Positions 1 to 59,472 are shown, counted from the first letter of the stretch. The stretch: 59,472 nucleotides of DNA from Pseudanabaena biceps PCC 7429 (GCF_000332215.1 NZ_ALWB01000002.1:1-59472); one strand, 5' to 3'. The notes: generated by a model not told the origin, from the sequence alone. A program made the numbers and translations.

Positions 1-247
1 ATTTACACTGATTTCTACTCGTCTTATCCTGTCGTATACCCAGCAAGCGTCATAGGGCTGTGGGTAAAGAAACGGGAAAGACTAACTATATTGAGAGATT
101 CAACGGTACGTTACGACAACGAGTATCAAGACTAGTTAGAAAACTCTATCCTTTTCTAAGAAACTAGAAAATCACATTGGGGCCATTTGGAATTTTATTC
201 ATCATTACAACACTTCTTTACCTGCTCGGTCATCCTTTCCTTTTTAG
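1..247 (+). pseudogene. IS1-family transposase remnant (3' end)
   Basis: The sequence encodes the C-terminal part of an IS1-type transposase (InsB-like DDE domain), but only when three frames are stitched together. Frame 1 reads YTDFYSSYPVVYPAS, frame 3 reads HRAVGKETGKTNYIERFN, and frame 2 reads FSKKLENHIGAIWNFIHHYN before the stop at 245-247. Each join fits the loss of one A in a short A run, near 46-50 and near 140-143. These lie downstream of where IS1 programmed frameshifting occurs, so they look like decay. The element is cut by the window edge and no inverted repeat was identified at its right end. Confidence 0.8.
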
Positions 248-474
248 GACTACCCATTTTTTAGCTATTTTATGCTTTTTGTATAAGGATAAATCTATGA
301 TTTAATGTTTTGATTTAATGCTTTAGTCTTTTGCTTCTAAAGCGTTGAATTTTAGTTGGAACTAGATTAAGATTTTTTTGACTGAGACTAAGGGATTTTG
401 TGGATTTATCTATTCTCGTTCATAAAATTCCTGTAAATATGCTGATTTGAAATGCGTCATCCATAGAACCTTAG
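248..474. other. intergenic, no feature seen
   Basis: This AT-rich gap separates the IS1 remnant from the sigma factor gene. It contains short direct repeats around 300-330 (variants of GATTTAATG). I see no gene, clear promoter or hairpin family member in it. Confidence 0.5.
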
Positions 475-1248
475 ATGAACGAACAAATGTGCGATCAAAA
501 CAATTGTTTAGACTTTTGGCATTTATGGCAATTGCATCAAAATTACTTATACAACTGTTGTTTAAAGTGGATGGGGGGTAACTTTACTGATGCTGAAGAT
601 GTCTTAAGTCAGGCTATGCTCAAAGCCTGTCATGAATGGCCAAAATACGTAACTAAGGTAAAACATCCTAAAGCTTGGTTAAGTCGTCTAATCCATAATT
701 TCTGTATAGATATACTCCGAAAGCGTCGAAATGAATCAACAAGGATTGAAAATATCGAGAAGATTAAATCAAAGGAGAATCCATCCTTATATTATGCAGG
801 CGTTGTGCCTGAAGCTAATCTTTTGAACTTAGAATTGTGGAGATATATTCAGCAGAAAATTAGATTATTACCTAAGAGTTTGAGTGCTTCTTTTATCCTA
901 TATTACTATCAGGAAAAATCCTATAGAGATATAGCTAAACAACTATTGATCTCGGAAGACAATGCTCGTAGATCCGTTAAAAAGGCTAAGAAATTTCTCC
1001 AAAAATATTTAAATAGATATCTGGCTGGTGAGGATGATACGGCTATAGACCCCCTCCCATTATCCATAGATTTAGCCGATTACTTAGCAGATTGTATAGA
1101 TAGGCAGGCATTGCTTCCCTGCGATCGGGAATTAACAATCGTAATCAATGAATATCAAGAAGAAATCAACTATAACTCTACTGTCATATGTCAGGAAGAA
1201 TTACCACATCATTGGTACAACTCAGTCAGTCTTCTAGGTTGGAGTTAA
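475..1248 (+). CDS. RNA polymerase sigma factor, sigma-70/ECF-like
   Basis: The protein directs RNA polymerase to a specific promoter set. Residues about 35-85 match sigma region 2 (GNFTDAEDVLSQAMLKAC, then AWLSRLIHNFCIDILRKRR), and residues about 132-180 match the sigma-4 helix-turn-helix (LPKSLSASFILYYYQEKSYRDIAKQLLISED). A tail of about 75 residues follows region 4 and is longer than in a minimal ECF factor. No anti-sigma gene is adjacent. Instead the downstream TPR gene begins inside this gene and overlaps it by 61 bases, which suggests translational coupling and a functional link. The target regulon cannot be read from the sequence. Confidence 0.85.
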   Translation: MNEQMCDQNNCLDFWHLWQLHQNYLYNCCLKWMGGNFTDAEDVLSQAMLKACHEWPKYVTKVKHPKAWLSRLIHNFCIDILRKRRNESTRIENIEKIKSKENPSLYYAGVVPEANLLNLELWRYIQQKIRLLPKSLSASFILYYYQEKSYRDIAKQLLISEDNARRSVKKAKKFLQKYLNRYLAGEDDTAIDPLPLSIDLADYLADCIDRQALLPCDRELTIVINEYQEEINYNSTVICQEELPHHWYNSVSLLGWS

Positions 1249-2828
1249 ATTTTTACATTGACTTAAAAGACAAAATAACTAGAAGAGATCAAAAATTTAT
1301 TTCCCTGCAAAAATACGTCCAAAAGCATCCCCAAGGCTGGAAAAAGAGATTGGAATTTGCAGATTTACTCTGTCAAATGGGAAATTGGCAACAGGCGATC
1401 GCGGAATATCGGCAAGTAATTGCTGTGCAACCGCAATTACTGAATGTGTGGCTGCAACTAGGGAGAATCTTACGATTGATGCGTTTAAAAGCGGATGCCG
1501 TGGAGGTATATCAAAAAGCTTTATTGCGGGCTGAGAAAAAAGGAACTCAAGAGCATATTCATGGGTTAATAGCTGTCTGTCGCGATCAAAGTCATAGGGC
1601 TATTGAGTCCTTTACCTTGGCAACAGTTATCGAGCCTGACAAGATCGCCCATTGGATGGCGTTAGCAGAGGTACATTGGCAAAGGGAGAATCCTTTGGGT
1701 GTTTTAAACGCCTTAGAAAAGGTTGACGCGATCGCCCCCAATGATTTTCTTGCATTAATTTACATCTATGATGCCTTGATCGCTCTTGGTGATTTTTCGG
1801 TTGCGAGAGATAAACTCAGTAGGGCGATCGCGATCGCTCCCGATGATATACGCATAATCCAGCGCCAGATTGACCGACGTTGTCAGATGCGACTGGTTTC
1901 TGGGCAAGAGGGAAAACTGACCAAAAAAATGCTTACCTCTTTACTAAAACTGTCACCTCATAGTGCAGATGCGCAAAAATCGCTGGCTTACTATTATATT
2001 TTGCGAGGGGACTGGCAGTTAGGGGTAAAGGTATTAGCAGCCTTGACCGCCCAATATCCCAATTATCCCCATGCTTGGTATTACTACGGTAAATGTCTAT
2101 TTGAGACTGGCGAATACGAACAGGCGATCGCTGCCATGGGGCAAGCCTACCATCTATACCCCCATGATTGTGAAATTTATCTTGGGCTGTGCGAGATGTT
2201 AGCGACTGCCAAACAATTGCAGGACTTGCATACCTTGATAGAAGAAATGCTTCTCCGTTTTCCCGATCGGTGGCGAGTATGGTCAACTGCGGGGCGCATC
2301 TTCGTAGAGTCTTTTGCACAGAAAGAAAGAGGTTGTATTGTCTCCCAGCAAGCGATCGCCCTTGCTCCACAGTTAGCCGATCCTTGGATTCTGCACGGAC
2401 GGGTATTGGCTTTGGCGGGGCAACATTCAGCAGCCATCCATGCACTTGAGCAAGGGAAAGCACTTTTGCGCATTGGCGGTTTGCAATTGATCCCAGTTGC
2501 TTTATGGCTGGGAGATAGCTATTTATTATCAGATAGAGACGATTTAGACGATTTATCAGATAGGGGCGGTGGCGATCGTGCGATCGCAACTTCGACAGCA
2601 ATTAATTATTGGCAAGCAGCTTGTCAAGGGTGTCAGGATCTGCAAGAGCATAATCCTGCGATGACTTCTTACTGGCTTGGAAAAGCTTTAACTAATTTAG
2701 GCGATCGCTTAGGGGCTATACAGGCCTATGAGAATGCCTTGAAATGGCAATTACTGTATCCCGTTCGTGGAGAGGTAGAAATGCTTTTGCAACAACTCAA
2801 AGGCAAAAAATTAGAGCGACGAGTCTAA
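1188..2828 (+). CDS. TPR-repeat protein coupled to the sigma factor
   Basis: The 546-residue protein is built largely of tetratricopeptide repeats, for example NWQQAIAEYRQVIAVQPQLLNVWLQLGRILR (written here in part: QAIAEYRQVIAVQPQ), QAIAAMGQAYHLYPHD and GAIQAYENALKW near the end. TPR arrays are protein-protein scaffolds. No signal peptide or membrane segment is visible, so it is probably cytoplasmic. The chosen ATG lies inside the sigma gene, because the frame stays open from there and the next Met is well into the repeats. A role in controlling or assisting the sigma factor is an inference from the overlap. A 222-codon open frame on the opposite strand (1933-2601) is a shadow. Confidence 0.8.
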   Translation: MSGRITTSLVQLSQSSRLELNFYIDLKDKITRRDQKFISLQKYVQKHPQGWKKRLEFADLLCQMGNWQQAIAEYRQVIAVQPQLLNVWLQLGRILRLMRLKADAVEVYQKALLRAEKKGTQEHIHGLIAVCRDQSHRAIESFTLATVIEPDKIAHWMALAEVHWQRENPLGVLNALEKVDAIAPNDFLALIYIYDALIALGDFSVARDKLSRAIAIAPDDIRIIQRQIDRRCQMRLVSGQEGKLTKKMLTSLLKLSPHSADAQKSLAYYYILRGDWQLGVKVLAALTAQYPNYPHAWYYYGKCLFETGEYEQAIAAMGQAYHLYPHDCEIYLGLCEMLATAKQLQDLHTLIEEMLLRFPDRWRVWSTAGRIFVESFAQKERGCIVSQQAIALAPQLADPWILHGRVLALAGQHSAAIHALEQGKALLRIGGLQLIPVALWLGDSYLLSDRDDLDDLSDRGGGDRAIATSTAINYWQAACQGCQDLQEHNPAMTSYWLGKALTNLGDRLGAIQAYENALKWQLLYPVRGEVEMLLQQLKGKKLERRV

Positions 2829-2981
2829 ACATCAATCCTAAAGAGTTGAGAAACAAGTAGAAAAAACGTGGCTAACTCGAAAAATTCCTGATTTCGATCA
2901 GTTAAACGTCTAAATAATTGTGGTCATAAAAACCACAGATCTGAAAATAACTTTACGAACAAAGAATATTCAGGAGAATTT

Positions 2982-4319
2982 GTGAAGAAATTAGCTGCAA
3001 TTTTGGCTGCGCTTCTTAGCTTTGTTTTGTGCCTAGGTGGGGTAAGCCCAGCTTATGCTCAACAAGCTACCCAGCCTGCATCTCGCGGGATAACCACTTT
3101 TTATGTCACTCCCGAACAACAGGCTGAAGGAGTTAAGGTATATCGCGATATCTTGCAATATGATGTGGCGATTCCCAATCTCGACCTCAGTGCGATGCTT
3201 CCTGAAAATTTAAGTGATTTTCCAGCCTTGTATAAGCAAGTACTAGAAGCTTCACGGCAGAAAAACGGCATTAATGGCTCGTTTACTCAGGGTTGGTTTG
3301 ATTTCCAAGGGTCAAGAGCCGTAGTGCCAGGAACTAACACGCTTTTCACCATTGACGCTCCTGCTCAAGGTCGAATCTACAGTGTTGTTGCGGGGCTGCC
3401 TGCATCTCAATGCCCTGTCAAAATCGCAAAGACCTCGATCTCTTTCTTGGATAAAGTTGCAGATGCTGAATCCAAGGCAAAGGAATTAGATACTCAGGGA
3501 TATTTAGTTTATGTCTCTCCTGTAGACGATCTGACCATCAAAGCATTTTCGCAAATTTTTTACGATCAAACTACTGGTAAGAAAAAGACCGATGCAAACT
3601 GCTTCTTAGTTTCTGGAGCCACTGAAAACGTTAAAACCGATTTCACGAAGATCTTTCCTTTGCTTCCTCCATCACTACAGCAACCAGCAAGGCAACAGCC
3701 ATTTGAGTTCGAGGCTAGAGTTGGAGATTCAATTTTTCTTGTCAATGCAAGAAAAACTCTTTCACCACTTCCTCCCACTAATGCTTTGAGGTATGGAGAA
3801 ACATACAATATTCAGAATGGATACGCTGGTTTTAAAGGAGGTTTTTTAGACACTAGAGCTACAGGCTGTCAGGGCAATGTTTACTGCGTATCGACGGCAA
3901 CAAGCACTAACAGAGACAGTGGAAGTGGTAGCTGGAAAATTGTTTCTAAAAAGGGAACCGTGGACAACGGTAAACCTGTTTTAGCTAATGATGAATTTTA
4001 TTTGCAAAATCAGTACGGTAATGCGACCTATTTAGATACTAGAGGCGCAGGTTGCAATGATGATAAATATTGCGTATCAACTGCAACAAGTACTAATAGA
4101 GATAGCGGTAGTGGAACTTGGAAAATCATTCCAAGTAATGCTAAAGATGGCTTTGCTACTCTAGCCCAAGAAGTCGTACTTCAGAACGGATATGCTAATT
4201 TCCAAGGAGGTTTTCTAGATACTAGGGGTGCAGGTTGTCAAAGTAATGCCTACTGTGTGTCAACGGCAACAGGTCCTACTAGGGATAGTGGTAGCACACT
4301 CTGGAAATTCATCAAGTAA
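2982..4319 (+). CDS. secreted protein with three lectin-like repeats
   Basis: The start is GTG at 2982, preceded by a good ribosome binding site (CAGGAGAA). Residues 1-26 form a signal peptide ending SPAYA. Residues about 27-260 are an unrecognised domain. Three homologous repeats of about 45 residues follow at about 270-318, 339-383 and 399-445. Each has the pattern LQNxYxxxxGGFLDTRGxGC, then YCVSTATS and RDSGSGxWKI. Three repeats with a hydrophobic-Gln-Asn opening and a W-K-I ending resemble a beta-trefoil such as ricin-B or fascin-like modules. Each repeat carries two Cys that could form a disulfide. Carbohydrate or surface binding is inferred. The family is not one I recognise by name. 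Confidence 0.7.
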   Translation: MKKLAAILAALLSFVLCLGGVSPAYAQQATQPASRGITTFYVTPEQQAEGVKVYRDILQYDVAIPNLDLSAMLPENLSDFPALYKQVLEASRQKNGINGSFTQGWFDFQGSRAVVPGTNTLFTIDAPAQGRIYSVVAGLPASQCPVKIAKTSISFLDKVADAESKAKELDTQGYLVYVSPVDDLTIKAFSQIFYDQTTGKKKTDANCFLVSGATENVKTDFTKIFPLLPPSLQQPARQQPFEFEARVGDSIFLVNARKTLSPLPPTNALRYGETYNIQNGYAGFKGGFLDTRATGCQGNVYCVSTATSTNRDSGSGSWKIVSKKGTVDNGKPVLANDEFYLQNQYGNATYLDTRGAGCNDDKYCVSTATSTNRDSGSGTWKIIPSNAKDGFATLAQEVVLQNGYANFQGGFLDTRGAGCQSNAYCVSTATGPTRDSGSTLWKFIK

Positions 4320-4433
4320 GTGTTTAAGATTGCTGATTCTCAATAGATTGGCAACAGCTTCAGCAGCTTAATAAATGTGGATAATATTATTTAAATCCCA
4401 TTTATTAAGCTGTTATTCACCGATCTATATTTC

Positions 4434-4541
4434 ATACCAAGTTAAGAAATGGCGTAGCCATTTCTTAACTTAAAACCCCTTACTGACTATGTTTAGTTTT
4501 TAATTCACAAAAGTGTTATCACAAGGATAACTTTTGTATTG
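4434..4541. repeat. family A composite hairpin element (copy A1)
   Basis: The element opens with ATACCAA and a perfect stem whose outer arm is GTTAAG around the core AAATGGCGTAGCCATTT. A diverged centre (CCTTACTGACTATGTTTAG) follows, and then a second, weaker hairpin (ACAAAAGTGTTATC...GATAACTTTTGT). The closing TTGGTAT has decayed to TTGTATTG. Confidence 0.7.
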
Positions 4542-4630
4542 TTGAGCAGAAATTGAGATCTCTTTCTTGATATTGGGATGCGATCTATTTAGCCAGTTAG
4601 ATAATGTATTTAACTAATAAGATATTTCCG

Positions 4631-4737
4631 AATAAGTGGCTGGGCATAATTAAAACCCAGAATCACAAGCTGTAGTGCTCGCTAGGTGTGCGTTATAGCT
4701 TGTGGGGTTTTATATTTAATTGTATCCAGCTACTTAT
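4631..4737. repeat. family B element (copy B1)
   Basis: The left end AAGTGGCTGGGCATAATT and right end AATTGTATCCAGCTACTT are imperfect terminal inverted repeats. The internal hairpin (AAGCTGTAGTGC...GTTATAGCTTG) is degraded compared with other copies. Confidence 0.65.
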
Positions 4738-4796
4738 ATATAACTTTGTGGAATGGAATTAATTTTTGACAGGTAATTAACGTCAGCAGTTTATTT

Positions 4797-5834
4797 ATGA
4801 AATTTCAACCTATTGCGCATAGCTGGGTGGCTCTACACCCAAAACCAAGGGGAGCCATTCAATTTATTGGTGGCGCATTCTTCGGTACGTTTTTCCCAAT
4901 GTTTTTCTATCGTTCTCTGCTTCGGGGACTATTTGAGGATGGCTATACCATAGTTGTCTTACCATTCAACTTTACTTTTGATCACTATACTGAAGCTGGT
5001 TTTTTAATCAAAGAGCAGTATGAAATCATGCCAGAGCTAGTCAGAATCGCCATAGCCTACGGATATGACTATTCAGCTTACCTCAGCGATCGCAACTTTG
5101 CTTGGCTTGGGCATAGTATTGGTTGCAAATATATTGCTCTTTTGGAAGCATTTAGTGCCTTACCTTCAATTGATAATCAGCAAGAGCTGAAAGAACTGAT
5201 TGGACGGATAGTTAGAGAAACAGCAACCAAAAAGGATTCTCCAGCAAAGCTCGATCGCAAGATTGATAATATTTTTGATGGTCTTTTAAGTTTAACTAAC
5301 GATCTAAAGCTAAAGAGTAAAGAGGCTAAAGCATTAATTGCCGATTACGTTGAGCGATCGACCAATGTGAAGCAGTTAAAAGGTCTTGTCGAAATCAGTA
5401 GCCTCTTCATCAAGAACCAACCTTCTTTACTACTCGCTCCCGTAAATACGGGGCTTGATAGTGCTATTCCTAAGCCTTTAGCCACCGTATTGATTAATTT
5501 AGGAATAAATGTCAATCCAACGCCAGAACAAACCTATGCCCTCATCAAGTCTGGCAATTTATTCAAACTCTTAGGGATAGTTGCCTTCAAGACCGATAAA
5601 ATTGCCTTATCAACATGCCTATGGTTTGAGAATGATTTTAAAAAGCCACCTAAGAATTTTCAAGAATATTTAATAGGCGGTCATTTAAGACCATTGGGTA
5701 TGCAGTTGGCTAACGCTGTCATCAATTTTCCAGACTTTGGAGACAATATTCCTCTTGTTGAATCTATCCAAAAACGCGATATAAAATTTCAAATCCCCGT
5801 TAGTAAGTTATATCAAAGGCTAGAAAATAGGTAG
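4797..5834 (+). CDS. DUF1350 family alpha/beta-hydrolase-like protein
   Basis: The 345-residue protein matches the DUF1350 family found in cyanobacteria and plastids. The N-terminus has the characteristic HSWVALHPKPRGAIQFIGGAF followed by YRSLLRGLFEDGYTIVVLPF. WLGHSIGCKY at about residues 102-111 is a nucleophile-elbow-like GHSIG, which places the serine at about residue 106. No signal peptide is seen. The substrate is unknown for the family. The gene stands alone between palindromic elements B1 and B2/A2. Confidence 0.75.
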   Translation: MKFQPIAHSWVALHPKPRGAIQFIGGAFFGTFFPMFFYRSLLRGLFEDGYTIVVLPFNFTFDHYTEAGFLIKEQYEIMPELVRIAIAYGYDYSAYLSDRNFAWLGHSIGCKYIALLEAFSALPSIDNQQELKELIGRIVRETATKKDSPAKLDRKIDNIFDGLLSLTNDLKLKSKEAKALIADYVERSTNVKQLKGLVEISSLFIKNQPSLLLAPVNTGLDSAIPKPLATVLINLGINVNPTPEQTYALIKSGNLFKLLGIVAFKTDKIALSTCLWFENDFKKPPKNFQEYLIGGHLRPLGMQLANAVINFPDFGDNIPLVESIQKRDIKFQIPVSKLYQRLENR

Positions 5835-5835
5835 G

Positions 5836-5907
5836 AAGTAGTTCAGCATAATTAAAAACCAAAACTAGAGAGTACCGCCCGCTACGCGGGCAGTACTCTC
5901 TGGTTTT
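5836..5907. repeat. family B element, left part (copy B2) joined to A2
   Basis: This copy starts AAGTAGTTCAGCATAATT and carries the alternative GC hairpin AGAGTACCGCCCGC/GCGGGCAGTACTCT. It then runs straight into the ATACCAA end of A2, so its right terminal repeat is missing. The junction looks like one element inserted into or recombined with the other. Confidence 0.65.
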
Positions 5908-6016
5908 ATACCAAGTTAAGAAATGGCTACGCCATTTCTTAACTTGGTATAAAAACCCTTACTGGGTTTGGTTTTTAATTTAAGAAAGTGTGACAACACT
6001 TTCTTAAATTGGTATT
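5908..6016. repeat. family A composite hairpin element (copy A2)
   Basis: This is a full-length copy. Hairpin 1 has arm GTTAAGAAATGG and loop CTAC; the centre is AAACCCTTACTGGGTTTGG; hairpin 2 is TTTAAGAAAGTGTGACAAC...CACTTTCTTAAA; the end is TTGGTATTA. Both hairpins share the same arm type (TTAAGAAA). It is useful as the reference copy. Confidence 0.8.
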
Positions 6017-6121
6017 AGGGCAAGAGCTTAGGGTTAAAGCTCAAAATATGTTGACTACAGGATTGCTTACATAGGTAAAATATTAGCTATAAGCAATGAC
6101 TTTGGGGCATATACGCTTTCT

Positions 6122-6889
6122 ATGACTGACAAAGAACAAATGAGCCTGTTCGATCTAACTCCATCGGAGGTTCCTTTGCTTGAGCTTCCCCATGCAGAGG
6201 TGACGACTGAGGTGACAACGGTAAAAAAAGCTCCTCGTTCTGCTAAAAGCCCAGTTCCTGAAGCTATAGCGTACGAGCAGTTTGACAGTCTCGAAGCATT
6301 GCGCGAAGCAGCTTGTAATTGCCAAAAATGTCCGCTTGCCTCAACGCGCACTAATGTCGTTGTCGAAAGAGGCGATCGCCATGCCAAGATTCTCATCATC
6401 GGTGAAGCTCCTGGGGAGCAGGAGGATTTATCTGGATTGCCCTTTGTTGGCAAATCAGGACAGCTTTTAGACAAAATCTTAGAATCTGTGGGATTTGACA
6501 CGACTAAAGATGTCTATGTTTGTAATACCGTCAAATGTCGTCCGCCCAATAATCGGGTTCCTACCCCATTAGAAACAACTACTTGCAAGCCCTATTTACT
6601 AGAACAGATTCGACTAATCGATCCTAAAATCATTTTGCTTACTGGGGCGACTTCCCTCAAATCGATATTGGCGGAAAAGCTATCAATTACTAAAGTGCGC
6701 GGTCAATGGTACGAATGGGAAGGACGTTTTGTCATGCCCATATTCCACCCATCCTATCTATTGCGCAATCAAAGTCGCGAGCAAGGTAGTCCGAAGTGGT
6801 TAACATGGCAAGATATTAAAGCGATCAAAGCTAAGTACTTAGAGGTTATTGGGGGCGATCGCACAGTTGATGATAGCGAGGAATTTTAG
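6122..6889 (+). CDS. uracil-DNA glycosylase, family 4 (Fe-S)
   Basis: This enzyme removes uracil from DNA at the start of base excision repair. The core spans about residues 55-245. CQKCPL near residue 68 and later CNTVKCRPP and TTCKPY supply the cysteines expected for the family 4 [4Fe-4S] cluster. GEAPGEQED at about 95-103 is the catalytic motif 1, and HPSYLLR near 202 is motif 2. The first 50 residues are poorly conserved, and the ATG at 6122 is the first in frame. The stop codon overlaps the start of the next gene by one base, so the two are probably co-transcribed. Confidence 0.9.
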   Translation: MTDKEQMSLFDLTPSEVPLLELPHAEVTTEVTTVKKAPRSAKSPVPEAIAYEQFDSLEALREAACNCQKCPLASTRTNVVVERGDRHAKILIIGEAPGEQEDLSGLPFVGKSGQLLDKILESVGFDTTKDVYVCNTVKCRPPNNRVPTPLETTTCKPYLLEQIRLIDPKIILLTGATSLKSILAEKLSITKVRGQWYEWEGRFVMPIFHPSYLLRNQSREQGSPKWLTWQDIKAIKAKYLEVIGGDRTVDDSEEF

Positions 6890-7179
6890 TGAGTACGGCA
6901 AGAAAAGATTTAGAAGAAATGGTGGATGTGGCGCTGTGGGAATGGCTATCTCCCCATGCGGCAAGGGCAAGGGTGATTTTAGTTGGGGCAAAGTTGGATC
7001 TAGTGGATGTGGGAATAGCTCTAACCGAAGATAATACGCAGTTAGTCCAGTCTTGGATCGAGGATGGATGGTTACGCCATCCCACTGCCGAAGAGCTGAG
7101 CTCTTGGAATGCTAACCAAGAACAAGAATTTACGAGTTTGGTCGTACCACCCTTTGTCCTTGTGAGAATTGACGCATAG
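6889..7179 (+). CDS. DUF2288 family protein
   Basis: This small 96-residue protein matches the DUF2288 family (LWEWLSPHAARARVILVGAKLDLVDVG in sequence, quoted in parts: SPHAARARVI, LDLVDVGIAL). Its GTG start overlaps the stop of the glycosylase by one base (TAGTG), which indicates coupling. It has no signal peptide and no metal-binding cysteines. No molecular function is established for the family that I can cite. Confidence 0.75.
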   Translation: MSTARKDLEEMVDVALWEWLSPHAARARVILVGAKLDLVDVGIALTEDNTQLVQSWIEDGWLRHPTAEELSSWNANQEQEFTSLVVPPFVLVRIDA

Positions 7180-7193
7180 CGTAGATGCTAGCT

Positions 7194-7244
7194 ACCCCAA
7201 AAGATGAGTGGCGGCGCGAAGCGCCGCCACTCATCTTTTGGGGT
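7194..7244. repeat. family C hairpin (copy C1)
   Basis: The core is GGCGGCGCGAAGCGCCGCC with outer stem CCCCAAAAGATGAGT pairing to ACTCATCTTTTGGGG. No T run follows, so it is not a standard intrinsic terminator, though it may end or stabilise the udg-DUF2288 transcript. Confidence 0.75.
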
Positions 7245-7312
7245 AAGCTTAGCGACAGCTAGATGCGCTAACGAAGAGCTGTAAAAATCTATAAAAATCC
7301 ATAAAAATCCAT

Positions 7313-7351
7313 AAAAAAGGGGGAGTAGTAATTACTACTCCCCCTTTTTTT
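7313..7351. terminator. bidirectional terminator-like hairpin
   Basis: The stem GGGGGAGTAGTAATTACTACTCCCCC is flanked by A6 on the left and T7 on the right. It would act as a strong intrinsic terminator in both directions. It is preceded by short direct repeats AAAAATCCAT at 7284-7312. Confidence 0.75.
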
Positions 7352-7360
7352 ATATTAACC

Positions 7361-7413
7361 AAAAGAAAAAGCCTAGGTTACTTTCCCTGTTTCGTTCCTA
7401 GGCTTTTTCTTTT
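7361..7413. other. strong stem-loop of unknown role
   Basis: A 17-bp perfect stem (AAAAGAAAAAGCCTAGG with its complement) closes a 19-base loop. It does not belong to families A-D. It could be part of a small RNA ending at the terminator at 7313-7351 when read on the minus strand. Confidence 0.5.
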
Positions 7414-7574
7414 GTTCGCTCCTCACACCTCTATACTATACATCCGTCTTTTAAAAATGTCTACTAGATTGTTGTAAAATTGAGGGCTTTTTCATAAGCC
7501 TTTTGGCTGATATTTGCTTTTTAGGGGCGATCGCCATTCTTTCAGGGGTGTCGCAGGGATTCTTTCTAGGCGTT

Positions 7575-7674
7575 ATACCAATTCCCAAAATGGCAACGCC
7601 ATTTTGGGAATTGGTATAACCTTACTGGGTTTCCAAGTTAAGAAATGGCATAGCCATTTCTTAACTTGGTATTA
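7575..7674. repeat. family A composite hairpin element (copy A3)
   Basis: Hairpin 1 has arm TTCCCAAAATGG with loop CAACG and is closed by ATTGGTAT; the centre is reduced to CCTTACTGGGTTT; hairpin 2 has arm GTTAAGAAATGG. The terminal TTGGTATTA reaches 7674, and its last three bases are the stop codon (TAA on the minus strand) of the neighbouring hydrolase gene. Confidence 0.75.
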
Positions 7675-8346
7675 AAGATATTTCGACCAAATATCGATCG
7701 CTTCTTGGGAGCCGTACCATTTCCCTGATCTTGCTGAATGATAAACCCCATCAATTTCAATATTCGTAGCCCCATCTAAATAGGCTGCTTCAAGGGGAAT
7801 AATGCCATCGCCCCAAGCATCTCCTTGCCCCGTAGTAAGTTCATAGCTGCTATAGGCTAGCCATTTTTGCGGTGAAGACTTTGCGCCTCGAACAGATTTC
7901 CCTGCGACGCAGATATATTCAATATCGTCATAAAAAGCATCGGGATAATTGTCATTGACAAAGCCTAAATTTCTTAGCGACCAAGGTTCAAGGCTGCGCT
8001 GGGGGGTGCCGAGACAGACTAGTTTGGCAACCTTAGATCGCGCATCCCAAACCTTGTCATAGTAGGGGCGATCGCCTAGATAAATTCGCGCTAGCCATCC
8101 CCCTGCCGAATGGGCAATGATATTGACTTTAGATGCGCCCGATCTCTCTAATTCTAAGTTTACGGTTTGATCTAGTTTTTCTAAAATGGGGGCAATTGAT
8201 CGCCCGCCTACTGTCGGAACCCATTCCCACCACTTTAAAGGAACTACCGTCGCCGATATATTTTGCTTGGCTAATTTCTCAGCGATCGGGATGTAGTCGG
8301 TGGCTCCCGCGAGATAACCTGCCAGAATGATAGTGGGATTGGACAT
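7672..8346 (-). CDS. alpha/beta hydrolase (lipase/esterase-like)
   Basis: The 224-residue protein begins PTIILAGYLAGATDYIPIAEKL, the first beta strand of an alpha/beta hydrolase. It carries the nucleophile elbow AHSAGGW near residues 79-85, with the serine at about 81. CLGTPQRSLEPW follows, and acid and histidine candidates lie near WGDGIIPLEAAYLDGA and GVYHSARSGKWYGS. This layout matches triacylglycerol-lipase-like and PGAP1-like esterases conserved in cyanobacteria. There is no signal peptide. Its stop codon is formed by the end of repeat A3, so the element sits directly against the coding region. Confidence 0.75.
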   Translation of the reverse strand: MSNPTIILAGYLAGATDYIPIAEKLAKQNISATVVPLKWWEWVPTVGGRSIAPILEKLDQTVNLELERSGASKVNIIAHSAGGWLARIYLGDRPYYDKVWDARSKVAKLVCLGTPQRSLEPWSLRNLGFVNDNYPDAFYDDIEYICVAGKSVRGAKSSPQKWLAYSSYELTTGQGDAWGDGIIPLEAAYLDGATNIEIDGVYHSARSGKWYGSQEAIDIWSKYL

Positions 8347-8372
8347 ATAGCAATGTTTGTTGTCAAATTTAT

Positions 8373-8470
8373 CAAGGGCGTAAAAACCAAAGCCAAACCT
8401 TAAACCTGTAGCGCACGCTGCCCGTGCGCTATAGGTTTAAGGTTTTTATATTTAATTGCGCCTATTTACT
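8373..8470. repeat. family B-like hairpin element, divergent (copy B3)
   Basis: A long stem at 8396-8445 (AAACCTTAAACCTGTAGCGCACG with its near-complement) is followed by TATATTTAATTGCGCCTA, which resembles the family B right end. The left end is too diverged to define. Confidence 0.5.
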
Positions 8471-8497
8471 TACAGCAATTATCGATCAAACGAACCA

Positions 8498-8548
8498 CAA
8501 AGAAATTTTTGAAAGCGTTGCTTTGCAACGCTTTCAAAAATTTCTTTG
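8498..8548. repeat. perfect 51-bp palindromic hairpin
   Basis: The arm CAAAGAAATTTTTGAAAGCG pairs perfectly across the short loop CTTTG. It is placed between B3 and another GC hairpin at 8602-8644. It is not clearly part of families A-D. Confidence 0.65.
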
Positions 8549-8601
8549 GTTTGGGTTTGAGCGCAATGCGCTGTAGGTTTAGTTTGGTATCAAAACCAGA
8601 T

Positions 8602-8644
8602 TCAAAAAGCTGTGGCGTGCGTAGAGTGCGCCACAGCTTTTTGA
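8602..8644. repeat. GC-rich hairpin after the zinc-ribbon gene
   Basis: The stem TCAAAAAGCTGTGGCG...CGCCACAGCTTTTTGA ends immediately before the stop codon of the minus-strand gene at 8645, and TTGGTAT at 8584 nearby is a lone family A end. It could serve as that gene's terminator, since the minus-strand reading ends in a T-containing arm. Confidence 0.55.
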
Positions 8645-8848
8645 TTATATTTCATCGGGTCTTTGGCTGAGGCAGCTACCGCCGCGAGCTGCGTTGCGGA
8701 AAGTTTGTACCGCTTCTACGGTATTAATATGACCGCAGTAAGGACAGTAAACTTGCTCGCCAATTTGGGGCTCGATGTCGGCACGACTCCACCATTTTCG
8801 ACAGCGATCGCAATGAAAGTGATAGAGAAATTCTAAGGAAACCTTCAT
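8645..8848 (-). CDS. small zinc-ribbon protein
   Basis: The 67-residue protein contains HCDRCRKWW near residues 12-20 and VYCPYCGHIN near 33-42, a two-CxxC arrangement typical of a zinc ribbon. It overlaps the upstream glycosyltransferase by four bases (ATGA), so the two genes are translated from one message. Its role is unknown. An inferred possibility is a nucleic-acid or protein adaptor. Confidence 0.7.
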   Translation of the reverse strand: MKVSLEFLYHFHCDRCRKWWSRADIEPQIGEQVYCPYCGHINTVEAVQTFRNAARGGSCLSQRPDEI

Positions 8849-9771
8849 AGGCTTTGCCTAGTTTCTCGATAAGCGGCATATACGCCCTTAACGTTGTACC
8901 AATTCAAGAAAATTCTAGCGATTTCTAGGGCTAATTGGGGCTTACCTTGATTGATGAGCCATGTGAGGAGAGGACGCAGCGATCGCTCGTTGAGCAAGCC
9001 ACCCAAGGACAATATACCCCAAAGCAATACATGGAGCCATGTCATCTGAATCATCATTCTCACTTGCCAAGTGGGATGTTTTTGGTAAAACAATACCCCC
9101 ATACGTCCCCTCTGGGCTTCGACATCGACGAGGGCTGGCAATTGCTCGATCGTAAAGGCGGGATGCCAATGATAGCCAACAGCCTCAGGACATTTGATTA
9201 GTCTTAAGCCGAGATTTTTGAGGCGTACGCCCAGTTCTAGATCTTCCCAGCCATACTGACGGAAGCCAGTATCAAACTTGCCTGCTTCAAGCAGCCAATG
9301 TTTAGCGATCGCTACATTACCCGTTGCAAAAAACGCATGGGAAATATCGGTGATTTTGACAGGTTCAGAGGTGGGTTCGTCAAAATTAGCCGTATTAATT
9401 ACTTGACCGTAGGTAAAGGCGCGATCGCCATTAGCTAGGGATTTTTCTAAAGCCTTTGCATGGGCGGATAAAAATATGGGGGTAACGACAAGATCGCTAT
9501 CGATAAATACGATTACTTCGCCACGCGCGACATCGATGCCTGTATTTCTGGCGATCGCCGCTCCCTCATGATTTTGCAAAACTAATCGGACATGGGGAAA
9601 TTTTTGGGGATGGCTTTGCAAAAATTCCACCGTGCCATCGGTGGAGCCATCATCAACTACTACAATCTCATAGGGAGTTGTAAAATTCTGCGCTTCCATC
9701 GCTTGCAGGCATTTCTGCAATATTGGTAGGCGGTTATAAGTTGGGATAACAATTGACCACATATTGACCAT
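8845..9771 (-). CDS. family 2 glycosyltransferase
   Basis: This enzyme transfers a sugar from a nucleotide donor. The N-terminal GT-A fold shows SIVIPTYNRLPILQKCL, then VVVDDGSTDGTVEF at about 37-50 and FIDSDLVV at about 91-98 for the metal-binding DxD. GWEDLELGVRLK near residue 174 is the WEDLE motif of galactosyltransferase-like GT2/GT7 proteins. The C-terminal 80 residues include a hydrophobic stretch (MTWLHVLLWGILSLGGLL) that may touch the membrane. It lies in tandem with the larger cellulose-synthase-like GT2 gene, so the pair probably builds one envelope glycan; the acceptor is unknown. Confidence 0.88.
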   Translation of the reverse strand: MVNMWSIVIPTYNRLPILQKCLQAMEAQNFTTPYEIVVVDDGSTDGTVEFLQSHPQKFPHVRLVLQNHEGAAIARNTGIDVARGEVIVFIDSDLVVTPIFLSAHAKALEKSLANGDRAFTYGQVINTANFDEPTSEPVKITDISHAFFATGNVAIAKHWLLEAGKFDTGFRQYGWEDLELGVRLKNLGLRLIKCPEAVGYHWHPAFTIEQLPALVDVEAQRGRMGVLFYQKHPTWQVRMMIQMTWLHVLLWGILSLGGLLNERSLRPLLTWLINQGKPQLALEIARIFLNWYNVKGVYAAYRETRQSL

Positions 9772-9781
9772 TATAAAATTT

Positions 9782-9802
9782 AGAGAGCGTTTGGCGCTCT
9801 CT
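9782..9802. terminator. hairpin between the two GT2 genes
   Basis: The short perfect stem AGAGAGCG with loop TTTGG lies between the large and small glycosyltransferase genes. It is modest in size and may attenuate or process rather than stop transcription. Confidence 0.4.
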
Positions 9803-9819
9803 AATTTCGGTTCATTCAG

Positions 9820-11451
9820 TTAATTACGTGATTGCTGCCAAGACTGCCAAAGAGTCAATCCGCCAACATAGCCATAGCTCAACGCATATAAGACCATAAA
9901 GGGCAAAGTTATATATAGACCCTTATGGAAAGCCAATACCGAAGCGATCGCACTATAAATGCATAGCCCGATTTCGATCGCCGCCGTAGCATCAAGGGGG
10001 ATTTTATAAGCCTTATTTTCCCAGCGATCGCTCTTATGTTTGATATCGAACTTGGGCGTACGGCGAAAATTTGCGCCAGTATTTGACAAGCCCGCGAATA
10101 CGGCTCGGCTATTGCTCCAAGAAATACCTGTGCCTAAAACTGCTAACAGAAAAATCCGTCCGAGGCGACGATACCAAAGCTTGGGATATAGATCACGTTG
10201 GGCATGGAAATATAAAAATGGGGGGCCAAAGGTAGCTGGCAGCATAAATACTGACCAAATACCCTCAAAAGAAACTCGCAAAGCGGTTGCACTATCAGGC
10301 GTGATCAGCATCAGAGGAATTGAAAGCAAAACCAAAAGCAACATCAAAGGATGGGCTGAATATCCCGATAAATGCATGGTGGCTTGAAATTTGACGGGAA
10401 AACTGAGATTGGCTTCCCAGATGGCAAACATTAACTTTTTGGCACATTGAATGCTTCCCTTTGCCCAGCGAAACTGCTGTAATTTGAAGGCAAGCATGGC
10501 AACGGGTAGCTCCGCAGGCGCGACGATATTATTGTCATAAACTACCTTCCAGCCTTTGAGTTGAGCGCGATAGCTCAAGTCCATATCTTCAGCGAGGGTA
10601 TCGGCATGCCAACCACCTGCGTCAATAATGGCCTGTCGGTTCCAAATACCCGCAGTACCATTAAAATTTAAGAAATAGCCGTTGTTGCACCTTGCCTGCT
10701 GCTCGATCGCAAAGTGTCCGTCTATTCCTGTGGATTGTAACTTGGTAAGCAACGAATATTCAGAGTTTATATGTCCCCAACGGGTTTGGACTACTGCCAC
10801 CTTGGCATCGGGATTCTCGACATAATGGCGGATCGTATCCTTGAGCCAGTTGGCGGAGGGGATAAAATCAGCATCAAAAATAGCAATGTAATTTCCCTGC
10901 ACGAGAGGCATTGCGTCTTGCAAAGCTCCTGCCTTAAATCCTGTGCGATTGACACGATGGACATATTCGATCCAGAAACCTTGATTTTGGTATTCTTGGA
11001 CGGTTTCGCTGAGGATCTCTTGAGTATCATCGATAGAGTCGTCAAGTACCTGAATTTGCATTCGATCGCGGGGATAGTCCAGCTTACACACAGCATCAAC
11101 CAAGCGGCGCGATACATAGCGCTCGTTAAAAATCGGCAACTGGATCGTAACGATTGGCAGTTCCTCTAAGGCGATCGCATGATGCTCTGGGGGATCGACC
11201 GCCAAAACATAGCTGGCAAAGCTATTGTTTAGAGGTTTGTCGAGGCGAAATTGATCGAAATTGTCAAATTTATTGACAGCGATCGCCCCTGCACTTGTTG
11301 ATGGCGCTGTGGCGGCTTGGGCGGTTTGGTATTCTCTAGCAGGATTAAGCTGCGGAAAAACAAGTTGTTTCCGTAGAGAAAGCTTAGGCTTATGGACAGC
11401 AGTGAGCCAATAAGCATTTAGCCCATAAAGTAATAGCCACATTGCTGCCAC
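9820..11451 (-). CDS. cellulose-synthase-like GT2 glycosyltransferase
   Basis: This is a processive membrane beta-glycosyltransferase type. In order it shows VTIQLPIFNERYVSRRLVDA, DDSIDDTQEI (first Asp), FDADFIP (DxD), AEDMDLSYRAQLKGW and the QQFRWAKGS signature (Q-x-x-R-W). At least four C-terminal transmembrane segments follow. The annotated GTG start at 11451 falls inside the first hydrophobic helix. The frame continues upstream through ILILISILAALNA to an ATT at 11490 that is preceded by AAGAAGGAG at a suitable distance, with a stop codon further up and no ATG. I therefore suspect an ATT start. The product could be a beta-glucan or glucomannan-like polymer. Confidence 0.85.
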   Translation of the reverse strand: MAAMWLLLYGLNAYWLTAVHKPKLSLRKQLVFPQLNPAREYQTAQAATAPSTSAGAIAVNKFDNFDQFRLDKPLNNSFASYVLAVDPPEHHAIALEELPIVTIQLPIFNERYVSRRLVDAVCKLDYPRDRMQIQVLDDSIDDTQEILSETVQEYQNQGFWIEYVHRVNRTGFKAGALQDAMPLVQGNYIAIFDADFIPSANWLKDTIRHYVENPDAKVAVVQTRWGHINSEYSLLTKLQSTGIDGHFAIEQQARCNNGYFLNFNGTAGIWNRQAIIDAGGWHADTLAEDMDLSYRAQLKGWKVVYDNNIVAPAELPVAMLAFKLQQFRWAKGSIQCAKKLMFAIWEANLSFPVKFQATMHLSGYSAHPLMLLLVLLSIPLMLITPDSATALRVSFEGIWSVFMLPATFGPPFLYFHAQRDLYPKLWYRRLGRIFLLAVLGTGISWSNSRAVFAGLSNTGANFRRTPKFDIKHKSDRWENKAYKIPLDATAAIEIGLCIYSAIASVLAFHKGLYITLPFMVLYALSYGYVGGLTLWQSWQQSRN

Positions 11452-11680
11452 AGCATTGAGGGCGGCTAGGATCGATATTAGTATCAGAATGACTCTTGAC
11501 TCCTTCTTACCACACGAAGCACTAATCTATAAAAATTGAGCAGAAAAGCGAAATTAGCACACTAAGAAATATTACGATGCTTGTCCTGTATTTGTAGAAA
11601 AATTTACGATTTGACGTTAAGTATTTATACGCTTAAGTGTGAATCTTAATAAATATGATGAAGGTTTGCCAAATATCTAC

Positions 11681-11710
11681 AGATGGAAATAGATGGAAAT
11701 AGATGGAAAT
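11681..11710. repeat. 10-bp tandem repeat, three copies
   Basis: AGATGGAAAT is repeated three times exactly in the gap between the 3' end of rnc and the GT2 gene start. It has no evident function. Confidence 0.7.
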
Positions 11711-11717
11711 TACCTAA

Positions 11718-11742
11718 AATAAATTTGCGTCGCAAATTTATT
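11718..11742 (-). terminator. palindrome downstream of rnc
   Basis: The perfect inverted repeat AATAAATTTGCG/CGCAAATTTATT lies 19 bases past the rnc stop codon. The AT-rich arms could provide a weak terminator for rnc. Confidence 0.5.
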
Positions 11743-11760
11743 GTTGCGGTTTGGGGGCGG

Positions 11761-12525
11761 TTAAATTTCATTTTGCATTCTTTCAAGGGCGATCGCAGCC
11801 GCTTCTTGTTGCGCCGCCTTGATACTTTTACCCTGTCCTTTGCCCCAACAGCGATCGTTAAACCATACTTCTACAGAAAAAATATTGGTCTGCTTTGATT
11901 CAGTTGTTTCAATGTTGCGATATTCGGGTAACCTCTTCCACCGACCCTGCGTTAATTCTTGCAGCGCGACCTTGTAGTTACCCAAGGCAGGAATTGCTAG
12001 CAACGCTGAGGCAAAACGTTGCATATGTGGGTCGAGCCATTTGCGAATCAAGTGCAGATCCCTTGTATTGACATATATCGCTGCCATTAAAGCCTCAAGG
12101 GCATCCGCTAGGAGCGATCTCAGAGCTTGGGCATCGTTCCGAGCCGCATTTGAGACGACAACATATTTTTGCAGTTCGTAAATGCTGGCAATTTCGGCGA
12201 GGGTTTTGTCACTAACGAGATGCGATCTCAATGCGGCTAGGTCTCCCACCGAGCGATCGCCATAGCGCTCTTGTAAAAATAAACTCACCGACAGGCGCAA
12301 CACGCTATCGCCCACAAACTCTAATTGATCGTTGTTGTAGGTAGTTGAGAAACTTGGATGCACCAAAGCGCGATCGATTAGCAGCCAGTCAAAACCTTCA
12401 GGGTTTTGCGATGGATTGATCGTTTCTAGTTTTGTCTGCTCTAGTCCGAGCTGTTCTAATAAACGGACTAATTCTCTTTGACGGCGTGGATCGATGGTGG
12501 ATGGCATGAGACTTTGCAGATACAA
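11761..12525 (-). CDS. rnc: ribonuclease III
   Basis: The enzyme cleaves double-stranded RNA in rRNA processing and mRNA turnover. The endonuclease domain has the signature NDQLEFVGDSVLRLSVS at about residues 64-80, with the metal-binding Glu and Asp, and the second acidic cluster in ADALEALMAAIYVN. The C-terminal double-stranded RNA binding domain runs from about residue 180 (LQELTQGRW) to KAAQQEAAAIALERM. At 254 residues it is a normal length. An alternative start, MPSTIDPRR, lies six codons in. Cyanobacteria often have several RNase III or mini-III genes; this is the full-length type. Confidence 0.92.
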   Translation of the reverse strand: MYLQSLMPSTIDPRRQRELVRLLEQLGLEQTKLETINPSQNPEGFDWLLIDRALVHPSFSTTYNNDQLEFVGDSVLRLSVSLFLQERYGDRSVGDLAALRSHLVSDKTLAEIASIYELQKYVVVSNAARNDAQALRSLLADALEALMAAIYVNTRDLHLIRKWLDPHMQRFASALLAIPALGNYKVALQELTQGRWKRLPEYRNIETTESKQTNIFSVEVWFNDRCWGKGQGKSIKAAQQEAAAIALERMQNEI

Positions 12526-12570
12526 TTACAGCAACTTCGTAAATATGTATGATCGTAGTTCATCGCAACC

Positions 12571-13878
12571 ATGACTAAAAGGTTTTTCTCCACACTTTGC
12601 CTAGCTTTCCTAGCGATAGTGACAACTATTTGGATTGTGGCTTGTCAGTCCAGCCCAACATCTACAGGCTCTAACACCACAACACCAGCGACAGGCTCTG
12701 GTGGCGGTACTAAAGATGCTCTCCGTTTAGGCTCCTTACTCCCAGCTACGGGAGATCTATCTTCGATCGGTGCGCCCATGATCAAGGCGACGGATTTTCT
12801 CGTTGAGACCGTGAATAAGTGCGGCGGTGTGTTAGGTAAACCGATCGCTTATTTTAAAGAGGATGATCGTACTGATCCGCCCGCAGGTGCTGAAGCGATG
12901 ACCAAATTGGTTAAGGTCGATAATGTCGGGGCTGTAGTTGGTGCTTATGCCAGCAGTGTTTCCACCGCTGCTTTAGCGATCGCCGTTCCTAACAAAGTCG
13001 TGATGATTTCGCCTGGCAGCACCAGCCCCATCTTTACCGAGCGGGCTAAAAAAGGTGAATTTCAAGGCTATTGGTATCGGACTGCCCCACCTGATACTTA
13101 TCAGGCTCTGGCTCTCGCCAACTTAGCCTATAAGAAAGGAGCGAAAAAAGTTGCTACCCTCGTCATCAACAATGACTACGGCGTAGGCTTTGAGAAAGCG
13201 TTTGTGGAAGCTTTTGAAAAACTGGGCGGGACAATTGTAAATAAAAGCAAACCGACCCGTTACGATCCCAAAGCAACCACCTTTGAAGCTGAGGCAAAAG
13301 GAGCCTTTGGCAGCAAACCCGATGCCGTCGCCGCCATTCTCTATCCCGATTCTGGTGGTGCAGTGATCAAGGCTGCCTTCGAGCAAGGTTTAACTAAAGA
13401 TGTAAAAATTCTGCTTACCGACGGCGTTAAAACCGAAGATTTTCCAAAACTAATTGGCAATACTCCCGATGGTAAATTGATCTTGGCAGGAGCGATCGGC
13501 ACAGTTCCGGGAGCCGATGGTAAAGCCCTTGCCGAATTTACCAAGAGCTATAAAGATAAAACAGGGCAAGATCTAGCCGCTTTTGTCCCCCATTCCTACG
13601 ATGCCGCCGCCCTAGTAGCGATCGCTGCTGAAGCTGCCAAAGATGCCACCGGTGATGGGATCAAGAGCAAAATTCGTGACATTGCCAATGCTCCTGGCAA
13701 GGAAGTTACTGACGTTTGCGAAGCGATCAAACTTGTTAAGGCAGGTACAGAGATTGACTATCAAGGTGCAAGTGGCAATGTCGAGCTAGATGAATATGGT
13801 GATGTCAAAGGCAGCTACGATGTTTGGGAGGTGCAACCCGATGGCAAGATCAAGGTAATCGATCGCGTTTCACCCTAA
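12571..13878 (+). CDS. amino-acid ABC transporter substrate-binding lipoprotein
   Basis: The protein captures a ligand in the periplasm for an ABC importer. The signal sequence ends in the lipobox IVAC (Cys at about residue 26), followed by a Ser/Thr/Gly-rich linker and a type I periplasmic binding fold. LRLGSLLPATGDLSSIG opens the fold, then VGAYASSVSTAALAIAVPN and TLVINNDYGVGFEKAF. It resembles the LivK/NatB branch for branched-chain and neutral amino acids. No permease or ATPase gene is adjacent, which is common for cyanobacterial N-I and N-II systems. The ligand is uncertain. Confidence 0.85.
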   Translation: MTKRFFSTLCLAFLAIVTTIWIVACQSSPTSTGSNTTTPATGSGGGTKDALRLGSLLPATGDLSSIGAPMIKATDFLVETVNKCGGVLGKPIAYFKEDDRTDPPAGAEAMTKLVKVDNVGAVVGAYASSVSTAALAIAVPNKVVMISPGSTSPIFTERAKKGEFQGYWYRTAPPDTYQALALANLAYKKGAKKVATLVINNDYGVGFEKAFVEAFEKLGGTIVNKSKPTRYDPKATTFEAEAKGAFGSKPDAVAAILYPDSGGAVIKAAFEQGLTKDVKILLTDGVKTEDFPKLIGNTPDGKLILAGAIGTVPGADGKALAEFTKSYKDKTGQDLAAFVPHSYDAAALVAIAAEAAKDATGDGIKSKIRDIANAPGKEVTDVCEAIKLVKAGTEIDYQGASGNVELDEYGDVKGSYDVWEVQPDGKIKVIDRVSP

Positions 13879-13893
13879 TCACTAACCAAAGCT

Positions 13894-13942
13894 AAATAGG
13901 TAAGGATGGGCGGCGCGAAGCGCCGCCCATCCTTACCTATTT
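13894..13942. repeat. family C hairpin (copy C2)
   Basis: The core is identical to C1, but the outer stem is different (AAATAGGTAAGGATG pairing to CATCCTTACCTATTT). It is placed 15 bases after the binding protein gene and abuts element A4 with no gap. Confidence 0.75.
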
Positions 13943-14047
13943 AAACCAAATCACAAAAGTGTGGCTACACTCTTGGGAATTAAAACCTAAATCCAGTAAG
14001 GGTTTTAAAATCACAAAATGGCGTAGCCATTTTGTGATTTGGTATTA
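13943..14047. repeat. family A composite hairpin element (copy A4, inverted order)
   Basis: The order is reversed relative to A2. The GTGTGGCTACAC hairpin comes first, then the centre AAATCCAGTAAGGGTTTT, then a hairpin with arm ATCACAAAATGG and the end TTTGGTATTA. The first hairpin has lost perfect pairing in its right arm (ACTCTTGGGAAT). Confidence 0.7.
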
Positions 14048-14158
14048 AACCAAAATTCTTGGAGATGATTGGATAGTCTCAGTCTCAATCTTCCCAAAAC
14101 CTGCTAATCTTTTTGTAAAAATTCACCCAATACAGTCATCAATAAAGGCGCTACACCT

Positions 14159-14551
14159 ATGGCGATCGAACTTAAAGCTGCTGCTCCGCAAGAAGTTTCA
14201 ATCTACATGCCCTATTATCGAGAGCCAAGCAAGCGTCAGGCTCTTCCCTACGCAATTTCTCTATACAAACATGGTGAAATTACTGGTGAACGTCATATAG
14301 AAGGAAGCGCTCCCGTTTCTTTTATGGCAGTATGGCGGGTTGCCAATCTACCCTCCGACCTCGTTCTATGTCGAGTCACCTTCGATGGAGATGCCGACAT
14401 GAGCTATGAGATGACATTAGAAAATTCAGAATTTGTTGGCTATCTAATTGAGGTGGTTTCGAGTATTCGTGACAAAGGCTATGTGGATTTCCCCCAAATC
14501 TTCTATAGCAAGTTGTTTCGCCTGAAACTAGCTAGCGCTGAAGGTAATTAG
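14159..14551 (+). CDS. ebsA: EbsA-like type IV pilus biogenesis protein
   Basis: The 130-residue protein resembles EbsA, a small cyanobacterial protein needed for type IV pilus assembly and biofilm self-suppression in Synechococcus. The pattern that prompts the call is YMPYYREPSKRQALPYAISLY, then FMAVWRVANLPSDLVLCRVTFDGDADMSYE and the end VDFPQIFYSKLFRLKL. I rely on memory of the family here and have not aligned it. No signal peptide or membrane segment is visible. A pilin gene lies 6 kb downstream. If it is not EbsA, it is a conserved cyanobacterial protein of unknown function. Confidence 0.55.
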   Translation: MAIELKAAAPQEVSIYMPYYREPSKRQALPYAISLYKHGEITGERHIEGSAPVSFMAVWRVANLPSDLVLCRVTFDGDADMSYEMTLENSEFVGYLIEVVSSIRDKGYVDFPQIFYSKLFRLKLASAEGN

Positions 14552-14631
14552 GAGCAATTAATTTTCTGCTTTAATTTTTTTGCTAAAGATTTGCTTTAAT
14601 TTTTTGCTAAAGAGCAGCCCAAAAAACATCA

Positions 14632-14650
14632 ACTAATGTATAATCCTAAG
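14632..14650 (+). promoter_or_regulatory. possible promoter -10 for the unknown cluster
   Basis: TGTATAAT at 14637-14644 is a consensus -10 with an extended -10-like TG. No good -35 box is visible. Two direct repeats of TGCTTTAATTTTTTGCTAAAG lie just upstream at 14569-14613. It stands about 100 bases ahead of the gene at 14743. Confidence 0.35.
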
Positions 14651-14742
14651 CTCAAATCTTGCTAAAAAAAACAAAGTCAGCTAAAGTCCTGATGCCGCTT
14701 TTTATAAGGCAAAAGAATAGTTAAATTTAAGGGGTTTACATT

Positions 14743-15003
14743 GTGTCATATGCCGCCCAACGCCTCGAACAACCAGAAAGACCAGAACCTGTAGCCAAAA
14801 AAGTCGATCCGCTCATTATTAGAGCTGCTAAACAGATTTATCGATACTACGCGGATTCCTATGCAGCGCAATTGCCCCGTCCGATGGGCATAGCGATCAA
14901 CCGCATAGATATGACTGGAAAACTGATTTACTCCCAACTAATTTTGTTGCCCCAAGAAAGCTTTGTCCCAATGGAGTTAATTGAACTATCTGACTACCAT
15001 TAA
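14743..15003 (+). CDS. unrecognised small protein (cluster gene 1)
   Basis: This 86-residue protein has a GTG start preceded by AAGGGG at a reasonable distance. I do not recognise it. It begins with a Pro/Glu-rich stretch (RLEQPERPEPVAKKVDP), followed by a helix-like segment IIRAAKQIYRYYADSYAAQL and a strand-rich end (GIAINRIDMTGKLIYSQLILLP). It has no signal peptide or membrane segment. It opens a run of five same-strand genes ending in a GH19 hydrolase. Confidence 0.55.
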   Translation: MSYAAQRLEQPERPEPVAKKVDPLIIRAAKQIYRYYADSYAAQLPRPMGIAINRIDMTGKLIYSQLILLPQESFVPMELIELSDYH

Positions 15004-15226
15004 ATTAAAGTTAAAGTTGGTTTAATTAAATTGCTGATAGATTGCATAAATTATGAATAAATTTATGAATAAATTAATTTAGTTGAAATCAATTTATTCA
15101 AAAATCATAAAAATTGATTTATATAAAGTCTTTGATTATGTAGAAGTTTGTGGTTAAGCGGTTAAAATTTGACTTAGCTATCTTGTTCGATCTAAATTTA
15201 TTAGGATTTTACCCTAGGTATCTGTT

Positions 15227-15670
15227 ATGACATACGCAACTTCTTCTACTTCCGTAACTACGACAGTTACTGCGTCGGTGCGTTTTCAAGACAAGCTCAA
15301 AGAAAGCAAGAACTTTGGTGATGCTTTGGTAGAGATATTTTCCGATCTTGTGGAGTTGGAAATCGTAACTTGGGTTGCCCATGAGGGCGATACTACCCAT
15401 AAAGAAGGTAATCGTCTAAAGACCACTATTAACCTGATCGATGGTGATATCGAAAATGAGATTGGGGCTGATTTCTTACAAGGGTCTCCCTATGCGGAGC
15501 TACGGAGCTTTCATGAAACTCAGGTCGCCAAGGGGGCGGAAACAATTGCCAATAATCTCAAAACCCTAGTAGATATTGGTGAGAAAGTGACAGAAATGTT
15601 ACAAGGTAACAAAGATGAGAAGCCTAGCGATATCAATGCAGGTGTAACGCGTTTGCCAAGCTATGCTTAA
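15227..15670 (+). CDS. unrecognised protein (cluster gene 2)
   Basis: The 147-residue protein starts with a Ser/Thr-rich tail (TYATSSTSVTTTVTASV) and then a soluble domain. VRFQDKLKESKNFGDALVEI is followed by LVELEIVTWVAHEGD, LKTTINLIDGDIENEIGADFL and YAELRSFHETQVAKGAETI. I recall similar short proteins in other cyanobacteria, always without a function. The motif VEIFSDLVELEIVTWV resembles VLEEITSLEINTMIV in cluster gene 3, which hints at distant relationship. There is no signal peptide. Confidence 0.6.
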   Translation: MTYATSSTSVTTTVTASVRFQDKLKESKNFGDALVEIFSDLVELEIVTWVAHEGDTTHKEGNRLKTTINLIDGDIENEIGADFLQGSPYAELRSFHETQVAKGAETIANNLKTLVDIGEKVTEMLQGNKDEKPSDINAGVTRLPSYA

Positions 15671-15694
15671 TTGATTGAATCGTTGAATTGTTGA

Positions 15695-15807
15695 CAAGAC
15701 TTGCATTAATCAAGACTTGTATTAATCAAGACTTGCATTAATCAAGAATTACATTAATTAAGACTTGCATTAGTATAGGGCTTGCATTAATCAAGACTTG
15801 TATTGAC
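15695..15807. repeat. 16-bp tandem repeat array, about seven units
   Basis: Units vary around CAAGACTTGCATTAAT: six of 16 bases and one of 17 at 15775-15791, with one to five substitutions in the later units. The array fills most of the gap between cluster genes 2 and 3. There are no spacers, so it is not CRISPR. It could be an iteron-like protein binding array or neutral slippage. Confidence 0.8.
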
Positions 15808-15949
15808 AGTATTAAACAGTATTAAGCAGTATATTAAAATTAAAAAATCATAACTCTTATAGCAATGTAGCAAGCAATGAGTTGCTAGGATTTTGTTTAC
15901 AGCATTTATAGCTTTCAATGAACTTTCGATCTAGGGCTTAGGCAACAGT

Positions 15950-16858
15950 ATGCAATTTGGTAAAAGCAACGCTGAGAAAGACGAGCAGAGGAGTAATGCT
16001 AGGATTGAAAAAGCCTCAAAAAAGCAGGTAGAGGCTTCTTTGTCTATAGATGAGAAAGATGTCCCCAAGGAAGCAGCAGGACAAAGTGCATCGCTCAATA
16101 GCTTTCGAGAAACGATCAAAGATGTTTTAGAAGAGATTACCTCTCTAGAGATCAATACGATGATCGTTGGCAATATTCCCATGTCAAAGTTTGATGTGCA
16201 GGAATTTTATATGGATATTTCCGATAAGATCGCATACAAAACTGAGCAAGGACTGCAAAACGTTAAAGAATCTCTACTCGAACGTAGCGCTCAACTCAAG
16301 CCAAAGGGAGCGTCACTTCCGCAACAAACGTCAACCTCCTTACTACCGAAGGAAGCCGCAGCTATAGAGCAATATAGAGCTGAGTTGACTAGCTATAACC
16401 AAGACTTAGAAACTTACAAATCCGCCGAACAGATTTTTAATGATCGCAAGAATTCCTTAGATCCTCTCGCTAAGGAACAGTTTGAGCGGGAACATGCCTG
16501 CTATTCTGAAATCTCTAGGCAGTTAGCAAAGTTGAAGATTCCTAAAGATGCTAGCGGTAAGATTATTTCCGATGCCCCGATGATTCGTTATTTTCGGAAG
16601 TTATGGGAATTTGAGCAGTCGGTTTTAAATGGCGAACGCATTTTTGCCCAGACTAAGTTTCACCTTGATGGAGATTTGACAAATAAATTTATCGACGATT
16701 TGTTTATGCCGAGCAAAAGCAGAATCGATCCGAAAATGACCCAGCTTGTTTTTGATTTGCATCGTCAAGGTGTTGAGAATGCTCAAAAGCAATGGTCGGG
16801 GCTTATTACAACCTGTGTAAACCTAGTCAAGAGTCTCATGCCGTTTCGCGCTCAATAA
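15950..16858 (+). CDS. unrecognised coiled-coil-rich protein (cluster gene 3)
   Basis: The 302-residue protein is charged and helix-rich. An N-terminal Lys/Glu-rich region (NAEKDEQRSNARIEKASKK) precedes a domain at about 45-110 (SFRETIKDVLEEITSLEINTMIVGNI, read in parts, then FDVQEFYMDISDKI). A probable coiled coil follows around 140-205 (AAAIEQYRAELTSYNQDLE), and then a compact C-terminal part ending VNLVKSLMPFRAQ. No signal peptide or transmembrane segment is seen. It shares the EI..LEI.T.(I/V)V pattern with cluster gene 2. I do not recognise the family. Confidence 0.6.
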   Translation: MQFGKSNAEKDEQRSNARIEKASKKQVEASLSIDEKDVPKEAAGQSASLNSFRETIKDVLEEITSLEINTMIVGNIPMSKFDVQEFYMDISDKIAYKTEQGLQNVKESLLERSAQLKPKGASLPQQTSTSLLPKEAAAIEQYRAELTSYNQDLETYKSAEQIFNDRKNSLDPLAKEQFEREHACYSEISRQLAKLKIPKDASGKIISDAPMIRYFRKLWEFEQSVLNGERIFAQTKFHLDGDLTNKFIDDLFMPSKSRIDPKMTQLVFDLHRQGVENAQKQWSGLITTCVNLVKSLMPFRAQ

Positions 16859-16936
16859 GTTGACAGAGATGCGAACGACTGGCAGAGATACGAATGATTG
16901 TCAAAAATGTAGAAATTTATAGATTGTGGAGTTAAG

Positions 16937-17950
16937 GTGGCTACACCTGAGTGGCTGGCGATTGCCAATGATGAAATTAGTCTAAGGCTTAACCCAAATG
17001 TTGTAGAACAGATCGATCTAGATACTAAGGGGTTGGCTAGTTACAGGCTGCTGGATCGTGCAGAAATTATTTATAAGTTTAAAAGTCAAGAATTATTGCA
17101 AGTATTGGCTTCTAGTGTTGGTATCGCTTCCCTACGCCAAGGGGCGATCGTGATTTGGACTTATTACACGGAGTCAACTGAAACTACATCTGAAACTACA
17201 TCTGAAACTACATCTGAAACCATATCTGAAACCATATCTGCATCTGTTTCCACATCGCCACCGTTATTAACCGAATCGCCCATACTCAGAACATTAATGA
17301 ATATTGATGGGGATCTTTGCCAAAAAATTTGTCAAGATATCCTCTACCATCCTCAAGCCGATCGCATTTTAAAAGCCCATAGTTTTATTGTCAGTCAGAT
17401 TTCTCGCCAATTTTTGACAGCGATCGTGGACTATGTTGAGGAAAAACTACGTCCCTTTACGATCGCAATGATATCTTTTGTCACGACCATTACATGGTGT
17501 GACCCATTGCGAGACATCGGGAAGAGGTTGAGCTGGTCGCCTTTGGTAATTTCACTTTTAACGAATCCTTGGATGGTGGCGATCGCTGCCCCGATTACCG
17601 TCTTGTTGATCTGGTGGATTTTCTCGCGGCTGAATATCGACTTACCGACATTGCCAAAATTTAATCAGAAGTTATTGGCAAACCTGCTTCAGCTTTTAGA
17701 AAGTACAGGTTTTCAATTTATCGCGATCGCGGCGATCATAACCCTATTGTTATGTTGGGTAGCCCTCCTCTTTTTACAGCCCATAAATGGTCGTTTCGAT
17801 AATTTAATTCAGACATTTACATCCTATCTAGAACCGTACTTACCCCTTGCGATTATTAGTTTACGCAAGGGGATTCTCAGTGTATTGGGGCAAATATTTT
17901 TGCGCTATCCCTTCTTTGTCAAATTAATTTTTGGGCGTTTCATACGATGA
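16937..17950 (+). CDS. unrecognised multi-pass membrane protein (cluster gene 4)
   Basis: The 337-residue product starts at GTG. Residues 1-80 are a soluble domain with similarity to nothing I know. Residues about 75-105 are a low-complexity linker made from a 12-bp DNA repeat (TSET units). Hydrophobic segments follow: FTIAMISFVTTITW, MVAIAAPITVLLIWWIF, FIAIAAIITLLLCWVALLFL and possibly PLAIISLRKGILSVLGQIFL. It appears to be an inner or thylakoid membrane protein with a cytoplasmic N-terminus. The downstream GH19 gene follows at once, with a possible TTG start overlapping it by 20 bases. Confidence 0.6.
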   Translation: MATPEWLAIANDEISLRLNPNVVEQIDLDTKGLASYRLLDRAEIIYKFKSQELLQVLASSVGIASLRQGAIVIWTYYTESTETTSETTSETTSETISETISASVSTSPPLLTESPILRTLMNIDGDLCQKICQDILYHPQADRILKAHSFIVSQISRQFLTAIVDYVEEKLRPFTIAMISFVTTITWCDPLRDIGKRLSWSPLVISLLTNPWMVAIAAPITVLLIWWIFSRLNIDLPTLPKFNQKLLANLLQLLESTGFQFIAIAAIITLLLCWVALLFLQPINGRFDNLIQTFTSYLEPYLPLAIISLRKGILSVLGQIFLRYPFFVKLIFGRFIR

Positions 17951-18026
17951 TAGTAAAGAGTTTGCTTCCCAAACTTTTTATGGCAGTTCTTACAGCAAGC
18001 TTTACAGTAAGTTTTACAGCAAGACG

Positions 18027-19277
18027 ATGAAACAAGTTGAGATTTGGCGATCGCAAGCTGCCGCAACTCTTGCCTTTCTAGTTCCTAAAATTGTTGGCAA
18101 TGCTCCTACCGATCGTGATGGACTGGTAGATGATCTTGTGCGTGCGCTCAATAATTTGCCTGCTCGCCCTGATGGTCGTCAGCCCTATGCGGGCATTTTC
18201 CCAGCAGCCGATCTGCAAACGTGGCGCAATCGTGCTGCAACTACGCTTCAAGCTTTGGTTCCCAAAATTCAGAATGTTGAGGGTAGTGTTTATGATGGGG
18301 CGATCGATGATTTAATTCGCTTTATTCGTAAATTGCCCGCACGTCCGACAGGGCGATCGCCCTATTCAGGACTATTTCCCCCTGCCGATCTAGCCACATG
18401 GCGACAACAAGCCTCACAGGCTTTAGTTGCGGCGATCGCGACTATTACAGATCCCAAATATAACGATATCGATGGCAGAATTGATGACCTAATTCGGGTA
18501 ATGAGTAGGTTGCCCTTACGTCCCATTCTCCGTAAGCCCTATGAAGGTCTGTATCAAGCACCAAATCTCGTACAATACCGCAAATTAGCATCCCAGCGGT
18601 TACAGCAATTGATAGCCGATCTCAAGGACGATTTCAATCCCAAAGATGTATTGGTAGATAGTACAATTCGCGCCTTAAATAATTTGCCTGCCCGTGCGGC
18701 TACTCAAGAACCCTATGCTGGTTTATATCCGCCAACTGTAGTTACTCCCAATCTGCTGACCCTAGACCAATTAAAAGCGATCGCGATCTACACTAGCCAA
18801 GATCGACTCAATCAGTTGCTACCCAACCTCAATACAACCATGCAGCGTTATGGCATTACTACCCCATTACGCAAAGCCCATTTCCTATCCCAAACTGCCC
18901 ATGAAAGTGATGGCTTTAGCACTAATGAAGAATATGCATCTGGTGCGGATTACGAAGGACGTAGAGATCTGGGCAATACGAAAGCAGGCGATGGTGTGCG
19001 TTTTAAAGGTCGCGGTTTAATTCAAGTTACGGGAAGATCCAACTATGCAGCCTGCGGTCAAGCTCTCGGAGTGGACTTGATCAATAATCCTCAACGTCTT
19101 GCCGATTTCGATCTCGCTTGTCTCAGTGCTGGTTGGTATTGGGATTCGCGATCGCTCAATGGCTATGCCGATAATGATGATATCCTCCAAATTACGCGCA
19201 TTATCAATGGTGGGCTGAATGGTTTAGATGATCGACAAGACTATCTTGATCGAGCCAAGCAAGTATTTGGAATTTAG
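18027..19277 (+). CDS. GH19 chitinase/endolysin-like hydrolase with four N-terminal repeats
   Basis: The C-terminal domain (about residues 245-416) is glycoside hydrolase family 19: AHFLSQTAHESDGF holds the catalytic Glu, and RFKGRGLIQVTGRSNY and LSAGWYWDSRSLNGYAD follow. GH19 members cleave chitin or peptidoglycan. The first 240 residues are four repeats of about 59 residues, each with WRxxAxxxLxxLVPKI, then DDLIRxxxxLPARP and PYAGLFPPAD. These repeats may bind a partner or glycan. No signal peptide is present, as in phage endolysins. I chose the ATG at 18027; a TTG at 17931 would add 32 Ser/Tyr-rich residues and overlap cluster gene 4. The membrane protein upstream could be its exporter or anchor (inference). 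Confidence 0.8.
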   Translation: MKQVEIWRSQAAATLAFLVPKIVGNAPTDRDGLVDDLVRALNNLPARPDGRQPYAGIFPAADLQTWRNRAATTLQALVPKIQNVEGSVYDGAIDDLIRFIRKLPARPTGRSPYSGLFPPADLATWRQQASQALVAAIATITDPKYNDIDGRIDDLIRVMSRLPLRPILRKPYEGLYQAPNLVQYRKLASQRLQQLIADLKDDFNPKDVLVDSTIRALNNLPARAATQEPYAGLYPPTVVTPNLLTLDQLKAIAIYTSQDRLNQLLPNLNTTMQRYGITTPLRKAHFLSQTAHESDGFSTNEEYASGADYEGRRDLGNTKAGDGVRFKGRGLIQVTGRSNYAACGQALGVDLINNPQRLADFDLACLSAGWYWDSRSLNGYADNDDILQITRIINGGLNGLDDRQDYLDRAKQVFGI

Positions 19278-19328
19278 CGTGGTTGTAGAATGGATTGAAT
19301 ATTTACAGGTTTTAGCGAGGGTAAATTA

Positions 19329-20171
19329 ATGACTCTGCAACCTTTAATCTCTGATTCAGAGATCGCTCCTGAGATTGATTATCCTGACAGTGATGGTAAT
19401 CCTATGGCTGACAATACCGAGCAATATCGCTGGATTGTGATTATTAAGGAAAACCTAGAGATTATGTATGCCGACGATCCTAATGTATTTGTGGCAGGGG
19501 ATTTGCTCTGGTATCCAGTCCGTCGCACTCAAAAACGAGTTGCGCCTGATGTGATGGTGGCTCTAGGTCGTCCTAAAGGTCGAAGGGGATCTTATAAACA
19601 ATGGTTAGAAGATAATATTGCGCCACAGGTAGTTTTTGAGATCCTGTCACCCAGCAATAAAGATCGACGCGGACAAGATTCCCTTGAAGATAAGTTTGAC
19701 TTTTACCAAACCTATGGCGTTCAGGAATATTACATTTATGATCCCGACGATCTCATTTTAGAAGGCTGGCAGAGAGTGGGCGATCGCCTAGTCCAAATTC
19801 CATCAATGCTCAATTGGGGCAGTCCATTATTAGGGATTAAATTTGATTGGGCGATCGGACAGGAATTAATTATCTCGCGTCCCGATGGTCAGAGATTTTT
19901 GTCACCTGTAGAACTAAGTCAGCGTTTACAGCAGTCAGAAATCCAAGTGTGGCAAGAACAGCAACGCACCGCTCAAGAGCGTAGACGAGCTGAAGCCCAC
20001 CAGAAACGAGCCGAGCAAGAAAGCCTACGTGCAGAACAAGAAAGCCTACGTGCAGAACAAGAAAGCCTACGTGCCGAGCAAGAAAGCCTACGCGCCGAGC
20101 AAGAAAGCCTACGTGCAAATCGTCTTGCGGAGCGGTTAAGAGCTTTAGGTATCGATCCAGACGATGTATAA
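19329..20171 (+). CDS. Uma2-family endonuclease-like protein
   Basis: The protein belongs to the Uma2 (DUF820) PD-(D/E)xK group, which is greatly expanded in cyanobacteria. The nuclease-like core shows VAPDVMVALG with the Asp, then VVFEILSPSNKDR with the Glu and the SPS motif, and DFYQTYGVQEYYIYDPDD. The C-terminal third is a coiled coil with five consecutive copies of the heptad RAEQESL, generated by a 21-bp DNA repeat at about 20018-20115. Whether it cleaves DNA in the cell is not established. Its end overlaps the next gene by eight bases. Confidence 0.85.
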   Translation: MTLQPLISDSEIAPEIDYPDSDGNPMADNTEQYRWIVIIKENLEIMYADDPNVFVAGDLLWYPVRRTQKRVAPDVMVALGRPKGRRGSYKQWLEDNIAPQVVFEILSPSNKDRRGQDSLEDKFDFYQTYGVQEYYIYDPDDLILEGWQRVGDRLVQIPSMLNWGSPLLGIKFDWAIGQELIISRPDGQRFLSPVELSQRLQQSEIQVWQEQQRTAQERRRAEAHQKRAEQESLRAEQESLRAEQESLRAEQESLRAEQESLRANRLAERLRALGIDPDDV

Positions 20172-20754
20172 GCTTAATGGCAATTTGGGACTCTGTGGCG
20201 CACATCGCACTGGTAAAACCACCTTAGCGATCGCCCTAGCCGATCGCTTGCATATTCCCTTTGTGCGCACCACGACTAGCCAAGTTTTTGCCCGACTTGG
20301 TTTAGATCCTGCCGAGCCGATGGACTTTAATACGAGGCTGTTTGTGCAAAATCATGTTTTAGATGCTGCCGAACAGGTATGGCAGGATGCGGCTACACCA
20401 TTTATTAGCGATCGCACCCCCATCGATATGATCGCCTATACCCTCGGCGATATCCAAGGCAAAACTGAAGTGGACTTTGACTTACTCAATCAATATATAG
20501 ATTGTTGCTTTGCTAGTACTAATCAATTTTTTCAAAATCTGGCAATTATCCAACCAGGAATACCTCTTATATATGAAGAAGGCAAAGCAGCGCTCAACGC
20601 CGCCTATATCGAGCATATCAATACTTTAGTGATTGGGCTATGTCGTGATTCTCGGCTTCAGGCAGAAGTGTTTTGCAATGCGCGGGAGGCGATCGGTCTC
20701 GAAGCAAGAATCCTTAATATTTCGGATGAATTTAAATCTCGGAAAACTGGGTAA
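20164..20754 (+). CDS. P-loop kinase/ATPase-like protein
   Basis: The 196-residue protein has a Walker A motif GAHRTGKTT at about residues 12-20 and a probable Walker B-like ISDRTPIDM near 86. The layout resembles small nucleoside or nucleotide kinases and NadR-like P-loop proteins. The substrate is not evident. It overlaps the Uma2 gene by eight bases, so the two are probably co-expressed, though pairing with Uma2 has no known meaning. Confidence 0.65.
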   Translation: MYKLNGNLGLCGAHRTGKTTLAIALADRLHIPFVRTTTSQVFARLGLDPAEPMDFNTRLFVQNHVLDAAEQVWQDAATPFISDRTPIDMIAYTLGDIQGKTEVDFDLLNQYIDCCFASTNQFFQNLAIIQPGIPLIYEEGKAALNAAYIEHINTLVIGLCRDSRLQAEVFCNAREAIGLEARILNISDEFKSRKTG

Positions 20755-20800
20755 TTTGATCTAAGGGAAAAGGTTACAAGTTAGTTGCAGGTACGGGACT

Positions 20801-21379
20801 GTGGATTTCAAGAATTTAGTATATATAGTCAGTTTATTGCTTCGCGATCGCCAAACCAAAATTCAAAACCTTAATGGTAAAGGCTTTACATTGATTGAGC
20901 TGCTCGTCACAATGATTATCATTGGTATTCTAGCGGCGATCGCTCTACCCTCATTTCTCAATCAAGCCAACAAAGCTCGCTATTCCGAAGCAAAAACCTA
21001 CACTGGTACGATGAGTCGTCTGCAACAAGTCTATTATCTGGAGAAACAGATATTTGCTGGCAACATCAGCCAGCTAAATGTAGGCATAGCCACGACAACA
21101 AGTTCCTTCACTTACTCTGTCATTACAGGTGATATTAATGGGAACTCAAATCCAGTTCAATTGGATCGAATCGCTACCAATGTTGCAACACCATCTTCCT
21201 CTACCTTAGGCGTTTTTGAAGGTGTTGTTGGTGTAACAGGCGTATTGGGTGCTCAAACAACAACAATAACTACCGTTTTTTGTATTGCTAATGTACTAGG
21301 ACCTGGTTCTGTAGCACGTGGGGCACTGGATGGCTCTGGTCAAACTACATGCCCGCTTAACTTTACTAGCACCGACTAA
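20801..21379 (+). CDS. type IV pilin-like protein (prepilin)
   Basis: The class III signal GKGFTLIELLVTMIIIGILAA is diagnostic: prepilin peptidase would cut after Gly and methylate the Phe, and the Glu at +5 is present. The mature part has LPSFLNQANKARYSEAKTYTGTMSRLQQ typical of cyanobacterial PilA and a Cys pair near the C-terminus (FCIANVLG and TTCPLNF). The GTG start gives a leader of about 28 residues, which is long. Internal TTG codons could shorten it. It may be a major or minor pilin for motility, adhesion or DNA uptake. Confidence 0.85.
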   Translation: MDFKNLVYIVSLLLRDRQTKIQNLNGKGFTLIELLVTMIIIGILAAIALPSFLNQANKARYSEAKTYTGTMSRLQQVYYLEKQIFAGNISQLNVGIATTTSSFTYSVITGDINGNSNPVQLDRIATNVATPSSSTLGVFEGVVGVTGVLGAQTTTITTVFCIANVLGPGSVARGALDGSGQTTCPLNFTSTD

Positions 21380-21456
21380 TAGATTTGCCAACATAGTAAG
21401 ACAAAGCTCACGCTGTGGCGCGGTCTTTATCTTACTATATCTGCTGTCAACTGTAT

Positions 21457-21573
21457 TAACGTCAGTTCGGGTTAAGCTGGCAAATTTTAAAAGCCCAAAA
21501 ATAAAAGCCTTGCTACGCAAGGCTTTTATTTTTGGGCTTTTAAAATTTGCCAGCTTAACCCGAACTGACGTTA
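21457..21573. repeat. family D near-perfect palindrome (117 bp)
   Basis: The palindrome runs from TAACGTCAGTTCGGGTTAAG to its complement, centred on GCCTTGCTACGCAAGGC at about 21515. Pairing is essentially complete over more than 50 bp per arm. It lies between convergent genes and could terminate both. Two further relatives are at 56019-56134 and 56137-56270. Confidence 0.85.
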
Positions 21574-21606
21574 CTTAAATATTCACAAAAAAGCGATTTG
21601 CTAGGC

Positions 21607-22818
21607 TTATTTTTTCATCGTTTTTAAGTTAACCATTCTCAAAGATAAGGCGATCGCTGTAATTGCCCCACAGGAAATCGTCAAGATCCAATTTTTAGGA
21701 CTCCATTCCACCGCACCCAGATAACTTGAACCGATCGCAATTGTATGCACTGAGGCGAGTACCAAAGCAGGAACCGAAAGTAAATGTAAATAACGCCAAG
21801 CCTTACCGAGTTTAGCTACCATCCAATCGGAACTGGTGATTGCGGCTGGAGTCATTAAGGCGATCGCGATCGCGCCTAACCAAATTGCTAGTTGATGCCT
21901 TGGGATCAAGAAAGATAAAGCATCAAAATTCCATTGAAAAGTATGTTCAAGCATATGGAAAGTATGGGCGATGGAAAGGATGAAGGCTCCCATCCCGATA
22001 GCACGGCGATAGGTCATTAACGCTGACCAAAATTTTGATAGTTGTCCGAGTGGACGTGCTACCAAAGCAAGGACGAGCAAAATTAATCCACCATGCCCCG
22101 TATAATCCACCATGTCGCTACTTCGCAATATCGTTAGGAGCCCAATTGTTAGGGTGATCCAGCCCCCCATCCGAAATAACTGACTGCGGCGATCGCGACT
22201 TATTAGTCCTGCAAATATGCCAATGCCCAGCATCGATGGTAAAGTGCCGATGCCAAAAGCCAGCATCGTTAAAGCTCCCTGCATCATACTGCTAGTTTCG
22301 GCTGCCTTGAGTTGGGCTGTATAGAGAAAACCACAGGGGATTAACCCCCATGTCATCCCAAGTAAAGCGGGCGTAATAGGATGGGAATAGAGGGATAACT
22401 TCATCATGGCATTGCTAAGACGCTGATGGAGTCCGAGGGCAGCTATTGGATTGAGAAAAGGCATCTGAGGTAAACCTTCAGGCTCGATCTGCACCAATCC
22501 CATCCACACTAATAAAATTCCCGTCAAAATCGCTAGCCACCGTCGCAGATCGCTTTCTATACCTGCTAACTGACCACTGGCAATTAGTACCGAACCGATC
22601 GCCCCAATCGCCGCACCTACCAGTACATAACTGAAAATCCTACCAATATTGAGCAATGCGTGAAAGTACAGATGCTGTTGCCAAACTTGGGAAGACTCGC
22701 GATCCTGTCGATCTTTTCCAGAAAGTGAAAAGGCAACGGTTAAGGGGCCACACATACCCACGCAGTGACCAAAACTTCCTAAAAATCCCAAGGCGGATAT
22801 AAGCAATAAATCTAGCAT
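21607..22818 (-). CDS. TauE/SafE-type membrane protein fused to a ferric-reductase-like heme domain
   Basis: The first 230 residues form the SafE/UreH-like transmembrane domain with the hallmark SFGHCVGMCGPLTVAF near residue 16. This Cys motif occurs in proteins linked to copper delivery and cytochrome oxidase assembly. The remaining 170 residues look like a ferric-reductase-type helical bundle with spaced histidines (IAHTFHMLEHTFQW, LHLLSVPALVLASVHT). At least ten transmembrane segments are expected. It follows the Cu/Zn superoxide dismutase and a small protein on the same strand. A role in metal or redox handling is inferred. Confidence 0.75.
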   Translation of the reverse strand: MLDLLLISALGFLGSFGHCVGMCGPLTVAFSLSGKDRQDRESSQVWQQHLYFHALLNIGRIFSYVLVGAAIGAIGSVLIASGQLAGIESDLRRWLAILTGILLVWMGLVQIEPEGLPQMPFLNPIAALGLHQRLSNAMMKLSLYSHPITPALLGMTWGLIPCGFLYTAQLKAAETSSMMQGALTMLAFGIGTLPSMLGIGIFAGLISRDRRSQLFRMGGWITLTIGLLTILRSSDMVDYTGHGGLILLVLALVARPLGQLSKFWSALMTYRRAIGMGAFILSIAHTFHMLEHTFQWNFDALSFLIPRHQLAIWLGAIAIALMTPAAITSSDWMVAKLGKAWRYLHLLSVPALVLASVHTIAIGSSYLGAVEWSPKNWILTISCGAITAIALSLRMVNLKTMKK

Positions 22819-22834
22819 TCTTCACATATAACGC

Positions 22835-22922
22835 AAATTGGATGCTTATTTGCCAACATTTACGGTAAAAGTTAATTCAAATTGGATGCTTATTTGCCAA
22901 CATTTACGGTAAAAGTTAATTC
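22835..22922. repeat. exact 44-bp tandem duplication
   Basis: Two identical 44-base units (22835-22878 and 22879-22922) begin AAATTGGATGCTTATTTGCC. The right unit includes the last codons and stop of the gene at 22890-23339, and the left unit is a copy placed in the leader of the TauE-like gene. Identity implies a recent event. Confidence 0.9.
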
Positions 22923-23339
22923 AAAGGGTGAGAAATCTTCATCTCCCTTGGGTGCGCCGTTTAATAGCAGTTCATATCTGCCTACCTGTGGAAATACGAT
23001 CTCTATACTCGGCAAGCCCAAGTAGCGATCAAGGATCGATGGCATTTGGGATACTGTAAATTTAATATTTTTGTTGGTTAGAGACCTTACTTCTAAACGA
23101 CAGTTACAGTTATTGTAAGGAATGACTTCGCCGCCCCGTCTTGTTAAAGCGATCCAAGCTCGCGATCTTTGACCTGCGATCGGGCGATCGTCTGGCTCGA
23201 TATGTAATGTCCCTCCGACTTCATTAGCGGTTCTTACTTCATGGGCAATGCGAAGTGGCAAGCTCTTACTTCCTAAATCCGCGTTGAGATTAGGAGTAGA
23301 TAGATTCAAGTTTAATAGGATAGAAGCAATTTCCAACAT
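22890..23339 (-). CDS. unrecognised protein, possibly YtkA/FixH-like
   Basis: The 149-residue protein ends with PSIEIVFPQVGRYELLLNG and SPFELTFTVNV, a beta-sandwich style closing seen in YtkA-like proteins. No signal peptide is obvious, although the first 18 residues are mildly hydrophobic (IASILLNLNLS). It contains a CNCR motif near residue 77. It lies 35 bases after sodC and 71 before the TauE-like gene, so it probably belongs to one operon with them. Confidence 0.55.
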   Translation of the reverse strand: MLEIASILLNLNLSTPNLNADLGSKSLPLRIAHEVRTANEVGGTLHIEPDDRPIAGQRSRAWIALTRRGGEVIPYNNCNCRLEVRSLTNKNIKFTVSQMPSILDRYLGLPSIEIVFPQVGRYELLLNGAPKGDEDFSPFELTFTVNVGK

Positions 23340-23374
23340 TGATTAATTAATGATTGTTTTTTGAGATGGAATGG

Positions 23375-24085
23375 TTAGAATTTCTTAATTACTCCACAGG
23401 CAATGCGAGTCTTGTAATCGACATTAGGAATAGTTGAATTCCCATTGGCACCTGCATGGATGAGAATGGATGTACCGCCTTGCTTGAGCAGTGAGTTGGG
23501 CTTGTTATCCAAACTTAGTCGGGGAAGTAGGGCGTTCAGTTTTCCCTTGCCATCTTTCTTAACTACGATATTGGGCAAATCCCCTGCTGGGTTATGTTTT
23601 TCTCCCTCATGCTTTTCATGGTTCTCATGGGCTCCATGATTTCCATGCATAGGATTAATCTCATTATCATCGTCATCATCTTTAGGATTTTTAGGATTGA
23701 AGTGATTACCCGATGTCTTAAAATCTGGAGCGTCACATTTCCCATTCTCATGGATATGGATCATATGCTCACCCTGAGTGAGGTTCTCGACATTGACGAT
23801 AACCTGCAATCCTAACGGCGTTTGGGTGAATGTTGCTGTACCCACCTGCTCGCCTTTGATATTAAAAATACTGGCGATCGCACTTTGAGGATTGCGAATA
23901 ATCACGGAGGTGGCATTTTGAGCAATCACAGTTGCGGAAGTGACTGCGGTAGCTGCTGTGATTGTCATGCAAGCCAAACCAAAATTAACAAGATTAAACT
24001 TATGCCTAAACTTATGCCTAAACTTATGCCTAAAAAGAGCTAGAAGATAATTTTTATCAATCATTTTATTGGTCTTATTGGTCAT
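23375..24085 (-). CDS. sodC: superoxide dismutase, Cu/Zn family
   Basis: The enzyme dismutates superoxide outside the cytoplasm. Copper and zinc ligands are visible in HIHENGKC and SGNHFNP, then NPAGDLPNI, ILIHAG and the C-terminal TRIACGVI with the conserved Arg. A signal-anchor-like helix spans about residues 31-52. Two features are odd. The loop between GNHFNP and GDLPNI has grown into an Asp/His-rich stretch with DDDDD and seven His. The N-terminus has three copies of RHKF from a 12-bp DNA repeat at about 23997-24035, before the membrane segment. The gene heads a probable operon with the two genes downstream. Confidence 0.85.
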   Translation of the reverse strand: MTNKTNKMIDKNYLLALFRHKFRHKFRHKFNLVNFGLACMTITAATAVTSATVIAQNATSVIIRNPQSAIASIFNIKGEQVGTATFTQTPLGLQVIVNVENLTQGEHMIHIHENGKCDAPDFKTSGNHFNPKNPKDDDDDNEINPMHGNHGAHENHEKHEGEKHNPAGDLPNIVVKKDGKGKLNALLPRLSLDNKPNSLLKQGGTSILIHAGANGNSTIPNVDYKTRIACGVIKKF

Positions 24086-24130
24086 ATGTGCGCTTTCTTA
24101 AAACCTGTTTTTCTAAAATGCTTTCCTATT

Positions 24131-24169
24131 GAGGTTTTCATTTTGTCTATGGCAAAATGAAAACTCAAA
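24131..24169. repeat. hairpin resembling half of a family A element
   Basis: The stem GAGTTTTCATTTTG-like (as written GAGGTTTTCATTTTG with CAAAATGAAAACTC) is followed by AAAACCCTTATTAAG, which resembles the family A centre, and then directly by element B4. Confidence 0.5.
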
Positions 24170-24177
24170 ACCCTTAT

Positions 24178-24280
24178 TAAGTAGCTAGGCGCAATTAAAT
24201 ATAAAATCCTAAAACCTGTAGCGCACGCTGCGCGTGCGCTACAGGTTTTGATTCTGGGTTTTAATATCTCCTAGCTTTTT
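24178..24280. repeat. family B element (copy B4) touching petJ
   Basis: The left end is AAGTAGCTAGGCGCAATT. The internal hairpin is AAAACCTGTAGCGCACG/CGTGCGCTACAGGTTTT. The right end has decayed to TCTCCTAGCTTTT, in which CTA at 24271-24273 is the stop codon of petJ on the minus strand. Confidence 0.75.
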
Positions 24281-24612
24281 GCCCAGCCATTGTCAGCTTG
24301 CTCGATCACATAGTTTGCGACTAGATTAATTTCATTAGCAGTGAGTTTTTTGCCAAAAGCAGGCATTGCACCTTTCCCCTTCGTAACTTGGGCGACGATT
24401 GCCTCAACCGAGTATTTGCCATACTTTTCTAAGGCATCTTTTTTCAAGTTTTTGGCTGCTACTACTCGGTTTGTGCCGCCTGCATGACAGGAAGCGCAGT
24501 TTGAACTAAAAACTTTTTGACCTGAGGTCTGTTCGGCAAAGGCAGGTTGGCTAAAGGATAGCCCCAAAAACATGGTCAGCGCGATCGCTAAAATAGAGAA
24601 AATGCGTTTCAT
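24271..24612 (-). CDS. petJ: cytochrome c6
   Basis: This soluble lumenal heme protein carries electrons from cytochrome b6f to photosystem I or to oxidase, in place of plastocyanin. A signal peptide ends at about residue 26 (SQPAFA). The heme site CASCH lies at about 39-43, and the axial Met is in GAMPAFG. The length of 113 residues with signal is normal. In cyanobacteria the protein is used when copper is short, which fits the nearby Cu/Zn dismutase and Cys-motif membrane protein thematically. A good ribosome binding site (AAGGAATT) precedes the start. Confidence 0.92.
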   Translation of the reverse strand: MKRIFSILAIALTMFLGLSFSQPAFAEQTSGQKVFSSNCASCHAGGTNRVVAAKNLKKDALEKYGKYSVEAIVAQVTKGKGAMPAFGKKLTANEINLVANYVIEQADNGWAKS

Positions 24613-24801
24613 AGTTATAATTCCTTGGTCTAGTTACTTAAATATTCGCTAAATATTCACGAAAAATAAGGGCAAAGCTTTACGCCGATGCCCTACGCGG
24701 CTTAGCCGCAAAGTCGAGTTGAATTTTAGTCTGGGTACATCATGCCCCTACTTGCTCTGGCAGTCAAAAGACGGCTCGTCAAACAACATAAAATTTCATT
24801 A

Positions 24802-24916
24802 ATACCAATTTACTGAAGTGAGCCAACAATTCAGTGAATTAAATCAGTGAATTAAAAAACAAACCCAGTAAGGTTTTGAGATTCCCAAAATGGCAACGCC
24901 ATTTTGGGAATTGGTA
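24802..24916. repeat. family A composite hairpin element (copy A5, inverted order)
   Basis: It opens ATACCAATTTACTGAAGTGAG with an imperfect first hairpin that has a partly duplicated right arm (CAGTGAATTAAAT repeated). The centre AAACCCAGTAAGGTTTTG follows, and then a perfect hairpin with arm TTCCCAAAATGG and loop CAACG. It abuts B5 directly. Confidence 0.75.
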
Positions 24917-25018
24917 AGTAGTTCGGCATAATTAAAAAACAAAACCAGAGAGCATACCGCCCGCACAGCGGGCGGTATGCTTTTCTAGGTTTTAAGTTTA
25001 CTTATGCCTAGCTACTTA
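24916..25018. repeat. family B element (copy B5)
   Basis: This is one of the best B copies. The ends are AAGTAGTTCGGCATAATT and TTATGCCTAGCTACTT, and the hairpin AGCATACCGCCCGC/GCGGGCGGTATGCT has loop ACA. Together with A5 it makes a 217-bp double element. Confidence 0.8.
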
Positions 25019-25081
25019 ATAAAACGTGAAAATTAAGAGCGGAAAATTCACGAAGGCTCAATAGGCGTATAGATGAGATGG

Positions 25082-25870
25082 CTACAGACTGGCATAGGGA
25101 TATACCTGTATGCCTAAATCTCCATTTACAACCTTGGCTTTGACTGCAAATGCTTTCTCGATATTCTTGGTAGTGATCACTTCATCAATTTTCCCAATAC
25201 ACAATAATGTACCTTTTTCCATAATCGCAATGCGATCGCTATATCTAGCAGCCAGATTCATATCATGCAGCACCATTACGATAGTCAATCCTTGATTGCG
25301 GTTTAAGTTTTTTAGCAGTTCTAAAAGTTCTAATTGATAACGAATATCCAGAAAAGTTGTGGGTTCATCAAGCAAAATCACTTGAGGATCTTGGGCAAGT
25401 GCTAAAGCAATAAAGGTGCGCTGACGTTCGCCACCAGAAAGTTTGTCCATAGTGCGATCGCGATATGAAGTAAGATGACAAAGTTCTAAGGCTCTTTCGA
25501 CAACTTCTTCACCTTGTCGATCTATCTGCCATTGCCACCATGTTTGGTGAGGGTTTCGCCCTAAGCAGACCATCTGATAGACCGTTAGTCCTTCAGGAGC
25601 GATCGGCTGTTGCGGTAGAAAAGCCATGTATCGACAAATCGCCGAGTCATGGAGAACATTCTTGCCATTAAGGAAAATAGAACCATGTTGAGGTAGAAGT
25701 AAGCCACAAATTGTCTTGAGTAATGTGGATTTGCCGCAGCCATTTGCGCCAATAATGCTCAACCACTCACCCCTATAAACTTCAAAATTAATATTCTCTA
25801 GAGTCGGAGTGTTCCCATATCCACAACTCAAATTCTTAATTTGTAGAATATCTGCTGTCATTTTTAGCAA
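25082..25870 (-). CDS. btuD: ABC transporter ATP-binding protein, FecE/BtuD type
   Basis: This subunit hydrolyses ATP to drive import of cobalamin or an iron chelate. It has Walker A GANGCGKSTLL at about residues 37-47, signature LSGGERQRTFIAL, Walker B VILLDEPTTFLD and the switch His in VMVLHDMNLAARYSDR. It matches the ATPase of FecCD/BtuCD-type importers. The permease and binding-protein genes are at 30.4-32.7 kb on the other strand, and no other ATPase for them is in the window. The gene symbol rests on that context. The riboswitch points away from it, so this subunit escapes riboswitch control. Confidence 0.75.
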   Translation of the reverse strand: MLKMTADILQIKNLSCGYGNTPTLENINFEVYRGEWLSIIGANGCGKSTLLKTICGLLLPQHGSIFLNGKNVLHDSAICRYMAFLPQQPIAPEGLTVYQMVCLGRNPHQTWWQWQIDRQGEEVVERALELCHLTSYRDRTMDKLSGGERQRTFIALALAQDPQVILLDEPTTFLDIRYQLELLELLKNLNRNQGLTIVMVLHDMNLAARYSDRIAIMEKGTLLCIGKIDEVITTKNIEKAFAVKAKVVNGDLGIQVYPYASL

Positions 25871-26007
25871 CCAATTAACAAGTCAAAAAGAATAAGATGT
25901 CGCAATGCAAGTTTGAATATCTCATCTTTTGCTTTCCATTCTATACCTTATTACATTTGGAGAAATTACTAACTCTAAGTTAAAGCCAAAACTCGATAAT
26001 CCCTCAT

Positions 26008-26111
26008 AAGTACCTAAGCATAAATAAACTTAAAACCTAGAAGAGCATACCGCCCGCTACGCGGGCGGTATGCTCTTTGGTTTTGGTTTTTAATTATGCA
26101 GAACTACTTAA
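26008..26111. repeat. family B element (copy B6)
   Basis: The ends are AAGTACCTAAGCATAAAT and AATTATGCAGAACTACTT; the perfect hairpin is AGAGCATACCGCCCGC/GCGGGCGGTATGCTCT with loop TAC. It lies between the divergent btuD and the riboswitch. Confidence 0.75.
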
Positions 26112-26159
26112 AGTTTCTGATAGGTTATTGCTATGCTGTCACTCTACTGATATAGTTCA

Positions 26160-26330
26160 ATACATTGTTTGGTTCTAGTGAGGAGCAGTCACTAGAGGAA
26201 ACGGGGAAAGTTCGGTGTAAATCCGACGCTGTACCGCAACTGTGATGAAAGCTAATTGATCGTTTATTAACAAGCTTTTCGAGTCAGGATGCCCACCAAC
26301 AACTCACGTAAACCTATATCCCATCTGCGA
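26160..26330 (+). ncRNA. cobalamin riboswitch
   Basis: The leader contains the conserved elements of the cobalamin aptamer in order. GAGGAAACGGGGAAAGTTCG is followed by GGTGTAAATCCGACGCTGTACC, CGCAACTGTGATG, and then the B12 box GAGTCAGGATGCCCACC at 26281-26297. The aptamer precedes a transport operon, and a terminator hairpin follows at 26413. The expected logic is repression of the downstream genes when cobalamin is abundant. Boundaries are approximate. Confidence 0.92.
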
Positions 26331-26412
26331 GTTACAGAATGAGAGATCCTATTAAAGCTTTGCTGTGTCAAGCTGGACGGCTTGTCACATTGATATCGCT
26401 ATATGACTATTG

Positions 26413-26442
26413 GACAAACTATTTTCTAGTTTGTCATTTTTT
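26413..26442 (+). terminator. riboswitch expression-platform terminator
   Basis: The stem GACAAACT/AGTTTGTC with loop ATTTTCT is followed by ATTTTTT. It is correctly placed between the aptamer and the first gene to be a ligand-controlled terminator. The competing antiterminator pairing was not resolved by eye. Confidence 0.75.
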
Positions 26443-26659
26443 GCGTCTACGGTTTTTACATTTTCAGCGATCGCATCTTCTTTGCTTGCCGCTTCTCCCT
26501 TCCTTGCTTTGTAATTAGCAAAATTATAGGAAGAGGAACTTATATCTATCTCAACCCAAATGTTGGGTTAACTTCTCGTTGAGAAAAATTGAGAAGTCAA
26601 AAAATATTGGAATCCTTAAATTGCGCGATTGCGCGAAAAAACACCGCGAAAAAAACAAA

Positions 26660-27037
26660 ATGACTCAACATAAACTCTTTGTTTGTACCCTTTGTCGGTT
26701 TTCCAAGACAGAAAAAGAACATGAAGGATTGAGAGGTGGACAGCACCTATTCAATGCGCTGAGTAAGAAACTAGAAGGATTAGGCGATCGCTTGCAGATT
26801 GAGCCTGTAAGGTGTATGGCAGCCTGCGATCGCGCCTGTGTCGTTGCCTTTACGGGAGCGAATAAGCTCACCTTTATCTTTAGCGATCTGCGTCCACTAG
26901 AAGCTACTCCTGAGATATGGCAGTTTAGCCGACAATATCTGGAGCATCCTACTGGAGCCGTTCCCTATCAAGAACGTCCTGAAGCGATTAGGCAAAAACT
27001 ATTTGTGGTATTGCCACCTTCACCTAATCCTTTGTAA
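26660..27037 (+). CDS. DUF1636 ferredoxin-like metal-binding protein
   Basis: This is the first gene under the cobalamin riboswitch. The start at 26660 (MTQHKLFVCTLCR) fits the family better than the upstream ATA/TTG region at 26579. It has CTLC near residue 9 and CMAACDRAC near residue 53, a Cys arrangement like that of thioredoxin-fold [2Fe-2S] ferredoxins. DUF1636 genes often accompany cobalamin uptake in cyanobacteria and other bacteria. A chaperone or sensor role in corrinoid metabolism is inferred. Confidence 0.8.
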   Translation: MTQHKLFVCTLCRFSKTEKEHEGLRGGQHLFNALSKKLEGLGDRLQIEPVRCMAACDRACVVAFTGANKLTFIFSDLRPLEATPEIWQFSRQYLEHPTGAVPYQERPEAIRQKLFVVLPPSPNPL

Positions 27038-27131
27038 TCCTTAACCTAAGAGCATTCTGGTAGATCAGCACTAAAAACTTTATTCAAAAAATCTCTACAA
27101 ATATTCTGTAATAAATTCAAGACTTTCATCA

Positions 27132-29354
27132 ATGATTAGAACTATCTTCACAAGTAGCTCAAAAAGCAGCCTCACAACATATTTTCTTCCCCAACCACTT
27201 CAAATTGGCGGATTATCTGGTTTGATGCTGCTGCTTCTAGGTGTCTCTATGCCTATGGAGATCTTTGCTAAACCAACAGAAAATCAAACAATGCCTTCTC
27301 CCATTGCTCAAGATCCAAGTTCAACTAATTCAGAGCAAAAACAAAATAATTCAATACCACCTAAGCCAAAAGTAGATGATACATCTGAAGAGGAGATTAC
27401 CGTAGCTGGGAAAATCCTCAATCGACCCGTAACTTCCACCCAACGCCGTGATGCAACTTTGCAGGATGGCACTCGCCCTGCCTATACAATTAATCGTCAG
27501 GAGATTGAACAACAGGGAGCAAGAACTGCTAAAGAAGCGCTCAAATTTTTACCAAGTATTTTGGGCGGCGGGACAGTAGGGACAGAATTTAATGCCTTGA
27601 GTGGTCAATTTATTCGTGGTTCCAATACTAATCAAGTTTTGATTTTACTAGATGGTCGTCCTATCAATAATGTTGGCAGTGGTGGCTTTGACCTGTCAAC
27701 GATTCCCTCAAGTTTAATTGAACGCATTGAAGTAATTCCGGGGGGCGGCTCGACACTCTATGGCTCCGATGCGATCGGTGGGATTATCAATATCATCACC
27801 ACCCGCCCGACAGAAAGATTTGCGGCTAATGCCAAAGTCGAAATTGGTAGTTATGGATTAAATGAACAATCATTACAACTTAGCCAAAAGGTAGGCGAAT
27901 TTAGTTATGTAGTTGGATTCTCGCGCACTCAGGCGCAAAACAACTATCCTTTTACTATTCCTGAAGCTGGTTTTAGTGGGGTTAGAACCAATAATGACGG
28001 GATTTCCAATACTTCCAATATCAAGCTGGAATATCAGCCAAGCGATCGCACCAAGTTATCACTCACAGGTTTCTATGTAGCCCAAAATTATGGTGTGCCT
28101 GGAGGAGTCCCGATTCCCAGTCCTCTATTTGGTCAAGGATATTTCAATAGCCTGACGGACAATAACCGCAAGTATACCGATCAAGTATTTGTCGATTTGG
28201 GATTGGAACAAAAACTAGGAGAAGGCAATGATTCGCTGCTTTCAGTTAGGGTTTACAGCGATCGCCTAAATACGCGCTTTGATAACCGTACCGCCTTTGC
28301 AAATACCCTAGTTGGAAGTCCCCCTGTTCTCACAAATACGCCTCAAACCCAGCAAAGATTTGAAACGCGCCAAAATAGTCTTGGTTTCCAAATTCAGCAC
28401 AACTGGAAGTTTGCTTCCACTCAAAATATTACCTATGGCTTAGACTATCGCTCGACCAATGCCATTAACGAAACGACCAACCTAACTACGAACTTACTTA
28501 GCGCTGGTTACAATGCAAGTATTTCGCAGGGTGCGTTATTTGCTCAATATAGTAATGACCTTACGGATCGATTGAATATCACCGCAGGACTTCGGCAAGA
28601 GTTTAGTAGTTTAGTCAATGGTTCGGTCACAACTCCAGCGTTAGGAATTAAATATGCGCTTACCGATTCCACCACAGTCCGCGCCAACTACATTCGCAAT
28701 TTCCGCACTCCCACGATCACCAATCTTTTTAACCCCAGTCCTAGTAACATTGGCAATCCTAACCTGTTACCCGAAACAGGCGATAGCTATGATATTGGCA
28801 TCGATCAAAAGCTTGGTGAGATCGGGCTATTCAGGCTGACCGCCTTTTCTAATAATATTTCTAATTTGATTGCTTTTCAATCTATTTCTCCCCCTGCTAA
28901 TGGCATCTCTGGTACATACCAAAATCTGGGACAGGTCGTGACTACAGGGATTGAGGCGGCTCTAAATATACGGGTTGCCCCCAATGTCTTCCTGTTTGCC
29001 AACTACACAGCCAACGATCCAAGAATTTTGTCCAGTGTCAATGCTGGAGAAAATGGTAAAGAATTACGCTTTGCAGGTGGCGATAAACTCAGTTTAGGGC
29101 TGTCCTATGAAGATGCTCAAGGTTGGTATGCAGGATTGTTGATGAGTTCTCTCGGAGGCTTTCCGACCAATAATACCAATACTGAGTTTCTATCAGGTCA
29201 GACCACTTTTGACTTGCGGCTCCGCGGTCCGATCACTAAGCAGATAACGTTAACCGTTGGCATCGAAAATATTTTCGATCAACGTTTTCAGTTATTTGCG
29301 GGTTTTCCTGATGGTGGGCGCACGATTAGAAGTAGTTTAAGCTTTCAGTTTTAA
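27132..29354 (+). CDS. btuB: TonB-dependent outer membrane receptor, BtuB-like
   Basis: The 740-residue receptor takes up a bound ligand across the outer membrane using TonB energy. A signal-like hydrophobic segment lies near residues 28-46, a TonB box-like EEITVAGK near 90, the plug domain to about 230 (LDGRPINNVGSGGFDL, GGGSTLYGSDAIGGIINIIT), and a beta-barrel that ends in Phe (SLSFQF). Its place behind a cobalamin riboswitch favours vitamin B12 over siderophores. No TonB-ExbBD genes are in the window. Confidence 0.85.
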   Translation: MIRTIFTSSSKSSLTTYFLPQPLQIGGLSGLMLLLLGVSMPMEIFAKPTENQTMPSPIAQDPSSTNSEQKQNNSIPPKPKVDDTSEEEITVAGKILNRPVTSTQRRDATLQDGTRPAYTINRQEIEQQGARTAKEALKFLPSILGGGTVGTEFNALSGQFIRGSNTNQVLILLDGRPINNVGSGGFDLSTIPSSLIERIEVIPGGGSTLYGSDAIGGIINIITTRPTERFAANAKVEIGSYGLNEQSLQLSQKVGEFSYVVGFSRTQAQNNYPFTIPEAGFSGVRTNNDGISNTSNIKLEYQPSDRTKLSLTGFYVAQNYGVPGGVPIPSPLFGQGYFNSLTDNNRKYTDQVFVDLGLEQKLGEGNDSLLSVRVYSDRLNTRFDNRTAFANTLVGSPPVLTNTPQTQQRFETRQNSLGFQIQHNWKFASTQNITYGLDYRSTNAINETTNLTTNLLSAGYNASISQGALFAQYSNDLTDRLNITAGLRQEFSSLVNGSVTTPALGIKYALTDSTTVRANYIRNFRTPTITNLFNPSPSNIGNPNLLPETGDSYDIGIDQKLGEIGLFRLTAFSNNISNLIAFQSISPPANGISGTYQNLGQVVTTGIEAALNIRVAPNVFLFANYTANDPRILSSVNAGENGKELRFAGGDKLSLGLSYEDAQGWYAGLLMSSLGGFPTNNTNTEFLSGQTTFDLRLRGPITKQITLTVGIENIFDQRFQLFAGFPDGGRTIRSSLSFQF

Positions 29355-29362
29355 AATCCAAT

Positions 29363-29409
29363 AGAGATCTAGGATAGGCGGCGCATCGCGCCGCCTATCC
29401 TAGATCTCT
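29363..29409. repeat. family C hairpin (copy C3)
   Basis: The core variant is GGCGGCGCATCGCGCCGCC with outer stem AGAGATCTAGGATA pairing to TATCCTAGATCTCT. No T run follows. It lies inside the B12 operon between btuB and the ferredoxin-like gene. Confidence 0.75.
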
Positions 29410-29436
29410 AACAAAAGTTCTATTAGGAGCAATATC

Positions 29437-30303
29437 ATGAGTACATTTTCTCGCCTCGTTACACCTCTCAATCTCACCGAAATTGAACATTTACCCAATG
29501 GAGCTAGTATTGAATATGAATTCTTTCCCACGGATTTAGATGTGACTGCGCCATTACTGCATTATCTCTGTCAAGAACGCTGGCAAAATATCGGCATTGG
29601 GCATATGGTCGATGGCAGTGTTTTGGAATTGGAATTTAACGCCGCGCCTAAGCTTTTTAAACTTTATGATGGCTACCTCACTGTTCTGACCGAAAGCTGG
29701 CATTTACATCTATGCTTAGCGGAAAATCTCGGTGGTCCCGATCGCCGCACTTCACCCGAACAAAGCCAAGCTAGGCTAGTCAGCCGCGCCGCCCTCTATC
29801 GTCGCCTCAATCCAGAAGGAGAGCCGCGCAGTTGGGGCATTCAGTTTTGGAATGGTGCAGGCGTAAAGATGATGACTTTCTTTTTGCCAAATCCTTTTGT
29901 AGGCGATAACGAAGATTTGCTGTCAGAACGCAAGCCAAATTTAGAAAAGCTCAAGTTGTATGAGGAATTGCGCGAGACTTATATTTTAGGAACCAAAGAA
30001 ATTCCCTATGATCGCAATCCTCTCCAGAAGCGTTATATTTCTGTCTGTCGCTCCAGCCGTTGCTTACCTTCACGGGAATATCAGCCGATCTATGAGGCTC
30101 TGCAAGAAGCGGTCAAGGAGGCAAATATTGATGATATTGAAGTTTGTGTTTCGGGCTGTTTGGAAGTCTGCAAAATGGGACCTGTGGTTTTCTATTCCGA
30201 TGACAAAACTTGGTATACGCGAGTCACGCCTGAGATTGCCAAGCAGATTATCAATGATCATGTGGTTGGTGGAGTGGCGATCGCCAAACATGTTTATCCA
30301 TAA
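29437..30303 (+). CDS. two-domain protein with C-terminal ferredoxin-like domain
   Basis: The 288-residue protein has an N-terminal domain of about 180 residues that I do not recognise (LHYLCQERWQNIGIGHMVDG, HLHLCLAENLGG), perhaps corrin- or heme-related by context only. The C-terminal 100 residues form a thioredoxin-like [2Fe-2S] ferredoxin: SVCRSSRCLPS, then CVSGCLEVCKMGPVVFY and a tail with YTRVTPEIAKQIINDHV. It parallels the DUF1636 gene at the head of the operon. A redox or cobalt-handling step during B12 salvage is inferred. Confidence 0.7.
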   Translation: MSTFSRLVTPLNLTEIEHLPNGASIEYEFFPTDLDVTAPLLHYLCQERWQNIGIGHMVDGSVLELEFNAAPKLFKLYDGYLTVLTESWHLHLCLAENLGGPDRRTSPEQSQARLVSRAALYRRLNPEGEPRSWGIQFWNGAGVKMMTFFLPNPFVGDNEDLLSERKPNLEKLKLYEELRETYILGTKEIPYDRNPLQKRYISVCRSSRCLPSREYQPIYEALQEAVKEANIDDIEVCVSGCLEVCKMGPVVFYSDDKTWYTRVTPEIAKQIINDHVVGGVAIAKHVYP

Positions 30304-30312
30304 AATCCCTAT

Positions 30313-30349
30313 AAGGGAATAGGCGGCGCTTCGCGCCGCCTATTCCCTT
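30313..30349. repeat. family C hairpin (copy C4)
   Basis: The core GGCGGCGCTTCGCGCCGCC has the short outer stem AAGGGAATA. It is placed nine bases after the ferredoxin-like gene and 31 before btuF, again without a T run. Confidence 0.75.
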
Positions 30350-30379
30350 TAGGAAAAGTGAGCAGTTCTCAATCAATTC

Positions 30380-31567
30380 ATGAAAACTATAAAGAAATTA
30401 TGCCTAGTATTTGTCCTGATTGGCGCAACAGTGAGCAGTTGCACCGTTACACCCGTCGCTAAGCAACGCGAAGGCTGTGTTGACAAATATGAACCCGATC
30501 GCGATTATTTTCCTGTTAAATCCAAAGTTGATCATGCGATCGGCTTTAGCATTTCTTATCACAAAAATTACAAGGTAGTTACTGTCAATCAACCTTGGAA
30601 AAGTGCGAAGGAAGAATTTCGCTATGCCTTAGTACAATGTGGCACGCCCAACCCTGCTGGCTTTACCGAAAGTCAGATTGTCCAAGTTCCTGTTCGCACT
30701 GTGGCAATTCTTTCTACTACCCACTTAGCGCACTTAGAGAAACTAGATTTACTTGATCGCATTGTGGCAATGGATAGTCTGGAATTAGTCTATGGTGAAG
30801 ATGTGAAAGCGAGATTAAAACGTAATAATGTGCAAGATGCTGGACGCAATAATGCCTTGAATCTGGAAAGATTATTAGCGCTTAGCCCCGATCTGATTAC
30901 TACCTATGGCACTGGTAATCCCGCCCGTGATAGCCATCCCAAGCTTTTAGAAGCAGGGCTAAAAGTGGCGATTAATGCTGAATATATGGAATCTTCGCCA
31001 TTGGGACAAGCAGAATGGATTAAGTTTACCGCGTTATTTTTTAATCAAGAGGATAAAGCCAATCTGGTATTTGCAGATATTGTGACTAGATATGAGAAGG
31101 TGGCGGCGATCGCGAAAACCGCCAAACAACGTCCCACGGTCTTGATAGGATTTCATCGTAGTGGAACTTGGTATATGGCAGGAGGCAAAAGCTACGCGGC
31201 GAAGTTTCTTGAAGATGCTGGGGCTAGTTATCTCTGGGCTGATGAACCGACTGCTGGTAGTAATCCTCTTAGTTTTGAGGCGGTATATCTGCGTGGGCGA
31301 TCGGCAGATTTTTGGCTAAATGGGAGTCAAGATTGGAAGCAGAAAGAAGATATTCCCAAATCCGATGGGCGCTATCGTGATTTTCAGGCTTGGCAAATTG
31401 GACAGATGTATAACAACAATGCCCGAATTAGTAACAATGGCGGTAATGACTATTGGCAAAGTGGTATCACTAATCCTGATGTGGTATTAGCTGATTTAGT
31501 GAAAATCTTTCATCCTGAATTAATGCCAGATTATCAACTCTTCTACTATAAAAAACTTGCGCCGTGA
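30380..31567 (+). CDS. btuF: ABC transporter substrate-binding lipoprotein, BtuF/FecB-like
   Basis: The 395-residue protein has a lipoprotein signal (LIGATVSSC, Cys at about residue 21) and a type III periplasmic binding fold. VAILSTTHLAHLEKLDLLDRIVAMDS opens lobe 1 (quoted in part: AILSTTHLAHLEKL), LLALSPDLITTYGTGNP follows, and the C-terminal lobe shows FWLNGSQDWKQ. It belongs to the family that binds siderophores, heme and cobalamin; the riboswitch context favours cobalamin. The last four bases overlap a possible GTG of the permease frame. Confidence 0.8.
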   Translation: MKTIKKLCLVFVLIGATVSSCTVTPVAKQREGCVDKYEPDRDYFPVKSKVDHAIGFSISYHKNYKVVTVNQPWKSAKEEFRYALVQCGTPNPAGFTESQIVQVPVRTVAILSTTHLAHLEKLDLLDRIVAMDSLELVYGEDVKARLKRNNVQDAGRNNALNLERLLALSPDLITTYGTGNPARDSHPKLLEAGLKVAINAEYMESSPLGQAEWIKFTALFFNQEDKANLVFADIVTRYEKVAAIAKTAKQRPTVLIGFHRSGTWYMAGGKSYAAKFLEDAGASYLWADEPTAGSNPLSFEAVYLRGRSADFWLNGSQDWKQKEDIPKSDGRYRDFQAWQIGQMYNNNARISNNGGNDYWQSGITNPDVVLADLVKIFHPELMPDYQLFYYKKLAP

Positions 31568-31577
31568 TTTTATATGG

Positions 31578-31612
31578 CAAGGATAGGGGGTGCTTCACGC
31601 CCCCTATCCTTG
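31578..31612. repeat. family C hairpin (copy C5)
   Basis: The variant core GGGGGTGCTTCACGCCCCC has outer stem CAAGGATA/TATCCTTG. Every change in the core is matched on the opposite arm. It falls inside the longest open frame of btuC, which argues for a later start of that gene. Confidence 0.75.
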
Positions 31613-31638
31613 CGTTTTACCACTACCTAATCCATATC

Positions 31639-32655
31639 TTGAAATATTCTCTTAAAGAAAATCGGATCGCCTTAATTTTTATGGCACTTATGCTCAGTCT
31701 TGGCTTGAGTGCGATCGCCAGTTTAGTTATCGGCTCCGTGTGGATTCCCATTCCCGATCTGATGAAGATCGTCTTCCATCAATCTCCAGAACTCGGTTGG
31801 TCACAAATTTTCTGGCAGTTTAGATTACCCAAAGCACTCACAGCCATTTTTTGTGGAGCCGCTCTCGCCGTGAGTGGTTTGCAAATGCAAGTGTTATTTA
31901 GCAATCCCTTAGCGGGTCCCTTCGTGTTAGGGGTTAGCTCTGGTGCGAGTTTAGGCGTAGCGATCGCTATTTTAGCAACGGAGTCTATGGGGCAAGTTAG
32001 CGCTGTATTAGGTAGTGAATCAACATTGATAGCCGCTTGTATTGGTGCTGCTTTTTCGATGTCGCTAGTGGCGATCGCTTCGAGATTTGTACAGAACTCC
32101 ACAATACTCTTAGTACTGGGTTTAATGATGGGCTATGGTGTTGGTACAGTAGTGAACATTTTGCTGTATTTTAGTTCTCCTGAACGGATTCAGTCTTACA
32201 TCAACTGGACATTTGGCAGCTTTGCAGGTGTAACGGTAGCGCGATTACCTTTACTATGTGGCGCGATATCGATCGGATTAGTATTAGCGATCGCCTCCAT
32301 TAAGCCTCTCAACACTATGCTTCTAGGGGAAATGCAAGCCCGCAGCCTCGGCACAAAGATCTCACGCCTCCGTTTAGGAATTGTGGTTAATGTCGCTCTC
32401 TTAGCAGGAACCGTCACTGCTTTCTGTGGTCCAATCGCCTTTTTAGGTGTCGCCGTGCCGCATCTCTGTCGCGCCCTATTTCGCTCTACCGATAGTCGGA
32501 TTATGCTCCCCGCCACAATTTTAGTTGGTGCAAATTTAGCGATCGTCGCTGATTTAGCTACCCAATTACCAAATAAGAGTTTATTACCTCTTAACTCAGT
32601 GACATCTTTATTAGGTGCGCCCATTGTGATATGGACAATTCTGCGGCGGAAGTAG
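31639..32655 (+). CDS. btuC: ABC transporter permease, BtuC/FecCD family
   Basis: This is the membrane channel of the cobalamin-type importer. The fold has about ten transmembrane segments, with family motifs FRLPKALTAIFCGAALAVSG, NPLAGPFVLGVSSGASLG, FGSFAGVTVARLPLL and GPIAFLGVAVPHLCRALF, the last being the coupling region that contacts the ATPase. The frame is open from a GTG at 31564, but that extension contains hairpin C5 and reads as non-conserved sequence. I prefer the TTG at 31639 (KYSLKENRIALIF) or the ATG at 31681. Confidence 0.82.
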   Translation: MKYSLKENRIALIFMALMLSLGLSAIASLVIGSVWIPIPDLMKIVFHQSPELGWSQIFWQFRLPKALTAIFCGAALAVSGLQMQVLFSNPLAGPFVLGVSSGASLGVAIAILATESMGQVSAVLGSESTLIAACIGAAFSMSLVAIASRFVQNSTILLVLGLMMGYGVGTVVNILLYFSSPERIQSYINWTFGSFAGVTVARLPLLCGAISIGLVLAIASIKPLNTMLLGEMQARSLGTKISRLRLGIVVNVALLAGTVTAFCGPIAFLGVAVPHLCRALFRSTDSRIMLPATILVGANLAIVADLATQLPNKSLLPLNSVTSLLGAPIVIWTILRRK

Positions 32656-32687
32656 CGAAAAACGAACGCAAATAGCAAATGAGTGTA

Positions 32688-32730
32688 ATACCAATTCCCA
32701 AAAGGGCGTAGCCCTTTTGGGAATTGGTAT
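32688..32730. repeat. family A single hairpin (copy A6)
   Basis: This minimal copy is ATACCAATTCCCAAAAGGGC with its perfect complement, ending in TTGGTATTA. The core is AAAGGGCGTAGCCCTTT instead of AAATGGCGTAGCCATTT, a paired change on both arms. The centre and second hairpin are absent. Confidence 0.8.
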
Positions 32731-32998
32731 TAGTCTGGATGGCTCGGTTTTATCTAAATGCCGAGACGATTAGCCTTGCGATCTCGACTGTTAGGTGATG
32801 CTAAGAAACTTTTTGTAAAATAAAATCGTCTCTCGTAGTATTAACGTACTATGTTGCAGGCAACTTAAAATTTCTGACTAGATTTAAATTAAATATTTAG
32901 GTTAAGTACGAGTTAAATTTGTCAGAATGCTAAAAAACGATCTCAACCTTGCTAATAATAGCCACTTAACTTATAGCCTGAACCTTTTGGGGAATTTT

Positions 32999-33898
32999 AT
33001 GAAACGCCCTTTGCAATCTGTATTTGTGTCTGTATCTGCATCTTGCTTAGCAGTCTTAGTTACTGCTGTCACTGCGATGCCTAGCTTCGCCGCCGATCCG
33101 TTTCGCTCCACAAATGCAAGAGAGATCGGTAGTGAAACTCAAAAAGCCTTTGAATTAATGTTCAAAGATGGAAATTATGTAGCAGCAGTAAAACAGTTGG
33201 ATTTAGCTGTTAGAACGGAAGCTAACGATCCACTTCTGTTTTCTTTGCGAGCATCTACTTTTTACGCTAAAGAAGACTATTTGTCCATGAAGATTGCAGG
33301 CGATCGCGTTCGTGTCAACGCTGAAGCCTTAAAGGGTAAGGATAACCTCAGAGCTTACACATATTTAGCCGTTAGTGATCTGATCGCAGCGGGATATATT
33401 ATCAAAACTGAAGGCGTATCTAGTGCACCTTCGGCTTTGCCCTTAGTGCAGAGCGTCTTTGACAATATCCAAAAAGCCAAGGATATCTCCCCTAACGATC
33501 CTGAACTAAATTTGATTAAGGGCTATGTGGATATGCTGATCGCTTCAGTATTGCCCCTCTCTGACCTTGAGACTGCTTTAGAAAGTCTGAAGCAATATGC
33601 TGCCCCCGATTATTTGAAATGGCGTGGAATTGCCCTCGCCTACCGCGATGCGCGGAAGCCAGAACTCGCACTGGATGCCGTAAATAAGGCTTTAGCTTCT
33701 GCTCCCAACAATCCAGAACTGAACTATCTCAAGGGACAGGTGTTATGGATGCAGGGTGGTAGCAGTATTCCCACTGCCAAAAAGCAATTTGAACTTGCCC
33801 TGAGCAAATCTAAGCAATTGAACCCCAGCCTCTTGTCTGAGATTCGCGAGCAATGTCGCAATATTTCCAATGGTACCAATTGTCCCGAACAGAAATAA
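32999..33898 (+). CDS. secreted TPR-like protein
   Basis: The preferred start is the ATG at 32999, which gives a clean signal peptide (KRPLQSVFVSVSASCLAVLV to PSFAA). The upstream ATG at 32927 would put 24 residues before it. The mature part of about 265 residues is helical with TPR-like units (FELMFKDGNYVAAVKQLDLAV, KPELALDAVNKALASAPNNPE, AKKQFELALSKSKQLNP). It probably acts in the periplasm or thylakoid lumen as a scaffold. It resembles a Sll0314-type conserved cyanobacterial protein, but I cannot confirm this. Confidence 0.7.
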   Translation: MKRPLQSVFVSVSASCLAVLVTAVTAMPSFAADPFRSTNAREIGSETQKAFELMFKDGNYVAAVKQLDLAVRTEANDPLLFSLRASTFYAKEDYLSMKIAGDRVRVNAEALKGKDNLRAYTYLAVSDLIAAGYIIKTEGVSSAPSALPLVQSVFDNIQKAKDISPNDPELNLIKGYVDMLIASVLPLSDLETALESLKQYAAPDYLKWRGIALAYRDARKPELALDAVNKALASAPNNPELNYLKGQVLWMQGGSSIPTAKKQFELALSKSKQLNPSLLSEIREQCRNISNGTNCPEQK

Positions 33899-33954
33899 GG
33901 TTTTGGATTAAAGCTACTGAAATAAAAACTAGATTTGTTTGGAATATAAAACCC

Positions 33955-33995
33955 CAAAGATAAGTGGCGGCGCAGAGCGCCGCCACTTATCTTTG
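33955..33995. repeat. family C hairpin (copy C6)
   Basis: The core GGCGGCGCAGAGCGCCGCC has outer stem CAAAGATAAGT/ACTTATCTTTG. It is one of two tandem hairpins after the TPR gene. Confidence 0.75.
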
Positions 33996-34006
33996 CTATA
34001 TATATC

Positions 34007-34057
34007 GTAAACAAAAGAGGAATGCCGCGCTCCGCGCGGCATTCCTCTTTTGTTTAC
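34007..34057. repeat. family C-like hairpin (copy C7)
   Basis: The core GCCGCGCTCCGCGCGGC has a long outer stem GTAAACAAAAGAGGAAT and its exact complement. The pair C6-C7 is followed by 124 bases without further features before the HAD gene. Confidence 0.75.
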
Positions 34058-34181
34058 AGTTAACGGCAGATATATAAGGATCTGACAATACAAAGCCTAT
34101 AAGCTAAGAACGGTATTATAAAAAAGTAGGGTCACTTCATAGATTGATTCTATTTTTTTATAGAAAGTAAACAAAAAACTC

Positions 34182-35018
34182 ATGGCGCAAGACATTAAAC
34201 TGATCGTGGTAGATATTGATGGCACGATTAGCGGAGATGCCAATCAGGTCAATGATGCGGTGAAACAGGCAGTGAAAGCTGCTCAAGCAAAGGGAGTCAA
34301 GGTCGCGATCGCCACAGGGAGAATGTACCGTTCGGCTCTACGATTTCATGAATTGATCGCCTCCGATATGCCCTTAATTTCCTATCAAGGAGCCTTTATC
34401 AAGGATCCGAAAACTGGTGAATTAGTTGGACATTGGCCAGTGGAAATAGGACAGGCTTTAGCGCTCCTTGACGATCTAGGCGAATTTGCCACTAACGATA
34501 GATTGTCAATCCATATCTATGTAAATGACGAACTCTACGTTCGGAAAATGACCGCCCAGACGGAATTCTATGCCAAGCGATCAAAGGTAGACGTTACAGT
34601 AGTTGGAGATTTGCGCGAATTTCTGATTAAGCAGTGTCAAGAACACCCCCCCACCAAGATTTTGGCTCTGAGTGATACCGCAGAACTAGTCACGGAAATG
34701 CTGCGAGTCCTTAAGGATCGCTATACGCCCCAACAGCTCTATCTCACGAAGTCCGTGGCGACTTTCTTTGAGGCGACTAATCCGATCGCGAATAAAGGTA
34801 CAGCCGTCAAGCACTTAGCTGAAAATATTTTGGGGCTAGATCGATCGCAGGTTTTAGCGATTGGTGATAATTTCAACGATCTAGAAATGATTGAATATGC
34901 GGGTATTGGTGTCGTAATGGGCAATGGTGCTGAAGGATTAAAACCCTTGGGTGATTGGATTGCCCCCAGTGTGGAAGATGACGGTGTGGCAGTAGCGATC
35001 GAAAAATTCGTACTATAA
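34182..35018 (+). CDS. HAD-superfamily phosphatase, Cof/IIB type
   Basis: The 278-residue protein has the catalytic DIDGTISGDA motif at about residues 11-20, TGRMYRSA (motif II), and the C-terminal LAIGDNFNDLEMIEYAGIGVVMGN (motifs III and IV). The IIB cap lies in between. Such enzymes hydrolyse sugar phosphates, nucleotides or flavin and pyridoxal phosphates. The substrate is not evident. The gene is ten bases ahead of the EEP lipoprotein gene, so they may be co-transcribed. Confidence 0.85.
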   Translation: MAQDIKLIVVDIDGTISGDANQVNDAVKQAVKAAQAKGVKVAIATGRMYRSALRFHELIASDMPLISYQGAFIKDPKTGELVGHWPVEIGQALALLDDLGEFATNDRLSIHIYVNDELYVRKMTAQTEFYAKRSKVDVTVVGDLREFLIKQCQEHPPTKILALSDTAELVTEMLRVLKDRYTPQQLYLTKSVATFFEATNPIANKGTAVKHLAENILGLDRSQVLAIGDNFNDLEMIEYAGIGVVMGNGAEGLKPLGDWIAPSVEDDGVAVAIEKFVL

Positions 35019-35028
35019 AGGGAATGTA

Positions 35029-35973
35029 ATGCAGCGATCGCTTGTGGAAAGTTTGAGATCTTGTTTCTCTTGGCTAAGTTTATGCAGCCTTGTGATGATC
35101 GCGGGTTGCTCAAGTTCTTTAGTATCTAAAGCCCTACCTGATCAAGTTCGCATTGGAACCTTTAACCTCGAAAATTTTGATGGGTTGAGCGAGGAAAAGG
35201 TTAATGTTGTGAGCCAAATTATGGAACGTAACTTTGATGCGATTGGTTTACAGGAAGTGAGTCCTCTAGCGGCAGAGAAATTGAAAGAAAGACTGAATAA
35301 ATCTCAATCTTGGGAATTTATTTTAGGGGAATCAGGCGGCAAGCAAAGGATAGCCTTCTTCTATCGTAAAGAGGCGATCGCCGCTCAGAAAGTGACGGAA
35401 TGGCAAAAGGTAAATATGACAGGAACTTTGCGATCGCCCCTCGTAACCTATGTTCAAGTTGGCAATGATGGTAAGAAATTCGATTTTACTCTCGTGATCG
35501 TGCATCAAAAGGGTGGCAGTGGCAAGGATGCTGATCGTACTCGCCAAAATCAAAGTGATCTCCTGCGAAAGGAGGTTGATCAATATCAACAGAATCCACA
35601 ATCCGATCCCGATCTGATTCTCGTCGCTGACTTCAACAGTCCTACATGGGCGGATCAGAATCGTGGTTTGCGCAATGCGCCCCTAACTTTTCTCACCCGT
35701 GCGATCGAAACCGATGCCCAAGAGAATTGTTTAAAAAAACATGGGCAACCGAAAACTCCCGAAGGTCGTCCCCGCTATTCCAATCGCGGTACTGGTTGTG
35801 TGATCGATCATATTGTCGTTTCTAAAGCCCCTAAGGGTGCAGAAACCGAATATATTCCTCAATCAGTGCAGATTCTCGATCCGCAAAAAGATTTGGGCTT
35901 TGACAGCGATCGCACCTATTTTACTAAGGTGTCCGACCATCTTCCCGTACGTGCAATTTTTCGTACAAATTAG
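35029..35973 (+). CDS. endonuclease/exonuclease/phosphatase-family lipoprotein
   Basis: The N-terminus carries a lipoprotein signal with lipobox MIAGC near residue 26. The catalytic domain follows the EEP order: RIGTFNLENFDG, IGLQEVS (Glu), VIVHQKGGSGKDADRTRQN, LILVADFNSPTW (D-x-N) and the final SDHLPVRAIF (D-H). EEP enzymes cut phosphodiesters in nucleic acids, inositol phosphates or sphingomyelin. An exported form could scavenge phosphate from DNA, which is consistent with the phosphonate transporter nearby (inference). Confidence 0.82.
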   Translation: MQRSLVESLRSCFSWLSLCSLVMIAGCSSSLVSKALPDQVRIGTFNLENFDGLSEEKVNVVSQIMERNFDAIGLQEVSPLAAEKLKERLNKSQSWEFILGESGGKQRIAFFYRKEAIAAQKVTEWQKVNMTGTLRSPLVTYVQVGNDGKKFDFTLVIVHQKGGSGKDADRTRQNQSDLLRKEVDQYQQNPQSDPDLILVADFNSPTWADQNRGLRNAPLTFLTRAIETDAQENCLKKHGQPKTPEGRPRYSNRGTGCVIDHIVVSKAPKGAETEYIPQSVQILDPQKDLGFDSDRTYFTKVSDHLPVRAIFRTN

Positions 35974-35981
35974 TTGTCATC

Positions 35982-36012
35982 GGAAAAGGCGACGCAATGC
36001 GTCGCTTTTTCC
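35982..36012. terminator. hairpin between convergent genes
   Basis: GGAAAAGGCGACGC/GCGTCGCTTTTTCC with the T-rich right arm lies exactly in the gap between the EEP gene and the convergent peptidase gene, so it can terminate both. Confidence 0.65.
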
Positions 36013-36860
36013 TAGAGTCCCGATGGTAAACCAGTTGGCTTGCCCTTTACACTGGTAACAATTCTTCCCCAGCCAGACTCACCGCCACTATCCCAGAAAA
36101 CTTGCTGCATTACATCGTAGCTATAGGCATCATAGGCTCCACCAACGCCAACATCGTAGCTATCGCTAGCACCATGACGAGTACCGTAAGGATCGTGGAT
36201 GAGCCAAACTTTATTCGTCGGATCATGCCCCACTACTATACAAATATGTCCGCTTCCTTTATAGGCAAATCCCACCACTACAGGAATATTCGCCTTAAGC
36301 GACAGTAATAAATCTTTGGCAGAGAGAGAGTAACTGAAGTAAGAATCAATACCAAGTTCTTTTAACGCCCATGTTTGCGCGTCGTGATCGGTGGTATCGC
36401 CATACTTGCTCACAATCCGCATATATACAGACTCAGGTTCTACTACACTGTAATTTCCTGATTGAGCCTTTTTGGTTAACTCTCCACCTAATAAATAGTC
36501 CGCAAGCATGGTATTGCTGGTGGTATTACATTGCCGCCACCCAGGACCAAAGATAGCTTCATCGTTATCCAACTGCGAGCAGTATTTGACTGGCAGTTTA
36601 ATTAGTTGATTGAGATCCTGTCCTTCGATTTTGATATGGGGCTCGTAGGCATAGACCTTCTGGATCTGGGTTTTACCGTCCTTGGCGGTGAAGGGGGATG
36701 CCAGCGTCATTAAAAGATGTTGGTTGCGATCGGGGCTATATTCTGTGACATAAAAAGCCTGATCTTTTTTAATAAAAATCTTCTCGGAATCGGCTAAATC
36801 CGTTGATCCCAGCAGCTTTTTTTTCAGGAAAGTGTCTGCTTGAGCGATCGCTTTAGGCAT
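36012..36860 (-). CDS. C39-like cysteine peptidase-domain protein
   Basis: The 282-residue protein has a papain-like C39 domain. The nucleophile Cys sits in GPGWRQCNTTSNTMLADYLLGG at about residue 111, and the His in GHICIVVGHDP near 207, followed by WLIHDPYG with the Asp. An N-terminal part of about 90 residues looks like an SH3-type or cell-wall-binding fold (AFYVTEYSPDRNQHLLMTL). There is no clear signal peptide. Such proteins process peptides or act on the wall; no bacteriocin transporter is adjacent. Confidence 0.7.
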   Translation of the reverse strand: MPKAIAQADTFLKKKLLGSTDLADSEKIFIKKDQAFYVTEYSPDRNQHLLMTLASPFTAKDGKTQIQKVYAYEPHIKIEGQDLNQLIKLPVKYCSQLDNDEAIFGPGWRQCNTTSNTMLADYLLGGELTKKAQSGNYSVVEPESVYMRIVSKYGDTTDHDAQTWALKELGIDSYFSYSLSAKDLLLSLKANIPVVVGFAYKGSGHICIVVGHDPTNKVWLIHDPYGTRHGASDSYDVGVGGAYDAYSYDVMQQVFWDSGGESGWGRIVTSVKGKPTGLPSGL

Positions 36861-36921
36861 AGGACAACCTCGGTTTGGAGTTCGATAACGCTATAAATCA
36901 TCGCATATCGCCATCAGGATT

Positions 36922-37725
36922 TTATTCCGATTTAAACTTGTTCCGCAATTGACTGCTGAGGGTATCGATCGCCGTGACAACTGCCAATAAAACGATCATC
37001 ATCGTTGTCGCTTTGTTATATTCAAAACCACGAATATAACTGACTAATTCAAAGCCAATTCCCCCAGCTCCAACTACCCCTAAAACAGAAGCGGCGCGAA
37101 TATTGTACTCAAACATATAGAGGGTATAGCCAAGGCATAGGGGTAAAACCTGCGGCATGACTCCATACTGAGCGATCTGCCACCATGAGGCGCGACCGAC
37201 TTTTAAAGCTTCGAGCGATCGCTTATCGACGGATTCGATCGCCTCTTGATAGAACTTGGCAAGATAGCCGATCGTGTAAATCCCTAGCGCCAAGGTTCCC
37301 GCTGGTGCACCCAACCCCGTCGCCGCCACAAAAAACAAGCCTAAAATAATGGACGGAACTGAACGTACCGCATTTTGTAAAAAATTAGCCAGCCAACGTA
37401 ACCATAAGGGCGAAAGATTTCGGGCAGATAGCAAAGCGATCGGTATAGAAAGAATTGCGCCAATCGTCGTTCCCCACAGTGACATTTGCACAGTTTCAAT
37501 CAAAGCATTGATCGCAACATCTAAAATACTCAAATCGGGCGGCCAAAGACGGGACAGAAAATCTGTCATGTAGGGCAAACTCGTTTGCAGTAATTTGAGA
37601 TCAACTTTTAATCCCCTTAGTGACCAGATATAAGCCCAACCTAGACCGACAATTACTAAAACCCTAATAGCCCAGATATTGTAGCTAGAAGTATGGGGAC
37701 GAATCCGATCAATAAATTTCATCAT
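36922..37725 (-). CDS. phnE: phosphonate/phosphite ABC transporter permease
   Basis: This inner membrane permease has about six transmembrane segments. The EAA-type coupling motif is EAIESVDKRSLEALKVGRAS near residue 160, and PSIILGLFFVAATGLGAPAGTLALGIYT is typical of PhnE. It overlaps phnC by four bases, so the two are translated together. Substrates in this family include phosphonates, phosphite and methylphosphonate. No C-P lyase or phosphite dehydrogenase gene is in the window. Confidence 0.87.
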   Translation of the reverse strand: MMKFIDRIRPHTSSYNIWAIRVLVIVGLGWAYIWSLRGLKVDLKLLQTSLPYMTDFLSRLWPPDLSILDVAINALIETVQMSLWGTTIGAILSIPIALLSARNLSPLWLRWLANFLQNAVRSVPSIILGLFFVAATGLGAPAGTLALGIYTIGYLAKFYQEAIESVDKRSLEALKVGRASWWQIAQYGVMPQVLPLCLGYTLYMFEYNIRAASVLGVVGAGGIGFELVSYIRGFEYNKATTMMIVLLAVVTAIDTLSSQLRNKFKSE

Positions 37726-38501
37726 GCAGCGCTAGCAGACTGGACTGGGGAGAGATTTTGCAGTTTGGCAAACTGCTTTTCCATATTTTGACAATCCCCA
37801 TCATACATGACTTGCCCTGCTTCAAGGATGATCGCCCGTTGGGCATATTGAGCGGCTAGGGCGAGATCATGCAGTACGACTACAACCGTCAATCCTTTGC
37901 GATGCATGGAAGCAAGGGCTTCCATTACTTGATTGATGCCGACGATATCCAAACCTGTCGTCGGCTCATCAGCCAGCAAAATCTGTGGTGATTGGATCAA
38001 GGTACGTGCGATCGCCACGCGCTGGCGCTGTCCGCCGCTTAACTGTCGGGCTTTTTGGTAGGTCTGCTCCTGTAGCCCGAGCTTTTGTAATAGCTGCATA
38101 GCAACACGGCGATCGCGTTGCGGAAATCCCCACAAACTCTGCCATGTGTTTAGCTCACCCAGACATCCACATAAAACATTGTCTAGAGAGGAAAGCTGAT
38201 CGACTAAGCCCCCTCCCTGAAAGAGAAAGCCCACATTTTTACGGATTTCACCAATGTTTTGCGGTTCGACCTTAGTGCCAAATACTTGAATCTCCCCTTG
38301 ATTTACAGGAATTAAGCCCACTAGCGATCGCAATAGTGTGGATTTTCCCGCACCGTTTAGACCTAGTAGGGCAACAAACTCGCCTTGGTTAATTTGTAAA
38401 TCGATTCCATTTAAGATTGGACGCTTTAAATTAGCTTGATAAGCCGTGCGCAGATTGTGACAAGCGATCGCAGGGGCGTTATTGACTGATAAAGATTCCA
38501 T
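37722..38501 (-). CDS. phnC: phosphonate/phosphite ABC transporter ATPase
   Basis: The 259-residue ATPase has Walker A GLNGAGKSTLLRS, signature LSGGQRQRVAIARTL, Walker B ILLADEPTTGLD and VVVLHDLALAAQYAQR with the switch His. The length and the FLFQGGGLVDQLSSLDNVL stretch fit PhnC. The 230 bases between it and phnD contain two repeat elements, which breaks up the usual compact phnCDE spacing. Confidence 0.88.
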   Translation of the reverse strand: MESLSVNNAPAIACHNLRTAYQANLKRPILNGIDLQINQGEFVALLGLNGAGKSTLLRSLVGLIPVNQGEIQVFGTKVEPQNIGEIRKNVGFLFQGGGLVDQLSSLDNVLCGCLGELNTWQSLWGFPQRDRRVAMQLLQKLGLQEQTYQKARQLSGGQRQRVAIARTLIQSPQILLADEPTTGLDIVGINQVMEALASMHRKGLTVVVVLHDLALAAQYAQRAIILEAGQVMYDGDCQNMEKQFAKLQNLSPVQSASAA

Positions 38502-38546
38502 ATTTTTAAAATCCTAATTGAAAATCCTAATTGAAAATTCTAAGTA

Positions 38547-38648
38547 ATACCAATTCCCGAAATGGCAACGCCATTTTGGGAATCTCAAAACCTTACTGGG
38601 TTTGTTTTTAATTCACTGAAGTGTTGGCTCACTTCAGTGAATTGGTAT
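38547..38648. repeat. family A composite hairpin element (copy A7)
   Basis: Hairpin 1 is TTCCCGAAATGGCAACGCC with one mismatch (CGAAAT against ATTTTG); the centre is AAAACCTTACTGGGTTTG; hairpin 2 is TTCACTGAAGTGTTGGCTC with a perfect right arm; the end is TTGGTAT. It lies within the phn operon. Confidence 0.8.
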
Positions 38649-38731
38649 AAGTGGGCTTAATTAAATATAAAACCCTAAAACCTGCGGCGCACGCGCAGCG
38701 TGCGCCGCAGGTTTTAGATCTGGATTTTAAT
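38649..38731. repeat. family B element, shortened (copy B7)
   Basis: It starts at the last base of A7 with AAGTGGGCTTAATTAAAT. The perfect hairpin AAAACCTGCGGCGCACGC has its complement next to it. It ends just before the phnD stop codon at 38732, and its right terminal repeat is missing. Confidence 0.7.
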
Positions 38732-39766
38732 TTAAGGTTTGAGTCCTGCACGGGCAATAGCCGTACGCATGGTGGCTAAATGTTGTTCGTGATCGACCTT
38801 GACTAGTTGGGTAGAGTTATAGAGACTGCGAAATAATTCGTTATTCTCCGCTTCATTCAGCTTTAAAAAAGCATTAATCAACTTTTCCCTGACATCCGCA
38901 GGTACGCTATCGTCAATGGCAATGCCGTGGGCGGGTACATTGGGAACGGCGTGGAGTACGCGCAATTTTTTGCTTTCTTCAGCCGTAATCCAAGGGGGAA
39001 GCAATGCATATTCTGATACCACAGCCACATCGGCTTGATCGCGCAAAACAGCCTGTAACGCACTGCTATAGCCGTCACCATAGGTTACTTTGCCAAAAAA
39101 ACTATCTAAGCGATCGGGACCATCAACAAACTTTAACCCCACCAATTCGCTCACGGGGAAAATAAATCCCGAACCCGAAGAACGCGAGGTAAATGCCATA
39201 CGCTTTCCTTTCAACTGTTCTAGGGTTTCTTGGGGAGTTGCTAAGGTTTTTAGGGGGCTGTTTTCGGGTACGACAAAGATCGAGTTATAGGATTTACCGC
39301 CTGAGTAATCAGCACGAACTTCGGCTAGATACATCTTTGCTCCTGATAGCTGTTCGGCTTTTAGGGCTGCGCGTCCGCTGACAAAGGCAACATTGGCTCG
39401 ATTGGCGCGGAGAGCTTCGACTGATGCAGTTTCATCGGCAACGATCCCCTTGACAGGACTACCTAGTTCTTTCGATAAAATAGCAGTAACTTTATCAATT
39501 TTGCTCTGGAGATCCTTGGTGTCGCGGCGGGTGGCAAAGGCGATCGTAATATCATTGCTAGGAGTCTTAGCTACTTCAGTTGGAGCAGGTTTAGCATCTT
39601 TGGTTTGTTCCTTGCTAGCGTTAGTCTGGGCTACATTCGATGTAGATGAAGGTTGCTGATTATTTTGGCTATTTTGACTATTTTCTGTGCAAGCGGTCAA
39701 ACCCATCAGGGAAACTAATCCTGCGATCGCAACAAACTTGGCAGGAGAAAATACAAAAAATTTCAT
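38732..39766 (-). CDS. phnD: phosphonate/phosphite ABC transporter binding lipoprotein
   Basis: The signal ends with the lipobox GLTAC (Cys at about residue 26), followed by a Gln/Asn/Ser-rich linker of about 45 residues and the PhnD fold. ITIAFATRRDTKDLQSKI is followed by VEALRANRANVAFVSGRAAL and then AFTSRSSGSGFIFPVSELVGLK, which lines the phosphonate site, and DQADVAVVSEYALL. It is first in the transporter operon. I looked for Pho-box repeats upstream and found none convincing. Confidence 0.88.
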   Translation of the reverse strand: MKFFVFSPAKFVAIAGLVSLMGLTACTENSQNSQNNQQPSSTSNVAQTNASKEQTKDAKPAPTEVAKTPSNDITIAFATRRDTKDLQSKIDKVTAILSKELGSPVKGIVADETASVEALRANRANVAFVSGRAALKAEQLSGAKMYLAEVRADYSGGKSYNSIFVVPENSPLKTLATPQETLEQLKGKRMAFTSRSSGSGFIFPVSELVGLKFVDGPDRLDSFFGKVTYGDGYSSALQAVLRDQADVAVVSEYALLPPWITAEESKKLRVLHAVPNVPAHGIAIDDSVPADVREKLINAFLKLNEAENNELFRSLYNSTQLVKVDHEQHLATMRTAIARAGLKP

Positions 39767-39951
39767 TATTTTTTAAAAGTCGATCAATATACTAAAAAGA
39801 ATTAATGGCAATAACTACTAGATATAGCTTAAACTTATTTGAGAATTAAAGTCAATAAAATGGCTGTGATTCTTGCTATAAAATGAGACTAATTACTCAA
39901 AAGAATCCTCAAAAAATTCCAAGGCTTATAAAATTTGCTATTAAAATCACC

Positions 39952-40740
39952 ATGACCGAAAATCAAATTCCTAAAGGTGCGGAACGCGAAGTGAAAATGA
40001 TCGGTAGTGCGGCGATCGATGGTGCACCAATCGCTTACATCATCGTTCTTGCTTCCGTTGCTACAGTATTAGCATTCATTCCATTTTCGATCGTGCTTGG
40101 TTCTGGTAAAGGTATTCCTTTAAGTCAAAGCATCTATCCTTTACTTGGCTGGTTGTTAGGTCCTTTGGCGGGAGCCTTAGCTAGCGGTATTGGTACTTTA
40201 ATTGGCGTATTCCTTGCCCCCTATACGGCAGGAGTGCCTGCAATCGCCATTTGGGGAGCAGCGATCGCCAGTTTTGCAGCAGGGGCTATGGTTACTGGTT
40301 GGAATCGCCAATATTGGTATTTGGGATTGGTCGGGATATTTGTAAGCGAACTTGTGACCTATGCTTATTTGGCGATCGCTCGTAATGGTATTCCTCTCGA
40401 TACTTTTATCGCAGGAGCCTTTATTGATTGGTCATCGATACTTCTATTTGTATTGCCCACGCGAACGTTATTTGCCCGCATGATTGGCAGCAAAGATTTG
40501 ATCAGAGTAGGAATCGGCATCTTTTGCGGCACTTGGATGATCTGTGGGCTTGCCCATCTCAGTCAAGTTCCCTTTACCTATTATCTCTTTAACTGGCCAG
40601 AGCCAATTTGGAAAATGTTAATTCCCGTTATTCCTGTGGAAAATGCGATGCGCGGTCTGTCTGGTGCCGTGATTGGTACGGGTGTGATTTCGGGATTGAG
40701 AGCGATTAATATCGTTAAACCGAAAGAAGCCTTGTATTAG
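39952..40740 (+). CDS. membrane protein resembling an ECF transporter S component
   Basis: The chosen start at 39952 (TENQIPKGAEREVKMIGS) follows 23 codons of non-conserved frame from 39883. About six hydrophobic helices are visible, with a Gly-rich SIYPLLGWLLGPLAGALASGIGTLIGVFLAPYTAG (quoted in parts: LLGPLAGALASGIGTLIG) that resembles substrate-binding S components of energy-coupling-factor transporters. The ligand is unknown and no ECF ATPase genes are near. It precedes the NqrB/RnfD-like and DUF2330 genes on the same strand with 81- and 17-base gaps. Confidence 0.6.
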   Translation: MTENQIPKGAEREVKMIGSAAIDGAPIAYIIVLASVATVLAFIPFSIVLGSGKGIPLSQSIYPLLGWLLGPLAGALASGIGTLIGVFLAPYTAGVPAIAIWGAAIASFAAGAMVTGWNRQYWYLGLVGIFVSELVTYAYLAIARNGIPLDTFIAGAFIDWSSILLFVLPTRTLFARMIGSKDLIRVGIGIFCGTWMICGLAHLSQVPFTYYLFNWPEPIWKMLIPVIPVENAMRGLSGAVIGTGVISGLRAINIVKPKEALY

Positions 40741-40821
40741 GCCGCGACGCATAGGCATCGTTACAAAAAGTGCAACGGACTATATTTCTAAAATTGATGC
40801 ACTTATACTGATGCAAACTTT

Positions 40822-41760
40822 ATGGTTAATCAGAAAGCTATGCAGTTATGGAAGTTGCCTTTGGTTTTGCCGCGATCGCTTTCCCCATTGTTTGCTTTGA
40901 GCATCCCCCCCTTCAAAGATGCTCGCGATTATCAGATTCTCTTTTTATCCGTCTTTTTATTGTTAGGGGTAAGTACGCGCGATTGGTCTTTGAAACCGAT
41001 CGCGATCGCCCTGACCTTTAGCATTTGCTGGTTAACCCAGATGGCGATGGTCAGCCTATTCCCACCTGCCTCCCAGAATCACGACCGCTGGCTATCGCTC
41101 AAAAGTGCCACGATTACCGCCTTGGGTTTAAGTCTACTGCTGCGCTCCGACGGCTATGGGGCGATCATCTGTGCTTCGTTTTTGGCGATCGCTAGTAAGT
41201 TTATTTTTCGTACTAATGGCAAACATTGGTTCAATCCTGCGAACTTTGGCATTGTTGTCGTTCTGTTGTTAGACACCTTTGTTTGGGATAACCATGCATG
41301 GGTGTCTAATGGGCAATGGGGTGAAGATAGCCTTTATGCTTTAGTTTTCCTCGGTTTTGGCGGGATCGTTCTCAAAAAAGTAGGGCGTTGGGATACTAGT
41401 TTCATGTTTTTGGCTTCCTATGCCCTGCTAGAAGGATTGCGGAATTTTTGGCTGGGTTGGACTTGGGATGTGCTTGCCCATCGTTTGACTAGTGGCTCTT
41501 TGTTGCTATTTGCCCTATTCATGATTACCGATCCGCGTTCCATTCCTAATGCTAAAACAGCAAGGCTGATTTGGGCAATGGCGATCGCGGTTTTAGCATT
41601 TATCTTCCGTAATGTCTTCTTCAATGCGGATGCCATGTTTTATGCATTATTCCTAATTTCACCGCTCACCGTTTTGTGCGATCGGCTGTGGAATGCCCCA
41701 CGATTCCAATGGTTACCCAAGCGTCATAGCGCTCATAGTGCTTTGCTCTCTAATCCATAA
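40822..41760 (+). CDS. NqrB/RnfD-like membrane protein
   Basis: The 312-residue protein has about eight transmembrane segments and the motifs shared by NqrB and RnfD: FIFRTNGKHWFNPANFGIVV and SGSLLLFALFMITDPRSIPN. In the Nqr and Rnf complexes this subunit holds flavin and takes part in ion pumping. The Ser/Thr-Gly-Ala-Thr site that carries covalent FMN is not visible here, and no other Nqr or Rnf subunits are near. It may therefore be a stand-alone derivative. The tight 17-base gap to the DUF2330 gene suggests they act together. Confidence 0.7.
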   Translation: MVNQKAMQLWKLPLVLPRSLSPLFALSIPPFKDARDYQILFLSVFLLLGVSTRDWSLKPIAIALTFSICWLTQMAMVSLFPPASQNHDRWLSLKSATITALGLSLLLRSDGYGAIICASFLAIASKFIFRTNGKHWFNPANFGIVVVLLLDTFVWDNHAWVSNGQWGEDSLYALVFLGFGGIVLKKVGRWDTSFMFLASYALLEGLRNFWLGWTWDVLAHRLTSGSLLLFALFMITDPRSIPNAKTARLIWAMAIAVLAFIFRNVFFNADAMFYALFLISPLTVLCDRLWNAPRFQWLPKRHSAHSALLSNP

Positions 41761-41777
41761 ATTACTAAGGTTAGATT

Positions 41778-43163
41778 ATGAAACGATTTTTGCTGTGGAT
41801 GCGTGTACTGTTGAGTACTGTCCTTGCTGGTGTGGTGGTGTTTGCTTATTCACCCTTGGCTTTTGCTTTTTGTGGATTTTATGTATCCCAAGCCGATGCT
41901 AGTCTCTTTAACAAAGCTTCACAGGTGGTAATCGCCCGTGACGGTAAGCGCACCGTTTTAACGATGGCGAATGACTATCAAGGCGATGTTAAAGACTTTG
42001 CCCTTGTCGTACCCGTACCCGTGTTACTGAAAAAAGAACAGGTACGCATTGGTGAACAGAAGATCATTGATCGCCTCGATTCCTTTAGCGCACCTCGTTT
42101 GGTTGAGTACTTTGACTCCGATCCCTGCGCAAGATATGAAGCCTATGATCGAATAACTCTTGGAGGTGCGACAAGAGCTGCTGCACCAATGATGGAATCA
42201 AAAGCAAGAGCAGATAATTATCAAGTTACGATCGAAGCCAAATTTGCGGTTGGCGAATACGATATTCTCATTCTCAGTGCTAAGGATTCCGATGGTTTAG
42301 AGTCTTGGCTGATTGATAATGATTACAAGATTCCGCAAGGTGCAAAGGAGTTACTTCAACCCTATATTCGCCAAAACATGAAGTTCTTTGTGGCAAAGGT
42401 GAATATTGCCGAACTCAGTAAAACAGGTTCGCAATCTCTCAGACCGCTGATGATGGCATACGAATCCCCAAAATTCATGCTTCCTATCCGCTTGGGGATG
42501 CTTAATGCCAATGGTGATCAAGATTTACTTGTCTATATTCTTTCTCCTAAAGGACAAGCCGAAGTCGCTAATTATCGTACGATCAAAGTTCCATCGGGTG
42601 ACGATATTCCGACCTATGTGAAGAGTGAATTTGGGGAATTCTATAAGTCAATGTTTAAAACTTCCTACAATAAGGAAGGACGCAAAGTTGCCTTTTTAGA
42701 ATATGCATGGGATATGTCAAGCTGCGATCCATGCTCTGCCGAACCGCTCTCTCCCGAAGAACTTCGCAAGGCAGGGGTGTTTTGGATTGGTTCCCCAGAT
42801 GATGCTGTCAATTCATCGCGGCTGTTCCGCCGACCACTACCTCCCAACAACGGAAGAGTTTTTATCACCCGTTTACATATTCGCTATAGCCGCGATACAT
42901 TTCCCGAAGATTTGAGCTTTAAGGAAACCTCGAATCAAGAGTTCTTCCAAGGTCGCTATGTTTTGCGATATCCCTTTAAAGGTGAGACAAACTGTGATGC
43001 TGGAAAAGCATATCAGCGATCGCTGCGTCCGCGTTTTGAGAAAGAAGCCCAAACCCTCGCAAGCTTAACAGGCTGGAATCTTTTCGATATTCGTCGCAAG
43101 ATGAATATCTCTAGTTTGCCCGATCCTGTCGAAACTCCATTTTGGGAAAATATCTGGAAATAG
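41778..43163 (+). CDS. secreted DUF2330 protein
   Basis: The 461-residue protein has a signal peptide of about 36 residues (VLAGVVVFAYSPLAFA) and then the DUF2330 fold. FCGFYVSQADASLFNKASQVVIARDG is followed by VLTMANDYQGDVKDFALVVPVPV and ARYEAYDRITLGG. Several Cys occur late (SSCDPCSAEPL). It has no C-terminal anchor, so it should be periplasmic. DUF2330 genes have no established function, but co-occurrence with an NqrB/RnfD-like gene suggests a redox or membrane-assembly role (inference). Confidence 0.75.
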   Translation: MKRFLLWMRVLLSTVLAGVVVFAYSPLAFAFCGFYVSQADASLFNKASQVVIARDGKRTVLTMANDYQGDVKDFALVVPVPVLLKKEQVRIGEQKIIDRLDSFSAPRLVEYFDSDPCARYEAYDRITLGGATRAAAPMMESKARADNYQVTIEAKFAVGEYDILILSAKDSDGLESWLIDNDYKIPQGAKELLQPYIRQNMKFFVAKVNIAELSKTGSQSLRPLMMAYESPKFMLPIRLGMLNANGDQDLLVYILSPKGQAEVANYRTIKVPSGDDIPTYVKSEFGEFYKSMFKTSYNKEGRKVAFLEYAWDMSSCDPCSAEPLSPEELRKAGVFWIGSPDDAVNSSRLFRRPLPPNNGRVFITRLHIRYSRDTFPEDLSFKETSNQEFFQGRYVLRYPFKGETNCDAGKAYQRSLRPRFEKEAQTLASLTGWNLFDIRRKMNISSLPDPVETPFWENIWK

Positions 43164-43177
43164 CTACTGACTGGGTG

Positions 43178-43211
43178 AAAGTGAATGAATGCGATCGCAT
43201 TCATTCACTTT
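43178..43211 (+). terminator. HIP1-centred perfect palindrome terminator
   Basis: AAAGTGAATGAATGCGATCGCATTCATTCACTTT has a HIP1 octamer at its exact centre and is followed by TTTAT. It starts 15 bases after the DUF2330 stop. A HIP1 site has evidently been used as the top of the stem. Confidence 0.7.
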
Positions 43212-43266
43212 TTATGTTTTGCTATACTTATGGCATAACAAAGCTAACGTAACATACCAAAAAGTT

Positions 43267-44046
43267 ATGATTACAATACCTTACGAACACCGCTATCTAC
43301 CTACTGCGGAAGACCTACCAGATTCCGACGAAACTCCTGTGGATAATGAACTCCAAAATGATATTCCTAATGTTCTCCTAAATTTGCTGCGATCAATTTG
43401 GGGCGATCGCCAAGATTGGTTTTGGGGTGTAGATATGTGTTTCTATTACGAGCCAAATATTGAGGAACCTGAAAAATCTAAAGCAATTGTTCCTGATGCT
43501 TTTTTAGCTCTTGGCGTAGAGAGACTGACTAATGAAGGTGGAAGATTAAGTTATGTGCTATGGCAGGAAAAAGTACTGCCAATTCTTGCGCTCGAAGTCA
43601 TCTCTAAAAAGTATAATGGCGAATATGATCGCAAGCTCTTGCAATATCAGGATTTAGGAATTCTCTACTATGTTGTTTACAATGCCTTGAGTGGAAGAAG
43701 AGGGATTTACAAAAAACATCAATCTTTAGAAGTCTATAAGTTAATGAATGGCAAGTACGAACTTATTCCATCGGTTTCACTTTTGCAGGAAGGTGGAAAA
43801 ATGGTATGGATGCCAGAAATCGATCTAGGTATTGGCTGTGAAATTAGTAATCGTGGTAATTGGGAGCGCGAGTGGGTCTATTGGTATGATCGCAATAGCG
43901 TGCGATATCCAACTGCTGAAGAACGTGCTGAGAATGCTGAGATGCTCGCTGAGCAAGAACGCCAACAAATGCTACAAGAACGTCAACAGAAGGAAAAGTT
44001 AGAAACTTATTTAAAGTCACTGGGAATAAATCCCGATGAAATTTGA
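43267..44046 (+). CDS. Uma2-family endonuclease-like protein (second copy)
   Basis: The start at 43267 (MITIPYEHRYLPTAEDLPDSDETPVDNELQ) is preferred over 43189, which would run through the palindromic terminator. Core motifs are IVPDAFLALG with the Asp and ILALEVISKKYNGEYDRKLLQYQDLGILYYVVY with Glu and Ser-Lys, the PD-(D/E)xK signature. A Glu/Gln-rich coiled coil closes the protein. It is clearly diverged from the Uma2 gene at 19.3 kb. Function in the cell is unproven for the family. Confidence 0.82.
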   Translation: MITIPYEHRYLPTAEDLPDSDETPVDNELQNDIPNVLLNLLRSIWGDRQDWFWGVDMCFYYEPNIEEPEKSKAIVPDAFLALGVERLTNEGGRLSYVLWQEKVLPILALEVISKKYNGEYDRKLLQYQDLGILYYVVYNALSGRRGIYKKHQSLEVYKLMNGKYELIPSVSLLQEGGKMVWMPEIDLGIGCEISNRGNWEREWVYWYDRNSVRYPTAEERAENAEMLAEQERQQMLQERQQKEKLETYLKSLGINPDEI

Positions 44047-44076
44047 TATTGGCGATCGTACTAAATTCCAGACAAA

Positions 44077-44110
44077 AATTGAGAGATGTACAACGTGCAT
44101 CTCTCAATTT
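44077..44110. terminator. hairpin between convergent genes
   Basis: AAATTGAGAGATG/CATCTCTCAATTT with a short loop lies between the Uma2 gene and the convergent small secreted protein gene. It may end both messages. Confidence 0.6.
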
Positions 44111-44131
44111 GGCTACTAGGTTTACTCAAAA

Positions 44132-44425
44132 TTATCTGCCAGAAGGATCGGCAGAACCATAAGGAACTATCCTTCTCATCTGTAATGTATGGACTTCTTC
44201 ACCCCATACTTTTATTGCGGTGCTGTCAGTAGTCACTTTCTGGCTAGGTGTAATTGTGTTACTTTCCATGTCCGATTTAGTTTTGAGGAAAACTTCTACG
44301 CACTTGTCAGTATATGGAGTACCAGAGCTAGACTGTGCAAATACTGCCAAGGGAATTGATAGAGAAGTAGTTGAAAGAATAACAAAAGCAGCAATAAGTT
44401 TACTCAACATGGTAGATTTCCTCAA
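44132..44425 (-). CDS. small secreted protein
   Basis: The 97-residue product has a signal peptide of about 30 residues (LIAAFVILSTTSLSIPLAVFAQ). The mature part has a single Cys and no family I recognise (YTDKCVEVFLKTKSDMESNT, IKVWGEEVHTLQMRRIVPYG). It lies 119 bases downstream of another secreted-protein gene on the same strand, so they may form a small operon. Confidence 0.55.
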   Translation of the reverse strand: MRKSTMLSKLIAAFVILSTTSLSIPLAVFAQSSSGTPYTDKCVEVFLKTKSDMESNTITPSQKVTTDSTAIKVWGEEVHTLQMRRIVPYGSADPSGR

Positions 44426-44544
44426 TGTAAAAATAGATAAACAGATAAATTGTTTAGTGCGTTTCTATCTCAGGAATTTCTGAAATATGTTTCAAGGTTT
44501 TTCCTTGCCAGCTTTCAATCTATTCGTAAGGGGTTTCCCTTTGC

Positions 44545-45120
44545 TCAGTTAACGCAGCGTAGTACAACATCAACAGCTTCTGTTCTTGCTGAACCAGAAC
44601 CACCACCAAAAGCTTTTTCTGCCTTGGCTTCCACTTTTAAAATGATGCCAGTAACTAGAGAGGAATTTCTTGCAGCCTGATTGCCAGAAGAGGAAGAGGA
44701 TTGATTATAACTACCTGAATAGTTTCCATAAGTTCCAGCATTTACGTTGCCACTCATGTTAGAGCTACTGTTAGAAGCGGAATTTCTTGACGATGCATAC
44801 TGTTGTCCACCTTTAATAAGAGAAATAGATGCAGAAGTCCATTGTATGCGAATCGAATCTAGGGTTCTTTGTTGATATTTAACAATCGCCCATCCATCTG
44901 GAGCGTTATAAACTTCTTCTTTCCTATCGTGAAATTGTTCGCAACTTGCATTTGTCCATCCACAGCCTCCTTCAGCTCTCGCTCGAACTGATATGGCTCC
45001 ACGCTGTTCCATTGTTTCCCCACGTCTACAATACTGTGCTGATACAGGTAATGAGATTAAGAAAACAGTTCCTAATGAGACAGTAAAACTTGAAAATCGA
45101 GCCAAGTTTTTATCATCCAT
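44545..45120 (-). CDS. secreted Ser/Asn/Gly-rich protein
   Basis: The 191-residue product has a signal peptide ending near residue 28 (FLISLPVSAQ). The mature domain contains four Cys (YCRRGE, GGCGWTNASCEQFHD) and ends with VVLRCVN, interrupted by a low-complexity Ser/Asn/Gly stretch at about 112-150 (SSNMSGNVNAGTYGNYSGS). It is not a family I recognise. It is divergent from the STAND gene, with a 394-base gap that carries candidate operators. Confidence 0.55.
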   Translation of the reverse strand: MDDKNLARFSSFTVSLGTVFLISLPVSAQYCRRGETMEQRGAISVRARAEGGCGWTNASCEQFHDRKEEVYNAPDGWAIVKYQQRTLDSIRIQWTSASISLIKGGQQYASSRNSASNSSSNMSGNVNAGTYGNYSGSYNQSSSSSGNQAARNSSLVTGIILKVEAKAEKAFGGGSGSARTEAVDVVLRCVN

Positions 45121-45338
45121 ACATTTATTTTTTCTCCGCCAAATAAGATTAGCTTTAAGGAATAAGTAGGTTGCTGGAATTAAATGCTAGATGGGTTTGT
45201 CGCTAACCCAAACCTGTAACCATACGCTAAAAGTTTGGAGGATATATTTAATTGCGTCTAACTACTCACAACTTCGATTAAAGCAGCAAATTCCGAAAAG
45301 GTCATTGTCAATCTATGACTGACTAGTTGACTAAAAAA

Positions 45339-45404
45339 TGACAAAAAAGTATTGTCATCACGATACTTTTTTGTCAGAACATTTCGCATTCACTGACAAA
45401 AAAA
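45339..45404. promoter_or_regulatory. candidate operator: three TGACAAAAAA sites, two forming a palindrome
   Basis: TGACAAAAAAGTAT at 45339-45352 and its exact complement at 45363-45376 face each other across ten bases, and TGACAAAAAA recurs at 45395-45404. They lie between divergent genes and upstream of the STAND protein, which has an N-terminal HTH-like domain. The palindrome could instead fold as an AT-rich hairpin. Confidence 0.4.
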
Positions 45405-45514
45405 TGGCAAAATAAAAATATGAAATTGTTATATTTTTATCTCTAAAATCTGGGATAATTTTGTGAACTAAGTGTAAAGTTCAAGGGTCAGCTTGAATTA
45501 GTGAGGGTTTCATT

Positions 45515-47803
45515 ATGCCTAATGATTGGAAGCTATCGATCGCTGGTATTGAAAAGGTAAACGAAGCCATTAAAAGCAGTGGGCGGAACAAGACCGATGA
45601 CTATTGGGTAGAAAAAGCGAATGTGTCTCTAGAGACTTGGAATCGTTTTCGGTCAGGCAAAGTAAAGATAAGTCCTGCAAGCTTTATTGCTTGCTGCCAA
45701 GCATTAGGGCTTAAGCCCAATGAGCTACAAGAGCGAATATTTGCACAACCAAACCTCAGCTTTTTGGGAAGGGATAGAGCTATAGAAAGTATTAATGCTC
45801 TAGTAAAAACTAACAGATTAATAGTTATATATGGTGTCGGTGGTCAGGGTAAGACGACTCTAGCGCAAAACTATTTACAAGGGCTAGCAGTTGATGGATA
45901 TCGGTTTATTGAACTATATATGCCCATTGATGCCGCAAATATTCCTTCAGCAAAAAGCATTTTAGACGAATGGTTTAATCGAGATTTTCAGGAGATGCCA
46001 TCTTCTCAGTTTGGCGTTACTTTAGATCGATTGCGACGCATAATTAGGGAACAGAAAATTGCTTTTTTGATTGACAATATTGAGAGCTTACTGGATGAAA
46101 ACGGGAAGTTCATTACAGATCACGCTCAATATTTAGAACTATTTAGCGTGCTATCAGATCACTCAGTTAAGTCTATGACTCTTGTTACAAGCCGATGTCG
46201 GTTGCTAGAATCTCGATTACGCAGTGTATATAATTACGCTATTCCATCATTAAGTCAGTCTGATTGGCAAGATTATTTTACCTATAACAATGTCAATTTT
46301 GACGAGCAATCATTAGCCGAAATGTACAGTAAACTGGGTGGGAATGCTAAAGCCATGACTAGTCTATGTGGTGAAATATATGTGGATTTTGATCGCGATG
46401 CCACAAATTTCTGGAAACAACGTGGGTCAGATATACTTGCTTCGGCAGATTTAAAAGATCTGGTCGCTGGACATTTAGAACGCTTAGTAACCATAGAGCC
46501 ATTAGCCTATGGTCTTTTAAGGAGGATGGGTTGTTATCGCTATCAGAGTATTCCCTATATTCCAATTGAGGCTTTGTTCTATCAGTTATGGGATAGCCCT
46601 GAAGCAAGTCATATCGACATTATTGAGGTTCTCAAAAATCGGTCTTTATTGGAGTTAGCCAATGGAGAATATTCATTACATCCAATTGTGAGGGCGGAGG
46701 CAGTACGTCATCTCAAGCAAAATGAAGAAGAATTTACTAAAGCACACCACAGGGCTGCTGACTTTTGGAAAGCTCATGTTCAGGCTTTAGATACTGACAA
46801 AGATATCCTCATGGCATTTGAGCCTTGCTATCACTACTTAGAAATAAATGCTCTCAATAAAATTTTGGAAATATTCTTGAGGCGAGATTTAATTGAAGAT
46901 GAACATCTTCATATGGCTTTTTATGGAAGGTTTTCTCCAACTTTGGTGCTTGAGCTGTTAGATAAAGTAGAAGAGCGAGCATTGCTTTTACCTCCTGAAC
47001 AAGGTATGTCAATTTTGGCACTTGTAAAAACTTTTTATGGAAGCTTATACTTGTTCTCAGGACAAGCTCGAAAGTCAGTGTTAGCGTTAGAAACCGCAAT
47101 CAAACTTATCGAGGAAGTCAACTCCCCACAATTAATAGTTTTTCTGATCTCGAATATTTTTCATATTATTGCTTGCAAAATGGAATTGGGTGAATTTGAA
47201 GAAGCGATTGTACTAACTAAGCAATATATAAACAATATTGATAAGTACAAGTCCTTGGCTAATCACCCATTAATTGCGCCATATTTTTCTACTTATCCAC
47301 AAATACCTCAGTCTTTCATGCTTGCAACGGAACTAGATCATGATGCTTCGGTAGCGATTGCTGAAGAGGCTTATGCATCTATCGTAAATCGCTCATTGCC
47401 TATGTCTCGCGGGGGGAAAGGATTTGCTTTGATGTATCTTGGATTTGTATGTCTTATGAGTAAAAGGTTTGATAAGGCTCTAGAAATTTACAACACGACT
47501 TTAAAATTTAGTCATGAAACTAGCCACAGACAGTTAGAAGGCAAGGCAATGTATGGACTTGCAGAAACATATCGAAATATAGGAGATCTAACAAAAGCAA
47601 AGGAGTACTGCTTACAATCGAAAAATATATTGATGAAGATAGAATCAAAGTTAGATCTGGCAAAGGTATTAGTAGAAGAAGCTTTGATTGCTCGTGAGAT
47701 GCGAGAGCATGGTTATCAAGATGATTTTGAAAAGGCGATCGCTCTTTTTACAGAATTGAACGCACCGAAACATGTTGAAAGAGTCCGAAAGTTGATGGGC
47801 TGA
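45515..47803 (+). CDS. STAND NTPase with N-terminal HTH and C-terminal TPR-like repeats
   Basis: The 762-residue protein has an HTH-like region at about 25-75 (YWVEKANVSLETWNRFRSG, then PASFIACCQALGLKPNELQ). A NOD-type ATPase at about 85-300 follows, with Walker A GVGGQGKTTLA, Walker B IAFLIDNIESLL and sensor-like LVTSRCRLL. A winged helix follows at about 315-400 (SLLELANGEYSLHPIVRAEAVRHL), and a long helical TPR-like region fills the rest. STAND proteins are ligand-triggered switches used in regulation and phage defence. There is no obvious effector domain or defence neighbour, so transcription control is more likely than abortive infection. Confidence 0.75.
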   Translation: MPNDWKLSIAGIEKVNEAIKSSGRNKTDDYWVEKANVSLETWNRFRSGKVKISPASFIACCQALGLKPNELQERIFAQPNLSFLGRDRAIESINALVKTNRLIVIYGVGGQGKTTLAQNYLQGLAVDGYRFIELYMPIDAANIPSAKSILDEWFNRDFQEMPSSQFGVTLDRLRRIIREQKIAFLIDNIESLLDENGKFITDHAQYLELFSVLSDHSVKSMTLVTSRCRLLESRLRSVYNYAIPSLSQSDWQDYFTYNNVNFDEQSLAEMYSKLGGNAKAMTSLCGEIYVDFDRDATNFWKQRGSDILASADLKDLVAGHLERLVTIEPLAYGLLRRMGCYRYQSIPYIPIEALFYQLWDSPEASHIDIIEVLKNRSLLELANGEYSLHPIVRAEAVRHLKQNEEEFTKAHHRAADFWKAHVQALDTDKDILMAFEPCYHYLEINALNKILEIFLRRDLIEDEHLHMAFYGRFSPTLVLELLDKVEERALLLPPEQGMSILALVKTFYGSLYLFSGQARKSVLALETAIKLIEEVNSPQLIVFLISNIFHIIACKMELGEFEEAIVLTKQYINNIDKYKSLANHPLIAPYFSTYPQIPQSFMLATELDHDASVAIAEEAYASIVNRSLPMSRGGKGFALMYLGFVCLMSKRFDKALEIYNTTLKFSHETSHRQLEGKAMYGLAETYRNIGDLTKAKEYCLQSKNILMKIESKLDLAKVLVEEALIAREMREHGYQDDFEKAIALFTELNAPKHVERVRKLMG

Positions 47804-47815
47804 TGAATATAACTA

Positions 47816-47912
47816 CTAAGTAGTTCAGCATAATTTAAGAATCTAGAAGAGCGTACTGCCCGTGTTGTGGGCGGTACGCTCAGAATTTTAATATTAAACC
47901 CACAATTGCCTG
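47816..47912. repeat. family B element (copy B8)
   Basis: The left end is AAGTAGTTCAGCATAATT. The hairpin is AGAGCGTACTGCCCG/TGGGCGGTACGCTC with one mismatch (TG/GG) relative to B6. The right end is degraded. Confidence 0.65.
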
Positions 47913-47961
47913 ATTAAAACTTACAGCCCTTTTTTAACTCTTTTTAGACAACAGTCCTTTT

Positions 47962-48064
47962 ATACCAATTCACGAAAGTGTGACAACACTTTTGTGGATT
48001 GAAAACCAAACCCAGTAAGGGTTTTCAAAGCTCAAAATGGCGTAGCCATTTTGAGCTTTGGTAT
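47962..48064. repeat. family A composite hairpin element (copy A8, inverted order)
   Basis: It opens ATACCAATTCACGAAAGTGTGACAAC (in parts: ATACCAA, AAAGTGTGAC) with a first hairpin partly mispaired; the centre is AAACCCAGTAAGGGTTTTC; the second hairpin has arm AGCTCAAAATGG and loop CGTAG; it ends CTTTGGTATTA. Confidence 0.78.
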
Positions 48065-48138
48065 TAGTAGAATTGGTTTTGATATCATGCATCCATAAAG
48101 ATATTGTTTTACGTATTATTTTTTTTTAGCATTTATCT

Positions 48139-49128
48139 ATGAAAGTACCTGAATACCCAGAAAATGAAGATGTCCGCATAGAAATATTGCGATCGCTAAA
48201 TATTCTTGATACTGAGCCAGAAGAACGTTTTGATCGAATTACTAGAATAGCAAAGCGATTATTTGGCGTGCCTATTGTCTTGATAAGTTTGGTCGATCTT
48301 AAGTGCCAATGGTTTAAATCGTCTCAAGGCATAGAACCTTCCCAAATGCCGCAATCTCGTGATGTATCCTTTTGTGGTCACGCTATTGTAGGGGATGAAA
48401 TTTTTATAGTTGCGGATGCTTTGCTGGACGATAGATTTTACGATAATCCCTATGTAATTGATGAGCCGAAAATTCGCTTTTATGCAGGAGTTCCATTGAT
48501 TATATCTAAGGGCATAAAGTTAGGTACACTCTGCTTGATTGATCGATGTCCGCGCATACTTAACGAAGAGGATCGAAGGTTGTTGCAGGATCTCGGACAG
48601 ATGGCTGTACAAGAATTGGCTGTATTGCAATTAGCAACCATTGACGAGCTAACCCAAATATCCAATCGGCGCGGTTTTGTGGCGCTATCTCAATATTCTC
48701 TCAAATTATGCAAACGGGAAAATAAACCAGCCTCTCTTTTCTTTCTCGATCTGGATTTATTTAAAGAAATCAACGATCGCTATGGACATGCGGAGGGAGA
48801 TCGAGCTTTAATCGATTTTAGTATGATTTTAAAAGAATCTTTTCGGGAGTCGGATGTAGTGGGCAGATTGGGAGGGGATGAATTTGTCGCCTTATTGTCT
48901 AATGTCGATCGCGAGGAAACGCAACTAGTTTTGGAGCGTCTGGAGCGATCGCTAGAAGAGTTTAATCAAAAATCCAATCGTGGTTACCAAATTATTTGTA
49001 GTGTTGGCATCGTTGCGTTCGATTCTAGCCGACATCAATCAATTAACGATCTTTTGGCTGAGGGAGATCGGTTAATGTACGCACAAAAGCAGGAAAAAAG
49101 AAAAAAAAGCGTTTATAGTCCTTCCTAA
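48139..49128 (+). CDS. diguanylate cyclase with GAF domain
   Basis: The enzyme makes cyclic di-GMP. The GAF sensor spans about residues 20-165 (RIAKRLFGVPIVLISLVD, SFCGHAIVGDEIFIVADAL) and the GGDEF domain spans 170-329 with intact active site GRLGGDEFVALL. The product-inhibition site RxxD is present as RESD five residues before GGDEF. There is no membrane segment. The GAF ligand cannot be inferred. Nearby pilin and EbsA-like genes are possible downstream outputs only by theme. Confidence 0.9.
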   Translation: MKVPEYPENEDVRIEILRSLNILDTEPEERFDRITRIAKRLFGVPIVLISLVDLKCQWFKSSQGIEPSQMPQSRDVSFCGHAIVGDEIFIVADALLDDRFYDNPYVIDEPKIRFYAGVPLIISKGIKLGTLCLIDRCPRILNEEDRRLLQDLGQMAVQELAVLQLATIDELTQISNRRGFVALSQYSLKLCKRENKPASLFFLDLDLFKEINDRYGHAEGDRALIDFSMILKESFRESDVVGRLGGDEFVALLSNVDREETQLVLERLERSLEEFNQKSNRGYQIICSVGIVAFDSSRHQSINDLLAEGDRLMYAQKQEKRKKSVYSPS

Positions 49129-49165
49129 AAACAAGAAGATGTGCAAAGCACATCTTCTTGTTTTT
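49127..49165 (+). terminator. hairpin terminator after the cyclase gene
   Basis: AAAAACAAGAAGATGTGC/GCACATCTTCTTGTTTTT is a perfect stem with A and T tracts on either side. It separates the cyclase gene from the convergent glmU gene and can serve both. Confidence 0.75.
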
Positions 49166-49176
49166 AATTCTTGTTT

Positions 49177-50541
49177 TTAATTTTTTTTCCGACCTTCTGG
49201 ATCGTAATAATCAGGTTTGGTAACTTGCTGCGATCGCGCGATCGCTAAAGAATTATCAGCAACATCCTCGACAATTATCGAACCTGCGGCGATATTTACG
49301 TTTTCACCGATTTGAATGGGAGCAACGAGGACAGAATTAGAACCAGTTTTACTGCGATCGCCAATGATGGTGGGATGTTTTTTAAAGCCGTCATAATTAG
49401 CGGTAATCGTGCCCGCGCCAATATTTACCTGTTGACCGATGGTCGCATCTCCTAAATAACTGAGATGGGCGGCATTAGTGCGATCGCCCACTTTGGCATT
49501 TTTAAGTTCTACAAAATTACCGATGCGGCATTTTTCACCGACGACTGATTCACCACGAATGCGCGCAAAGGGACCAATTCTACAGTTGTCAGCGATCTGG
49601 CTATCTTCAATCACGGAGAATTGTACAGAGCAATTTTCCCCAATGATACTATTTTCGATGAGGCTAGATGGTCCAATCGTCGTACCCGCACTAACTTTTG
49701 TATTGCCGCGTAAATGGGAATGGGGTTCGATGGTGACATTGGGGGCGAGTTCTACTTCATCGTCGATGGTAATGGTTTCAGGCAGTAGCATCGTTACCCC
49801 TGCCCGCATCCATTTATCACGCGCTCTTTTTTGCAGCACTGCGTAGGCATGGGCTAATTGAAGGCGATCGTTAATCCCCAAGCTCTCATCGGGATCTTCC
49901 AAATCGCTAGCATAAACTGAAGTGAGATAATCAAAGACTTCAGTGAGATAATATTCCTTCTGAGCATTGTTTGTCGTCAGCTTTGGTAGAGCCAGAGCCA
50001 ATTGCGACCAATCAAAACAATAAACCCCAGTACTAACTCGTTGGTTGAGAATTTGTTCGGGATTGCAGTCACGATGTTCGATGATGCGTTCGATCTGCAT
50101 GGTGCGATCGCAAAACACCCGTCCATATCCCGTGGGATTGGGAAGGATGGCTGTCAGTACGGTTGCCGAAGCTTGATGTTGGCGGTGGCTATCGATGAGG
50201 GCTTGAATTGTTTCCGCACGCATCAATGGCGAATCTCCAGTCAGCACGACTAACTCCCCTTCAAAACCTGCCAAGGGTTCTAATAACTGTTGAATAGCAT
50301 GTCCAGTCCCTAATTGCTCTGCTTGTTCGGCAAACTCCAAATGGGGATAAGAAGCAAGAGCCTCCCGCACTAGATCGCTGCAATAACCTACGATCGCAAT
50401 GCGGCGATCGGCTTGAAGTGGATCCGTGGCATTGAGAACGCGCTCAACTAAGGATTTACCTCCTAACGGTTGTAAAACTTTGGGTAAGGTCGATTTCATG
50501 CGCGTTCCTTTACCCGCCGCCAATACTGCTACTGCTAACAT
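49177..50541 (-). CDS. glmU: bifunctional UDP-GlcNAc pyrophosphorylase / GlcN-1-P acetyltransferase
   Basis: The enzyme makes UDP-N-acetylglucosamine for peptidoglycan and lipopolysaccharide. The N-terminal uridylyltransferase shows [20 protein letters not shown] at the start and VLTGDSPLM. The C-terminal half is a left-handed beta helix of hexapeptides ([42 protein letters not shown], read in parts), with [13 protein letters not shown] and [12 protein letters not shown] for acetyl-CoA and GlcN binding. The length of 454 is normal. Confidence 0.95.
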
Positions 50542-50602
50542 AGTCTTCTATTTCTCCATGAATTACTAAATAAAATCCCCTTTTCCCTATTCTCTCTACC
50601 TG

Positions 50603-50665
50603 ATACCAAAGCTAAAAAATGGCGTAGCCATTTTTTAGCTTTCAAAACCCTCATACTACTCCCTT
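50603..50665. repeat. family A element, partial (copy A9)
   Basis: ATACCAAAGCTAAAAAATGG with core GCGTAG and a perfect right arm is followed by AAAACCCTCATACTACTCCC, a broken centre. The second hairpin and closing end are missing. Confidence 0.65.
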
Positions 50666-50678
50666 CCCAGTGAAGAAT

Positions 50679-50717
50679 TAGACGTGGCGGCGCTTCGCAC
50701 CGCAACGCTAATTATTG
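50679..50717. repeat. family C hairpin, degenerate (copy C8)
   Basis: GAATTAGACGTGGCGGCGCTTCGCACCGCAACGC... keeps the core with a G-A mismatch and an ATTAG/CTAAT outer stem. It lies between the glmU promoter region and the aspA 3' end. Confidence 0.5.
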
Positions 50718-50739
50718 GTTTGGAATCGAGGGATGAAGG

Positions 50740-52128
50740 CTATCCGTTGGGACGACTCATTTGTTCGAGATCGAGAACTTCAGCTAACTTCTCCGCTGTC
50801 ATCAGCCCTTTGTCTAAAACCACCTGACGCAGAGACTTGCCCGTTGCCAACGATTCCTTTGCCACATCCGCAGCATTCAGATAGCCAATATGGGTATTTA
50901 GAGCCGTCACCAGTGAGAGACTGCCTTCAGCGTAGGCTAGACAGCGATCTTCGACGGCTGTAATGCCGCGAATGCATTTTGCTGCCAAGGTATCGATCGC
51001 TCGTCCTAAAATCTCAATACTCTGAATTAGATCGTAGGCAATGAGAGGCATCATCACATTTAATTCCAATTGACCTGCTTGGGCGGCAAAGGCGATCGCG
51101 GTGTCATAGCCAATTACTTGATAACAAACCATATTTGTCATCTCCGCAATTACAGGATTGTATTTCCCAGGCATGATTGAGGATCCTGGTTGTACGGGAG
51201 GCAGTTGAATTTCTCGCAATCCTGTTTTGGGTCCCGAATCCATCAAGCGCAAATCGTTAGCAATTTTGCAAGTATCTTGGGCAAGGTTACGGATCGCACC
51301 CGACACATTTACAAAGGGAGCCATACTCTGCATCGCTGCCATGAGGTTACTGGCGGGTTTGAGTTCAAACCCAGTAATTTCACTTAATTTCTCGGCTACG
51401 CGATCGCAATAGCGGGGATGGGTATTTAGTCCCGTCCCCGACGCACTTCCCCCTAAGCCTAAGGTTTTGAGATCGTTGGCGGCGAGGTGAATACGTTGAA
51501 TGTGATCGCTAATGATTTGGGCATAGGCTTGAAATTCGTCCCCAAGTCTAACGGGAACTGCATCCTGTAAATGGGTGCGTCCAGACTTAACGATATCGGC
51601 AAAGGCGATCGCCTTGATCCGTAACTGTTCGTTGAGATTTGCTAAGGCAGGAAGTAACACATGATCTAGGGCTAATAACGCGCCAATTCTGATCGCAGTG
51701 GGGATGACATCATTAGTTGACTGTCCGTAATTAACATGATCGTTAGGATTGACAGCATTGTAATTGCCCTTAACATCACCCAAAATTTCTAGGGCGCGAT
51801 TGGCTAAGACTTCATTAACATTCATATGGTGGGATGTGCCAGCGCCTGCTTGATAAACATCAACAACAAACTGATCGCGTAATTGACCATCTAATATTTC
51901 ATCCGCCGCCGCCGCGATCGCCATGCCCATACCAACAGGGATACAACCGAGTTCGGCATTAACTAATGCTGTCGCTTTTTTGATGAGTAAGCAAGCATCG
52001 ACAAAAGTAGGAAGGGGCTTAAGTCCGCTGATCTTAAAGTTATCGATCGCCCTAGCAGTTTGAATACCGTAATAAACATCATCGGGCAGGGTCATTTCCC
52101 CCATGGAGTCGCGTTCGGTTCTGGTCAT
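50740..52128 (-). CDS. aspA: aspartate ammonia-lyase
   Basis: The enzyme interconverts aspartate with fumarate and ammonia. Residues TERDSMGEMTLPDDVYYGIQTARAIDNFKISG match the aspartase N-terminus (in parts: YYGIQTARAIDNF), with SGRTHLQDAVPVRLG, GGSASGTG and the fumarase/aspartase signature GSSIMPGKYNP. The length of 462 residues is typical. The IQTARA and KISG features favour aspartase over class II fumarase, which would read more like WGAQTxRSxxNF. Misannotation as FumC remains possible. Confidence 0.87.
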   Translation of the reverse strand: MTRTERDSMGEMTLPDDVYYGIQTARAIDNFKISGLKPLPTFVDACLLIKKATALVNAELGCIPVGMGMAIAAAADEILDGQLRDQFVVDVYQAGAGTSHHMNVNEVLANRALEILGDVKGNYNAVNPNDHVNYGQSTNDVIPTAIRIGALLALDHVLLPALANLNEQLRIKAIAFADIVKSGRTHLQDAVPVRLGDEFQAYAQIISDHIQRIHLAANDLKTLGLGGSASGTGLNTHPRYCDRVAEKLSEITGFELKPASNLMAAMQSMAPFVNVSGAIRNLAQDTCKIANDLRLMDSGPKTGLREIQLPPVQPGSSIMPGKYNPVIAEMTNMVCYQVIGYDTAIAFAAQAGQLELNVMMPLIAYDLIQSIEILGRAIDTLAAKCIRGITAVEDRCLAYAEGSLSLVTALNTHIGYLNAADVAKESLATGKSLRQVVLDKGLMTAEKLAEVLDLEQMSRPNG

Positions 52129-52192
52129 AGTTTTATGGGGCTTTTTAGCTCTTAGCTTTTAGCTTTTAGCTTAGGTTAATTTGGCAGTTTTT

Positions 52193-52294
52193 AAGTAGCT
52201 GGGCATAATTAAAATCCAGAACCAAAAGCTGTAGCGCACGCGCAGCGTGCGCTACAGCTTTTGGGATTTTATATTTAATTGTAACTAGCTACTT
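52193..52294. repeat. family B element (copy B9)
   Basis: This is a clear full copy with ends AAGTAGCTGGGCATAATT and AATTGTAACTAGCTACTT. The perfect hairpin is AAAAGCTGTAGCGCACGC and complement. It is the best copy for the GTAGCGCACGC hairpin type. Confidence 0.82.
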
Positions 52295-52356
52295 ATTTAA
52301 CTTGAGTAAACCCATTGTTGTTTTTTTGCGATCGTCCCGTCAAGCTAAAAACAACT

Positions 52357-53487
52357 CTATTGCAGCCACCCATTGACCATCGCTAAATGTAGAGCTTGAA
52401 AACGAGTTCTCGCCTTGAGTTTGGCTAAAATATTATTAATATGAAATTTTACGGTGCTTTCGCTAATGATCAATTGTTGGGCAATGTCGCGATCGCGCAG
52501 TCCTTGGGTTAATAACTGCATCATTTCCAATTCCCGCTCGGATAGGGGATTAGTTTCTTTAATAAAGGGAATCATAATCGCGATTTGTAACTCGGTGCTA
52601 TGAATATCGATCGTGCCACCCAGACTGGAAATGATGACAAACAATTCGTGAAATAGCGATCTCAGCCATATTTGGGGATGATTATGGGGATGATTATGAA
52701 GGGCATTGTTCGTCTGTGCGGTGGGGGTCGCTACGATCGCTTCTAGAGATATAGCTGTATCGGCATAAATTAAGCGGCAATAGGCTCCGCCAATTTTATT
52801 CAGAATTTCCGCCGTGCGTAAAAATACGTACTCAAGTGTGAGATCTAGCGATCGCTCAGTGCCCACCAGCGTTAACCGATGGGAATGCAAAATATCGGCT
52901 AGGCGATCGGATAGGGCGGTGCGCTCCTGCCAAGGATGCCGATCTAGGGCTTGCCAAGACTGCTTTTCCTGTTGATGGTTAAAGGCACTGTCAATGGCGA
53001 TCGCCGCAATTGTACAGAGCATCCGCAAAAACTCTAGAAATTCGGGTGGCATTTTGTGATGGCTAAAGGCTGCCAAAACGCCTACGACTCTGCCCTTGAT
53101 CTCTAAGGGATAACCTGCAAATCCCAGAATATTATTGGTAATCGCCCAATGGCGATCGCCTACCCAAGTTTCATCGGCTAAATTGTTACTGAGAAAGGAA
53201 ACCCGATTTTGGGCAATTTTCCCCACCTTGTACGCGCCGATTGGTACTTTGGCAAATCTACCATCGGTACGTGTATACATCCCCGAAGAGGCGACGAGCT
53301 TCAGGTAAGTTCGATCTGGCTCTAGTAACCAAATCCTTGCAAAAGCACAGTCAAACCGCTCCACGATCCCATTGGTAACTCGCAGCGCAATTACCTCTGG
53401 CTCTAGGCATCCAGAAAAAGTTTCTGCAATTTCAGTGCCTCGATGTAGGTCAAATAAGAGCTTAGTCGGATTGAGTACCTCAGCCAT
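52357..53487 (-). CDS. GAF-domain LuxR-type transcription regulator
   Basis: The 376-residue regulator has an N-terminal GAF-like sensor at about 25-170 (IVERFDCAFARIWLLEPDRTYLKLVASSGMYT, in parts; ILGFAGYPLEIKGRVVGVLAAF) and a C-terminal LuxR/FixJ HTH at about 310-376 (NPLSERELEMMQLLTQGL, DIAQQLIISESTVKFHINNILAKLKA). The middle region resembles a degenerate histidine-kinase dimerisation stretch. There is no receiver domain, so it probably responds directly to a small ligand or redox state. The targets are unknown. Confidence 0.85.
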   Translation of the reverse strand: MAEVLNPTKLLFDLHRGTEIAETFSGCLEPEVIALRVTNGIVERFDCAFARIWLLEPDRTYLKLVASSGMYTRTDGRFAKVPIGAYKVGKIAQNRVSFLSNNLADETWVGDRHWAITNNILGFAGYPLEIKGRVVGVLAAFSHHKMPPEFLEFLRMLCTIAAIAIDSAFNHQQEKQSWQALDRHPWQERTALSDRLADILHSHRLTLVGTERSLDLTLEYVFLRTAEILNKIGGAYCRLIYADTAISLEAIVATPTAQTNNALHNHPHNHPQIWLRSLFHELFVIISSLGGTIDIHSTELQIAIMIPFIKETNPLSERELEMMQLLTQGLRDRDIAQQLIISESTVKFHINNILAKLKARTRFQALHLAMVNGWLQ

Positions 53488-53572
53488 TAAAATCTAACCT
53501 AAAAAGATCTTGTCCCAATTCTGTCAATATCGCTATATCTCAATATCGCTATAGCTAAGGAAGTTATGTCAT

Positions 53573-53627
53573 AAAACCCATGCCTAGAGTGGCGGCGCGA
53601 AGCGCCGCCACTCTAGGCATGGGTTTT
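53573..53627. repeat. family C hairpin (copy C9)
   Basis: The core is GGCGGCGCGAAGCGCCGCC with outer stem AAAACCCATGCCTAGAGT and exact complement. It lies upstream of the LuxR gene, not after a stop codon, so it is not a terminator for a recognised gene. Confidence 0.78.
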
Positions 53628-53637
53628 GAGCTCGTTC

Positions 53638-53667
53638 TAACATAACTAACATAACTAACATAACTGA
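53638..53667. repeat. short tandem repeat
   Basis: CTAACATAA repeats about three times in the gap behind C9. A related low-complexity run of ACAAAATTTC units lies at 53763-53797. Confidence 0.6.
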
Positions 53668-53823
53668 CTACTGCTATAAACGCCGTTTCTCGACGCGATC
53701 GGAATTCTCCAATAACTATTGAGACGCAGATCCATCTTTAGCTATGTATATATAAATACTTCAGACAAAATTTCGGACAAAATTTCAGACAAAATTAGTA
53801 AGCGATCGCACTACTCCCTTCCC

Positions 53824-53873
53824 AATCCAGAAATAGCGGTGCGGGGCAAAGCCCCGCACCGCTATTTCTGGAT
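53824..53873. repeat. family C hairpin (copy C10)
   Basis: The core is GCGGTGCGGGGCAAAGCCCCGCACCGC-like (quoted GCGGTGCGGGG with its complement), and the outer stem is AATCCAGAAATA. It is longer in the core than other copies. Confidence 0.72.
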
Positions 53874-54054
53874 TTTATAGGTCTATTTCTTTAGGGGGAG
53901 GAGAGTATAAGAACAAGTGGGTAATGAGGATGCAATGAGGATGCAATTTAGCAGGTTTTCAATAACGACAAATTAAACGATGAAAGGCTTTTTCTATTTT
54001 CTAATTTTCTAAAACTGTCCGCAGGCTAGCTGCAAGCACTCATTTGAAAATCGC

Positions 54055-54132
54055 AATAAACCAAAAACGAAGAGTGTACTGCCTGCTATGCAGGCGGTAT
54101 GCTCTTCGTTTTTAATTATGATGAATTACTCA
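54055..54132. repeat. family B element, partial (copy B10)
   Basis: The hairpin AACGAAGAGTGTACTGCC...GGCGGTATGCTCTTCGTT has mismatches at two positions. It is followed by AATTATGATGAATTACTC, a decayed right end. The left end is absent. Confidence 0.6.
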
Positions 54133-54219
54133 TTATTTATGATGAAAATAATGCTGTTTAAAGAGGATTATTGGGCTTGATGTTATTCTAGGAAGTAATC
54201 AGATTTCTAAATTGCAGTT

Positions 54220-54642
54220 ATGTCACCAGTACAAGAAGTTTCTTCGGCGATCGCAAGCATAGCAAGTCTAAATGGGGAATCGCATGGTCATGGACCTACT
54301 GTAGAACGTCCGTGGGGATCCTTCACTACCCTCGAAGAAGGTCGCGGTTACAAAATCAAACGGATCGAAGTTAAATCTGGGCATCGTCTCAGTCTCCAAA
54401 TGCACCACCACCGCAGCGAACATTGGATCGTTGTTTCAGGTACAGCCAAGGTAACCTGTGGAGATAAAGAAACAATGATTAGTACCAATCAATCCACCTA
54501 TGTACCAAAATGTACGGCTCATCGGTTAGAAAATCCCGGAATTATTCCTTTGATCTTGATCGAGGTGCAAAATGGTGAGTATTTGGGAGAAGACGACATA
54601 ATTCGCTTTCAAGATGACTATGCCCGTCACGAAACAAAATAA
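54220..54642 (+). CDS. mannose-6-phosphate isomerase-type cupin protein
   Basis: The 140-residue cupin matches the C-terminal domain of type II phosphomannose isomerase/mannose-1-P guanylyltransferase. RPWGSFTTLEEGRGYKIKRIEVKSGHRLSLQMHHHRSEHWIVVSG is recognisable (in parts: HRLSLQMHHHRSEHW), with three metal-binding His, and VPKCTAHRLENPG follows. It stands alone without the guanylyltransferase half. It probably isomerises fructose-6-P and mannose-6-P for nucleotide-sugar supply. Confidence 0.85.
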   Translation: MSPVQEVSSAIASIASLNGESHGHGPTVERPWGSFTTLEEGRGYKIKRIEVKSGHRLSLQMHHHRSEHWIVVSGTAKVTCGDKETMISTNQSTYVPKCTAHRLENPGIIPLILIEVQNGEYLGEDDIIRFQDDYARHETK

Positions 54643-54662
54643 ACGACGCATAGCATTCGTTT

Positions 54663-54712
54663 AGCCCCAAAAGAGGGTTGTCGCGCGGAGCGCGGCAACC
54701 CTCTTTTGGGCT
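54663..54712. repeat. family C-like hairpin (copy C11)
   Basis: The core GTTGTCGCGCGGAGCGCGGCAAC-like sequence has outer stem AGCCCCAAAAGAGG/CCTCTTTTGGGCT. It lies 20 bases after the cupin stop; the right arm is T-rich, so termination is possible. Confidence 0.7.
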
Positions 54713-54819
54713 TTATTTCCTGATACAGTTGACGGCAGCTATATTTAGGATTGCTTTAGTTAGTTATGGTTTGCATGATAGCGTTTAAAATAGTTGAGGC
54801 AATCTAGAATCGTTTCAAC

Positions 54820-55932
54820 GTGAATAAAATTCCTCCCTTTGATGTATCGCAGCAATATCAACAAATTGGCGATCGCCTCAACAAAGCGGCGTTAGAAGTA
54901 CTGGCATCGGGGCAATACATTGGCGGACAAGCTGTAAGTCAGTTTGAGACTGAATTTGCGCAATATATCGGCTCAAATCACGGTATTGCTTGCAACTCAG
55001 GTACTGATGCTCTGTATTTAGCCCTAAGAGCTTTAGACATTGGGGAGGGTGCCGAAGTAATTACTTCACCATTTACATTTTTTGCCAGTGCAGAAACGAT
55101 TAGTATGACGGGGGCAAAGCCAGTATTTATCGATATTGAAGCCCATAGCTTCAATATGAATGTGGATTTAATCGAAGCGGCGATCACCGAGCGCACTAAG
55201 GCAATCATGCCTGTGCATCTATTTGGTCGCTCCGTAGATATGACCAAGCTGATGGCGATCGCCAAAAAGCACAATCTCTACGTCATCGAAGACTGCGCTC
55301 AGGCAACAGGGGCGACCTTTGACGGACAAAAGGTGGGGAATATTGGGGATGTGGGCTGTTTTAGCTTTTATCCCACCAAAAATCTGGGTGGCTGTGGCGA
55401 TGGGGGGATGATGACCACCAATAACCCCGAAGTTGCCAGAAAATTACATATTTTGCGCGAACATGGTAGCCCGAAGCGCTATTACCACGAATATATCGGC
55501 ATGAACTCTCGTCTCGATGCGCTGCAAGCGGCTCTATTACAGGTTAAACTGCCCTACCTCGACAAGTGGAATGACCAGCGTCGGGAAATTAGCGATCGCT
55601 ATACCCATCTGCTGAAAGATGCCAATATTCCCAAGCTAGTCTCTCCTCACTACTGTGCGAGTAGTGTGTGGAACCAATACACAGTTTGCATCGGCGATGG
55701 GCAAAGAGATCAGGTGCAAGCCCAGCTTCGCGAACAAAATATCATCACGATGATTTACTACCCCTTACCCCTGCATTTACAGGAGGTTTATCGTTACCTC
55801 AACTATAAAAAAGGAGATTTCCCCGTTACCGAAGATATTTGCGATCGCGTTCTGTCTTTACCCATGTTTCCCGAACTTCGCGAAGAACAACAGCAGCGAG
55901 TCGTCAGCACTTTACAAAATATTCTGAAATAG
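54820..55932 (+). CDS. DegT/DnrJ/EryC1/StrS aminotransferase
   Basis: This PLP enzyme aminates a keto-sugar nucleotide. Its GTG start gives NKIPPFDVSQQYQQIGDRL. The family order is seen as ACNSGTDALYLALRAL, VITSPFTFFASAETI, PVHLFGRSVDM, VIEDCAQATGATFDGQKVGN and the Schiff-base Lys in SFYPTKNLGGCGDGGM near residue 190. REHGSPKRYYHEYIGMNSRLDALQAALL is typical. With the cupin gene it may make an amino sugar for surface polysaccharide. The exact substrate is unknown. Confidence 0.9.
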   Translation: MNKIPPFDVSQQYQQIGDRLNKAALEVLASGQYIGGQAVSQFETEFAQYIGSNHGIACNSGTDALYLALRALDIGEGAEVITSPFTFFASAETISMTGAKPVFIDIEAHSFNMNVDLIEAAITERTKAIMPVHLFGRSVDMTKLMAIAKKHNLYVIEDCAQATGATFDGQKVGNIGDVGCFSFYPTKNLGGCGDGGMMTTNNPEVARKLHILREHGSPKRYYHEYIGMNSRLDALQAALLQVKLPYLDKWNDQRREISDRYTHLLKDANIPKLVSPHYCASSVWNQYTVCIGDGQRDQVQAQLREQNIITMIYYPLPLHLQEVYRYLNYKKGDFPVTEDICDRVLSLPMFPELREEQQQRVVSTLQNILK

Positions 55933-55956
55933 CCTCTACTATTTCTATGGTTCCAT

Positions 55957-56005
55957 ACCCAAGCAGAGGAGATTGGCACGAAGTGCCAACCTCCTCTGCT
56001 TGGGT
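55957..56005 (+). terminator. hairpin after the DegT gene (family C-like)
   Basis: ACCCAAGCAGAGGAG...CTCCTCTGCTTGGGT encloses TTGGCACGAAGTGCCAA and is followed by TTTTAT. It is the closest to a true intrinsic terminator in the family. Confidence 0.65.
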
Positions 56006-56018
56006 TTTATGTACTAAT

Positions 56019-56134
56019 TAACGTCAGTTTGGGTTAAGCTGACAAATTTTAAAAGCCCAAAAATAAAAGCCTTGCTAAGCAAGGCTTTTATTTTTGGGCT
56101 TTTAAAATTTGCCAGCTTATCCCGAACTGACGTT
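56019..56134. repeat. family D near-perfect palindrome (second copy)
   Basis: TAACGTCAGTTTGGGTTAAG through GCCTTGCTAAGCAAGGC to the complement has a few substitutions that break pairing (TTTGGG against CCCGAA, GACAAA against TTTGCC). It matches the copy at 21457-21573 otherwise. Confidence 0.85.
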
Positions 56135-56136
56135 GA

Positions 56137-56270
56137 GAAAGGGTTTGCTACGCAAACCTTTTCTCAAATCCCAAAAGTAAAAGCCTTACTTAGCAAGGCT
56201 TTTACTTTTGGGATTTTATTGGGATTTTAAAATTTGCCAGCTTAATCCGAACTGATATGAACTGACGTTA
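56137..56270. repeat. family D-related complex palindrome (third copy)
   Basis: It begins with the hairpin GAGAAAGGGTTTGC/GCAAACCTTTTCTC, then CCCAAAAGTAAAAGCCTTACTTAGCAAGG-type palindrome (quoted AAAAGCCTTACTTAGC), and ends with CCAGCTTAATCCGAACTGAT plus a repeated GAACTGACGTTA. The left part of the D element is replaced by the extra hairpin. Confidence 0.7.
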
Positions 56271-56359
56271 AAATATTCGTTTTATGAAGGTAAAAAGATA
56301 AAGATCCCTCGATCATGCTTTAACTATCCACCACCTAATTAGAAAATTTTCTAAAAATC

Positions 56360-57406
56360 TTAAAGAATGGATAACAGATCAATTAGAGCTTGATTTTGTT
56401 CATCAGTGCCAACGGTAATTCGTAATTTATCAGATAGTCCTACTTGATTGAAATAGCGGACTAAAATGCCAGATTCTTTGAGTTTTAAATAAATCTCTTC
56501 AGCATTGCCTTTGGGTGGAGTGGCAAGCACAAAATTACCATGCGATTCTAGTACGGTGTAGTCAAGACTTTTGAGATCTAAAGTAAGTTTAGTTCTTGAA
56601 ATTTTGACTTTTTCAGCATTTTTATTTTTGTATTCTTGATCGCGCATGGCAGCAGTACCCACCGCGATCGCTACGGCATCAATGTTATAGCTGTCTTTAA
56701 CCTTAAATAGTCCTGAAAGAAGCTGAGGATTCGCAATCCCAAAGCCCAAACGCAAGCCTGCTAAGGAGTAACCTTTTGATAGGGTGCGTAGCACGATTAC
56801 ATTGTCAAACTCTCGCACCAAAGGCAAAGCCGAATATTCTGCAAAATCGACATAGGCTTCATCGATCACTAGAATACCTGAAACCTGCCCTGCTAATTGG
56901 CGTAAATCGTCCAAAGGCACGGCATGTCCCGAAGGACTATTGGGGGAGGCGATAAAAGTTACAGCCCCATTGGATGCCACTAATTCAGCGATCGGTAACT
57001 GAAAATTTTCACCATAGGGGACTTCGACTATTTCCGCAGGTTGCATCGCCGATAAAGTCCGATATAGCACATAGGTTGGCATCGGATAAACCACCTTGCG
57101 ATCGCCACCTTCCGCACAAGCCCTGATCAAAATATTTAAAACATCATCACTACCATTACCCACAATCACCCAATCCGCAGGCACATCCAGAGCCTCGCTG
57201 ACAGATTGACAAAACTCATGGGCAAAGGGGTCGGGATAGCGGCGCAAGGCATCACTATCAATGTTTTGTAAGGCAGCGATCGCCTTTGGCGAAGGCGCAT
57301 AGGGATTTTCATTGGTATTCAGTTTAATAACCTTGATACCCGACTTTGGTTGTTCTCCAGGGACATAACCTGTCATGGCATCAATGGCTGGGCGGAAGTA
57401 GCTCAT
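56360..57406 (-). CDS. hisC: histidinol-phosphate aminotransferase
   Basis: The enzyme carries out the transamination step of histidine synthesis. Its 348 residues show KLNTNENPYAPSPKAIAAL, GNGSDDVLNILIRACAEGG, SPNSPSGHAVP, VIDEAYVDFAE and the PLP lysine in LSKGYSLAGLRLGFG near residue 212. Other aromatic or aspartate aminotransferases share parts of this pattern, but the NENPYAPSP opening and length are diagnostic for HisC. The other his genes are not linked. Confidence 0.9.
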   Translation of the reverse strand: MSYFRPAIDAMTGYVPGEQPKSGIKVIKLNTNENPYAPSPKAIAALQNIDSDALRRYPDPFAHEFCQSVSEALDVPADWVIVGNGSDDVLNILIRACAEGGDRKVVYPMPTYVLYRTLSAMQPAEIVEVPYGENFQLPIAELVASNGAVTFIASPNSPSGHAVPLDDLRQLAGQVSGILVIDEAYVDFAEYSALPLVREFDNVIVLRTLSKGYSLAGLRLGFGIANPQLLSGLFKVKDSYNIDAVAIAVGTAAMRDQEYKNKNAEKVKISRTKLTLDLKSLDYTVLESHGNFVLATPPKGNAEEIYLKLKESGILVRYFNQVGLSDKLRITVGTDEQNQALIDLLSIL

Positions 57407-57513
57407 GGTTTAGAAAGAAAAAGAAAAATGGGAAAAATTAGGCTTGAAATTTTTATTTTATCGCGATCGCTTTATATGGGTTTAGAACTTTGCTAGCTTT
57501 AACCAGATTGCAA

Positions 57514-58440
57514 CTAAGCTTTATCTCGAAATACGGGTAATACTTCATTACAAAAAGCTTCAGTTGCCTTAGATCGATAGCGATTGGGATTACGAATTTG
57601 TAACAACATACGTTTGATGACAACTCCGTCAATTCGCACTTGTTGCAAAGCCCCCATTTGCAACTCTTTTTCGATAGCAGTTACTGATAAAAATGCTGCC
57701 CCCAAACCAGCTTGTACGGCATTTTTAATTGCCTCAATTGAATTTAGCTCCATAGCGATCGCTAATTGGCGCGGATCGACTCCACTATCAAGGAGCACAC
57801 GATCAATCGCCTTGCGAATAGTTGATTGTGAGTCAAGGGTAATAAATTGTAACTTGTATAGCTCGTCAATCGGCAAGGCTCCAACTTGAGCAAGCTGATG
57901 GGAAATTGGTAGAATTAGCGCAAGTTCATCTTCGGCATAGGGTGTAATCTCTAGAGAGTCATGTAGATCGGCAGGAATTTCGCCGCCAATAATTGCCAAG
58001 TCTACCTGTCCGTTAGCAACACTCCATGCAGTTCGCCTTGTAGAATGAACGTGGAGTTGTACTGAGACTTCAGGATATTTTTTGCGAAACAAACCAATCA
58101 TCTGCGGCATTAGATAGGTTCCTGTCGTTTGACTAGCACCTATAATTAGAGTCCCACCATTAAGATTTTGCAGATCGTCAATGGCTCGACAGGTCTCTTG
58201 GCAAAGGCTTAAAATGCGATCGCCATAGGAAAGTAACAACTGTCCAGCCTCAGTCAACTGTGCTCTTCTGCCTCCGCGATCGAACAAAGGCACATCTAGC
58301 TGTCGCTCTAGGTGTTGGACTTGCAAGCTAACGGCGGGTTGGGACACATATAGGCTATCAGCGGCGCGTTTAAAGCTACCTTCAGCAGCGATCGCCTTAA
58401 GAATGCGTAATTGGTCTAGGGTGAACGGTATATCGATCAT
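57514..58440 (-). CDS. rbcR: LysR-type regulator of RuBisCO genes
   Basis: The 308-residue LysR protein begins [61 protein letters not shown] (in parts: [20 protein letters not shown]), which is the highly conserved RbcR/Ycf30 DNA-binding region. [27 protein letters not shown] is typical of the effector domain. It controls rbcLXS or carbon-concentration genes. It is divergent from the next gene with only 19 bases between the start codons, so the two promoters must lie partly inside the coding regions. Confidence 0.88.
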
Positions 58441-58459
58441 AGAAGCAGCGTGAGAAAAG

Positions 58460-59326
58460 ATGAGTCGGGAGGTTATTCAAGATTTTTTGAATTTAGCAGG
58501 CATTGTGGGGATTGCTCTCACAAACCGCCGTATGCGACCCTACTTCTACGGCTTAGATACCGTATTAGAAAGGACAAAGCAAGCATTAGGTCAAGGAGTA
58601 CTGCAAGTTGTTGAGAACGTACCCGAAGGATTTGAGTCCTTTGAATTTCACTTTGCTAGTCATGTTGTTTTTATTTACAAGTTGACGCATGGGCTAGTCC
58701 TACTAGTACTGACAGATAGTGACCTAAAAAATGCTGACTATAGACGGGGCATTACCAAAATCAAATATTTAATCGAAACAGATACATACAACACAGTCGC
58801 ATACTTTAAGCTCCTATTAGGCACAGTAACTCAGCATTCTTTACCAAATGCCAGCCAAGATGCTAACTCACCGAATACAGCTGCCAAGCAGGATGTGAAG
58901 AGTTCGCTAACGGCAGATAGCAATGCTAAGCCTCTTACTAACCCATATGCATCAGCCATCTCTGTTGATACGATTCCTCAAATTGAGAAACAAGCAAGTA
59001 CGGACTCAAAGGCAAAAGCGAGCAGTCCCAGCAGTAATACATCAAGTAACACCAATACAAAGACCCAGACTAGTAACATAAATTTACAAGCTCCGCCCAA
59101 CAATAAGCCGCAAACACCTCCTGTATCTCCTACTAATTTTTCTGCCCCTACAGCGCCTAGTATTAGGGCTATAGCTACCGATAACCCCATACAAATTACC
59201 AATAGTTCTAATAAGCTAGTATCAGCGAAAACTGCACCGCAAGAGTATAAGTTAGATGAACTTTTAGTCGCCCTAAATAAATTAAGTCACTTTACAACCC
59301 AATACTTAGGGGGAGCATCTCACTAA
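58460..59326 (+). CDS. conserved cyanobacterial protein, roadblock-like N-terminus
   Basis: The 288-residue protein has a conserved N-terminal region of about 120 residues ([64 protein letters not shown]). It has the proportions of a roadblock/LC7-like domain that I have seen unnamed in other cyanobacteria. Residues about 130-260 are a Ser/Asn/Thr/Pro-rich linker, and a short conserved tail [23 protein letters not shown] closes it. Roadblock proteins bind small GTPases or regulate gliding. The function here is unknown. Confidence 0.65.
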
Positions 59327-59393
59327 TGCAATGAGTATTTCTACTTATAGATGACATATGAGAAAATGAATAAAAAATAGAAGGTTAAAAAAG

Positions 59394-59472
59394 ATGACAC
59401 CCGAAGAAAGCAAAGTTCTGAAAGAACATCTAAAAGCTGCGGCGGCAATTCTATTGAATAATACCCCAAAAG
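59394..59472 (+). CDS. partial gene at window edge, possibly an ISKra4-like transposase start
   Basis: The visible codons read TPEESKVLKEHLKAAAAILL after an ATG with AGAAGG-like ribosome binding sequence upstream. A similar opening (TPEE, then EHLKA and ILY) occurs in ISKra4-family transposases and related cyanobacterial proteins. The identification depends on 26 residues only. The gene runs off the window. Confidence 0.35.
   Translation, partial: MTPEESKVLKEHLKAAAAILLNNTPK

Follow-up and report, generated by a model that had tools for sequence, protein, structure and literature searches.

The C-terminal domain of KaiA is described as a dimerisation and KaiC-binding unit with a four-helix fold that is otherwise known from RsbU (PMC11372060). 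This domain, the YbaB/EbfC proteins (PF02575), the type IV pilus biogenesis protein EbsA (NF045587) and the GH19 endolysins and chitinases (PF00182, phrog_181) are the closest described systems to a block of five genes in Pseudanabaena biceps PCC 7429, at positions 14743 to 19277 of the window, by which we mean the whole 59,472-nucleotide stretch of DNA that was analysed. Three of the genes, genes 2 to 4 (the trio; g2, g3 and g4), encode proteins with a common core. This core is similar to KaiA_C/RsbU_N over 39 columns around IxNxxxxxFxxxxPxxxIxxxHxxxV, and each of the two domains would serve as a small unit for docking or dimerisation. The locus differs in encoding three proteins related to one another, of which one carries membrane segments, in a predicted beta hairpin rather than a helix in the first half of the domain, and in lacking a kaiB/kaiC context. 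The predicted fold of g2 has an order of elements similar to that of YbaB/EbfC, whereas the protein has no sequence-profile match to that family, is acidic and belongs to a multi-gene module with a membrane subunit. EbsA is encoded upstream of the trio in the host's family, but the trio sequences are unrelated to it and no linkage was seen in the loci examined outside that family. Pfam score and catalytic motifs place gene 5 itself within GH19; unlike the described endolysins and chitinases it has four N-terminal repeats of an unrecognised family, and it is a neighbour of the module rather than a part of it. In the literature searched we found no publication on the g2-g3-g4 module, although such a paper may still exist. 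The module is real and apparently undescribed; its novelty is judged from the lack of matches and would be smaller if the kinship with KaiA_C or YbaB proved genuine.

ORF calling in the window places five genes on the plus strand between ebsA and a Uma2-type gene, as the original prediction had it. The claim that genes 1 to 4 are unrecognised also holds, since Pfam, NCBIfam and PHROG scans gave no family above cut-off for any of them; matches to PUF_NOP9, release factor 1, phasin and CYP38 fell below cut-off and were judged to reflect chance or helical composition. The same prediction had treated the five genes as one block, which in our analysis is true of genes 2 to 4 but does not extend to gene 1 or the GH19 gene. 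The block is not one unit: genes 2 to 4 form a conserved module, gene 1 is independent and the hydrolase gene is a lineage-specific neighbour. Gene 1 (14743-15003, plus strand) encodes a small soluble protein of 86 aa without a Pfam or NCBIfam family. Its relatives occur in 57 of the 64 Cyanobacteriia sampled and also at other genomic places, and it is a separate, widespread gene, a neighbour outside the conserved module. Within the genus the syntenic stretch is GT-rnc-livJ-ebsA-g1-g2-g3-g4-GH19-(Uma2)-AAA28-pilin. Genes 2 to 5 are under purifying selection in comparison with the nearest relative (dN/dS of 0.03 for g2, 0.09 for g3, 0.11 for g4 and 0.14 for gene 5). Promoter and terminator scans gave no more matches than in shuffled sequences and do not provide the operon limits. 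The gap between g2 and g3, about 30-40 nt in most congeners, is much longer here and contains a 16-bp tandem repeat of 6.8 copies (15695-15804, plus strand).

Genes 2, 3 and 4 (15227-17950, one strand) constitute a predicted conserved cyanobacterial operon, g2-(g2L)-g3-g4, in which g2L is a second g2 domain with a long tail. A gene-3 profile scan of 84,980 genomes yielded 98 confirmed loci, the best 80 of which were named, and all of these 80 are cyanobacterial by title. The full order is present in 68 of the best 80, as g2-g3-g4 in 32, g2-g2L-g3-g4 in 30 and g2L-g3-g4 in 6, always on one strand, and several loci that depart from the dominant orders sit at contig ends. Conservation of gene order, which the original prediction had put forward as a check, is thus seen far outside the host genus. 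When 146 genomes of the phylum were searched with single sequences, homologues of genes 2, 3 and 4 turned up together in the same genomes. Across 64 class members the presence of the three is strongly correlated (p 2e-9 to 4e-12); g4 occurs in 17 of the 64, and g2 is present in all 17 (Fisher p 4e-12). The sister classes sampled yielded none of the trio genes. The family is patchy, being present in about a third of the class members sampled, so that cyanobacteria as a whole do not depend on it. In the sister genus (L209) the reading frames overlap, by 4 nt between g1 and g2 and by 1 nt between g2 and g3, and g3 and g4 overlap too. In one genome (G169, locus L204) genes 2 to 4 are cleanly missing as a unit, and since the trio is present in the sister genus, loss is the simpler reading. 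Several families (f13; f36, f38, f41 and f44) have g2 or g2L without g3 and g4, which shows that g2 can be kept without them, while at some Nostoc loci g3-g4 stands without a nearby g2. Because of these exceptions, no obligate complex of three parts can be universal. At L263-L267, L271 and L272 a single g2L-type gene is kept with no g3 or g4 beside it, and in one lineage (L139 1774-9888; L268) g2L and g3 are separated by about 8 kb of unrelated genes, one of them PsbQ-like.

By profile comparison, one core of about 60 residues, xTxIxLDGDIxN...H...V, is common to g2, g3 and g4. In all three families a strand closes with LDGDI and is followed by a variable stretch, a conserved H and a long helix. 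In the window, always on the plus strand, it lies at 15413-15589 in gene 2 (RLKTTINLIDGDIENEIG...H; core profile E 4.9e-20), at 16640-16840 in gene 3 (IFAQTKFHLDGDLTNKF...LH; E 1.7e-13) and at 17279-17416 in gene 4 (ILRTLMNIDGDLCQKIC...AH; E 3.2e-14). In hhalign comparisons g3 and g4 reach a probability of 90-96% and scores of 45-51 against shuffled maxima of 15-21, and g2 and g4 reach scores of 26-39 against shuffled maxima of 15-17. The likeness between g2 and g3 is modest and depends on the alignment: one alignment scored no better than shuffles, and the separate blocks scored only just above them. HMMs built with one family left out recover the omitted family with a best E of 1e-5 to 3e-6, while the best unrelated ORF in a set of 2,503 has E 0.06. 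When 242 genomes were searched with the core profile, each congener genome gave three matches, located at the trio, and genomes with g2L usually gave four; other matches were much weaker. The AF2 models of g2 and g3 have a common order of helix, strand, insert (in g3), strand, DGD, strand and long helix.

The three proteins differ in what surrounds the core. Gene 2 (15227-15670, plus strand) encodes a soluble, acidic protein of 147 aa (charge -10), the short form of its family, modelled by AF2 as helix-helix-three strands-long helix (pLDDT 77.5). Gene 3 (15950-16858, plus strand) encodes a soluble, mostly helical protein of 302 aa; its AF2 model, of low confidence (pLDDT 64, pTM 0.39), has a long helical insertion between the first and second strands of the core. 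PDB sequence searches with the g2 and g3 profiles returned nothing convincing, and Foldseek and viral fold searches returned no match with E < 0.001. Gene 4 (16937-17950, plus strand) encodes a protein of 337 aa in which a soluble N-terminal part with the core is followed by a hydrophobic, membrane-spanning part (aa 203-322; 17543-17902, plus strand). Its three hydrophobic segments (aa 203-234, 250-285 and 304-322) agree with the earlier claim that the gene ahead of the hydrolase encodes a membrane protein, and g4 is the probable anchor subunit. A 12-nt repeat at 17178-17240 corresponds to a Ser/Thr/Glu-rich linker immediately before the g4 core. The g2L form is present in many relatives, while the host genome has the short form only, as in Nostocales. 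In the g2L tail D+E make up about 29% and K+R less than 3%, and the motifs EDW and DPFA recur. Proteins of this type reach 1931 aa, with acidic repetitive tails carrying EDW[DGE] and DPFA (L057 1832-7627 and other g2L genes). Electrostatic pairing of the acidic g2L with a basic g4 was considered and dropped, because the presence of g2L makes no difference to the charge of g4 (median 8 with it, 9 without).

Three features, a gene set that is conserved, a core that is repeated and a single membrane subunit, lead us to the best guess, held tentatively, that the products of genes 2 to 4 form a hetero-oligomer anchored in a membrane, with docking between the subunits by way of the common core. In such a complex g2, g3 and g4 would bind one another via the core of about 60 residues, with g3 as the helical middle subunit and g2 as a peripheral one. 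Gene 4 has no signal peptide and has C-terminal membrane segments, which suggests that it would keep the complex attached to the membrane from the cytoplasmic side. Where g2L is present, its acidic tail with EDW/DPFA repeats may act as a multivalent arm for bringing in several partners together. We observe the conserved order, the co-occurrence, the common core, the membrane segments and the joint absence of the trio, and infer the physical complex, its sidedness and the recruiting role of g2L. The trio is a well-defined unknown, a three-gene unit ordered across many cyanobacterial families, with one core in all three proteins; it predicts a complex, names the anchor subunit and occurs in lineages that include laboratory strains, Nostoc and Picosynechococcus.

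The possible kinship of the core offers two other readings. The module might be a signalling complex on a KaiA_C/RsbU_N-like domain, in which the core dimerises and binds a client at the membrane as KaiA binds KaiC. The core and KaiA_C align in hhalign over 39 columns with a probability of 89-90% and a score of 34, above the maxima of 20 for shuffles and of 17 for 44 natural decoy families, but the resemblance spans those columns only, and in comparisons of single families with KaiA_C the likeness is weak, g3 not rising above shuffles. KaiA C-termini are the commonest non-family matches of the core profile in cyanobacterial genomes, KaiA genes accounting for 9-10 of the 14 weaker matches fetched in addition to the domains at L266 (9387-10193) and L270 (4874-5770); these recurring matches are not independent, because KaiA is conserved. 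KaiA chains also stand near the top of the PDB profile-search list, but with E 0.44. They are not among the structural matches listed for the g2 or g3 model, although absence from the list does not exclude them, and neither kaiB nor kaiC was found among the clustered neighbours of the trio. The AF2 model of g2 has a beta hairpin (pLDDT ~90) where KaiA has a helix, and this hairpin, set against the four-helix bundle of KaiA, keeps the kinship at the level of a lead. We regard the signalling reading as unlikely, and as more doubtful still the proposal that the core is a third KaiA_C/RsbU_N branch, found in three subunits of which one is membrane-anchored, in an undescribed cyanobacterial membrane signalling complex. 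The other reading treats g2 as a DNA-binding protein remotely related to YbaB/EbfC, and the module would then tie the nucleoid to a membrane. YbaB structures are the best matches of the g2 model (3f42 Z 5.1, 1pug Z 5.0, 1ybx Z 4.8; 78-82 residues, rmsd 3.6-4.2, with 3.6-3.7 for the two best rows; VIA-align) and 1ybx is its first Foldseek row (E 0.84), but a Z of about 5 is middling and under VIA-align's own caution level. None of 64 g2-family members matches PF02575 at E<=0.01, and with profile probabilities of 2% for g2 and 0.4% for the core we rejected YbaB as a sequence relative of g2. The acidity of g2 and the presence of a normal YbaB encoded elsewhere in the host genome also count against this reading, which seems very unlikely.

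Genomic neighbours bear on three further readings, each of which we weigh against the membrane-anchored hetero-oligomer. In different lineages the neighbours of the trio include CyanoP-maf, petC-petA, psbQ, ftsH and acsF, names that we assigned by reading the sequences, and these might fit a thylakoid or photosystem-assembly module. The neighbours vary, however, and most cyanobacteria are without the module, though all need photosystem assembly. Such a module is improbable on balance, and the photosynthetic (thylakoid) membrane as the site of the complex is a guess from these varying neighbours. The claim that pilus genes flank the block is correct for this locus, where ebsA (NF045587, 162 bits against a cut-off of 33) lies on one side and a pilin (PF16734 plus N_methyl) on the other. 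EbsA also lies upstream of the trio both in the host genus and in a sister genus, which could make the trio a type IV pilus accessory. The link is local, ebsA standing beside the trio only in the host's family: a search for it around the trio in the 80 named loci (best 80 of 98) gave no match, and conserved pilus-gene linkage was not found outside that family in the loci examined. Common neighbours there are maf (20/45) and CyanoP (14/45) in 45 non-Nostocales loci, and ftsH and ackA in Nostocales. A pilus role is very improbable.

As a working idea, the original prediction had the GH19 hydrolase delivered or held back by the gene 4 protein, in a device for penetrating the wall or in a lysis or toxin device. 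Gene 5 (18027-19277, plus strand; 416 aa) most likely starts at ATG 18027, not at TTG 17931, since most relatives show homology only from residues 24-33 of the long TTG form onward, and with this start it lies 76 nt downstream of gene 4. Its GH19 domain is above cut-off (43.1 bits against 25.5), its resemblance to phage endolysins is strong (phrog_181, 1e-62), and the motifs AHESD at aa 291 and YEGR at aa 309 look intact; the glutamates of HE[ST] and YEGR are presumably catalytic. The four repeats that had been noted in the hydrolase are there (about 59 aa each, 33-54% identical; 18039-18740, plus strand), and the N-terminus is not hydrophobic, in line with the claimed lack of a signal peptide. 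A 2597-aa protein has a short, weak match to one such repeat. In 24 of the 26 genomes of the genus the GH19 gene is the next one after gene 4, but livJ, ebsA and AAA28 are equally syntenic there, and because the whole neighbourhood is syntenic this adjacency carries no special weight. The two also come apart: L204 (G169) keeps ebsA-g1-GH19 with genes 2-4 missing, in L205 (G160) the trio and GH19 are on different contigs, and in the sister genus (L209) g1-g2-g3-g4 is followed by acsF where GH19 sits in the host genus. Among 64 class members the trio and GH19 co-occur no more than by chance (g2 against GH19, p=0.43). Most trio genomes outside the genus are without this hydrolase and many have no GH19 match at all; in genomes with both outside the host's family, the GH19 relatives lie far from the trio or on different contigs. 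A linkage of membrane gene and hydrolase like that of a holin/endolysin cassette was not found beyond one lineage. Given these dissociations, the proposed delivery or restraint by the membrane protein is not supported, and the hydrolase device, which we rate as extremely improbable, is already largely refuted. The GH19 gene is instead a lineage-specific neighbour, adjoining the trio only within the genus and not part of the module.

Beyond gene 5 lies the Uma2-type endonuclease gene (19329-20171), which was not detected at that place in some congeners and in which a 21-nt repeat (20016-20117) encodes an ESLRAEQ heptad stretch. Further downstream the window contains a cobalamin riboswitch (RF00174, 54.5 bits; 26153-26314).
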